A model generated the notes under the pieces. That model worked only from the letters and a program-made list of their open reading frames with translations, was not told the origin of the DNA and made no database searches. Below, piece after piece: positions 1 through 35,784 of a stretch of DNA of 35,784 nt. How positions within the stretch are numbered: position 1 is the stretch's first letter; the number at the start of each line of letters is the position of its first letter. Made by a program: the position numbers and the translations under genes. Source of the DNA: an uncultured Aureispira sp. (GTDB taxonomy: Bacteria > Bacteroidota > Bacteroidia > Chitinophagales > Saprospiraceae); assembly GCA_937942475.1 (NCBI GenBank), contig CALDEP010000451.1:1-35784 (forward strand), written 5' to 3'.

Positions 1-5
1 AATTA

Positions 6-404
6 TTATAATGCTTTCATTCCAGCTTCTGCTACAGCATGGTCGTTTTCGACACTACTTCCACTAACTCCAATTGCACCAATAACGGCACCTGCTGCAT
101 TCTTAACAGGAACGCCACCAGGGAAAGAAATTAAACCACCATTGGAGTGCTCAATGTTGAATAATGGACCTCCAGGTTGAGACAATTCTCCAATAACTCC
201 AGTATTCATATCAAAAAATCGAGCTGTTTTTGCTTTCTTGATCGAAATATCTAAAGAACCTAACCAAGCACCATCCATACGAGCAAAAGCCACTAAGTTG
301 GCACCTGCATCTACTACTGCAATATTCATTTTAGTATCTAATTCAATAGATTTTTTTTGTGCAGCAGCAATCATTTTCTCCGCTTGTGCTAATGTAATCG
401 ACAT
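6..404 (-). CDS. GlcG/HbpS-family (DUF336) haem-binding-like protein
   Basis: A complete 132-residue protein. It has the usual architecture of the GlcG/HbpS (DUF336) family: an N-terminal '[13 protein letters not shown]' helix, a '[20 protein letters not shown]' strand-turn, and a Gly-rich C-terminal part with '[20 protein letters not shown]'. Family members are small single-domain proteins. Some (HbpS) bind haem or sense redox; others sit in glycolate, propanediol or aldehyde operons with no defined reaction. No signal peptide is visible, so it is probably cytoplasmic. The gene downstream lies outside the window. A palindromic 18-bp stem (456-512) separates it from the upstream hydrolase gene, so it is probably a separate transcription unit. 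The family assignment is firm; the function is not known. Confidence 0.85.
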
Positions 405-455
405 AATAAATTTGTTTTATATTGGGCTTCTTTTTTTAAAACCCGTGATTGAATG

Positions 456-512
456 GAAGTTGTTTAAGAATAAGATTTTATTTAGCATATCAATTTATTC
501 TTAAACAACTTC
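456..512 (-). terminator. Perfect 18-bp stem-loop 3' of the T9SS hydrolase gene
   Basis: Positions 456-473 and 495-512 are perfect reverse complements (18 bp), enclosing a 21-nt AT-rich loop. The stem starts 13 bp past the stop codon of the minus-strand hydrolase gene (525), so it probably ends that transcript. There is no clean T-run after the stem on the minus strand. It could also be processed or simply be a palindromic repeat. Confidence 0.55.
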
Positions 513-524
513 GTGCTATAATTT

Positions 525-2210
525 TTAACGTTGTATGACTAATTTTTGCGTATAAGTTTCGGTTTCATGTTCTAGACGAACCAAATAAGTACCATTTGGA
601 ATTTGACTGACATCATAACTAATAAATGGACTATCTGCATCCACTGTTTGGTGAACCGTGCGTCCAAGCATATCTATAATACTAACATTATAAGAACTAC
701 TTAGTGGCCTAACAACTTTTAGGTAAAAAGTGTTTTGACTTGGATTAGGCATTACTTTAAAATAATTACTGGCAGGCTCAATGCTTTGAATAGAAGACGC
801 TATGCTAACCGTAATATCTTGCTTGATATAACATCCACGAGCATCTGATACTCTAACTTCGTAATCATCTGGCAGCAGTCCAGAAACCGTCGCAGTTGTT
901 TGCCCTGCTAAACTTCCTTTCCAGTCATAGGAGTAAGGTCCTGTTCCATTGTTCGCTGTTAACGCTATAGATCCATCCATTGTAGTTGCGCCCGAAGCAT
1001 TAGCGATGACATCGGTCAAGGTCATGCCTCCAGCAAGGTCCATGTACAATTCAAAAAAGGCAAAAGAAGATAAAATAGCCAAAGGAGCGCAGGCAGTATG
1101 ATCTAGAGTGACTCCTAGCTGTGTTGCAGAGACATTTAAGGCACCTAAGGCAATCATTGTGTCTAAAGCCACCTCAGAATTACGATAAAAAACTTGCTCA
1201 TCCCCCTCACAATAATACATGGCTAAAGGCGCTTGAGGAACCCAACTGTATACATCTTGTTCTCTTAATAAGACTCTACCAAAGTGATTTTGATCGTTCA
1301 AGTAATTATTAAAAAAAGTAGTATCTAACATGTGGCTTGGGGTGTCAGGCAACCGATTGTTGATCCAGCCCGTAGAATTTATACCATCAAAGTAGATGGG
1401 TAAAAGAGAATCATAGGGAGATCTGAAAATTTCAGATAAATTAGTATAAACATTCCCTTCTGCTTCTTGTGCGCCCATAATAACATAAGGCAGATATGCA
1501 GGAGTTGCATAAGGTTTGGGATCGGTAATGGTTGCTGCTTGAACGCCAGAAACATCATAAGGACCCGACATTGGAGCACAAGCGGCAACTGTAAATTCAT
1601 TAGAAAGGTTGGTTTCAATCTCCTTAAAAGCAGCCATGGTAGAATGCCCACCTTGAGAATAGCCAAATAAAAGCACTTGACCATTTAAGTTAAAGCCCAA
1701 AGTATCTTTTAATTCACGAGCAACACGCATCATGTCAATGGTCGCAGAAGCTTCTGTTCTAGAGTTGATATAAGGATGAAAACCAGGCTCATCGCCCAAG
1801 CCCAAATAATCAGGCATGGCACAAATAACGCCCGAAACAGCTGAAGCTAAAACCCCAATTTGGTATTCTGAACCGCCTTGATAAGAAGGAACACTGGTTT
1901 TGGTTGTCGTCGTTCCATGTTGATAACTAACTAAAGGCATAGGGCAAGTAACCCCTGTTGGTACAACAAGGGCTCCTGTGGCAATGGTTGTTCCATTTCC
2001 TCTAGCATTAGCGGTGGAATAGCTTACTTTGTAATAATCTAATTCAAATTCAGGTGCGACTACGGTAGAAGGAATTCCAAAGCTATTTAAAATGGCTTGT
2101 ACATCTTGAATGTCATAATGTTGTAGGAGTTGATAGGAAACGAGTTGTTGTCCTAAACTGACTTGTAGAAATGAAAAGGAAAGGAGGAAGAGTAATAAAA
2201 TTTGTTTCAT
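525..2210 (-). CDS. Secreted alpha/beta hydrolase (lipase/esterase-like) with SprB-like repeat and T9SS sorting domain
   Basis: 561 residues. The N-terminal Sec signal (KQILLLFLLSFSFLQVSLG) is followed by an alpha/beta-hydrolase domain, about residues 25-390, with the nucleophile elbow GYSQGG (Ser185) and 'YQHGT' near residue 97 as the probable oxyanion region. 'MPDYLGLGD' and the overall order resemble secretory lipases and cutinase-like polyesterases. Residues about 395-465 look like an SprB-type repeat ('ANNGTGPYSYDWKG', 'VRVSDARGC'). Residues about 485-561 form a type A T9SS sorting domain, with 'MPNPSQNTFYL', 'DMLGRTV' and 'IPNGTYLVRLE'. The protein should cross the outer membrane by T9SS and act on extracellular esters; the substrate is unknown. 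It is monocistronic and divergent from the SUMF1-fold gene at 2375. Confidence 0.88.
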   Translation of the reverse strand: MKQILLLFLLSFSFLQVSLGQQLVSYQLLQHYDIQDVQAILNSFGIPSTVVAPEFELDYYKVSYSTANARGNGTTIATGALVVPTGVTCPMPLVSYQHGTTTTKTSVPSYQGGSEYQIGVLASAVSGVICAMPDYLGLGDEPGFHPYINSRTEASATIDMMRVARELKDTLGFNLNGQVLLFGYSQGGHSTMAAFKEIETNLSNEFTVAACAPMSGPYDVSGVQAATITDPKPYATPAYLPYVIMGAQEAEGNVYTNLSEIFRSPYDSLLPIYFDGINSTGWINNRLPDTPSHMLDTTFFNNYLNDQNHFGRVLLREQDVYSWVPQAPLAMYYCEGDEQVFYRNSEVALDTMIALGALNVSATQLGVTLDHTACAPLAILSSFAFFELYMDLAGGMTLTDVIANASGATTMDGSIALTANNGTGPYSYDWKGSLAGQTTATVSGLLPDDYEVRVSDARGCYIKQDITVSIASSIQSIEPASNYFKVMPNPSQNTFYLKVVRPLSSSYNVSIIDMLGRTVHQTVDADSPFISYDVSQIPNGTYLVRLEHETETYTQKLVIQR

Positions 2211-2374
2211 TTGAGTGTGGTTTTGATGTTTAAAAACTTAAACAAGCTAAATATAATGATTTTTTGAAAAAAAAAGGATTTTAAAAAAGGGCTTACTATT
2301 TGATTACCTTTTATGGCAATGCGTATAAAGTAGTTTAAATACAAAAAAAATATAGTAAGTAAATACGATCAATT

Positions 2375-3538
2375 ATGAAAACACCACAGCATCAATTACT
2401 AAATACACTATTATTTCTATTTCCAATATTCTTATTTGCACAACAAAAAAAACAAACTCAACGTGTAAGTGTTGAACAGACCAATCTATTGTTGGTAGAA
2501 GGAGGAACGTTTAATATGGGACAAGACGTAGAAGAGGATATTGTTCGTCTAGTAACGGTCAGTGCTTTTTATGTAGATGCCACACAAGTAACGAATAAAG
2601 AATATAGAGCATATACCGATTATTTGGATGCAAATGATCGGATGGGTACAACTAATTGGAGGGGGTCAGCGGGGATGCGACCTGATACTACTATTTGGTT
2701 GCGTTGTGTCGATACGAGTATTGCTGCTCAACTAACAGAGGATTATTTTAGATTACCAGCTTTTGATTATTATCCTGTTGTTGGTGTTTCTTGGACACAA
2801 GCGACTTATTTTGCAAAATGGCGTTCAGATCGACGCAATGAAAAATTGGCAATTGAAAGTGGCTATTGGACAGCTGACTTACAAGAAAAATATTCTTTTA
2901 CCACTAGTGAGTTCTTGGCTGGAGATTATCATAAAAAAGAAGGAAAAGAACTGCCCAAAGACCTTAACAGTATCTATTCTAATTACAGGTTATTATCAGA
3001 AGCAGAATGGGAATTGGCAGCTTGGGCTTTGATTGGCAAACGAGAATTTACAGATGAAGGGCTTGTTTCCAATCAAGTTTATAAGCCACTAGCAACGGAG
3101 GGAAAAGAAAGACATCATAAAACAGCCGTTAATAAATATAGAAAATTAGCATTGCGACATGCTAAAAAATACCCTCTACCAAGTTATTATGATACTAAAA
3201 AATACGACTTGCCAAGCGCTGTTTTTGAAGGAGAAATTAATGGTTATGGAATTTATAACTTAAATAATAATGTTGCAGAATGGGTAGAAGATTGGTATAA
3301 AGAAATCGTAAAGCCTACTGATGAAATAAATACTATAAGTGAATCGGAGGAAGAGATCAGGCTAAGACGGATAAAAAAACTATGGAAGAAACTTCCGCCT
3401 AAAGTGTTGAAAGGCGCTTCTGGAATGGCAAATAAGAAAAGCCCTGGAAATCGGTCCTCTGCAAAAGCTATGGGGCAATATGAGCGTTTGATTGGCTTTA
3501 GATGCGGAATGACTGTAATGGAGATGCCACAGTTTTAG
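2375..3538 (+). CDS. GldJ/GldK-like SUMF1 (formylglycine-generating-enzyme fold) protein
   Basis: 387 residues with a Sec-type signal (residues 1-22, cleavage near FA-QQ). SUMF1-fold landmarks are present: 'LLVEGGTFNMG' (39-49), 'FYVDATQVTNKEYRAY' (65-80), 'YYPVVGVSWTQATYFAKWR' (132-150), 'YRLLSEAEWELAAWALIG' (204-221), a late 'NNNVAEWVEDWYKEI' and a C-terminal 'IGFRCGMTV'. The 'PDTTIWLR' stretch and long insert match the gliding/T9SS proteins GldJ and GldK rather than catalytic FGE. Genuine GldJ/GldK are lipoproteins, and no lipobox Cys is seen here. The YPWNG-type segment of GldJ/K also looks replaced by a Lys-rich insert. It is likely a paralogue with a structural envelope role. It converges on the di-haem gene ending at 3573, 34 bp away. 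Confidence 0.75.
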   Translation: MKTPQHQLLNTLLFLFPIFLFAQQKKQTQRVSVEQTNLLLVEGGTFNMGQDVEEDIVRLVTVSAFYVDATQVTNKEYRAYTDYLDANDRMGTTNWRGSAGMRPDTTIWLRCVDTSIAAQLTEDYFRLPAFDYYPVVGVSWTQATYFAKWRSDRRNEKLAIESGYWTADLQEKYSFTTSEFLAGDYHKKEGKELPKDLNSIYSNYRLLSEAEWELAAWALIGKREFTDEGLVSNQVYKPLATEGKERHHKTAVNKYRKLALRHAKKYPLPSYYDTKKYDLPSAVFEGEINGYGIYNLNNNVAEWVEDWYKEIVKPTDEINTISESEEEIRLRRIKKLWKKLPPKVLKGASGMANKKSPGNRSSAKAMGQYERLIGFRCGMTVMEMPQF

Positions 3539-3572
3539 GAATCGCTCAAAAGACGCTAAGTTCTAGGACGTT

Positions 3573-4604
3573 TTACAAATGTGGATTGCTAAAAGATGGA
3601 TTATTAAGAACAGATGGATCGGTTAGAGCTTTCAAGAAAGCAAGCAGGTCTTTTTGTTCTTTTAAACTTAGGTGAAGCGGTTTAATTAGGGGGCTTTTAT
3701 GCTTGTGCGCTTGACCTCCTTTGTTGTAATGTTGAATCACTTGTTCTAAGCTTTGAATACTGCCATCGTGCATATAAGGAGCGCTAAGGCTGCTATTTCT
3801 CAAGGAAGGTACTTTGAAAAGCGCTCGATCTTCTTCTTTGTACGTGAGCCTAATTCGCCCTGAATCGGCATAGTTGGTATACAAACCATTGTTTTTAAAG
3901 GAAAAGTCAGAGAAATGAGGAGGCGTATGACAAGAGGAACAATTGGTTTGAGCACTCATAAACAACTTTAAACCTCTTTGGGCACTAGGAGAAAGCGCCT
4001 TTTTTTCTTCGTAATAGGTGTATAAATCATAAGGCGAACGGGCAGAAACTAAGCTTCGTTCAAAAGCAGCAAGGGCACGTGTAATGACATAAGGATCAGG
4101 CGTTCTTTCGTAAGCCGCTAGACTCATTGCCTTGTAAAGACTGTCCTTTGCAACCCGTCGCCCTGCCAAGACAATATTAAAGTCCAACTCATGTGCTTCT
4201 TGTATGGGAACTAGAATTTGCATTTCTAAAGTAGGTACGCCACCAGCTCTTGTAAAATAAGGCGCATAGCCAACATTTAATAAAGAGGGCGCATTTTGTG
4301 TGCCTTTGCGTTGCGCTACTCCTGGACTAACAGCTAAACTGTCTGCAAAAGCGAATTGTTGTTTGTGACAACTTGCACAAGAAACGCTGCTATCTTTAGA
4401 TAAAATAGGGTCGTAAAACAACATTCTACCCAACTCAACTCGAACGGCTGTTGCTTGATTCTGTTCGGGATGGCTTATGGTCGGAAAGTCGCTAGGTAGG
4501 GTATAATTATTGGCTGTAGATTGGAAAAGTAGCGTGGATTTACAAGCAATCATGCCAGAAAAAAGAATAAAAATCCACAAAAATAGTATGATTGCTTTTA
4601 GCAT
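3573..4604 (-). CDS. Di-haem cytochrome c peroxidase / MauG-family lipoprotein (second paralogue)
   Basis: 343 residues. The N-terminal hydrophobic segment ends in a lipobox-like MIAC (Cys21), so it is probably a membrane-anchored lipoprotein facing the periplasm. Two c-type haem sites are visible: CASCH at 76-80 and CSSCH at 222-226. The conserved tail 'FKVPSLRNSSLSAPYMHDG' carries Tyr277 and Met278 as candidate distal ligands, followed by 'LEQVIQHYNKGG'. The family reduces peroxide (CcpA) or oxidises protein side chains (MauG, MbnH). Where the neighbouring paralogue has FWDGRA, this protein has FTRAGG, so the inter-haem region differs and it may be specialised. It is the last gene of the minus-strand run; a 15-bp hairpin sits just upstream of its start. 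Confidence 0.88.
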   Translation of the reverse strand: MLKAIILFLWIFILFSGMIACKSTLLFQSTANNYTLPSDFPTISHPEQNQATAVRVELGRMLFYDPILSKDSSVSCASCHKQQFAFADSLAVSPGVAQRKGTQNAPSLLNVGYAPYFTRAGGVPTLEMQILVPIQEAHELDFNIVLAGRRVAKDSLYKAMSLAAYERTPDPYVITRALAAFERSLVSARSPYDLYTYYEEKKALSPSAQRGLKLFMSAQTNCSSCHTPPHFSDFSFKNNGLYTNYADSGRIRLTYKEEDRALFKVPSLRNSSLSAPYMHDGSIQSLEQVIQHYNKGGQAHKHKSPLIKPLHLSLKEQKDLLAFLKALTDPSVLNNPSFSNPHL

Positions 4605-4618
4605 GGTAGATAAAATTA

Positions 4619-4651
4619 AGAGGCGTAATTTAAAACTTAAATTACGCCTCT
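4619..4651 (-). terminator. Perfect 15-bp hairpin between the two MauG-like genes
   Basis: Positions 4619-4633 and 4637-4651 are perfect reverse complements around a 3-nt loop. On the minus strand the stem is followed by TTAATTTTATC and then, within 15 nt, the start of the second MauG-like gene. It could act as a terminator or attenuator lowering expression of the distal paralogue, or as an mRNA processing or stability element. Confidence 0.6.
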
Positions 4652-4690
4652 ATCAATAATTAATTACTGAAGTTACGCAAACAATTTTCT

Positions 4691-4764
4691 AATTCTTAAT
4701 GCTTAATTTTTAATGTTAAATGCTTTCTAGCACAACAAACATTAAAAATTTAGAATTTAGAATT
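4691..4764. repeat. Imperfect 27-bp inverted repeat in the MauG intergenic region
   Basis: Arms 4691-4717 and 4738-4764 pair with only a few mismatches around a 20-nt spacer. Both arms are built from ATTTTTAATGTT / AATTCT-type AT-rich sequence. It sits in the 237-bp gap between the two di-haem genes. It may be a second structural element in the 3' region of the upstream gene, or a degenerate palindromic repeat. Confidence 0.5.
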
Positions 4765-4841
4765 AAACATTAAAACAGTCCTTAAATAAGTAACGATGAG
4801 TTTAATACTGAACGAAAAAACTCTTGCGTAACATGAGTTAA

Positions 4842-5927
4842 TTAGAAAGGAGAACTATAGGCTTCGTTTGTTGCCATGTCTTCATCTGTAAGTGTTTTTA
4901 GAAATGCAATCAAGTCTTGAACATCTTGACTAGAAAGCAATAAACCACCATTATGATAAGGATACAACAAGGCAGGATCCATAGTCGGTGAATTGACTAA
5001 ACCTGTATTATAATGCATGATAACCTCTTCTAAAGTAGTGAAGCGTCCATCGTGCATATAAGGAGCCGTCAACTCAATATTTCTAAGCGAAGGCACTTTG
5101 AATTTAGCCTTGTCAGCGCTATTGAGAGTTGCCTTTTCTCTACCATCATCCGTGAAAATGGAATCTAAACCATTGTTCATATAATCGTCATTCTCAAAGT
5201 TTTTACCAGAATGACAATGGGCACAATCTGCGCCCGAAATAGAAGGGAAAGAAGGATTATATTCATTAAAAAACAACTCTTTTCCTCGCTGTTCGGCACT
5301 ACTTAAAGTGGCTTCTCCTCGTAGATGTTGATCGTATTTGCTATTCACAGAGACAATAGAGAACATAAATTGCTCTAAGGCTAAGGAAATTCGCTCTGAT
5401 GTAATATTATCATCGCCAAAGGCTTTGAAAAACTGATCTAGATACATTTGATCTGCTTGAAGTTTTGCAACAACATCTGGCAAGGTTTCTTGCATTTCTA
5501 AAGCATCTTGTATTGGTAACAAGGCTTGGTCTCTTAATAATGGCGCTCGTCCATCCCAGAAAAAACCATTGGTATTCCAAGCTAAATTAAACACAGACAT
5601 TGCTTGTCGATGCCCTCTCAAATCGTTTACTCCTTTGGAGAAAGTAGCCGAGTCTGAAAAGCCATATTCTTGCAAATGGCAAGACGAACAACTAATAGAA
5701 GCATCTAAGGAAAGCTTATTTTCATGAAACAACATTCGCCCCAAATGAACCCCATCAACAGTTAATGGATTATCAATAGGCAAATTCGGTGGTGTTAAAT
5801 CTCCTGCATTTAAGTTATAAGCAACAGGATTATAAACAACTGGTTCTTCTTTTATACTACAACCATATCCTAGTAAGATAATAAAACAGAAAATACTAAT
5901 TGGTAGCAGTTTGAATTTACTATTCAT
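4842..5927 (-). CDS. MbnH/MauG-like di-haem peroxidase lipoprotein
   Basis: 361 residues. A lipobox-like LLGYGC (Cys23) suggests a periplasm-facing lipoprotein. Haem-binding motifs are CSSCH (80-84) and CAHCH (235-239). It also has 'FFWDGRAPLLRDQALLPI' (122-139), with the Trp often found between the haems in this family, and 'FKVPSLRNIELTAPYMHDG' (276-294). Length and layout fit MauG/CcpA enzymes. Its start codon overlaps the stop of the MbnP-family gene by 8 bp (5920-5927), so the two are translationally coupled. In methanotroph methanobactin operons the pair MbnP-MbnH works together: the di-haem enzyme oxidises a Trp of MbnP to kynurenine, creating a copper site. The same partnership is inferred here from the neighbourhood. 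A stand-alone peroxidase role is the alternative. Confidence 0.9.
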   Translation of the reverse strand: MNSKFKLLPISIFCFIILLGYGCSIKEEPVVYNPVAYNLNAGDLTPPNLPIDNPLTVDGVHLGRMLFHENKLSLDASISCSSCHLQEYGFSDSATFSKGVNDLRGHRQAMSVFNLAWNTNGFFWDGRAPLLRDQALLPIQDALEMQETLPDVVAKLQADQMYLDQFFKAFGDDNITSERISLALEQFMFSIVSVNSKYDQHLRGEATLSSAEQRGKELFFNEYNPSFPSISGADCAHCHSGKNFENDDYMNNGLDSIFTDDGREKATLNSADKAKFKVPSLRNIELTAPYMHDGRFTTLEEVIMHYNTGLVNSPTMDPALLYPYHNGGLLLSSQDVQDLIAFLKTLTDEDMATNEAYSSPF

Positions 5928-6876
5928 TGGTTACCGATATTTTTTGTGTAGCAATCGTTTTACCATCCTTTTTGATGTTCAAAATATACCAACCCGAATC
6001 CATGAAACGAATACTTTGATCGTCAGGAGAGTAGTTCATATTTTGACAGGCCTTTCCTGTAAGGTCATAGACCTCAACGCTAGTTTCAAAAGCTTGATCT
6101 ACTTCAATTTGTAAAGCTTGACCAACACGAACAGGATTAGGATATACCGCAATATTGATGTTTTCTAATTTAGTAACAGGAACAGACATAGAACCATTTG
6201 AAAAGACCAAGGCATTAAAGTTATTAAGTACCGTTCTAGCAGCGCCAGTTTCGCCATGACTAATGACACCTGCAGTAACATCAATCGCACTCAATGCTTT
6301 TGCATAATCGGCATCAATAACAACTTCCAAATCAGAATTAACCGCATTGCCTGTTGTTACAATTGTTTTGGTTTTATAATTGTTATCACCCAAACAGTGC
6401 ATTTGAAATACGTCAGACATAGAAACGCCTGAAACGCCTTCAATTGCAACAAAACGATATCCTGCTGTCCATCCCCAGTGCATAGAAGGGGCTTGAGGAG
6501 CCAAAGGGTGATTGGCTGCATAGAGTGTTGGATCTAAATGATTTTCAGCATTTCCAACTCCAATAGCAAACGAAATACTATCTAAAGTAGTAACAGCGAA
6601 GTTCCCCAAAAGCTCATTAGTGACGGTATTGGCATCTACTAAAATAAATTTATTGCTAACAGGGGTTTGAGTGCCATCATGGTGTAAGGTAATGTTGCTG
6701 ATGTAATATTGCAAGCGTGTGATTTGAAAATCACTACCCACATCATTTGGAGTGCTTTGATTAAAGGCAAAAGAAGAGGTTCCTAGAATATGATTTAGTT
6801 TGAAGTAAACATCTTTTTGAGCATAAGAAGTTTGAACTGCCAAAGCTAGACAGAAAAATAGAATGAATGTTTTCAT
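5920..6876 (-). CDS. MbnP-family copper-site-type protein with T9SS sorting tail
   Basis: 318 residues from the ATG at 6876, chosen because a classic signal (KTFILFFCLALAVQTSYAQ) follows directly; an upstream TTG in frame would add an unlikely 12-residue extension. The mature N-terminal domain carries MbnP-family hallmarks: 'FQITRLQYYISNITL' (50-64), 'NHLDPTLYAANHPLAPQAPS' (112-131) and the signature MHWGW (132-136), then 'GYRFVAIEG'. His133 and Trp134/Trp136 are candidates for a metal site and for oxidation by the adjacent di-haem enzyme. Residues about 240-318 are a T9SS type A sorting domain ('VYPNPVRVGQALQI', 'VYDLTGKA', 'SGWYILNIK'), so the protein is exported or anchored on the surface, unlike periplasmic MbnP of methanotrophs. 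Copper binding is inferred, not visible. Confidence 0.85.
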   Translation of the reverse strand: MKTFILFFCLALAVQTSYAQKDVYFKLNHILGTSSFAFNQSTPNDVGSDFQITRLQYYISNITLHHDGTQTPVSNKFILVDANTVTNELLGNFAVTTLDSISFAIGVGNAENHLDPTLYAANHPLAPQAPSMHWGWTAGYRFVAIEGVSGVSMSDVFQMHCLGDNNYKTKTIVTTGNAVNSDLEVVIDADYAKALSAIDVTAGVISHGETGAARTVLNNFNALVFSNGSMSVPVTKLENINIAVYPNPVRVGQALQIEVDQAFETSVEVYDLTGKACQNMNYSPDDQSIRFMDSGWYILNIKKDGKTIATQKISVTNE

Positions 6877-6962
6877 TGTATATATTTTGATGTTTTTTGA
6901 GAAGTACTCCAATAAGTTGAGGAGTCTTTTTCAAAAGAATTTTTTTTATAAAAAAATGTTAG

Positions 6963-7020
6963 TTGCATCCATAGAAGTGATGCAATGAGAGGTAGAGACA
7001 GGACTTATAATTTATAAGTC
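6963..7020. promoter_or_regulatory. Two adjacent palindromes between the HYC_CC_PP and MbnP genes
   Basis: A 7-bp inverted repeat TTGCATC-N9-GATGCAA (6963-6985) and a near-continuous palindrome GACTTATAA-T-TTATAAGTC (7002-7020) lie in the gap upstream of the MbnP-family gene and just past the stop of the HYC_CC_PP gene. They could be an operator, an RNA hairpin terminating the upstream gene, or both. No T-run follows either stem. Confidence 0.45.
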
Positions 7021-7030
7021 TGTAGCTGGT

Positions 7031-7537
7031 CTAACACAAAAAAGATTCATACAAAATGTACAAAGGCACATCGGGCGGAGGGAAAAAAGAAAGTGCAGCA
7101 TACCTTACATTTTGAGGCGTAAAGGCATAGTAGGTGCTTACAAAATTAACAATAGAGGACTTTGGAATCAGGTAATATTCAAAAGAAATATCAACATTAA
7201 GTGGCTCTAGTGTCGTTTCTGTATCAGATTGATTGTATGATTTTTTATCCAAACAACAATCTTTCTTTTTTAAAGATGTTTTTTCGCCTTCTTGTTTACT
7301 AAAACAACTCTTGTAACTAAGATTTGTTTTATTAGCGTTGGAACAGCAAGACCTTGTTCTTGCAAGAACCTTAGCAGCACACTTAGTTTTTGTTTTTTTA
7401 CAACAAGGTTTGGTGGTATCAACAAAAAAAGAAATGGTTTTAAGTTCATCCTGACAATAGTGGCTATAGCTAGCTATTCCTACTGTAGAGAGTAGGATGG
7501 TCCAAATATTGAGAATATGGATAAACTGTGAAAACAT
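7031..7537 (-). CDS. HYC_CC_PP-family Cys-rich envelope protein
   Basis: 168 residues. It shows the three marks that give the family its name: a hydrophobic N-terminus ending in 'SHYCQDE' (HYC), CC pairs ('KPCCKK', 'RSCCSN', 'KDCCLDK'), and a C-terminal 'FFPPPDVPLY' (PP). There are about ten Cys, mostly in a Lys-rich middle segment, which suggests metal or disulphide chemistry in the envelope. The family has no assigned reaction; in Bacteroidota it is often found near metal-handling genes (recollection). Here it sits directly upstream, same strand, of the MbnP-family gene and two di-haem enzymes, so a copper or haem-redox role is inferred. It is the first gene of the group. Confidence 0.75.
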   Translation of the reverse strand: MFSQFIHILNIWTILLSTVGIASYSHYCQDELKTISFFVDTTKPCCKKTKTKCAAKVLARTRSCCSNANKTNLSYKSCFSKQEGEKTSLKKKDCCLDKKSYNQSDTETTLEPLNVDISFEYYLIPKSSIVNFVSTYYAFTPQNVRYAALSFFPPPDVPLYILYESFLC

Positions 7538-7892
7538 GAAGTTTTAATAAAAATTGTTATTACAAATCAGAAAACCATTAGCCTAATATAGCTTTTTATC
7601 TTGATTTTTCTTCTAATGATAAGAATAAAAAAAGTTCATGTGAACTGTTCTAATGCTATAAAGGTTCTAATGTGTTTAAAGTTTTTGAGTGTATTAAGGT
7701 CAGATACTAGGCAGCTTAAGAGCACCTAGTATCTGACTAATTAATACGGCTTTATTTTTATTTATAATCCTTATGGAAAGCGTTGATATATCCTTGAAGT
7801 TGTTTATAATTAAGTAATAATTAAATGTGAATCCTGTTTTTTAGTATGCAATTGAGTGATTTATTGAAAGGCAATGCGCCTTAATTGAAATA

Positions 7893-7966
7893 GGAGCGTT
7901 AGCTTCGTCTCCATTGATAGAAATATAATGCCAAGCATACCGTATAAGGAGCATCGCTTCGTCCCC
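7893..7966. repeat. Two copies of a GGAGC-N-GCTTCGTC-CC hairpin repeat
   Basis: GGAGCGTTAGCTTCGTCTCC (7893-7912) and GGAGCATCGCTTCGTCCCC (7948-7966), each followed by CATT, are related copies 55 bp apart. Each can fold on GGAG/CTCC(CCCC) with an inner AGC/GCT. They resemble REP-type short palindromes. A related element, AAGGCAATGCGCCTT, lies just upstream near 7868-7882. Confidence 0.6.
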
Positions 7967-8047
7967 ATTTACCACGTTATCAAGATAAGAAGAGGAGAGA
8001 GGTATCCTTTTATATTTCGATGATTTTGTTTCTCTGATAAAAGGTGC

Positions 8048-8136
8048 CAGGGCGATGCCCTTAGAGGTGGTACCAGGGCGATGCCCTTTTATCTTTTGTT
8101 TGTTTTTGTTAGAAATAGTGTCAGGGCGATGCCCTT
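8048..8136. repeat. Triple AGGGC-GAT-GCCCT palindromic repeat
   Basis: Three copies of the 16-mer (C/T)CAGGGCGATGCCCTT occur at 8048-8063, 8074-8089 and 8121-8136. Each holds a perfect 5-bp stem AGGGC/GCCCT around a GAT loop. Spacing is irregular (26 and 47 bp between starts), and the spacers are unrelated except for a partial GGTG/GGTA lead-in to the first two. They look like REP-like elements of the genome. Confidence 0.75.
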
Positions 8137-8221
8137 TTTAAGAATGTTAGACTTAGTTCTAAAAAAAAAACATATTATCAAAAATCGTTAATTATAAATA
8201 GCTTCCTTGTAAGTAAACGAG

Positions 8222-8359
8222 CAAAATAATTTATAGCTAAAAATTTGATTATTTTTAGTGTTAATAAAAGAAGAAAACCGAAGTTTTAGCGTGCTAAAAC
8301 GAGATTTCATGATGAAGAGTAGTGCAAAAAGAATTAGGGTTTGACTATAAATTATTTTG
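8222..8359. repeat. 138-bp nested inverted-repeat element
   Basis: The outer arms, CAAAATAATTTATAG (8222-8236) and its perfect reverse complement (8345-8359), enclose an inner palindrome GTTTTAGC-GT-GCTAAAAC (8283-8300). Size and nesting resemble a non-autonomous miniature element. No coding capacity. It lies 16 bp past the stop of the DUF1330-like gene, so it could also form the 3' structure of that operon's transcript. Confidence 0.6.
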
Positions 8360-8375
8360 AATACTTACTTATCTT

Positions 8376-8666
8376 TTAACTAATATAAGATTCAACCTTT
8401 GAGAAGGCTTTATCTCGAAGTGGAATCAAGGCTTGATAAGCAGTGCTCTCAAAAACCTTGTCTAGAGCTTTTCTATCAGAAAATTGCATAATGGAAACAA
8501 TACTAGGGGTATATTCTCCTATAGAGGCTTCTGATATTTTGTATTTATGGACAGATTGTGCCCCAACTTGTTCATAAAGTTCAGCAACGCCTTTTAGATA
8601 TAGACCTAATGCTTCTTTTTCAGCAGGATTAATTTTAGCAACAATAATTAAATTTACGATACTCAT
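8376..8666 (-). CDS. DUF1330-like dimeric alpha/beta-barrel protein
   Basis: 96 residues. A ferredoxin-like beta-alpha-beta pattern ('IVNLIIVAKINPAEKEALGLYL', 'VSIMQFSDRKALDKVFESTAY', 'LIPLRDKA') matches DUF1330 and related dimeric alpha/beta-barrel proteins. No catalytic residues are known for the family. It is cytoplasmic. It follows nudC by 28 bp on the same strand and is probably the third gene of the hxlR-nudC unit. Stress- or redox-related use is suggested only by context. Confidence 0.7.
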   Translation of the reverse strand: MSIVNLIIVAKINPAEKEALGLYLKGVAELYEQVGAQSVHKYKISEASIGEYTPSIVSIMQFSDRKALDKVFESTAYQALIPLRDKAFSKVESYIS

Positions 8667-8694
8667 AAGCTTATATTTTTGGATGATTAGATGA

Positions 8695-9591
8695 TTATAA
8701 ATGTTCCTTTAACCAAGCCTCAATTAGAAACTTAGAAATGGAACCTTCTTTAGAAATAATTATTTTTTTGTCTTGAACCATTTGCTGTAATTCTTCAGGA
8801 GAAAACCATCTGGCTTCTTTGATTTCATCATTATCAACCGTAAAATCTAGACTTTTACTTTCTGCTTTTAATCCAATCATTATGGTTGCTGGAAATGGCC
8901 AAGGTTGGGAAGCTTGATATTGAATATTGTGAACTTTTAAGTCAACTTCTTCTTGCATTTCTCTAATAGCAGCGTCTTCTAGACTTTCTCCTATTTCAAC
9001 AAAACCAGAAAATAAAGAACAGCGATATCCACCTTCAAGGCGATGCATATTTAGTAGGCAGAGTGGCGTTTGATGGGCTCGTTTGTATTCAATTAGTACA
9101 ATAACGGCAGGATCAATTCTAGGAAAAATAGAATTGGTGCAACTTGGACATTTCCTACTATGACCTTGCTGGTTGCGTTTTGTTTTAGAACCACAAGCCC
9201 CACAGTAAGTATGGCGTTGATTCCAAATCAATAGACCTTGTGTATAAGCTAGTAGAGCAGCATCCTCTGTGCTCAAAAATGACGCTTCTTTTAATCTGAA
9301 TGTGTGGTGCTTGGGTAGTTTTTCTATAGTATCTTTAGAGAAGGCAGACAAGTCGATGCCGTAGATCTCTGTAGTTTTAATTTTTCCAAGAAAGCAGGTG
9401 TATTCTACCTGATCTATAAATTCCTGAGGAATCGTATCAAAATATATATTTTGTTGTGCATCATGCAAAAAGCTTCCTTTGTTATATAAAATAAAAGAAG
9501 AAAAGGTATGCTGAATACTTCTTGTAATATCTCTTGAAATGACGGATCGATTAAAGTCCGAATTGCTATAATATTGAATGTTATTTTTCAT
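8695..9591 (-). CDS. nudC: NAD(H) pyrophosphatase / NADH-capped RNA hydrolase NudC (Nudix)
   Basis: 298 residues. It hydrolyses NADH to NMNH and AMP, and E. coli NudC removes NAD caps from RNA. Seen here: a Zn ribbon with Cys130, Cys133, Cys148 and Cys151; a full Nudix box starting at Gly196, with Glu202, Arg210-Glu211 and Glu214-Glu215; and the NudC-specific SQPWPFP (228-234), which separates it from other Nudix enzymes. The N-terminal domain is divergent, as usual. The gene overlaps the upstream hxlR-type gene by 11 bp (9581-9591), so expression is coupled to the regulator. Finding NudC under an HxlR regulator suggests control of NAD metabolism or RNA decapping by redox or electrophile stress. 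That is inference. Confidence 0.93.
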   Translation of the reverse strand: MKNNIQYYSNSDFNRSVISRDITRSIQHTFSSFILYNKGSFLHDAQQNIYFDTIPQEFIDQVEYTCFLGKIKTTEIYGIDLSAFSKDTIEKLPKHHTFRLKEASFLSTEDAALLAYTQGLLIWNQRHTYCGACGSKTKRNQQGHSRKCPSCTNSIFPRIDPAVIVLIEYKRAHQTPLCLLNMHRLEGGYRCSLFSGFVEIGESLEDAAIREMQEEVDLKVHNIQYQASQPWPFPATIMIGLKAESKSLDFTVDNDEIKEARWFSPEELQQMVQDKKIIISKEGSISKFLIEAWLKEHL

Positions 9592-9922
9592 CTGTTTCTT
9601 TAAAATTTGTTGCCCATTCTCTTGACCACTTTTCCAAAGGGAGGAGTAATAGGAAAATTTCGTTTCCTTTAGCGGTCAGAATGTAACCTTCTACTGTTCG
9701 TTCAATGAGCAGTGCTGCAGTTAATTCTTTTAGTCTTTTATTAAGAGTTGTTGGAGAAATTGATTCGCAACGTTCTTGAAGTGCCCGAAAAGTAGAAGGA
9801 CCTTCTCGGAGTTTCCAAAGGACGCCCATTGCCCAACTTCTGCCTAATAAGTCAAAGAGCGCCATGATATGGTTGCCTGATTTGGAGCCGCGAACAGGTT
9901 TGCCTGGTGTAGGAAATTTCAT
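9581..9922 (-). CDS. HxlR-family (DUF24) winged-helix transcriptional regulator
   Basis: 113 residues with the whole HxlR winged helix: 'LLGRSWAMGVLWKLREGPSTFRAL', 'SISPTTLNKRLKELTAALLIERT' (recognition helix) and the wing 'VEGYILTAKGNEI'. HxlR regulators are homodimeric repressors or activators; the YodB/CatR/HypR branch senses quinones or oxidants through an N-terminal Cys. Here the only Cys is within 'ERCESIS' and the N-terminal sensor Cys is absent, so sensing would have to differ. Two inverted repeats lie over its own promoter (9937-9975), which points to autoregulation of hxlR-nudC-DUF1330. Confidence 0.92.
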   Translation of the reverse strand: MKFPTPGKPVRGSKSGNHIMALFDLLGRSWAMGVLWKLREGPSTFRALQERCESISPTTLNKRLKELTAALLIERTVEGYILTAKGNEIFLLLLPLEKWSREWATNFKETDEK

Positions 9923-9936
9923 AACTTTATTTTTAG

Positions 9937-9984
9937 TGCTACATTAATAGTAGCAAAGCTACATAAAGTGTAGCAAACTCCAAA
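9937..9984 (-). promoter_or_regulatory. hxlR promoter with two operator-like palindromes
   Basis: Reading the minus strand, a -33 TTTG (9984-9981), a 19-nt spacer and a -7 TAGCTTTG (9961-9954) match the Bacteroidota primary-sigma promoter exactly. Two palindromes, GCTAC-N7-GTAGC at 9938-9954 and 9958-9974, have centres 20 bp apart (about two helical turns) and cover the -7 box and spacer. That is the expected place for a repressor dimer pair. The adjacent HxlR protein is the obvious candidate to bind them. The match and spacing are seen directly; binding is inferred. Confidence 0.82.
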
Positions 9985-10482
9985 GCGATTTGCTATTTAT
10001 TCTGGTAAGAGCTTATTAATGGGGGTTATTAATATTAAAGTGCAAGCTCGAATCTTAATAATGGAATTCATGATGTTAAGGATTGTAGCATAAGATGCTG
10101 TGTCCAATTGCTATAAAAAATCGACAAATAAAAATTAGGCACAATTTTGTTAATAATAAAGATATACTTAGAATAGAAATTCTTATTTTAGGTGTGAAAG
10201 CTCTAAATGTATTACTATTTAGTAATTAGTTGTTTAGAGGAGTGGATTTTAAATATGGTGCTCAAAAGAAAAACTAAAACCTTGGAGGGATTGTTTTAAT
10301 CCAAGTTGAATTCTTTGTAAAGGAATAGATTCCTGTAATTTCTATTGAAATATTCTTAATAATAGTTGTATCTTTAGAAGCACTTTACTTTTTTGAATGG
10401 ATACTAGACGCACTTATTTATCTCTAGTAGTCCATAGAATTTGTTATCCAAATTGGACTATTGATCTCAAAACTTTGACCAA
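9985..10482. other. Gene-free divergent region between hxlR and the endonuclease gene
   Basis: No supportable reading frame beyond the hxlR promoter at its left end. For the plus-strand endonuclease the best promoter-like match is TTG at 10345 and TATCTTTA at 10369-10376. Its spacing (21 nt) is longer than usual and its last base departs from TAnnTTTG, so it is weak. No hairpin or riboswitch-like structure was recognised. Confidence 0.4.
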
Positions 10483-11736
10483 ATGTTAAAGCATATCTAT
10501 TGGTTTGTATTTCTTTCTGTACTTGGATGTTCTCCTTCTTTTGGCCAAGTAGAGACCGCAGATTTAATTGCTAATTTAGAAAAAGAAGCCTTAAATTTGG
10601 AAGCCCGTCAAGCAGCTCTGTCCAAGGATTTAGAGGTTTTGCGGCTGAAAAAAATTAAGGAGGATCTTCGTGCAGTAGGACTTCCTGTTGTGTCGGAAGG
10701 AACCAAGAACGAAGTTGTAGAGCATGGCGCTATGATCTTAGGTTATAACGAAACACATGAGCAAGCCAATTGGGTTTTTCATGCTGTTATACCAGCTGTA
10801 AACAAAGGGAATTTGTCTAGAACCAATGATTTTCGTCGAGACTCTTTGGTTTCTACAGGAACTGCCGTCAAAGCAGATTATTGGTACAGTGGTTATGATC
10901 GAGGACATCTAGCACCATCCGCAGATTTTCGTTGGTCGGAACGAGCCATTAGTGAATCTTATGTTTATTCCAATATGGCGCCACAACGCCCTGAGTTGAA
11001 TCGAGAAAAATGGGCAAATTTAGAGAGCTTTGTCCGAAAGCATGTTTGGGTGAAAAATGAACAATTGTTAGTGGTTACAGGACCTATATTTGACGATAAA
11101 ATGGAAACCATTACACAAGGACCAAATGTTGTTTCTATTCCAAAACGATTTTATAAAATAATTTTGGATGTTACAGGAGATGAAAAGAAAGCGATTGCTT
11201 TTGTGATGCCCAATGAATCGTGCAAACAAGCGATGGTCTCTTATGCGGTATCTGTTGATGAAGTAGAGGAAATGACGGGATTAGATTTCTTTTCTAATTT
11301 AGATGAAAGCTTAGAACAAGAGTTGGAATCTAGCTTTGATTTTTCGAAATGGGAGGAATTAAAAGAAGGCGAAATTGGAACTCAAGCACCTTTGAAGTTA
11401 AATGAACGTCCAAAAAATACCCTGAACTCTATGGAGGCAGATTTGTTTATGGACAAAAAAGCTTGTGTTTGTGGAATGGTCGTTTCTACTCGTAAAACAA
11501 ATGGAGGCTCTGTGTTTTTTAATTTTGATGAGAAATTTCCAAATCATACCTTCTCTGGATCGGTATGGGCTAGCAATATTAAAAACTTTAGTTACGATCC
11601 TGAAATTGAATTTTTAGGAAAAAAAATATGTATTACAGGAAAAATAACCGATTATAAAGGGAAACCAACCATGACGGTTGAACATGGGAAAAAGGTTGCT
11701 TTTTTAGATGAGAATGGAAAAGAATTACCACGATAA
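10483..11736 (+). CDS. Secreted DNA/RNA non-specific endonuclease (beta-beta-alpha-Me) with C-terminal OB-like domain
   Basis: 417 residues. The N-terminus is a lipoprotein-type or Sec signal: 'FLSVLGC' gives Cys16, and an alternative cleavage lies at SFG-Q. Residues about 75-290 form a Serratia-nuclease-type domain with the catalytic DRGH motif (139-142, His142) and 'NMAPQRPELNREKW', in which Asn173 is the expected Mg ligand. The enzyme cuts single- and double-stranded DNA and RNA, probably outside the cytoplasm for nucleotide scavenging. Residues about 315-415 ('ACVCGMVVSTRKTNGGSVFFNF', 'ICITGKITDYKGKPTM') look like an OB-fold nucleic-acid-binding module; the combination is uncommon. Residues about 25-65 are predicted helical. 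A small gene follows 13 bp downstream. Confidence 0.88.
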   Translation: MLKHIYWFVFLSVLGCSPSFGQVETADLIANLEKEALNLEARQAALSKDLEVLRLKKIKEDLRAVGLPVVSEGTKNEVVEHGAMILGYNETHEQANWVFHAVIPAVNKGNLSRTNDFRRDSLVSTGTAVKADYWYSGYDRGHLAPSADFRWSERAISESYVYSNMAPQRPELNREKWANLESFVRKHVWVKNEQLLVVTGPIFDDKMETITQGPNVVSIPKRFYKIILDVTGDEKKAIAFVMPNESCKQAMVSYAVSVDEVEEMTGLDFFSNLDESLEQELESSFDFSKWEELKEGEIGTQAPLKLNERPKNTLNSMEADLFMDKKACVCGMVVSTRKTNGGSVFFNFDEKFPNHTFSGSVWASNIKNFSYDPEIEFLGKKICITGKITDYKGKPTMTVEHGKKVAFLDENGKELPR

Positions 11737-11749
11737 AAAGAATTATTTT

Positions 11750-11995
11750 ATGGAAGAAGATACTAACGAACAAAAGAAAGGAAAATACCTAACGCAAGAC
11801 GAATATATGGAACAGGTCTATGAATCTCGTCGATTACTTCGTGTTGAAATTAAGCGATTTATGGAAGAAGAAACAGGAGAAACGTATCAGATGGACGATG
11901 ATTTATATGCTATATTTTATACTTTTACTCCTGCCCAACAACAAAACATTAATGGGAAAATTGCCTTGTTCCAAAAATTCTCCAAAAAACAATAA
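11750..11995 (+). CDS. Small acidic/helical hypothetical protein
   Basis: 81 residues from the ATG at 11750. Earlier in-frame ATGs at 11708 and 11714 overlap the endonuclease gene and give an unlikely Lys/His-rich extension. The product is highly charged (MEEDTNEQKKGKYLTQDEY...), predicted mostly helical, with no signal, membrane segment or Cys. I do not recognise a family. It follows the endonuclease stop by 13 bp on the same strand, so it is probably co-transcribed. A role as a cytoplasmic inhibitor of the nuclease is possible but unsupported by any motif. Confidence 0.6.
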   Translation: MEEDTNEQKKGKYLTQDEYMEQVYESRRLLRVEIKRFMEEETGETYQMDDDLYAIFYTFTPAQQQNINGKIALFQKFSKKQ

Positions 11996-12012
11996 AATTT
12001 AGACTTTATGGC

Positions 12013-12035
12013 GCATTTAATTTAAGATTAAATGC
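12013..12035 (+). terminator. 9-bp stem-loop after the small gene
   Basis: GCATTTAAT (12013-12021) and ATTAAATGC (12027-12035) pair perfectly around a 5-nt loop, 18 bp after the stop of the small gene. There is no T-run, so intrinsic termination is uncertain. Confidence 0.4.
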
Positions 12036-12112
12036 CTGCAAAATTTCACGAAGTAATAATAGTTCTCACCAAGCTATGAACAATCAGTTAAGAACATCAA
12101 TGATAGAAGACA

Positions 12113-13945
12113 ATGACAAAAAATAAATCTTTTGAGTTTACCCCATTACCTCATTCCCAAAAGATTAGTAACACTTCAGATTTAGCGGTACCCGAAACGC
12201 TTTATTTTAGGACGACAGAAGAGTTTGATCAAGCAGTAGGACAAGATTTTATTGATTATGCCAATAAAATAACGGAACGAGGACAGAAATTTTTGGTTGG
12301 TTTGGCGCATGGTCAATCTCCTGCTGGAGCGTACGAATACATCCTAGAACATTATCACGAAATAAAAAGATCTTCTCTAATTCGATTTACATTTACCAAC
12401 TCTAGACTGAAACGTCAACGTGGTTTGGAAGGTGTCATGGATGCTAGAGCCTTGTTGACAAAAATGTTACGAAGAGGTTTGATTACCAAAGATCAAATTT
12501 TGGGGCGAAGCCTAAACAGAGATGATATTGAGCAATATACAATCGGTTTTAACAATAGCCTGAAAAGCTATCTGGAGGAACATAACAAAGTAGGTTTTGA
12601 TTACGTTTTTCTAAGTTTTGACCCAACAGGACGAGTGGCAGCCGTTTCTAGGTATTCAAAAGCCTTTGATTCGGATGAACTGGTCATGATTGTAGATGAT
12701 TTGGGCGAAAAAGAGATTACAGGAACGCCTAGTTTCTTGGCAAAGGCAAAACGGATTGCTTTCTTGGCGACCAAGGCAGATAAACGTCGCCCTTTGGCGT
12801 GGTTGTATTATCGTTGGGGCAAAGCGAATGAAAGTCCAAGTTTTTTGCGCCATATTGATAATGTGGAGGAGCGAATGACGGTATTTATTGATGATAAAGC
12901 CTTGACTTGGCCGCAAATTGAAATTGTTCGTCAATCGACTTATGGATCAAGTACCATTCGATTGGATTTTGCAAAGCCTTATGATGAACATGCAGAAGAA
13001 AAACTACCTGTTGTATTATTGATTCATGGCTTTTTGGGTCTAAATTCTTTTGATAGTATTTTGGCAGCAATGCCGACCCATCAATGTATTGGTGCAGCGA
13101 TGCATTATGGTTCTATTCCACACGATTTACCACCCAAACTTTATTCAGATCATGTTGTAAAAAACATCAATGAAGTGGTTACCTATTTTGGAGAAAAAGG
13201 ACATTCTGTCTATATCTTTGATCATTCTATGGGGAATACCTATTTTATGTTAATGGATAGGGATTACAAAAGTCTACCAGGTATCCAAAAATACTTGTGT
13301 GGTAGAATTGGGGCGAATCCATTCTTTGCAGAGCATGCTAAGCATGCTTTTGTCGGTTTTTTAGACAATGTTTTGTTGCCTGCGGTTTCGTTTCGTAAAA
13401 ATATAGGTGGAAAAACAATGTTAATGACCTTGCGTCGTCTAGTGCCTCTTGATACTCGAAAAGGAGTGAGGAGTAGGGGGATAAAATTAACAGATTTGTT
13501 GATTCGAAAAGATTCTTCAACCCGAGAACGTATTTGGCAAGCTTCAAAAGAGCGTATTCTTTATATTATGACGAATTTAGAATCTGTGCCGCATTTAGAT
13601 CGAATACCCATAGAACGTGCTTTAAGTCGTTTGCCTGCAAAAGTATTTGCGATACAGGTACATGCTGCTTTGTTGGAATCCAAATCGCACGACAAACAAA
13701 CTTCAATGGAAAATATGGCAAAGTATAATGTGCCTATTCTCATTTTGAAAAGTGAAAAAGATGCGATTGCAAAATTCTCCCCCAAATTGCATCAAACGCC
13801 AAACGTAACCATCGTAGATGTAACAAATGAAAAAGAAACGGATTTATTTAGAGAACATCTTTATCATATGGTGCATCCAGAAAAAGCGACCAATATTATC
13901 GTGGATTTTGTAGAAAGAGTGGAAGCGCAGCGGAGAAAAGTGTAG
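12113..13945 (+). CDS. NagB/6-phosphogluconolactonase-like domain fused to an alpha/beta hydrolase
   Basis: 610 residues in two domains. Residues about 25-265 follow the glucosamine-6-phosphate-deaminase/6PGL fold in order: 'FLVGLAHGQSPAGAYEYI' (60-77, in place of the sugar-phosphate loop GSTP), 'FDYVFLSFDPTGRVAAVSR' (162-180, in place of GxGxDGH) and 'ITGTPSFLAKAKRIAFLATKADKR' (202-225). The catalytic Asp/His of the DGH motif and the acidic pair after strand 3 are not conserved, so it probably binds rather than isomerises a ligand. Residues about 280-610 are an alpha/beta hydrolase with oxyanion loop HGFLG (305-309) and nucleophile elbow FDHSMGN (Ser372); a late 'LKSEKDAI' Asp and 'REHLYHMVH' His complete a plausible triad. 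There is no signal peptide. Substrate unknown. It is monocistronic and ends at a bidirectional terminator. Confidence 0.75.
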   Translation: MTKNKSFEFTPLPHSQKISNTSDLAVPETLYFRTTEEFDQAVGQDFIDYANKITERGQKFLVGLAHGQSPAGAYEYILEHYHEIKRSSLIRFTFTNSRLKRQRGLEGVMDARALLTKMLRRGLITKDQILGRSLNRDDIEQYTIGFNNSLKSYLEEHNKVGFDYVFLSFDPTGRVAAVSRYSKAFDSDELVMIVDDLGEKEITGTPSFLAKAKRIAFLATKADKRRPLAWLYYRWGKANESPSFLRHIDNVEERMTVFIDDKALTWPQIEIVRQSTYGSSTIRLDFAKPYDEHAEEKLPVVLLIHGFLGLNSFDSILAAMPTHQCIGAAMHYGSIPHDLPPKLYSDHVVKNINEVVTYFGEKGHSVYIFDHSMGNTYFMLMDRDYKSLPGIQKYLCGRIGANPFFAEHAKHAFVGFLDNVLLPAVSFRKNIGGKTMLMTLRRLVPLDTRKGVRSRGIKLTDLLIRKDSSTRERIWQASKERILYIMTNLESVPHLDRIPIERALSRLPAKVFAIQVHAALLESKSHDKQTSMENMAKYNVPILILKSEKDAIAKFSPKLHQTPNVTIVDVTNEKETDLFREHLYHMVHPEKATNIIVDFVERVEAQRRKV

Positions 13946-13978
13946 TTTTTTTAATAAAAACATGCTTAGATAGAATAG

Positions 13979-14017
13979 AAAAAGCTCTTGTTAACGGAAG
14001 TTAAACAAGAGCTTTTT
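13979..14017. terminator. Bidirectional Rho-independent terminator
   Basis: A 14-bp perfect stem (13979-13992 with 14004-14017) of the AAAAAGCTCTTGTT type has runs of A on one side and T on the other, so it can end transcripts from both directions. It lies between the convergent fusion-hydrolase gene (stop 13945) and the acyl-CoA dehydrogenase gene (stop 14043). Confidence 0.9.
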
Positions 14018-14042
14018 TATATTTTACAGATGTGTTCAGTGC

Positions 14043-15263
14043 TTATTTAAAAGCATTCAAACCTGTTACATCCATTCCTGTAATCAATAAGTGAATGTCG
14101 TGTGTGCCTTCATACGTTAGAACCGTTTCAAGATTCATCATGTGACGCATACAAGGATATTCGTTTGTGATGCCCATTCCACCATGAATTTGGCGTGCTT
14201 CACGAGCAATTTCCAAAGCCATGTGTACATTGTTACGTTTAGCCATAGATACTTGAGCAGGCGTTACTTTTCCTGCATCAAAAAGAGTCCCTAATCTCCA
14301 AGCCAACAATTGAGCTTTAGTGATTTCAGTAATCATTTCCGCTAATTTCTTTTGTGTCAATTGGAATCCAGCGATTGGCTTACCAAATTGTTCACGCTCC
14401 AAAGAATAACGCAAAGCAGAATCATAACAATCTAAACCAGCACCAATGGCACCCCAAGCAATACCATAACGTGCTTTTGTCAAGCAAGACAAAGGTCCTT
14501 TTAGACCTTTTACGTTTGGTAATAATTGCGATTTATGAATGCGAGCATCTTCAAATACTAGTTCACCAGTAATAGAAGCACGCAAAGATAATTTCCCTTC
14601 AATTTTTGGAGCAGAACAACCAGGCGTGTCCATGTCAACGATGACACCACGAACAATACCTTCTTCGTCTTTTGCCCAAACTACGGCTACATCAGCGATA
14701 GGAGAGTTTGTGATCCACATTTTTGCACCATTCAAGATGTAATAATCACCATCTTTTTTGATGTTAGTCGTCATGGAGCTAGGGTCAGAACCAGAGTTAG
14801 GTTCAGTCAAACCAAAACAACCAATCATGTCACCACTAGCCAATTTTGGCAAGTACTTCTCACGATGTTCTTCGCTACCATATCTATAAATAGGATACAT
14901 TACCAAAGAACCTTGAACAGAAGCAGCAGAGCGAATCCCTGAATCTCCACGTTCTAATTCCATCATCATTAAACCATACGTTACTTCATCAGTACCTGCA
15001 CAGCCATACTTTTCTGGAAGACTTGGTCCTAGTGCGCCTAATTCGCCAAGACCTTTGAGTAAGTGTCTTGGATAGATGGCACGCTCGTAAGCGTCTTCTA
15101 TAATTGGACTAACTTCTTTTTTTACCCACTCACGAGTAGCCATTTGAGCAATTTTTTGCTCTTCTGTTAGTAAACCATCCAAATCATAATAATCATGACC
15201 AGCATAACGATCAGTTTTTGCTGCTTTTTTGAATGTTGTGCTATCAACAGTTAAATCTTGCAT
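14043..15263 (-). CDS. Glutaryl-CoA dehydrogenase-like acyl-CoA dehydrogenase
   Basis: 406 residues from the ATG at 15263; a TTG five codons upstream is the only alternative. This FAD-dependent enzyme oxidises, and in true GCDH also decarboxylates, glutaryl-CoA to crotonyl-CoA in lysine/tryptophan breakdown. GCDH-specific marks are present: 'IRSAASVQGSLVMYPI' with Arg111, the glutaryl-carboxylate-binding position; 'CFGLTEPNSGSDP'; 'SLRASITGEL'; 'RQIHGGMGI'; and the catalytic base Glu385 in TYEGTHDIH. Length fits the family (about 390-410). Its promoter may include TAAATTTG (15351-15344), but the -33 box is poor. Nothing nearby belongs to the same pathway. Confidence 0.9.
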   Translation of the reverse strand: MQDLTVDSTTFKKAAKTDRYAGHDYYDLDGLLTEEQKIAQMATREWVKKEVSPIIEDAYERAIYPRHLLKGLGELGALGPSLPEKYGCAGTDEVTYGLMMMELERGDSGIRSAASVQGSLVMYPIYRYGSEEHREKYLPKLASGDMIGCFGLTEPNSGSDPSSMTTNIKKDGDYYILNGAKMWITNSPIADVAVVWAKDEEGIVRGVIVDMDTPGCSAPKIEGKLSLRASITGELVFEDARIHKSQLLPNVKGLKGPLSCLTKARYGIAWGAIGAGLDCYDSALRYSLEREQFGKPIAGFQLTQKKLAEMITEITKAQLLAWRLGTLFDAGKVTPAQVSMAKRNNVHMALEIAREARQIHGGMGITNEYPCMRHMMNLETVLTYEGTHDIHLLITGMDVTGLNAFK

Positions 15264-15415
15264 AGAATAAATTTTCAACGGTTAAATTAGTTCTTTGGGC
15301 GGGCTTGTATTTAATGAACAAAACCCTGCATAAAATGTTGGCGCAAATTTACTAAGAATATATTGATTTGTCTAAAAATGAACCAATATTCTAAAGGAGA
15401 TTCCTTTTTGAGTGT

Positions 15416-15982
15416 TTAGTTCCAATTAAGTGCTCCCATTTGTAGCTCTTCTGTCCTTCCTGAATCGAAGATTAGAGTAATCTTGAAGTCGTGGGTATTG
15501 CTGTTTGCAGAGGGTTTTATGGGGAATATAATCCGCCAAGTATCTTGCCCATAATAACCATTAAAATCTTTGAGGTTAATCCAATTTTGAAAGTTTTTAC
15601 CATTAATTGAAATCATTGGAACCAAAGAAGTCCCTGGTAAATAAGTATTAAAAGGCGCACTACTGGTAATAAGCATGTCTACCAACTCGTCTTTCATTCC
15701 CAATCCACCAGGATCTGGACAAGAGGTTGCATGAGCGGAACCAATAAATGGATTTGGCCCCGAAAGAAGGTTATCACTAAGATATTCTTGACCAAAGATG
15801 AGGTTTAAAACAAGGGTATCTGTGCTTATGGTATCATTAGTAGGTATAATTGACCCATCATAATTTGTAACTTGAACTTGAAAGCTAGTCAGATTCCAAT
15901 AATCTTGAACACCCGAGCAACAACTGAAGGATAGACCAAATAATCCAGAGACAAGTAAAAAACAGAGTATGGTAGTTTTCAT
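15416..15982 (-). CDS. DUF5034-like lipoprotein
   Basis: 188 residues from the ATG at 15982, chosen because the signal begins there (MKTTILCFLLVSGLFGLSFSCC); further-upstream codons give an implausible extension. The lipobox LSFSC gives an outer-membrane or periplasmic lipoprotein with a CC start. The mature part is beta-rich with single Cys in 'HATSCPDPG'. 'YWNLTSFQVQVTNYDG' after the CC, and 'WRIIFPIKP' late, resemble Bacteroidota DUF5034 lipoproteins. Assignment is from memory and tentative. Function unknown. It is followed by a 137-bp gap to the acyl-CoA dehydrogenase gene and is probably monocistronic. Confidence 0.6.
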   Translation of the reverse strand: MKTTILCFLLVSGLFGLSFSCCSGVQDYWNLTSFQVQVTNYDGSIIPTNDTISTDTLVLNLIFGQEYLSDNLLSGPNPFIGSAHATSCPDPGGLGMKDELVDMLITSSAPFNTYLPGTSLVPMISINGKNFQNWINLKDFNGYYGQDTWRIIFPIKPSANSNTHDFKITLIFDSGRTEELQMGALNWN

Positions 15983-16292
15983 GTATTCTATTATTTTATA
16001 AGTGAAAATTTCTAAAAAAAACACGAACAAAAAAAGCACCGAAAATGCTTCATGCTACTACTTTAACATTAACAATTTAGTAATTTTTTGATTTTCAAAT
16101 AAAAATGAAAAAAGTACCATTTTATTAGATTGATTGACCGTTTTTTTTTGGAAATTATAAAATTTTTGAAACGTTTGTAAATCAATAGGATAAGGTTTTT
16201 TACCGAACTATTGAACAGCAATATTTATAATAAAAACTAGTAGCACTATAAATTTCAGCTTTTCAAGGCAGTTTTGATAATCTGATAGCTAG
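15983..16292. other. 310-bp AT-rich spacer
   Basis: No gene is seen. A short stem AAGCA/TGCTT (16034-16050) followed by a T-run on the minus strand could be a weak terminator for the DUF1853 gene, though it lies about 240 bp beyond its stop. The promoter of the lipoprotein gene must lie in the left part, but no consensus match stands out. Confidence 0.35.
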
Positions 16293-17147
16293 TTACCACC
16301 AAACAACAAAGAGTTTTTGATAGTCATTTTCTGCTGTTTTTAACCAACAAAGTGGCGCTCTTTTTTTAGCTAAACTAGTTTGGATTTGAGCTAGGATGGT
16401 GGGGTACGAAAACCAAGTTGAATTGTATTTTGGATGCAGACCCCAATCCTGTTTTTCTGGAATAAAAAACTGTCTGTCTCGAAACAATTTATTTTGCTCA
16501 AAGTCTTCTAAGCGCATCCAAAGGCCTTCAATAGACTTATTGTTAATGGTTTTAAACGTATTGGCAGCCATTTTAAAGGGCAAAAATAGAGCGGCTTTGA
16601 AGCTTAATTTTTGCTGAATCATTGAATAGTCAAGCTCTAAATGCTCTAGTGCCTTTTTAGTTTCCTCTTGGTATAATAATGGAAATTGTTTTTGTGTCAA
16701 CTTATCCATCTTCTGCTGGAAGCTATCTTTGTAATTTGGTCCAATCCAAGGATCCTTATGATATAAAGTCGCATCGGGAACATACAAATAAAACTTGTAA
16801 ACTTGCTCTAGATGGATGATTTGTTGTGTATCAGTATGTTGGATTACAAAATCCAATTCACCAATGGTGGTTTTTTTGTTGAAAATCTGAATATTTTGAG
16901 CTAAAACCTTGTAGGGAGAATTATTTTTTAGGTAATAACTCATAAAATATTCTACCCGTTTGCCCAAGACCAATCTAGGCGAAATGGTCTTTTCCCAAGT
17001 GTTAAGTGTTGTTTCACTGGGTATGGACTTGGAATTGGTCAGAAAAGGAGGGTGAAAAGCTTCGTTTTGGCTTGCTCGAATGTCTTGCCCTTTCAAGAAA
17101 CCTTCGTATTGATAGGCGAATCGTTGGTTTATAGAAAGTGTCTGCAT
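16293..17147 (-). CDS. DUF1853 family protein (PD-(D/E)XK-like)
   Basis: 284 residues, complete. DUF1853 landmarks: 'LGKRVEYFMSYYLK', 'IGELDFVIQHTDTQQIIHLEQVYKFYLY' with an E-LD-x(n)-E-x-K-like arrangement, and 'WIGPNYKDSFQQKMDKLTQKQFPLL'. The family is regarded as a restriction-endonuclease-fold protein of unknown role. No signal peptide. It is divergent from the secreted paralogue pair starting at 17291. It could act on DNA or RNA, but there is no nuclease partner nearby. Confidence 0.82.
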   Translation of the reverse strand: MQTLSINQRFAYQYEGFLKGQDIRASQNEAFHPPFLTNSKSIPSETTLNTWEKTISPRLVLGKRVEYFMSYYLKNNSPYKVLAQNIQIFNKKTTIGELDFVIQHTDTQQIIHLEQVYKFYLYVPDATLYHKDPWIGPNYKDSFQQKMDKLTQKQFPLLYQEETKKALEHLELDYSMIQQKLSFKAALFLPFKMAANTFKTINNKSIEGLWMRLEDFEQNKLFRDRQFFIPEKQDWGLHPKYNSTWFSYPTILAQIQTSLAKKRAPLCWLKTAENDYQKLFVVWW

Positions 17148-17290
17148 GGGTTATTTTTTTGTAACAAAACGATAAAAACAAGTTATGATAGTATAATGGT
17201 AAGAAAAATTCACACCATAATAAGCTAAACCAGCATCTACTTTTATAGGATTTTATAGGAATAAGTAGCTGCGCTAAAACAACTTTAATC

Positions 17291-17884
17291 ATGGAATATC
17301 TATCTTTTTTTTATAAAAGCAGCCTTGTTGTGCTTCTTTTTCTGTTTTTTAGTGGGACTAATTTAACAGCACAGCAAAGTAGTCTTAGTGCAGCACAGTT
17401 GGCTATACTTAAAGAAAAAATTCGTTTGGAAACAAAAACAAGCGCTAAAGTCTTATCTGCTAATAAATTGATCTTGATTGTAGATGTCTATATCCCTAAA
17501 GGATGGGAATTGAAAGTGGTGACGGGGTATCAGTCTATGTGGGAAACAGCAAGAGATACGGTTGATTTAGCTTTGAAGTTTCCGACCAGTTCAAACTATC
17601 AAATTATGGAGCGTTTGAAATCGGTTCGGAAGCCTATTGGTGGGTATTATTATAAAGAAGTTACTTTTGCACAAACCTTGCGCGTCAATCATAAGGAAGT
17701 ACCTTTTTGTATTGATGCTGCTTTAGAACTCTTTTTTGTTCATAAAAATGGAAGTGCTTTTTTTGAAGTAAGTGTTCCTTGTTTGTTGAAAGTTTGTAAA
17801 GATCGTACTGTTCCAAGAACGTTGAGAGTAGGCTGGGGAAAGGAACAGCGGGAAAAAGTTTATTTGGAGGATGCTATTAATTAA
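17291..17884 (+). CDS. Secreted DsbD-alpha-like protein, paralogue 1
   Basis: 197 residues with a Sec signal ending near LTAQQ. The mature part reads like the immunoglobulin-fold N-terminal domain of DsbD: 'LILIVDVYIPKGWEL', 'VDLALKFPTSSNYQIM', 'YYYKEVTFAQTLRVN' and a late 'LLKVCKDRTVPRTLRVGW', which aligns by eye with the DsbD 'C-x4-C-LPP-x-T' site but keeps only the first Cys of that pair (plus a Cys five residues earlier). There is no membrane domain or thioredoxin domain. It is probably periplasmic. The resemblance is an inference from pattern only; 'hypothetical protein' is the safe name. It is tandem with a paralogue 99 bp downstream. Confidence 0.65.
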   Translation: MEYLSFFYKSSLVVLLFLFFSGTNLTAQQSSLSAAQLAILKEKIRLETKTSAKVLSANKLILIVDVYIPKGWELKVVTGYQSMWETARDTVDLALKFPTSSNYQIMERLKSVRKPIGGYYYKEVTFAQTLRVNHKEVPFCIDAALELFFVHKNGSAFFEVSVPCLLKVCKDRTVPRTLRVGWGKEQREKVYLEDAIN

Positions 17885-17983
17885 GTAATTTTCTTTCAAG
17901 TTTTTTAGCTGTGAGAACCGTATTCGTTATGACTAGATGCTTACTTTGTGTGAGCACTACTATTCTTATAAAAAAAAGAACCA

Positions 17984-18565
17984 ATGCAAAAATTAAGTAT
18001 TCCATCTTATGCTTGTAAAGTCGCCTTTATGCTTCTTTATTTCCTGCTTTTTAATGCCAGCAGTTTAAGGGCGCAAGTTAGCACCTCTGGTGAGGAGGTT
18101 TTTTTAAAGGTAAAAACAAGTGGTAAACTCGTCACGCCCAATAAATTAGTTTTTGTTGTGGATGTGGATGTACCAGATGGATGGAAATTAAAGGTGACAG
18201 ATGGCTATGAATCTATGTGGGTTTATGGAATAGATACGGTTGACATGGCTTTGAAGTTTCGAACGAATCCTAATTATCAAATCATAGAACGCTTAAAAGC
18301 AGATCGAAAACCTGGTATTCATGGTTATTATTATGAAGATGTAACGTTTGTACAAACCTTACGAATAAATAGTAAAAACCTACCTCTTTTTATTGATGCT
18401 GAATTAAAATTAGCTTTGGCACGTAAGGATGAGAAAGATTTTGTGAGGGCAAATCCTTGTTGTTTGTTGCAAGTTTGTCAAAAACGAACGGCTGCAAAAA
18501 CCTTGAAGGTAGGTTGGGATTGTGACCGACGAGAGAAGGTTTATTTGGAGGATGTGACCGATTAG
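17984..18565 (+). CDS. Secreted DsbD-alpha-like protein, paralogue 2
   Basis: 193 residues with a Sec signal (to about SLRAQ). By eye it is about half identical to its upstream neighbour over the mature region: 'LVFVVDVDVPDGWKLKV', 'VDMALKFRTNPNYQIIERLK', 'YYYEDVTFVQTLRIN', 'CCLLQVCQKRTAAKTLKVGW' and the shared ending REKVYLED. Both keep a C-x4-C motif just before the position of the DsbD active site. The pair arose by tandem duplication. Its stop codon abuts the stop of the convergent hydrolase gene (18565/18566) with no spacer. Confidence 0.65.
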   Translation: MQKLSIPSYACKVAFMLLYFLLFNASSLRAQVSTSGEEVFLKVKTSGKLVTPNKLVFVVDVDVPDGWKLKVTDGYESMWVYGIDTVDMALKFRTNPNYQIIERLKADRKPGIHGYYYEDVTFVQTLRINSKNLPLFIDAELKLALARKDEKDFVRANPCCLLQVCQKRTAAKTLKVGWDCDRREKVYLEDVTD

Positions 18566-19294
18566 TTATAAAGTATTAAGCCAAGCGATAAATTTTTCGA
18601 ATTCCTTATTGGAGATAGAATGACCTATTTTGTCCTTCACAAAAGTAACTTTTATGCCCATTTCTTGAAGTCGTGCTTTATTCTCCTCTGCATATTTAAG
18701 GGGCAACATTTGGTCTTCTGTTCCATGTGCGATGAAGACCTGTTTACTTGGTAAGGCTTCTTTATTAATTAGAGGTTGGATTTCCTCCATAAAACGACCA
18801 CTAAAACAGCCCGCAGCGAGAATTTTTTTAGGTTCAGTCAAAGCAAGCCCAAGTGCCATATTAGCCCCTTGGCTAAATCCAGCAGTTACAAGCTTGTCTT
18901 TATCGACATTGTATTTTAGTGCAATTTGGTCGATAAGCTTTAATAGTAATTTTCTGCTTTTTTCTTCCTCTTCAAAATTCATACTAATCTTTTGATGAAC
19001 CAATTTTGCAGTATACCATTTAAATTGATGTTGAGCAAGTGCGAAAGGAGCACGTACAGAAACCACTAACCAATTGTCGGGGATTTGATTGGAGAACGAA
19101 AAAAGATCGGTTTCATTACTGCCGTATCCATGCAATAGCATTAAAACAGGGGCTTTGCTTCGCCCGTTTTGGGGAGTACGTACTAAGTACTCTAAATCCA
19201 TGAATTCCTCTTTTATCGAATCTTGCATTGAAATGCTATCACTTGTATCCATAGTCAGATAAGAAAGTATCCAAATAAAAAATAGGTATTTCAT
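18566..19294 (-). CDS. Carboxylesterase/phospholipase-type alpha/beta hydrolase (Abhydrolase_2, MhqD/YpfH-like), exported
   Basis: 242 residues. The N-terminal hydrophobic segment (MKYLFFIWILSYLTMD) suggests export. The catalytic domain has 'LMLLHGYGSNETDLF', the nucleophile elbow GFSQGA, 'AHGTEDQMLPL' (Asp) and 'KIGHSI' (His), the layout of the carboxylesterase/phospholipase family that includes YpfH and Bacillus MhqD. It hydrolyses small esters or thioesters; the natural substrate is unknown. It is the last gene of the minus-strand metallophosphoesterase-ferredoxin-dioxygenase run, 8 bp after the VOC gene. Its pairing with a VOC dioxygenase-like gene parallels mhqD-mhqE. Confidence 0.85.
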   Translation of the reverse strand: MKYLFFIWILSYLTMDTSDSISMQDSIKEEFMDLEYLVRTPQNGRSKAPVLMLLHGYGSNETDLFSFSNQIPDNWLVVSVRAPFALAQHQFKWYTAKLVHQKISMNFEEEEKSRKLLLKLIDQIALKYNVDKDKLVTAGFSQGANMALGLALTEPKKILAAGCFSGRFMEEIQPLINKEALPSKQVFIAHGTEDQMLPLKYAEENKARLQEMGIKVTFVKDKIGHSISNKEFEKFIAWLNTL

Positions 19295-19302
19295 ACGGTG
19301 TT

Positions 19303-20274
19303 TTATGTTTTATTTGTTAATAAGATCTTATTACCAGTGGGATCGAAAGTCCAAAAGTCTCCATTCTTTTCCTCCTTTTTAGGGAGCTTGGCGATAGCGG
19401 CTGTAAACTTTTCTTTGTTCTTGTAATTTATTTGAAAATGCCTTAAGCCTGCATTTTCTTTTGGAGCTAAGGGTTTGTTTGTACCATGCCATGAATTCAT
19501 CACTATACGATGTTGGTAAGTCCCCCCTGCACTCAAATCAGCGTACATATATTGTGGTAAATAGTTGAATTGGAGAAAGCCTATTTGCTTATAAAAAGTA
19601 TTGGAATGCACCACGTTATTTGCATACAAATGCACATGTCCTAAGAAGGTATCTTTAGAGATGATATGCTTACTTTCATCACCTTTTAAAATTTTTAGAA
19701 TCTCATTTACCTCTAAATGCTCAGAAGCAGAGCGAATAACTCCATCTGTCCCTTCTATGCGAAGCCCGCCTGTGGTAACAACTCTTTTGAATCTTTCAGG
19801 TGTTTCTAAGGTGAATTCAACATTAATTCCATCAGGATCGTCTAAATAAATAGACTTCGACATCGTGTGATCAATTGGTGCATAAGGATATTTATGGGTG
19901 TTCAAACGCTGAATCATACTAGCAAATTCGGCTAAGTTTGGTGCATGAATAGCAAAATGATAAAGACCGCTATAGCCTTTCTTAAAAGCTTTTGTAGCCG
20001 TTTGATGCACAACTACTAATGTTGTTGTTTCTGTTCCAAATTCAGCCATGTTTTCTGAAACTTTTCGCTGTTTCATACCGACTATTTTTGTCCAAAAATG
20101 AGTAGATTTCTCAAGACTTGTATTGTTCAAATGAATAGCGCCATAGGAGGCAAATTCAGTTGAATTATTGTCTGAATTATTAGGCGCAATCGCATTTGCT
20201 AAAGTAGAAAATCCGTCCATGGTGATTAACGCTGATGCCCCCAAAAGGGTTTTTAAAAATTTTTTCCGTTTCAT
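19303..20274 (-). CDS. VOC-fold ring-cleavage (extradiol) dioxygenase-like protein with export signal
   Basis: 323 residues from the ATG at 20274, chosen because KRKKFLKTLLGASALI reads as a signal n- and h-region; an ATG at 20301 adds nine residues and lies nearer the ferredoxin stop, so it cannot be excluded. Two VOC modules follow: about 40-165 ('YGAIHLNNTSLEKSTHFW', 'YHFAIHAPN', 'DPDGINVEFTLE') and about 200-323 ('FLGHVHLYANNVVHSNTFY', 'LRHFQINY', 'FDPTGNKILL'). His of AIHLN, His of GHVHL and Glu of INVEF are candidate metal ligands. CatE/MhqO-type proteins of this build open catechols or hydroquinones. The second module lacks the usual terminal Glu (GNKILL). Export of such an enzyme is unusual. 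Confidence 0.75.
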   Translation of the reverse strand: MKRKKFLKTLLGASALITMDGFSTLANAIAPNNSDNNSTEFASYGAIHLNNTSLEKSTHFWTKIVGMKQRKVSENMAEFGTETTTLVVVHQTATKAFKKGYSGLYHFAIHAPNLAEFASMIQRLNTHKYPYAPIDHTMSKSIYLDDPDGINVEFTLETPERFKRVVTTGGLRIEGTDGVIRSASEHLEVNEILKILKGDESKHIISKDTFLGHVHLYANNVVHSNTFYKQIGFLQFNYLPQYMYADLSAGGTYQHRIVMNSWHGTNKPLAPKENAGLRHFQINYKNKEKFTAAIAKLPKKEEKNGDFWTFDPTGNKILLTNKT

Positions 20275-20310
20275 ATTCTTAATAATATTTATTTCAGGCA
20301 TTAATAATAC

Positions 20311-20616
20311 CTAGACTAAAGATCTCTTAACCAGTTTGATGGCATTTTCAGGACATGCTGGTACACACAAACCACAAGCATGACAGAGAGAAGGATCGGT
20401 GAGGTAGGCTTTTTCTTTAAAAAAGAAGGTTTTAATCTTTCCTTTCAAATTTAATTGAGCCTTATCTGCTGTTGTAATTGGGCGCATTTCGAAAACATCG
20501 TAGGGACAAACCGCTACACAGTCTTTTTTTGCGCCACAATTATTAAAGTTTACTAAAGGCATTATTTTGCCTCCTTCGTTAGCACAATTGTCTTTAAGTT
20601 GTTTTTTATTTATCAT
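20311..20616 (-). CDS. Two-cluster ferredoxin-like protein
   Basis: 101 residues. The start at 20616 is supported by a 4-bp ATGA overlap with the metallophosphoesterase stop; a second ATG at 20562 (MPLVNFNNC) is possible. The C-terminal cluster is a complete CHACGLCVPACP site. The N-terminal one reads C27-x5-C33-x3-C37-P, one Cys short of the normal four, so it may hold a [3Fe-4S] cluster or recruit Cys11. It carries electrons between unidentified partners. No signal is visible, although both flanking products appear exported or membrane-bound. It is part of a tightly packed operon. Confidence 0.82.
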   Translation of the reverse strand: MINKKQLKDNCANEGGKIMPLVNFNNCGAKKDCVAVCPYDVFEMRPITTADKAQLNLKGKIKTFFFKEKAYLTDPSLCHACGLCVPACPENAIKLVKRSLV

Positions 20617-21857
20617 AATCCATCGCTTACTTTTAAAGTAAAAACTGTTATTTCTGGAGGAATGCCGACCCTTCCTGCAAAGCCCATAAAACCAAAGCCT
20701 CTATTAACATAAAGATATTGATTTAGCTCTTGGTACAAGCCTGCCCAGTATTTGTAAAAATATTGAATAGGACTCCATTTTATACCGAAAGCCTCCACGC
20801 CCATTTGCATACCATGTGTATGTCCTGATAAGGTTAGGTGGATGTGTTTGGGATGTTTTAGAACTATTTTTTCCCAGTGACTTGGGTCGTGTGACATTAA
20901 TATTGAAAACTCCTTATCACCACAATTTTCAATCGCCTTATCAAAGTCACCTTCTTTTATAAAACTATTCCCCCAGTTTTCGACCCCTAATAATCGAATG
21001 AATGCCTTATCTTTTTCAATCTTTGTATTTGCATTATTTAACAACTGAAAGCCTACGTCTTTTTGATGTTGTTGGATGGCGATAAAATTTTTTGTTTTTG
21101 CTGCTTTGTCTGGAAATAAGCCATCGTCCTCTGAATAATCGTGATTGCCAAGAACTGAATATTTCCCAAAAGGAGCATGGAGCTTCTGAAGTAAATCTTT
21201 GTAGGGAAGGATTTCTTCTGCTAAATCATTGACCAAATCTCCTGTAAAAAGAATAATATCGGCTTGTTGCGCTTGTATTAAATCAAAGCCCCGTTTCACA
21301 TTTTCATAAGAATCAAAACCACCAGAGTGTAAATCTGAAAACTGAACAATTTTAAAGCCATCAAAATCTTTTGGTAAATCTGAAAATGTTAAGGTCTGTT
21401 CAAAAACGGTGAAATTGTATTTTCCCTTGGTTATTCCATACAAAAAAGAAGCAAAAGGAATGCTGCTAAGCGCTAAACCTGTTGTTTTTAGAAAACGTCT
21501 TCTACTATTCGTGTCAACTGTGTCGTCTACAATAGCGCTGTTTTTCTTTTCCATCATGGTATTAAAAAACAAGAGCAAGTCATCTAAGATGAAAAACGCA
21601 CTTAAAATAAGTTCACAAATAACAACAGAAAGCATTAGAGCAATCATGAAGTTTTTCAAGGTAGTTAACCCAATGATCCCATTTGGAAATGTAGTGACCA
21701 GCGTAATAATCCCAATTATAAAAGTACCAATCGAAAAGATTGTATAAAGTAACTGAATGTTCTTAGAAGTAGTTGCTTGGTAAATACCTTTTGAGATATA
21801 TCCTTTAAAAACGAGTATCCCTAAGAGCACAAAGGCAAAGAAAAACCAAAATTTCAT
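20613..21857 (-). CDS. Membrane-anchored calcineurin-like metallophosphoesterase (YkuE/YaeI type) with internal Tat-like motif
   Basis: 414 residues. Residues about 1-100 hold three to four membrane helices. SRRRFLK (118-124) followed by a hydrophobic stretch looks like a twin-arginine signal embedded in the protein, placing the catalytic domain outside the cytoplasm. Residues about 160-410 contain all metallophosphoesterase motifs: FSDLH (Asp175, His177), TGDLVND, LGNHDYS, SHDPSHW and SGHTHGMQMG. The YkuE/YaeI branch acts on phospholipid or lipid A precursors, or on unknown phosphodiesters. A -7 box and palindrome lie just upstream (21882-21901). First gene of the MPE-ferredoxin-VOC-esterase unit. 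Confidence 0.87.
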   Translation of the reverse strand: MKFWFFFAFVLLGILVFKGYISKGIYQATTSKNIQLLYTIFSIGTFIIGIITLVTTFPNGIIGLTTLKNFMIALMLSVVICELILSAFFILDDLLLFFNTMMEKKNSAIVDDTVDTNSRRRFLKTTGLALSSIPFASFLYGITKGKYNFTVFEQTLTFSDLPKDFDGFKIVQFSDLHSGGFDSYENVKRGFDLIQAQQADIILFTGDLVNDLAEEILPYKDLLQKLHAPFGKYSVLGNHDYSEDDGLFPDKAAKTKNFIAIQQHQKDVGFQLLNNANTKIEKDKAFIRLLGVENWGNSFIKEGDFDKAIENCGDKEFSILMSHDPSHWEKIVLKHPKHIHLTLSGHTHGMQMGVEAFGIKWSPIQYFYKYWAGLYQELNQYLYVNRGFGFMGFAGRVGIPPEITVFTLKVSDGL

Positions 21858-21881
21858 AGTATGATTTTAAAAAAATACACC

Positions 21882-21901
21882 GATGCTACAAAGATAGCAT
21901 C
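21882..21901 (-). promoter_or_regulatory. Palindrome over a -7 box upstream of the metallophosphoesterase operon
   Basis: GATGCTA-N6-TAGCATC is a perfect 7-bp inverted repeat. Read on the minus strand it contains TATCTTTG (21896-21889), a perfect TAnnTTTG box, about 25-30 nt before the ATG at 21857. The -33 position shows no TTTG. This suggests a regulated promoter for the four-gene unit, with the palindrome as operator. Confidence 0.65.
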
Positions 21902-21934
21902 TGGTGATTTTAGAAGGTGTTAATATGCTGTTGC

Positions 21935-22312
21935 TTAACTTTCAGGATATCCTGCATCTGCCCAGCATTGAAGAATGTCAAGTTGCTCTTGAGTTAATGC
22001 AGTTGGTTGACCAGCTGGTACAAACATAGCGTTTGGCATGTCTTTATTTACCAAGGCTCGGAGTTTGAATTTTCCATTGTCTAAGCTAGATTTGATCGCC
22101 GTGTAGCTGGTGTAATCATTTGATTCTTGAGGCAAGAAGGCATTGGCGCTGGTCCCTCCGCTATGACATCCTGAATAGGAACAGGTTGCTGCGACAATTG
22201 GTTGTACATCGACATCCCATGTCGCACAAACCTCCTCTTTTGCACAGCTTTCGAATGAAATAATGCCAAGTGTCAGAAAAAAAATGCTTGTTAAAGAAGA
22301 AAATAGTTTCAT
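21935..22312 (-). CDS. c-type cytochrome-like lipoprotein with CX4CH motif
   Basis: 125 residues. The signal ends in a lipobox (ISFESC, Cys23). 'DVQPIVAATCSYSGCHSGG' contains a haem-type site with four residues between the Cys (C44-x4-C49-H50) instead of two. A late Met (DMPNAMF, Met92 or Met96) could be the sixth ligand, and 'LDILQCWADAGYPES' provides Cys116, perhaps paired with Cys29. This compact layout is common in Bacteroidota lipoproteins labelled as cytochrome c domains. Haem attachment at CX4CH is inferred. It lies 32 bp downstream of the DoxX gene, so an electron-transfer link to DoxX is plausible. Confidence 0.75.
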   Translation of the reverse strand: MKLFSSLTSIFFLTLGIISFESCAKEEVCATWDVDVQPIVAATCSYSGCHSGGTSANAFLPQESNDYTSYTAIKSSLDNGKFKLRALVNKDMPNAMFVPAGQPTALTQEQLDILQCWADAGYPES

Positions 22313-22344
22313 TGTTAAAATTTAATAGTTGAATAATAATGGTT

Positions 22345-22755
22345 TTAAGATTTAGCAAGTATTGGTGCTTTATTACCTCTTCCCCAAGCAATAAATAGCG
22401 CTATTGCGATTAATACTAGATTTACTCCTATAGCTGAAAATTCACCTCTTGAACCATGAAATAAGGCGGCTAAAACCATAACGGTACTGAGACCATAGGC
22501 TGCCCAAATGCTTAACACTGGTTTGATACGGAGTAAGGAAGGGAGGACTAAGCCCAAGCCGCCTAATAGTTCACTTAGACCAATAAATCGTACTAAGTTA
22601 ATAGGGGTAGAGCTGACCCAAGGAAGTGCTGTTGTGAGTGCTTCAACCGATTGGAATAGTTTCATTGCTCCAGCCATGATAAACATAGCTGCTAATAGAA
22701 TTTGTGCAAGCCAAAGCGCAAAATGGATTGTCTTTTTATTTGGTTTTGTAGTCAT
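22345..22755 (-). CDS. DoxX-family membrane protein
   Basis: 136 residues with four membrane helices: 'FALWLAQILLAAMFIMAGAMKLF', 'LVRFIGLSELLGGLGLVL', 'VLSIWAAYGLSTVMVLAALFH', 'GVNLVLIAIALFIAWG'. 'AGAMKL' and 'GLSELLGGLGL' are DoxX signatures. DoxX relatives include a thiosulfate:quinone oxidoreductase subunit, Bacillus CatD and MhqP (quinone resistance) and mycobacterial redox proteins. No cofactor ligands can be assigned. It is the first gene after the Crp-like regulator and is followed by the cytochrome-like lipoprotein. Confidence 0.88.
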   Translation of the reverse strand: MTTKPNKKTIHFALWLAQILLAAMFIMAGAMKLFQSVEALTTALPWVSSTPINLVRFIGLSELLGGLGLVLPSLLRIKPVLSIWAAYGLSTVMVLAALFHGSRGEFSAIGVNLVLIAIALFIAWGRGNKAPILAKS

Positions 22756-22782
22756 TGTGTTTTTTTATAATTAACAATGAGA

Positions 22783-22826
22783 CAAATTTGAGCTAAAAAA
22801 ACCGAATAAAAATTAAGGTACCTTAA
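22783..22826 (-). promoter_or_regulatory. Palindrome and weak promoter upstream of doxX
   Basis: TTAAGGTACCTTAA (22813-22826) is a perfect 14-bp palindrome. On the minus strand it lies about 22 bp upstream of CAAATTTG (22790-22783), which differs from the TAnnTTTG box by one base and sits about 28 bp before the ATG. The palindrome is therefore in the -30 to -45 zone, a typical activator or repressor position. The adjacent Crp-like protein is a candidate binder; its specificity is unknown. Confidence 0.5.
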
Positions 22827-22841
22827 GAAATAAGTTAATGT

Positions 22842-23360
22842 TTATTTTTTGGCTATTTTTCGTCTAATATCACTTAGGTATTCAGGTGTAATACCGATAT
22901 AGGAGGCTATAAATTTGAGTGGCAGTCGTTGGACTAAGGTTGGATAGGTTTCTGTAAAATCAATATAACGTTGTTTGGCTGTGGCACTTAATAAACCAAT
23001 AATTCGTTTATGGGTAGCGATTAAATTGTTTCGATATTTAGTGTTCATATCGACCAGTGCTTTTTTATCCAAGTCATTTAAATCCTCATAATTAAACTTA
23101 GAAATAAAGGAAACGGTACTCTCTTCAATCGAATCAATGAAAATTTGGGATGGCTTTTTATTGGTAAAGCCGTCTAAATCAGCTATTATCCAACCTTCTG
23201 GGGCAAACTGTAAGATGTGTTCTTTTCCAACAGAATCAATGACATAACTTTTGAGGCAACCACTTTCTACTTTATACCCATAAGAACAAATATCTCCATA
23301 ACTTAAAAGCAGGGTTCCCTTTGGAATAATTTTCGTTTTACTAATTTTGAAATGTTCCAT
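22842..23360 (-). CDS. Crp/Fnr-type regulator (cyclic-nucleotide-binding fold)
   Basis: 172 residues. Residues about 1-110 form the cupin-like sensor barrel ('IIPKGTLLLSYGDICSYGYKVESGCLKSYVID', 'ILQFAPEGWIIADLDGF'). After a long helix comes a divergent HTH ending 'RLPLKFIASYIGITPEYLSDIRRKIAKK', typical of short Bacteroidota Crp-like regulators. The cAMP-contacting residues of E. coli Crp are not obvious, so the ligand is unknown; Cys25 and Cys35 could sense redox. It is oriented with doxX downstream and probably controls the following cluster. Two adjacent palindromes lie in its own promoter (23396-23421). Confidence 0.88.
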   Translation of the reverse strand: MEHFKISKTKIIPKGTLLLSYGDICSYGYKVESGCLKSYVIDSVGKEHILQFAPEGWIIADLDGFTNKKPSQIFIDSIEESTVSFISKFNYEDLNDLDKKALVDMNTKYRNNLIATHKRIIGLLSATAKQRYIDFTETYPTLVQRLPLKFIASYIGITPEYLSDIRRKIAKK

Positions 23361-23730
23361 GATACGAATAAAGCTTTAATGATTAGAGGAGTAGGTCAGT
23401 TATACTGATCTGTTTACAGATTATCAGAATAGAGGTACTTGTACCGAAACTTCCTAAATATAGCTAAAGGTAAGGACTGGTGTCAATTTTGTTCATGATT
23501 TTTATTTGAAAATGTAAGCACAATCAATGACTTTTGCTTACAGTCAAGTACTAAATACTTTTTAATACAGAAAGCGTATGGAGGTAAACCAACTGTTCTA
23601 TGTGTTTTTTTAGTTGTAACTTGTATCTTCAATACTTCAACGAAGTATTGTTAGAGAGAGAATTGAGGCAAAACAATCGGTCAAAAGCCTTTCTTAGTAC
23701 TTTTTCTTTTCATAATACTCTATTCATCAT
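23361..23730. other. Upstream region of the Crp-like gene
   Basis: No convincing gene. Near the Crp start two inverted repeats sit back to back: TCAGT-TAT-ACTGA (23396-23408) and ATCTG-TTTA-CAGAT (23408-23421). A 61-codon plus-strand frame starting at 23600 runs into the repeat element and is not credible. Confidence 0.5.
23396..23421 (-). promoter_or_regulatory. Two adjacent inverted repeats upstream of the Crp-like gene
   Basis: Five-bp arms TCAGT/ACTGA around TAT, and ATCTG/CAGAT around TTTA, overlap by one base, about 36-61 bp before the ATG at 23360. The position suits autoregulation. The arms are short, so chance cannot be excluded. Confidence 0.4.
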
Positions 23731-23870
23731 TACTCCGTTGAAAAATCGTATTAGTTTGATTATCAGCAGGATGTATTTTTGTTAATTAAAAGAATAAAAG
23801 GCTGATAATCAAACTAATGCAAGATGCTTTTTTATGTTTTTCATAGAAAAACTAAAAAATAAACGGAGTA
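23731..23870 (+). repeat. 140-bp palindromic element, copy A (5' of muiA)
   Basis: Ends TACTCCGTT (23731-23739) and AACGGAGTA (23862-23870) are inverted. An internal perfect 18-bp inverted repeat, ATTAGTTTGATTATCAGC (23750-23767) and its complement (23801-23818), encloses a 33-nt loop. Copy B (26010-26149) is the same length in the opposite orientation: 37 of 37 bp match on one side and all but one of 70 on the other, but 10 of 33 loop bases differ, mostly as C/T and G/A changes. It looks like a non-autonomous miniature transposable element. TA at both outer ends is compatible with a TA target duplication of the IS630/mariner type, though similarity beyond the ends makes the exact boundary uncertain. 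Confidence 0.85.
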
Positions 23871-23894
23871 TTATTCATAATAACTAATAAACAT

Positions 23895-25679
23895 ATGCAA
23901 AAAATAAGTATCCTGTCTTTTTTCCTGTTAATACAGTTCAATCTGTGGGCACAAGAGCAAGAAGTAACGGCAAAATCAACGATTGAATCAGTTACTGTCT
24001 ATAAAAATAATGCTAGAGTTATCCGAACGGCAAAAGCGAATATTCCAGCAGGAAGTAGCGAGTTGGTTTTAGAAAAATTGAGTCAAAAAATCTTGATTAA
24101 CAGCATTCAAGTTAAATTAAGCAATAGCAATGTTGCTTTGGTGTCGGCTGTTCCTAGAATTAACTATTTGAAACAAACAGAAGCTTCTGAACGATTTAAA
24201 ACGGTGAATGATTCTTTGACTTTAATTGCAAGAGAAATTAGAGCTTTAATCTTAGATGAAAATGTGGTGCGAGTAACTAAAAAAACGTTACTGGATAACA
24301 ATCCTTTGGGTTCTAATGCTAAGGAAGGTTTTACGGTAGCTGAAGTGAAGGAAGTAATGGACTTTAAACGCAAGGAACTGAGTGCGCTAGAGAAAGAGTT
24401 ATTAAAACTAGATTATAAAAAAAAGGATTTACAACAAAGAGAAAGATCGCTTCAGCAACAGCAAAGTTTATTGTATAACGCTAGAAGTAAACCTTCTGGT
24501 GAGGTGGTCTTGAAATTGCAATCGGCAGCAAAAGTAGCCACGAATATCGAAATTGCTTATGTGGTAACAGATGCTGGTTGGCGTCCATTGTACGATTTGA
24601 AATCTGAAGGTGTTGGAAAGCCTTTGGAATTGGTTTATAAAGCCCATGTTTTTCAACAAACAGGTTTTGATTGGGAGCAAGTTAAATTAACGCTCTCTTC
24701 TAGCGATCCTTCTTTGAGCAATGATCGACCTATTTTGAGTCCTTTGAACTTAAATTTATTAGCAGCTGCCAGCTATAGAGTTAGAAAGAAAAAAAGCAAT
24801 ACTTATATTCAATATCAAGGTTCTGGTGATGTGGTCTTAGAATCGCAAGTGAAGAAAGATGGCGCTTTTAAGCAAAGCATCCAACAAAGAGATATTTCTG
24901 GAATTACAGCTACAGTGGCAGGTGTCAATAGTATTGATAGAGGAGAGTCTATCAATTCTAATGGCTCTCGTTCTTCTCGTAACGATACTTATATAGATGG
25001 GGTACGAGTGATTGGGGATTTTGGTGTTGTAGAGACTGAATTTATGGATGACTTTACGGATCTTTTGGAGGATGATCAGGATGCAAATTTTGATTTGGAA
25101 TTGTTGCAGGATATTCCAAGCGATGGAGAGAAGCATATTGTGGAAATAAAACGCCATGAAGTAAAGGTGAATTATGAATATCATATTGTACCTAAATTAG
25201 ATAAAGGGGCGTTTTTGTTAGCAAAAATCACAAATTATGGTCAATATAATTTGTTGAGTGGCAAGGCTAATATCTTTTTTGAAGGGGTTTATTTAGGACA
25301 ATCTTATTTGGATTCTAAAGTGACCACAGATACGTTGTTGTTGTCCTTGGGAAGGGATGAAAAAATTAGTGTTCGTAGAGAAAAACTAAAAAGTGTTCGT
25401 AAAGAGCAAGGTAGTTTTGTTAAAGAAAATTTAGGTTTTGAAATTAGTGTTCGTAATAATAAGAGTGAAGAAATTGACATTACGATACTAGATCAAGTTC
25501 CTGTGTCTAAAAACAAAGACTTAGAAATTAAATTACTGGAAAGCTCTAGTGCTATTTTCTACGAACCTTATGGTTCTTTGCGTTGGAGGCGTAAGGTGAA
25601 ATCAAATGAGACGCTGAAAGTGAAGTTTGAATATGAGGTGAAGTATCCTAAGGATCGTGGGGTAACGAAAACGAATTAG
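23895..25679 (+). CDS. MuiA-family (DUF4140/DUF4139) protein with an embedded TonB-plug-like segment
   Basis: 594 residues. A Sec signal (ISILSFFLLIQFNLWAQ) is followed by DUF4140 (about 25-125), a coiled coil rich in Lys/Glu/Gln (about 155-195) and DUF4139 (about 205-590, with 'IEIAYVVTDAGWRPLYDLK', 'VKLTLSSSDPSLSNDRPIL' and 'LRWRRKVKSNETLKVKFEYEVKYP'). The family is known as 'mucoidy inhibitor MuiA'; its mechanism is unknown. Residues about 331-373 ('RDISGITATVAGVNSIDRG', 'NGSRSSRNDTYIDGVRV') read like the plug domain of a TonB-dependent receptor and interrupt DUF4139 in a variable loop. It is probably periplasmic or surface-exposed. The gene is bracketed by two inverted copies of a 140-bp element. 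Confidence 0.85.
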   Translation: MQKISILSFFLLIQFNLWAQEQEVTAKSTIESVTVYKNNARVIRTAKANIPAGSSELVLEKLSQKILINSIQVKLSNSNVALVSAVPRINYLKQTEASERFKTVNDSLTLIAREIRALILDENVVRVTKKTLLDNNPLGSNAKEGFTVAEVKEVMDFKRKELSALEKELLKLDYKKKDLQQRERSLQQQQSLLYNARSKPSGEVVLKLQSAAKVATNIEIAYVVTDAGWRPLYDLKSEGVGKPLELVYKAHVFQQTGFDWEQVKLTLSSSDPSLSNDRPILSPLNLNLLAAASYRVRKKKSNTYIQYQGSGDVVLESQVKKDGAFKQSIQQRDISGITATVAGVNSIDRGESINSNGSRSSRNDTYIDGVRVIGDFGVVETEFMDDFTDLLEDDQDANFDLELLQDIPSDGEKHIVEIKRHEVKVNYEYHIVPKLDKGAFLLAKITNYGQYNLLSGKANIFFEGVYLGQSYLDSKVTTDTLLLSLGRDEKISVRREKLKSVRKEQGSFVKENLGFEISVRNNKSEEIDITILDQVPVSKNKDLEIKLLESSSAIFYEPYGSLRWRRKVKSNETLKVKFEYEVKYPKDRGVTKTN

Positions 25680-25694
25680 AGTGTTAAAATATAT

Positions 25695-25893
25695 GGTTCT
25701 TTTGCAAATCGTGTGGAGTTTAAAACATAGGCTATCTTTTAACAGTTATGAATTGAGATATAAGTTTTAAGTAGAAAGTCGTAAGTCGTTTATTATCAAA
25801 AGAAAATATACAACTTCCTACTTAAAACTTACGACTCATACTGTCTAATAGAAAAGTAGTTTAAATTATTACCACACGATTTGTCAAAGAACG
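25695..25893. repeat. 199-bp nested palindromic element, family 2 copy 1
   Basis: Outer arms 25695-25716 and 25872-25893 pair at 19 of 22 positions and contain TTCTTT-N-CAAATCGTGTGG-type sequence. An inner 13-bp perfect inverted repeat (25762-25774 with 25818-25830, AAGTTTTAAGTAG) abuts AAAGTCGTAAGT. A second element with the same plan, similar length, the shared outer core TTCTTTGACAA and the shared inner TAAGTAGAAAGTCGTAAG lies at 35356-35551. Confidence 0.7.
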
Positions 25894-26009
25894 AAATATA
25901 TTTTGAGAGTGGTTGGCATAAGGTAGTGTATGACTTTGTTCCAACCATTTTTTTTGTGCTTGCTCGGCATAATCTAAAGATTCTCTTATATTAGCGTATT
26001 AAGAAATAA

Positions 26010-26149
26010 TACTCCGTTGATTTTTTAGTTTTTCTATGAAAAACATAAAAAAGCATCTTGCATTAGTTTGATTATCAGCTTTTTAGTACTTCAATTGGCA
26101 AAAGTGCATCTTGCTGATAATCAAACTAATACGATTTTTCAACGGAGTA
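26010..26149 (-). repeat. 140-bp palindromic element, copy B (3' of muiA, upstream of coaD)
   Basis: Reverse-oriented twin of 23731-23870: ends TACTCCGTT (26010-26018) and AACGGAGTA (26141-26149), with inner 18-bp arms at 26062-26079 and 26113-26130. It ends 30 bp before the coaD ATG, so it occupies the place of the coaD promoter and 5' leader. Confidence 0.85.
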
Positions 26150-26179
26150 ATGAAGAAAAATACCCAAAACAAACTAAAA

Positions 26180-26641
26180 ATGAGAACAGCTGTATTTGCA
26201 GGATCATTTGATCCAATTACAAAAGGACATGTTAATATTGTTAAGCGTGCGATTCCTATGTTTGATAAAATTATTGTAGCCATGGGCATCAACTCTTCTA
26301 AAAAATACTTTTTTGATACAGAGCAACGCATTGCTTTTTTGAAAGCTGCTTTTGAGGATGAGCCAACCGTGGAAGTGGATACTTATGAGCAGTTGACTGC
26401 TTTTTATTGCAAAGAAAAAGGGGCTAATTTTTTATTGAGAGGCTTGCGTAATTCTACGGATTTTAATTATGAAAATACGATTGCTAACTTAAATTCTACA
26501 ATTGGAGAGAATTTGGAAACGGTCTTCTTAATTGCCGCAGCGGAATATACTTGTTATAGTTCAACAGTCGTGCGTGAAATTATCAAAGGTGGGGGAGATG
26601 CTAGTATTTTCTTGCCTCCGCAGGTAATTGCTTTGATGTAA
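26180..26641 (+). CDS. coaD: Phosphopantetheine adenylyltransferase CoaD
   Basis: 153 residues from the ATG at 26180, where the protein begins MRTAVFAGSFDPITKGH as in all CoaD; earlier in-frame ATGs at 26111 and 26150 begin in or right beside the repeat element. The enzyme joins ATP and 4'-phosphopantetheine to give dephospho-CoA, the fourth step of CoA synthesis. Seen: nucleotidyltransferase motif GSFDPITKGHVNIV, 'ANFLLRGLRNSTDFNYE' and 'EYTCYSSTVVREI' near the C-terminus (the usual ISST is YSST). Length is normal. It abuts the SRPBCC-like gene with no spacer, and a mobile-type palindrome lies in its leader. Confidence 0.96.
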   Translation: MRTAVFAGSFDPITKGHVNIVKRAIPMFDKIIVAMGINSSKKYFFDTEQRIAFLKAAFEDEPTVEVDTYEQLTAFYCKEKGANFLLRGLRNSTDFNYENTIANLNSTIGENLETVFLIAAAEYTCYSSTVVREIIKGGGDASIFLPPQVIALM

Positions 26642-27082
26642 ATGGAGCTAGAAAAAATCTACACAATTGACCAATCTTTGGAGCTTCTTTTTGAAACTTT
26701 TGAAGACTTGAACCTTTATGGATTGGTGCATCCATTAATTAGAAAGGTCGAATTTCTTGAAAGGAGGGACTTGGGAAAGGCTTATCAAATTATCGAGCAA
26801 CCTTATCGTTATTTGCCTTTTAGGATTAAGTATAAGGCGATTGTACAGGTTAATAATATTAATAATAAGGAAATTCAATATACTATTTTGGGCATCCCTT
26901 GGACGGATGCTGAGATAAATTATTCTTTTGAAAAGAATGAGATTAAGAATAGCACAGCCATTAAGTTTCAACTCCAAATTGGAGGTGAATTACCTAGATT
27001 TGTACAAAAAATCTTGCAAAATAAAATGATGAAAGCGCAGGATGAATTGATGGCTGTTCTTATTGGGTCATCAACTAGGTAG
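26642..27082 (+). CDS. SRPBCC (START-like) hypothetical protein
   Basis: 146 residues. It starts on the base after the coaD stop (…TAA|ATG), so translation is probably coupled. The order of strands and the C-terminal helix ('YTIDQSLELLFETFEDLNLYGLVHPLIRKVE', 'KYKAIVQVNN', 'FVQKILQNKMMKAQDELM') fits the SRPBCC/polyketide-cyclase-like fold, which holds a hydrophobic ligand. No conserved catalytic residue can be named. No signal peptide. Its last 8 bp overlap the convergent PAP2-like gene. Confidence 0.7.
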   Translation: MELEKIYTIDQSLELLFETFEDLNLYGLVHPLIRKVEFLERRDLGKAYQIIEQPYRYLPFRIKYKAIVQVNNINNKEIQYTILGIPWTDAEINYSFEKNEIKNSTAIKFQLQIGGELPRFVQKILQNKMMKAQDELMAVLIGSSTR

Positions 27083-27797
27083 TGCTAAACATATAATTAA
27101 GTGCCACAAATTGCGCTAGGAAACCCACAAAATAACCGCCATAAACATCAGAAACTTGATGTGAGCCCAAGAGCAAACGAGCGGTTCCAACCAAACCACA
27201 AGCTAAAACACCAAATACGAATAGAAATTCTGCTCCACCATAACTTCTAGCTATAATGATAATTATCATGGCTAAAAATCCCCCCATACCAACGGTATGC
27301 ATACTTATTTTGGTAAATAAGTTGATAAAAAAAGCAATAAATAAGGCAATTGTTGCTCCAAGGGTGAAAATTTTGATTTCCAACGGAAGCCCTGTCGTAC
27401 TGTTTTGTGCGACCATTGCCATGTAAAACATGCCCGTTAATATATAAGGAATTTTACGCTCATCTTGAGTCGTTAGAGAAAGCGTTCTAACCATTCCTAA
27501 ACCTCGCATTAGCAGGACACCAACCAATGGAATAATGCAACTAAAAGATAGTAAATGTACAAATAAAAGCCCTTTGGAGTTTAATTTTCCAAAGGCAAAA
27601 ATACGCTCTGTACTTGCTTCTCCAAAAAGAAAAGGATTGAAAAAAGCTAAGAGAATGTAAGCGTAACTTAAGATAAATAAAGGATGGAAAACAATAGAAA
27701 TAAGAACTGCTAATATTCGAAGTGGCAAAGGAACCGCTTTTTTATAACGTTCTGCTGTAGCGATTTCTAGGTCATCTCTGTCGTTGCTTAGGGGCAT
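27075..27797 (-). CDS. PAP2-like membrane phosphatase family protein
   Basis: 240 residues with about six membrane helices. 'ARLLLGSHQVSDVYGGYFVG' preserves the Rx5HxxxD core of the PAP2 C3 motif, and 'MHTVGMGGF' sits where PSGHT is expected, keeping its His but not the PSG. A Lys-rich C1 motif is not convincing ('DERKIP'). PAP2 enzymes dephosphorylate undecaprenyl pyrophosphate or phosphatidic acid. Divergence of C1 and C2 leaves activity open. The N-terminus is cytoplasmic and acidic. It is probably monocistronic, with an 84-bp gap to the DUF2628-like gene upstream. Confidence 0.7.
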   Translation of the reverse strand: MPLSNDRDDLEIATAERYKKAVPLPLRILAVLISIVFHPLFILSYAYILLAFFNPFLFGEASTERIFAFGKLNSKGLLFVHLLSFSCIIPLVGVLLMRGLGMVRTLSLTTQDERKIPYILTGMFYMAMVAQNSTTGLPLEIKIFTLGATIALFIAFFINLFTKISMHTVGMGGFLAMIIIIIARSYGGAEFLFVFGVLACGLVGTARLLLGSHQVSDVYGGYFVGFLAQFVALNYMFSTT

Positions 27798-27881
27798 TTA
27801 TTGTTGTTGTTAAAACTAAAAAGGAAATGGTTTAGAACTTGTTGGAGATTTTAAGTCAAAACTAAAATTCCGAAGATGTTC

Positions 27882-28394
27882 TTATTTAAAAAAGCTCAAA
27901 AGTAAAGGTACAAAAACGCCAAGAAAGATAGAAAGAAAGAACAAGATAAATGGGGATGCAGGGTTCGTCTGTCCTGCTTCCTGAAGCGCCTTTTGGCGAC
28001 TAGCTTCGTTGCTGTGGGTGCTTTTTATAGTGGCAATTATTTGCTGTGCATGCTTGTAATAGAGCCAATTACTAAAGAGCCCAAAAAAAGGATAGGAGAA
28101 GAATAGCATGAATTGTACTTCAAGGTAACCACCAGTATCTATTAAAAAAAAGATTAAAAGGGGGACGATTTGAAGAAACAAAAGATAGGAAATGGCATAT
28201 TTGTACATTTTTCGGTAGCCTATCCAATGGATATTTAAAAATAAGGCAGGCAAATGAAAGTGTACTTTGGTATCTTGTTTTTGAAATTTGTGCCAAATGG
28301 GAATGTAATAATTGGCATTTGGACCAATAAACGTTTTCCATTCATGTTCTTCAGGACTTTGGTAAATGTCTATTTCGTTGTCTAGTATTTCCAT
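27882..28394 (-). CDS. DUF2628-like membrane protein
   Basis: 170 residues. The N-terminal part 'FIGPNANYYIPIWHKFQKQD' and 'FHLPALFLNIHWIGYRKMYKYAISYLLF' match the DUF2628 pattern, a cytosolic stretch leading into a W-x-YRKMY membrane entry. Two to three further helices follow, including the C-terminal 'FILFFLSIFLGVFVPLLLSFF'. Function unknown; no catalytic residue seen. It precedes the PAP2-like gene on the same strand. Confidence 0.72.
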   Translation of the reverse strand: MEILDNEIDIYQSPEEHEWKTFIGPNANYYIPIWHKFQKQDTKVHFHLPALFLNIHWIGYRKMYKYAISYLLFLQIVPLLIFFLIDTGGYLEVQFMLFFSYPFFGLFSNWLYYKHAQQIIATIKSTHSNEASRQKALQEAGQTNPASPFILFFLSIFLGVFVPLLLSFFK

Positions 28395-28455
28395 TTTTTT
28401 GAATAAGGTCTAAAAATCTATCATAAAGAAAGATTAGGGGGAGATGATTCTTCCT

Positions 28456-28559
28456 GATTGTAACAGTTTGCTGTGATCGTGTTATTTTTTATCATAATAA
28501 GCTTCCAATGTGGCTCTTACAGGCTTACCTAGTAGGCAGCACAGCAAATTGTTATAATC
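28456..28559. repeat. 104-bp inverted-repeat element
   Basis: Arms 28456-28475 and 28540-28559 (GATTGTAACAGTTTGCTGTG type) pair at 18 of 20 positions. The mismatches would be G-U pairs in one RNA strand. The interior contains a small CCTAGTAGG palindrome. It lies in the 276-bp gap between sppA and the DUF2628-like gene, and looks like another small palindromic element without coding capacity. Confidence 0.6.
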
Positions 28560-28608
28560 AGAATTATTCCAATAATGTACTCAGAATAATACAAAATAAA
28601 AATAAAAA

Positions 28609-28637
28609 AAGCCATTTCCTAAGAAAGGAAATGACTT
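28609..28637 (-). terminator. Rho-independent terminator of sppA
   Basis: A 12-bp stem (28609-28620 with 28626-28637, one G-U in the minus-strand RNA) and a 5-nt loop are followed on the minus strand by a long T-run (TTTTTTTATTTTTATTTT). It lies 34 bp past the sppA stop. Confidence 0.88.
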
Positions 28638-28670
28638 TTATAAAATATATTAAAGCTTCTTTAATTTTAA

Positions 28671-30518
28671 CTACTTAATTTTTAATTGACAAGGCATTCT
28701 CATTTGAACCCCCTTCATAGACTTAACCATCTCAACTGCTTTGATGTACTCCATGTACTCGCTGTATTCACTAGGCGTCAAAGAAGATTTGAAATTTTGA
28801 AGCAATTTCGTTTTCATTTCATCGCTATCGTCGCCCTCACCCAAAGCAGCAAGTAATTGCTCTTCAAATGATTTTGTTTTAGGATAACCAACAACACGAT
28901 AATCATCTTCTGTTAAGTTGGCAGAACTAGCAACCGCTTTGATCGCATCCTCTAAACCACCCAATTCATCAACCAAGCCAATTTCTAAAGCAGTTTCACC
29001 TAGCCAAACACGTCCTTGTGCAACACTATCAACCGCTTCCATGCTCATATTACGTCCTTCACTAACACGTGTTTTAAAGGTCGTATAAACTTGGTCAACA
29101 CTTGCTTGAATAATTTGACCTTCCTCTTCGCTGAACTCATAGAAAGCACTACCTCTAGACATCATCGAATATTTGCCAATTTTGACTGTATCCATCGTAA
29201 CACCAAGGTGATCTTCGAACAAGCCTCTCATGTTTGGAATCATACCAAAGACACCAATAGAACCTGTAATCGTACGATCTTCGGCAAAGATTCTTTCAGA
29301 ATTAGAAGCAATATAATAACCACCAGAAGCAGCTACATCACCCATTGAAGTAACAATTTTGATTCCTTGTTCCTTTGCTTTTTCCAATTCTCTCCAGATA
29401 ATGTCAGAAGCTAAAGCGCTACCACCACCAGAGTTAACACGCATTACGATCGCTTTTACGTTTTTGTCTTTACGTAATTTTCTAATAATACTAGCGTATT
29501 TATCGCCACCAATAGAACCTTTATCTCCTTGACCATCGACGATACTACCTTCTGCATAAACAACCGCTACTTTATCAGAACCATTACTTTCTTTAAGGGC
29601 ATCTTTGTGAATAGACATGTATTTTTTTAAGGTAGCCACTTCGATTTCATCATCTTCTGAAGTACCCAATTTCTCACGTAGTTCGTCCAATACTTCATCC
29701 TTATATTTAGTAGCATCTACCAATTTGTACGTAACAGCATCTTTAGGCGATCTAATCAAGCCATTATTAGCAATACGGAACAATTCATCGGTTCCTATAT
29801 TACGAGAAGCCGCTAGGTCTTCTAAATACAGATCGTACATACCACCAAGGTATTCAGTCACCTGTTTGCGATTGGCTTCTGACATATCTGCACGACGGAA
29901 CGGTTCTGTCGCAGATTTGAATTTACCCGCATAGAAAATTTGTGCTGTAACACCTAATTTATCCATCAAGCCTTTGAAATAAGTCATTTCACCTGCAAAG
30001 CCATAGAAAGAAAAACCACCTTCTGGATGTACATAAATTGGATTAGCAACAGAAGCAAAATAGTATGCTTTTTGGTCATAATAAGTAGCATAAGACATGA
30101 TAAATTTACCACTTTCTTTAAAGGCTACTAATTGGTCACGCAAAACTTTTGAAGATGCCCAGCCAATTGGAATAGAACTTAAATCTAAATAAATTCCTTT
30201 GATTTTGTCATCGTTCATGGCAATAGCAATCAATTTACAAGCATCTCTCAAACCAATATTGTCCTTGAGCATTCCTTGAAAATCGTAAGGGTCCTGTACT
30301 ACATTGTTCGATAGTTCAGGAAGTGGTTTGTTGAATTGTAACTTTAAGACAGTATTTGGTTTTATCGTGGGGAGACTACCTTGTGATGCTTGGACTCCAG
30401 CAAAAATAAAACCTCCAACAACTACTCCCAAAGCCAATAATGTGCCTAAACAGGAAGTAAAAAATAGTTTGAAAAAGCCAACTTTTGCTTTGATAACTTG
30501 AGGTTTCTCAGAACTCAT
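28671..30518 (-). CDS. sppA: Signal peptide peptidase SppA, 67K type (protease IV)
   Basis: 615 residues, a full-length two-repeat SppA. One N-terminal membrane helix (about 15-42, 'FFTSCLGTLLALGVVVGGFIFA') anchors it with the catalytic part in the periplasm. The first repeat holds the general-base Lys201 in KFKSATEPF; the second holds the nucleophile Ser367 in 'VNSGGGSALAS' and 'MGDVAASGGYYIASN'. It degrades remnant signal peptides in the inner membrane. 'TITGSIGVFG' completes the family pattern. It is monocistronic: a terminator follows, and 244 bp separate it from the M1 gene. Confidence 0.95.
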   Translation of the reverse strand: MSSEKPQVIKAKVGFFKLFFTSCLGTLLALGVVVGGFIFAGVQASQGSLPTIKPNTVLKLQFNKPLPELSNNVVQDPYDFQGMLKDNIGLRDACKLIAIAMNDDKIKGIYLDLSSIPIGWASSKVLRDQLVAFKESGKFIMSYATYYDQKAYYFASVANPIYVHPEGGFSFYGFAGEMTYFKGLMDKLGVTAQIFYAGKFKSATEPFRRADMSEANRKQVTEYLGGMYDLYLEDLAASRNIGTDELFRIANNGLIRSPKDAVTYKLVDATKYKDEVLDELREKLGTSEDDEIEVATLKKYMSIHKDALKESNGSDKVAVVYAEGSIVDGQGDKGSIGGDKYASIIRKLRKDKNVKAIVMRVNSGGGSALASDIIWRELEKAKEQGIKIVTSMGDVAASGGYYIASNSERIFAEDRTITGSIGVFGMIPNMRGLFEDHLGVTMDTVKIGKYSMMSRGSAFYEFSEEEGQIIQASVDQVYTTFKTRVSEGRNMSMEAVDSVAQGRVWLGETALEIGLVDELGGLEDAIKAVASSANLTEDDYRVVGYPKTKSFEEQLLAALGEGDDSDEMKTKLLQNFKSSLTPSEYSEYMEYIKAVEMVKSMKGVQMRMPCQLKIK

Positions 30519-30762
30519 ATTTATATCGTTTTTTTTAATAATTTTTTGTGTATGAAATAAGCAACTAATTTACTGCTTTTAACAAGAATCTTAGTTTTTT
30601 ATTGAAAAATTTAAACTCAATAAATGCTTTTATTAATTAGAATACCATAAATATTTGTTTTTTGTTCCAATTTGTACCTTTACTTAGACCAATGGGCATT
30701 TTTTATCTGCGAACAATAGCTTTTTTATTGGTTATGTTAAGAATTGGAAATAAACCAACATC

Positions 30763-33700
30763 TTATTCTTTTAAAAGAACAGACTTGACATTGTCAGAAA
30801 TGGTTCGTTCTATCAACAAACGTTTGGGATCTATCGCTGCTTTTACAGGAATTTTGTCTACCACCAAGCTTATTTCTAACTTGTTATTATCAAACAAAAC
30901 ACGCTCCACGACAGCAAGTTCTTTTTCGTCTTCGTCCGTGTAAATTCCAATATCAACCCAATCTCTAAAATCAATCTTAGTTTCTGTACCGATAGAATCG
31001 ACTCGCATCTTATAGGCTTCAATACTTAGGTTTACTTGATATTTTCCATTGTCCAAAACTTGATAATCGGCTTCTTTTAGGCGATAATCATACAACGTAA
31101 TTTCTTTGAACCAATCTGTGATTAGATAATTTAGAGAATCGGGCACCTTTGGTTCTAGAATCTTTAAAAAATCGAGCGAAGTTGGATAAGGTGGTTCTTG
31201 ATAACGATAGAGTTCCAAGAATTCTTGCATGGCTTGATTGACACTATCTTCTCCAATATAATCTTGTAAAGCATACAAAATTAAAGCTCCTTTACCATAA
31301 TGAATATAGCCTTGGTTTTGTACTTTGTATAGCGGTGTTTCTTTGTTTGTTTCAGAGCTACGCCCACCCAAATAACGATCAAAGTCATATTTTAGAAATT
31401 TCTTCATTCTAAGATCGTCATTTAAGTCATTTTTCATAACCATCAAAGAAGAATATTCGGCAAAACTTTCCGACAACATGGTACTTCCTTCCATACTAGA
31501 GCCAATCACTTGATGCGCCCACCATTGATGCGCCATTTCGTGTGCAATAACGGCATTAATAACATTGTTATCATTGGCATCTTCCAAGTTAATAATAAAG
31601 CCAAAGGACTCCGAATACGGCATGGTGCCAGGGAATGCTTGTGCAAAATTAGAGTAACGTGGAAATTCTATGATTCGAGCTTGTTTGTGATAATAAGGAC
31701 CAAAATGCTTCGTATAATAAACCAAAGAATTTTGCACGGCATTTAACATCATTTCAATATTGTAGTCGTGTTGTTTGTCATAATAAACTTCAATATCAAT
31801 GCCGTTCCAATTTCGTCGAGCGACTTCATATTTAGCAGACATAAAAGAATAAAAGTTCTGCGAAGCACGATCTACTTTGTAATGATATTTTTTTCGCTTA
31901 CCCTCTTTTGTTTCCTTAATTAAAGTTCCAGGAGCAATCGCCACTTGGTTTTCTGTCGTTGAAATAAAGGTTTCTACATTCACCCAATCGGCACCACCAT
32001 TGGTCAAATAATTGCTCATACAATGATCGCTACAAGGCGATTCTAAAGTCGGCATATATTCCTTAGGTGCTAAGTCATGTTTTTTTCGAGTGTATTTTTC
32101 ATTTAACTCAAAACCTTCCATATATCCTATATAAGGCAATACATTGTTGTTGTTAATGAAGGTTCCATTTTGTGCAATACTCAAATTACTCACTTCATTT
32201 TCAAAGCCTTTAGGAACATAAGAAGCCTCCACTTCGATCGTCATTTTTTTGTGAGGTGCCAAGGCTTCATCTAGTTGATAAATAAGATAACCGACATCTT
32301 TGTCCTCAAAAACTAGGGTAGCATTTGGAATTTTTAGTGCCATATTCCAATCCTCATCAATGATTAAATGGATGGAGTCAATAAAGTTATGAGACTTGTT
32401 GGTTAACACAACTTCTGAGCTACTCAAGACCGTTCTACTTTCTGGAAAAATGTCAATATTGTAGGTAATGTCCGTGATTTTTGGCTGCGGAATGCCTTGA
32501 TATTTTTTGTAATTTTTTTCATAATTGGCTTGTACTAATTCTGCTGCATCAGCACCCTCTCGTTCATTTAATACTTGTGTATTGTAGAAGATAAAACTAG
32601 CGGTTGCAAACCATAAAAGAGTAAGGGCACCAAGTCCCATCGCATATTTAGGATTCAGGTGTTTTTTGACCGATTTAATCCGATTGCTAAGCCCTGTAGT
32701 CGTTCCTCGCACCCAAATCAAACCACCAAAACCAAGTAAAATAATACCGAGTAAAATCCAATATAAATTAAACCAAAGCACACTCGTCAAAGCGGCACCA
32801 AATCCATTCATATCGGAATAACGGAAGAAAGGCGTAGAGCCTAAATTGACCATGTGAGAATCTACTTCAAAGACTAAACAAATGATTCCTAGAAAGAAGA
32901 TTAGAATAACAGAAACAAAATAGCCAATGTATAAGTTATTACAAAGAATTTGAACAAAAACCAATGCAAAGGACCAAAAAACAAAAGTTGGTAACGTATC
33001 AATTAGGAAAAATTGTAGATACAAACCTATTTGTAGGTTATAATAACCATTCAAAACTTGGTACAACATACAAACCAGCATGGCAACAAAATGAATGATA
33101 CTTACGGTTGAAACTAAAGCAATCACTCTTGCAAACAAGGCAACAATAGAATTGTGTGCGGTGGCATCAATGACTTCATTAATTTTTGCGGCTCGATCTC
33201 GCCAAACCAATTCACCGCTAAAGAAAACAATAATGATAATTTCAAATAAAACTAAGGAGCCATTTAAGGTGTCCAACATTTTGTAGGTAACAGGATAAGA
33301 TTGTAAACCAAAGTATTCAAAACCACCAAACAAAGAAGTGAGTAACATAATCCCACTAAAAATAAACAGCGTTTTGAAGGTAGCACTACGAGTAATGCTG
33401 TAGAAGTTTAAGCTAAAGAAACTAGTAAATTGCTGTACCAAGGTTTGGCGATCGAAGGTGATCGAAAAGGCTGGCTTTGGCAATGCTTTCAAAGGTACTG
33501 CTTCTGATTTGTTCGCTTTTTTTGCTTTGGCTTTGGTCTTCTTTTCTGCGAATGAAAATGAAAAATAAGAAGCCAAAAGCAAGATGCTACTTAGCCCCAA
33601 CCAGAACAATCGATTCATAATCATGAGGTAACTAAAACCAACGCCAATCGTGTTTTTTTCAAGAGCAGTAGCATATTTAGTATCAATGCTGTAGGTTCTA

Positions 33701-34350
33701 ATTCCAAAGGCATCTGTCAAGGCAGCAAGGGTTTCATTGTCAATATTAGACGCTAGACTTCCAGAAGAAAAGTAAGCAACAATGATGACCAAAGCGCCTA
33801 CGAAAGAAACAACCGTGTTTTTCCATTTATTAGCAATGGCAAAAATAATCGCTCCTGCAATAAATAAATTAGGAATGATGAAAAGTACGAGGTTATTAAA
33901 AAAGGAACTAAGGTACAAGGGACCAATTCGCTCTGCATCTATAGAACCTGTGGCTAATGCAATTTGAGTTCCTAAGAAAAAACCAACAAAAATTCCCAAA
34001 AAAGGAATAATAGAAAGGACTAAGGCGCCCATAAAACGCCCAAAGTAATAGCCTGCTTTCCCGATAGGCGTACTGAAGAGAATTTCATTAAACTTATGGT
34101 TGTAATCTCGAAGGGCTGCATTGTTGAAAAATGCCGCAGGCATCATAATGCAAACGAGACTTAAGATCATGGTATACTGCGTTAAAATATGGGGGGCGTT
34201 TTTATACACATTTCCAACACTGCCACCAATAATTATATTATCACTAGCTACAGCGCCTGTAACTAAAAGCGTTATGATTAGAAAAAATATCCAAATCATC
34301 GATCGTTTGAGCGACATGGATATTTCTTGTTTGAAGAATTGTAAGAACAT
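30763..34350 (-). CDS. ABC-2 permease fused to an M1-family metallopeptidase
   Basis: 1195 residues from the ATG at 34350 (MFLQFFKQEISMSLKRS, the usual opening of ABC-2 permeases); a start eight codons upstream is less likely. Residues about 1-290 and 315-600 form two sets of six or so membrane helices. Residues about 620-1195 are an extracytoplasmic M1 aminopeptidase-like domain, with the zinc site HEMAH (937-941) and the third ligand Glu in 'LSESFAEYSS'. The spacing is H-E-x-x-H-x19-E, one longer than the canonical x18. 'GTMPYSESFGF' stands at the position of GxMEN. This fusion is widespread in Bacteroidota, paired with an ABC ATPase, here encoded 67 bp upstream. Transport substrate unknown; peptide processing coupled to transport is inferred. 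Confidence 0.9.
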   Translation of the reverse strand: MFLQFFKQEISMSLKRSMIWIFFLIITLLVTGAVASDNIIIGGSVGNVYKNAPHILTQYTMILSLVCIMMPAAFFNNAALRDYNHKFNEILFSTPIGKAGYYFGRFMGALVLSIIPFLGIFVGFFLGTQIALATGSIDAERIGPLYLSSFFNNLVLFIIPNLFIAGAIIFAIANKWKNTVVSFVGALVIIVAYFSSGSLASNIDNETLAALTDAFGIRTYSIDTKYATALEKNTIGVGFSYLMIMNRLFWLGLSSILLLASYFSFSFAEKKTKAKAKKANKSEAVPLKALPKPAFSITFDRQTLVQQFTSFFSLNFYSITRSATFKTLFIFSGIMLLTSLFGGFEYFGLQSYPVTYKMLDTLNGSLVLFEIIIIVFFSGELVWRDRAAKINEVIDATAHNSIVALFARVIALVSTVSIIHFVAMLVCMLYQVLNGYYNLQIGLYLQFFLIDTLPTFVFWSFALVFVQILCNNLYIGYFVSVILIFFLGIICLVFEVDSHMVNLGSTPFFRYSDMNGFGAALTSVLWFNLYWILLGIILLGFGGLIWVRGTTTGLSNRIKSVKKHLNPKYAMGLGALTLLWFATASFIFYNTQVLNEREGADAAELVQANYEKNYKKYQGIPQPKITDITYNIDIFPESRTVLSSSEVVLTNKSHNFIDSIHLIIDEDWNMALKIPNATLVFEDKDVGYLIYQLDEALAPHKKMTIEVEASYVPKGFENEVSNLSIAQNGTFINNNNVLPYIGYMEGFELNEKYTRKKHDLAPKEYMPTLESPCSDHCMSNYLTNGGADWVNVETFISTTENQVAIAPGTLIKETKEGKRKKYHYKVDRASQNFYSFMSAKYEVARRNWNGIDIEVYYDKQHDYNIEMMLNAVQNSLVYYTKHFGPYYHKQARIIEFPRYSNFAQAFPGTMPYSESFGFIINLEDANDNNVINAVIAHEMAHQWWAHQVIGSSMEGSTMLSESFAEYSSLMVMKNDLNDDLRMKKFLKYDFDRYLGGRSSETNKETPLYKVQNQGYIHYGKGALILYALQDYIGEDSVNQAMQEFLELYRYQEPPYPTSLDFLKILEPKVPDSLNYLITDWFKEITLYDYRLKEADYQVLDNGKYQVNLSIEAYKMRVDSIGTETKIDFRDWVDIGIYTDEDEKELAVVERVLFDNNKLEISLVVDKIPVKAAIDPKRLLIERTISDNVKSVLLKE

Positions 34351-34417
34351 AAAATTTATAATTGAAAAGCACAAAATAGGCTTTGATGAGATAGAAGAAT
34401 AGACTTAGAAATGAAAA

Positions 34418-35311
34418 CTAAAGGCTAGACGCCGTTTCGTTTGTCTGTTTGATTTTGCTAAAAAACACATCTTCAATACTCGGTGTGATGGCTTCAAAAC
34501 CATTTTCTGGATTACTTTCGTCCAAAATATGAATGAGTGGTTTGCCTGCAATTAATTTGTCAGAGATCACATAGTACTTACTTTGGTAGGCTTCGACTTC
34601 GTTTCGGCTAATTATTTTTCTCCAAACCTTTCCTTGAAGTTCGTCAATACCTTTTTGAGGCGTCCCTTGATAAACCAATTGTCCGCTGTTCATAATCGCC
34701 ATATTAGAACAAAGTTCTTTTACATCGTCCACAATGTGAGTAGAAAGAATGACAATAACTTCTTCGCCAACCGAAGCCAGTAAATTGTGAAAACGGTTGC
34801 GTTCTCCAGGGTCTAAACCTGCGGTGGGTTCGTCTACAATAATCAGTTTGGGATTGCCAATTAGCGCTTGTGCAATGCCCACTCGTTGCTTCATTCCTCC
34901 TGAAAAACTTTTGACTTTTTTGTTTTTTTGTTCTGTTAAATTTACTTTTTCTAGTAAATACTCAATCAAATTTTTACGTTCTTTTTTATTACTAATCCCT
35001 TTGAGAATCGCAACGTGATCCAACAATTGCAGGGCGGTAATATGTGGATAAACGCCAAATTCTTGAGGAAGGTAGCCCAAGACTTTTCTTAATGCAGTAG
35101 GGTTTTTAAACACATCTAGATCATCTAAAAAAATAGAACCACTATCGGCTTCTTGCAAAGAAGAAATCGTACGCATGAGCGATGATTTTCCTGCGCCATT
35201 GGGACCCAATAAGCCAAACATTCCGTTTGGAATTTCAAGAGAAATGTTATCCAATGCTTTAACGCCATTTGGATAGATTTTGGAAAGGTTACTTATTTTT
35301 AGGCTAGACAT
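34418..35311 (-). CDS. ABC transporter ATP-binding protein
   Basis: 297 residues from the ATG at 35311 (MSSLKISNLSKIYPNGVKAL). A longer frame reaching 35458 reads through a palindromic repeat and is rejected. ATPase motifs: Walker A GPNGAGKSS (36-44), Q-loop Gln83, signature SFSGGMKQR (135-143), Walker B LIIVDEP (156-162) and H-loop His192. It is a CcmA/YhaQ-type exporter ATPase with a C-terminal extension (about 220-297). It powers the permease/M1 fusion directly downstream and is in the same operon. Confidence 0.93.
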   Translation of the reverse strand: MSSLKISNLSKIYPNGVKALDNISLEIPNGMFGLLGPNGAGKSSLMRTISSLQEADSGSIFLDDLDVFKNPTALRKVLGYLPQEFGVYPHITALQLLDHVAILKGISNKKERKNLIEYLLEKVNLTEQKNKKVKSFSGGMKQRVGIAQALIGNPKLIIVDEPTAGLDPGERNRFHNLLASVGEEVIVILSTHIVDDVKELCSNMAIMNSGQLVYQGTPQKGIDELQGKVWRKIISRNEVEAYQSKYYVISDKLIAGKPLIHILDESNPENGFEAITPSIEDVFFSKIKQTNETASSL

Positions 35312-35625
35312 ATTGTGTTTTATTTTGGAAGTGAAGGAATGGTTATTATAATAAGGGTTCTTTGACAATTTTTGCCGCAGCCTACTTTTTTTCTTTTTCA
35401 TAACAGTAGGATTTTGGTCGTATTTATAAGTAGAAAGTCGTAAGCTATTAGCTGACAATGATTTTGCTTACTACTTACGACTTTCGACTTATAACAAAAA
35501 TAGCAAAATCGAAGCCATTTGGTATAGGTTGGCAAAAATTGTCAGAGAACCATAATAAGGATTATAAAAACACAAGACCTAAAAAAGATAATTAATTCCA
35601 AAATGAAGAGACATCTAGACGAAAC
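35312..35625. other. Repeat-bearing spacer upstream of the ABC ATPase gene
   Basis: No gene. It is dominated by the nested palindrome 35356-35551. A TATTTTTG box on the minus strand (35502-35495) lies within the element, but lacks a -33 partner at the right distance. The 3' end of the ADP-ribosylglycohydrolase gene borders it on the right. Confidence 0.6.
35356..35551. repeat. 196-bp nested palindromic element, family 2 copy 2
   Basis: Outer arms 35356-35376 and 35531-35551 pair at 20 of 21 positions (GGTTCTTTGACAATTTTTGC core). Inner arms 35424-35444 and 35474-35494 pair at 20 of 21 (TTATAAGTAGAAAGTCGTAA type). It shares plan, size and both core sequences with 25695-25893, so the two are copies of one dispersed family. 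Confidence 0.78.
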
Positions 35626-35784
35626 TTATAATTTTATCTGCAAACGATCAATTAAATTTATAATATTGTTAAAACGAGCCAAATAAGCGACCCAAGTCAT
35701 GGGAATTCCTTCTTCGCCATAAAGAATGCCTGCCAAGCCACCTGTAATTGCGCCAGTAGTGTCAGTATCTCGCCCTAAATTGAC
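35626..35784 (-). CDS. ADP-ribosylglycohydrolase (DraG family), C-terminal fragment, truncated by window edge
   Basis: The last 52 codons and a TAA (35626-35628) of a gene that starts beyond the right edge. The visible part begins 'VNLGRDTDTTGAITGGLAGI', the metal-binding GRDTDTT/GG signature of DraG-type ADP-ribosylhydrolases, whose Asp residues bind the catalytic Mg/Mn pair. It then reads 'LYGEEGIPMTWVAYLARF' and ends 'INLIDRLQIKL'. These enzymes remove ADP-ribose from proteins or small molecules. The target is unknown from this fragment. Confidence 0.9.
   Translation of the reverse strand, partial: VNLGRDTDTTGAITGGLAGILYGEEGIPMTWVAYLARFNNIINLIDRLQIKL

Follow-up and report, generated by a model that had tools for sequence, protein, structure and literature searches.

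The 35,784-nucleotide stretch of DNA analysed here (the window), from an uncultured Aureispira sp., carries a set of four genes on its minus strand. In order of transcription, these encode a protein of the HYC_CC_PP family (7031-7537; NF047658, 55 bits, cut-off 28), which heads the set; P, a protein of 318 residues that combines an MbnP domain with a C-terminal T9SS type A sorting domain (5920-6876, ATG at 6876); H1, a di-haem enzyme of the MbnH/MauG superfamily with 361 residues, predicted to be a lipoprotein (Cys23; 4842-5927, ATG at 5927); and H2, a second MbnH-like di-haem enzyme, scoring below the cut-off of TIGR04039 and placed in a separate clade, also a predicted lipoprotein (Cys21; 3573-4604). 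The reading frames of P and H1 share positions 5920-5927, an 8-bp overlap that the first-pass annotation had described correctly together with both sets of coordinates. That reading of the locus held in the parts that sequence can test but was incomplete, in that two enzymes of two lineages are present and H1 is probably exposed on the surface as well, as a lipoprotein; it overlooked H2, which scores higher than H1 on the MbnH model (272 against 222 bits).

H1 and H2 are separated by a spacer of 237 bp that contains an interspersed repeat, an AT-rich inverted-repeat element at 4690-4838; 39 further strong copies, 84-92% identical, were found in the host assembly when 40 of 346 candidates were scored. 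In Aureispira sp. CCB-QB1, the closest relative found among the best 80 of 355 (its P is 74% identical), this gap measures about 60 bp. Elsewhere in the window, a protein with an FGE-sulfatase domain and sub-threshold similarity to GldJ/GldK (2375-3538) lies beside a T9SS-tailed, lipase-like protein (525-2210).

An MbnP-domain protein with a T9SS tail

P begins with a probable Sec signal peptide (residues 1-19, 6820-6876), followed by an MbnP domain at residues 21-201 (PF20243, 106.2 bits, Pfam cut-off 27) and a tail detected by both PF18962 (31.8 bits, Pfam cut-off 27) and, at residues 244-314 (5935-6147), TIGR04183 (40.2 bits, NCBIfam cut-off 23), so that the sorting domain proposed at first pass is borne out by two curated models. 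The translocon of the host was sought through SprA, for which a match of 2417 bits was obtained.

Relatives were collected by scanning 84,980 species genomes for the pattern PSMHWGW, which returned 376 stretches; 355 of these were relatives, and the best 80 were retained. Together with the window, 80 of the 81 sources yielded 82 P reading frames (L197 yielded none, and a few frames start at a contig edge), in a sample biased toward close relatives and selected by a pattern that included the WxW motif. Within it, Gln20 is kept in 81 of 82 frames, and the tail pattern likewise in 81, the exception (L181) passing TIGR04183; all 49 members scanned, namely the window and 48 of the 81 other PSMHWGW frames, match MbnP and T9SS-tail models at E 0.001.

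The M132-H133-W134-G135-W136 motif is present as first reported, and the codons of W134-G135-W136 occupy 6469-6477. A profile alignment places Trp134 on the first Trp of the WxW motif (WNW) of the solved MbnP 7l6g, and a fold search with the model of P matches the same structure, with 16% identity over the structural alignment. The first-pass annotation had named as a possible refutation a structural alignment in which Trp134 and Trp136 fall away from the modified position of MbnP; with Trp134 set against the leading Trp of WxW in 7l6g and the folds in agreement, no such misplacement occurred at the level of profile and overall fold. We take the first Trp of WxW to be the modified residue in MbnP, on which kynurenine formation has reportedly been described in papers on MbnP and MbnH from JBC (2019) and PNAS (2021), and Trp134 is thus the predicted kynurenine site. 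Both Trp are present in all 82 tailed P frames, as the search pattern demanded, while His29, His160 and His207, none of which belonged to the pattern, are kept in 81, 81 and 82 of the 82. His160 (6397-6399), which aligns with the His of MVHVG in 7l6g, is a candidate copper ligand.

A PDB search with the single sequence of P recovered only a T9SS tail and missed MbnP, which required a profile. P scores 42.2 bits on the curated equivalog model TIGR04052, below its cut-off of 140, as do all ten relatives scanned on it, a result that counts against the model favoured below.

Two di-haem enzymes of two lineages

H1 matches CCP_MauG (PF03150, 177.1 bits), in agreement with its initial description as a di-haem MauG-like partner of P. 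On TIGR04039, both H1 and H2 remain below the cut-off of 362.85, which also weighs against the favoured model; no enzyme in any of 18 genomes of the host's family reaches that cut-off. The best PDB match of both is 6e1c (6e1c_A for H1), presumably MbnH of Methylosinus trichosporium OB3b, listed in the PDB as a di-heme enzyme. H1 carries CxxCH motifs at residues 80-84 (5676-5690) and 235-239 (5211-5225), as well as a conserved Tyr306 (5010-5012) that aligns with the Met ligand of the bacterial cytochrome c peroxidase (bCcP) 1nml. Common to the aligned H1 (65) and H2 (68) sequences are the two CxxCH motifs, a Glu conserved in every row and a Tyr where bCcP has its Met ligand, the Tyr being absent in only about 1% of H2; we take a Tyr at this position to be the MauG ligand, and its replacement of Met at the second haem to be a MauG-like trait. 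A pair of CxxCH motifs together with a catalytic Glu and an axial Tyr gives both H1 and H2 the sequence features of MbnH/MauG-superfamily enzymes. The idea that H2 is a dead enzyme was dropped, both of its haem motifs, the Glu and the Tyr being conserved.

The two enzymes differ at the bridging position between the haems. H1 has Trp124 (5556-5558), a Trp in 65 of 65 sequences, whereas H2 has Arg119 (4248-4250), in a column that holds Arg in 64, Phe in two and Lys in two of 68. The solved MbnH has Ala in this column and a Trp one residue earlier, which makes the Trp of H1 a feature of bCcP rather than of MbnH, a further point against the favoured model. It is followed in 64 of 65 H1 sequences by Gln and Glu in a Trp-10-Gln-10-Glu spacing (the remaining one has Leu instead of Gln), equal to that of Trp98, Gln108 and Glu118 of the gonococcal peroxidase (PMC10094543). 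By comparison with the bCcPs covered there, the likeness extends to the two CxxCH motifs and, for H1, to the bridging Trp and Gln/Glu spacing; both enzymes depart from them in having Tyr for Met at the second haem and an MbnP as partner, and H2 in its Arg.

A rival explanation is that H1 and H2 are ordinary protective peroxidases of the surface or periplasm, and that P binds copper or another ligand unmodified. The bCcP-like FWDGRA segment around the bridging Trp of H1, together with scores below the curated MbnH cut-offs, speaks for this explanation, which is nevertheless improbable: Tyr occupies the Met-ligand position in H1 and in about 99% of H2, MbnH is the best structural match of both, and the enzyme gene follows the first Trp of MbnP across genomes (see below). 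It is this Tyr and the co-occurrence with Trp that rank H1 as a plain bCcP lower.

A tree of 151 enzymes, rooted on one partial peroxidase, unites H2 with one set of enzymes of other loci (37 tips, support 0.91) and H1 with a second set (45 tips, 0.82); the solved MbnH belongs to neither and branches on the H1 side of the root. After the addition of ten sequences, the groups comprise 38 tips each (0.95 for H2, 0.79 for H1). A general rule by which each two-enzyme MbnP locus would combine an H1-type and an H2-type enzyme was rejected, such pairing being found in 10 of 16 untailed two-enzyme loci. The six that lack it (L080, L087, L266, L276, L277 and L281), which count against the favoured model, restrict the pairing to this module and some of its relatives. 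In four of them, from the host's family (L266, L276, L277, L281), the two enzymes belong to neither the H2 lineage nor the H1 group.

Conservation of the module and Trp-enzyme co-occurrence

Conserved adjacency of T9SS-tailed MbnP and enzyme genes in Bacteroidota, which the first-pass annotation had suggested surveying, was indeed encountered. The module is also present in L201, L209 and L196, among them carriers from the genera Edaphocola and Phaeocystidibacter. Of the 64 sources in which 2.5 kb or more follows P, 24 have the order P-H1-H2, 28 have P-H2-H1, eight have H1 only and four H2 only, none being devoid of an enzyme; both enzymes are therefore present at 52 of 64 loci, and a recount that allowed overlapping reading frames gave identical downstream gene counts. 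Over 55 loci with both enzymes, one change of their order is required on the P tree, three on the H1 tree and three on the H2 tree, against a mean of 18 and a least value of 13 in shuffles. Distance correlations between P, H1 and H2 range from 0.45 to 0.67 and, calculated with no species-tree control, are not used as evidence. The literature matches listed, from a search mostly outside subscription papers and hence of little weight, include no paper on T9SS-tailed MbnPs or two-enzyme modules. MbnP domains as such are widespread, with at least one match in 129 of 149 genomes sampled from the host's order.

A comparison within the host's family links the first Trp to the enzymes. From 18 genomes and the host, 51 MbnP matches were reduced to 49 by dropping two fragments of one gene, and one match below the cut-off (G068:C4) was left out. 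An enzyme gene lies at most 350 bp downstream of 29 of the 37 MbnPs that have the first Trp and of none of the 12 that lack it (p 1.4e-6), five of these 12 sharing a cluster with a Trp-bearing copy. In the order-wide set, among the higher-scoring matches listed, an enzyme stands beside 87 of 111 Trp-bearing and none of six Trp-less MbnPs (p 2.4e-4, computed at 86 of 111 against 0 of 6 after three edge rows were dropped). Both p-values are too good, because related genomes are not independent, and the Trp-bearing MbnPs that have no adjacent enzyme (8 of 37 in the family, 24 of 111 in the order) count against the favoured model.

It is the first Trp that tracks the enzyme, since 17 of the 29 enzyme-coupled MbnPs lack WxW: 12 have the motif, eight have a second Trp at +3 and nine have none within three residues. 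This distribution also bears on an explanation in which Trp134 and Trp136 are oxidised to a product other than kynurenine, such as a Trp-derived quinone or cross-link, P being a redox protein. The presence of both Trp in every tailed P (as members of the search pattern), the bCcP spacing and axial Tyr of H1, and a pair of enzymes that suggests more than one oxidation are all compatible with such chemistry; the nine enzyme-coupled relatives with no second Trp nearby and the clear fold match to MbnP argue against it, and we give it little credence.

The host has seven MbnP paralogues (contigs C373, C87, C451, C444, C410, C424 and C381), of which those on C444, C424 and C381, the last near a contig end, have neither the first Trp nor an adjacent MbnH. 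Five tandem MbnP loci (L267, L271, L273, L280, L283) combine a Trp-less upstream copy with a Trp-bearing copy beside the enzyme, and five T9SS-tailed MbnPs with WSW (L116, L117, L119, L127, L131) have no MbnH-like gene in the flanks examined.

A proposed surface copper site and its setting

On balance, we favour the reading that the locus encodes a form of the MbnP/MbnH pair that has two enzymes and is displayed on the surface, likely in a copper setting; the conserved gene set would probably build an unusual copper site on a displayed protein, with two haem enzymes where methane-eating bacteria have one. P would be exported by Sec and then cross the outer membrane through the T9SS. One of the di-haem enzymes, most likely H1, would use peroxide to convert Trp134 into kynurenine; this residue, His160 and at least one of His29, His133 and His207 could then bind Cu(I). 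H2, with Arg in place of the bridging Trp, may perform a second job on P or support the first.

Where maturation would take place depends on the location of the enzymes. Attachment of c-type haem is periplasmic. Signals were counted on the aligned lipobox Cys and against a stricter control set, a looser lipobox finder having given noisy counts. The Cys is present in 64 of 65 H1. Two or more acidic residues occur between +2 and +6 in 51 of 64 H1, 27 of 63 H2 and 17 of 80 other lipoproteins of the fetched loci. H1 of the window reads CSIKEE, and strict K[DE][DE] follows the Cys in 27 of 64 H1; H2 of the window, CKSTLLFQ, has no acidic signal. The signature of H1 resembles the lipoprotein export signal (LES) K-(D/E)2 of PMC6222051, to which PMC11885536 attributes a role in surface targeting. 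Given this LES-like signal and the SprA of the host, P and H1 may both be on the cell surface, and maturation of P could potentially occur outside the cell; the case for H2 is less clear. Maturation could instead precede export, being completed in the periplasm, with no sorting role for the acidic signal of H1. The site of haem attachment, the sequence of H2 in the window and the species dependence of LES rules (PMC6222051) are in keeping with such a variant, while the strong enrichment of the acidic signature in H1 over other lipoproteins opposes it, and we give it a nearly even chance.

The favoured two-enzyme model shares with MbnP/MbnH of Methylosinus trichosporium OB3b the MbnP fold, the aligned first Trp of WxW and an adjacent di-haem enzyme. 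It differs in the T9SS tail, the two enzymes of two lineages predicted to be lipoproteins, the 16% identity, scores below the curated cut-offs and the failure to find an MbnB-type gene. The last point agrees with the earlier statement that methanobactin genes are missing: in a search confined to the MbnB type, PF05114 has no match in the host assembly (88.5% complete). A further parallel is offered by MopE/SACCP and CorA/CorB of methanotrophs, surface-associated copper proteins encoded beside a di-haem peroxidase, as P would be if its predicted location and copper binding hold. The MopE and CorA sites consist of kynurenine and two His, the gene adjoining that of the peroxidase (PMC3912023), and MbnP is described as not markedly similar in sequence to either (PMC3621798). 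Neither is present among the 50 fold matches listed for P, which carries no weight against a relation.

Copper-type ATPases are found near a few loci. The copper-ATPase model TIGR01511 is passed by the five ATPases scanned (L157, L160, L183, L216, L221) and the CusA/CzcA model TIGR00914 by two RND pumps (L183, L229); confirmed copper exporters are thus near only 6 of 80 sources, even counting L229, which weighs against the favoured model. A cluster of HMA-domain proteins, one member of which was scanned and is an HMA protein, occurs in 10 loci, a minority of the 80 sources.

The gene at the head of the set may provide a link to copper, as a determinant of expression. Of 69 sources with at least 900 bp of sequence before P, 30 have an HYC_CC_PP gene on the same strand no more than 700 bp upstream. 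Both motifs, CC and PP, are present in 46 of 50 homologues (the other four lack PP, one through unread bases); the distance between them is 50-61 in those 46 and 54-57 in 33 of them (the window and homologues from L156-L235), while that from HYC to CC varies from 29 to 68 and mean column identity is 21% over 30 aligned members. According to PMC9426467, CruR (DUF2946) is a copper-sensing leader of fixed spacing that heads copper operons, including those with MbnPH-like genes. HYC_CC_PP recalls it as a small exported Cys protein with Pro-Pro near the C-terminus, at a near-fixed distance from the Cys motif; it differs in keeping HYC and CC rather than CXXC, in a PP without RAPP and in having no Pfam match at E 0.001, hence no DUF2946 membership. 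A CruR-like leader is no more than a lead, one which the near-constant Cys-to-Pro-Pro spacing renders directly testable. The fullest form of the favoured model, a protein-derived surface copper site of Bacteroidota in which surface H1 finishes P in place, H2 carries out a distinct oxidation and a CruR-like HYC_CC_PP switches the set, is rather unlikely to be right in every part.

If the favoured model is true, kynurenine copper sites would extend beyond methanotrophs and belong to the surface biology of numerous Bacteroidota. The difference between H1 and H2 at the bridging position also makes the module a natural test of what the Trp contributes to MauG-type chemistry. In HYC_CC_PP proteins, very divergent as their sequences are, the PP generally stands 17-19 residues before the C-terminus.
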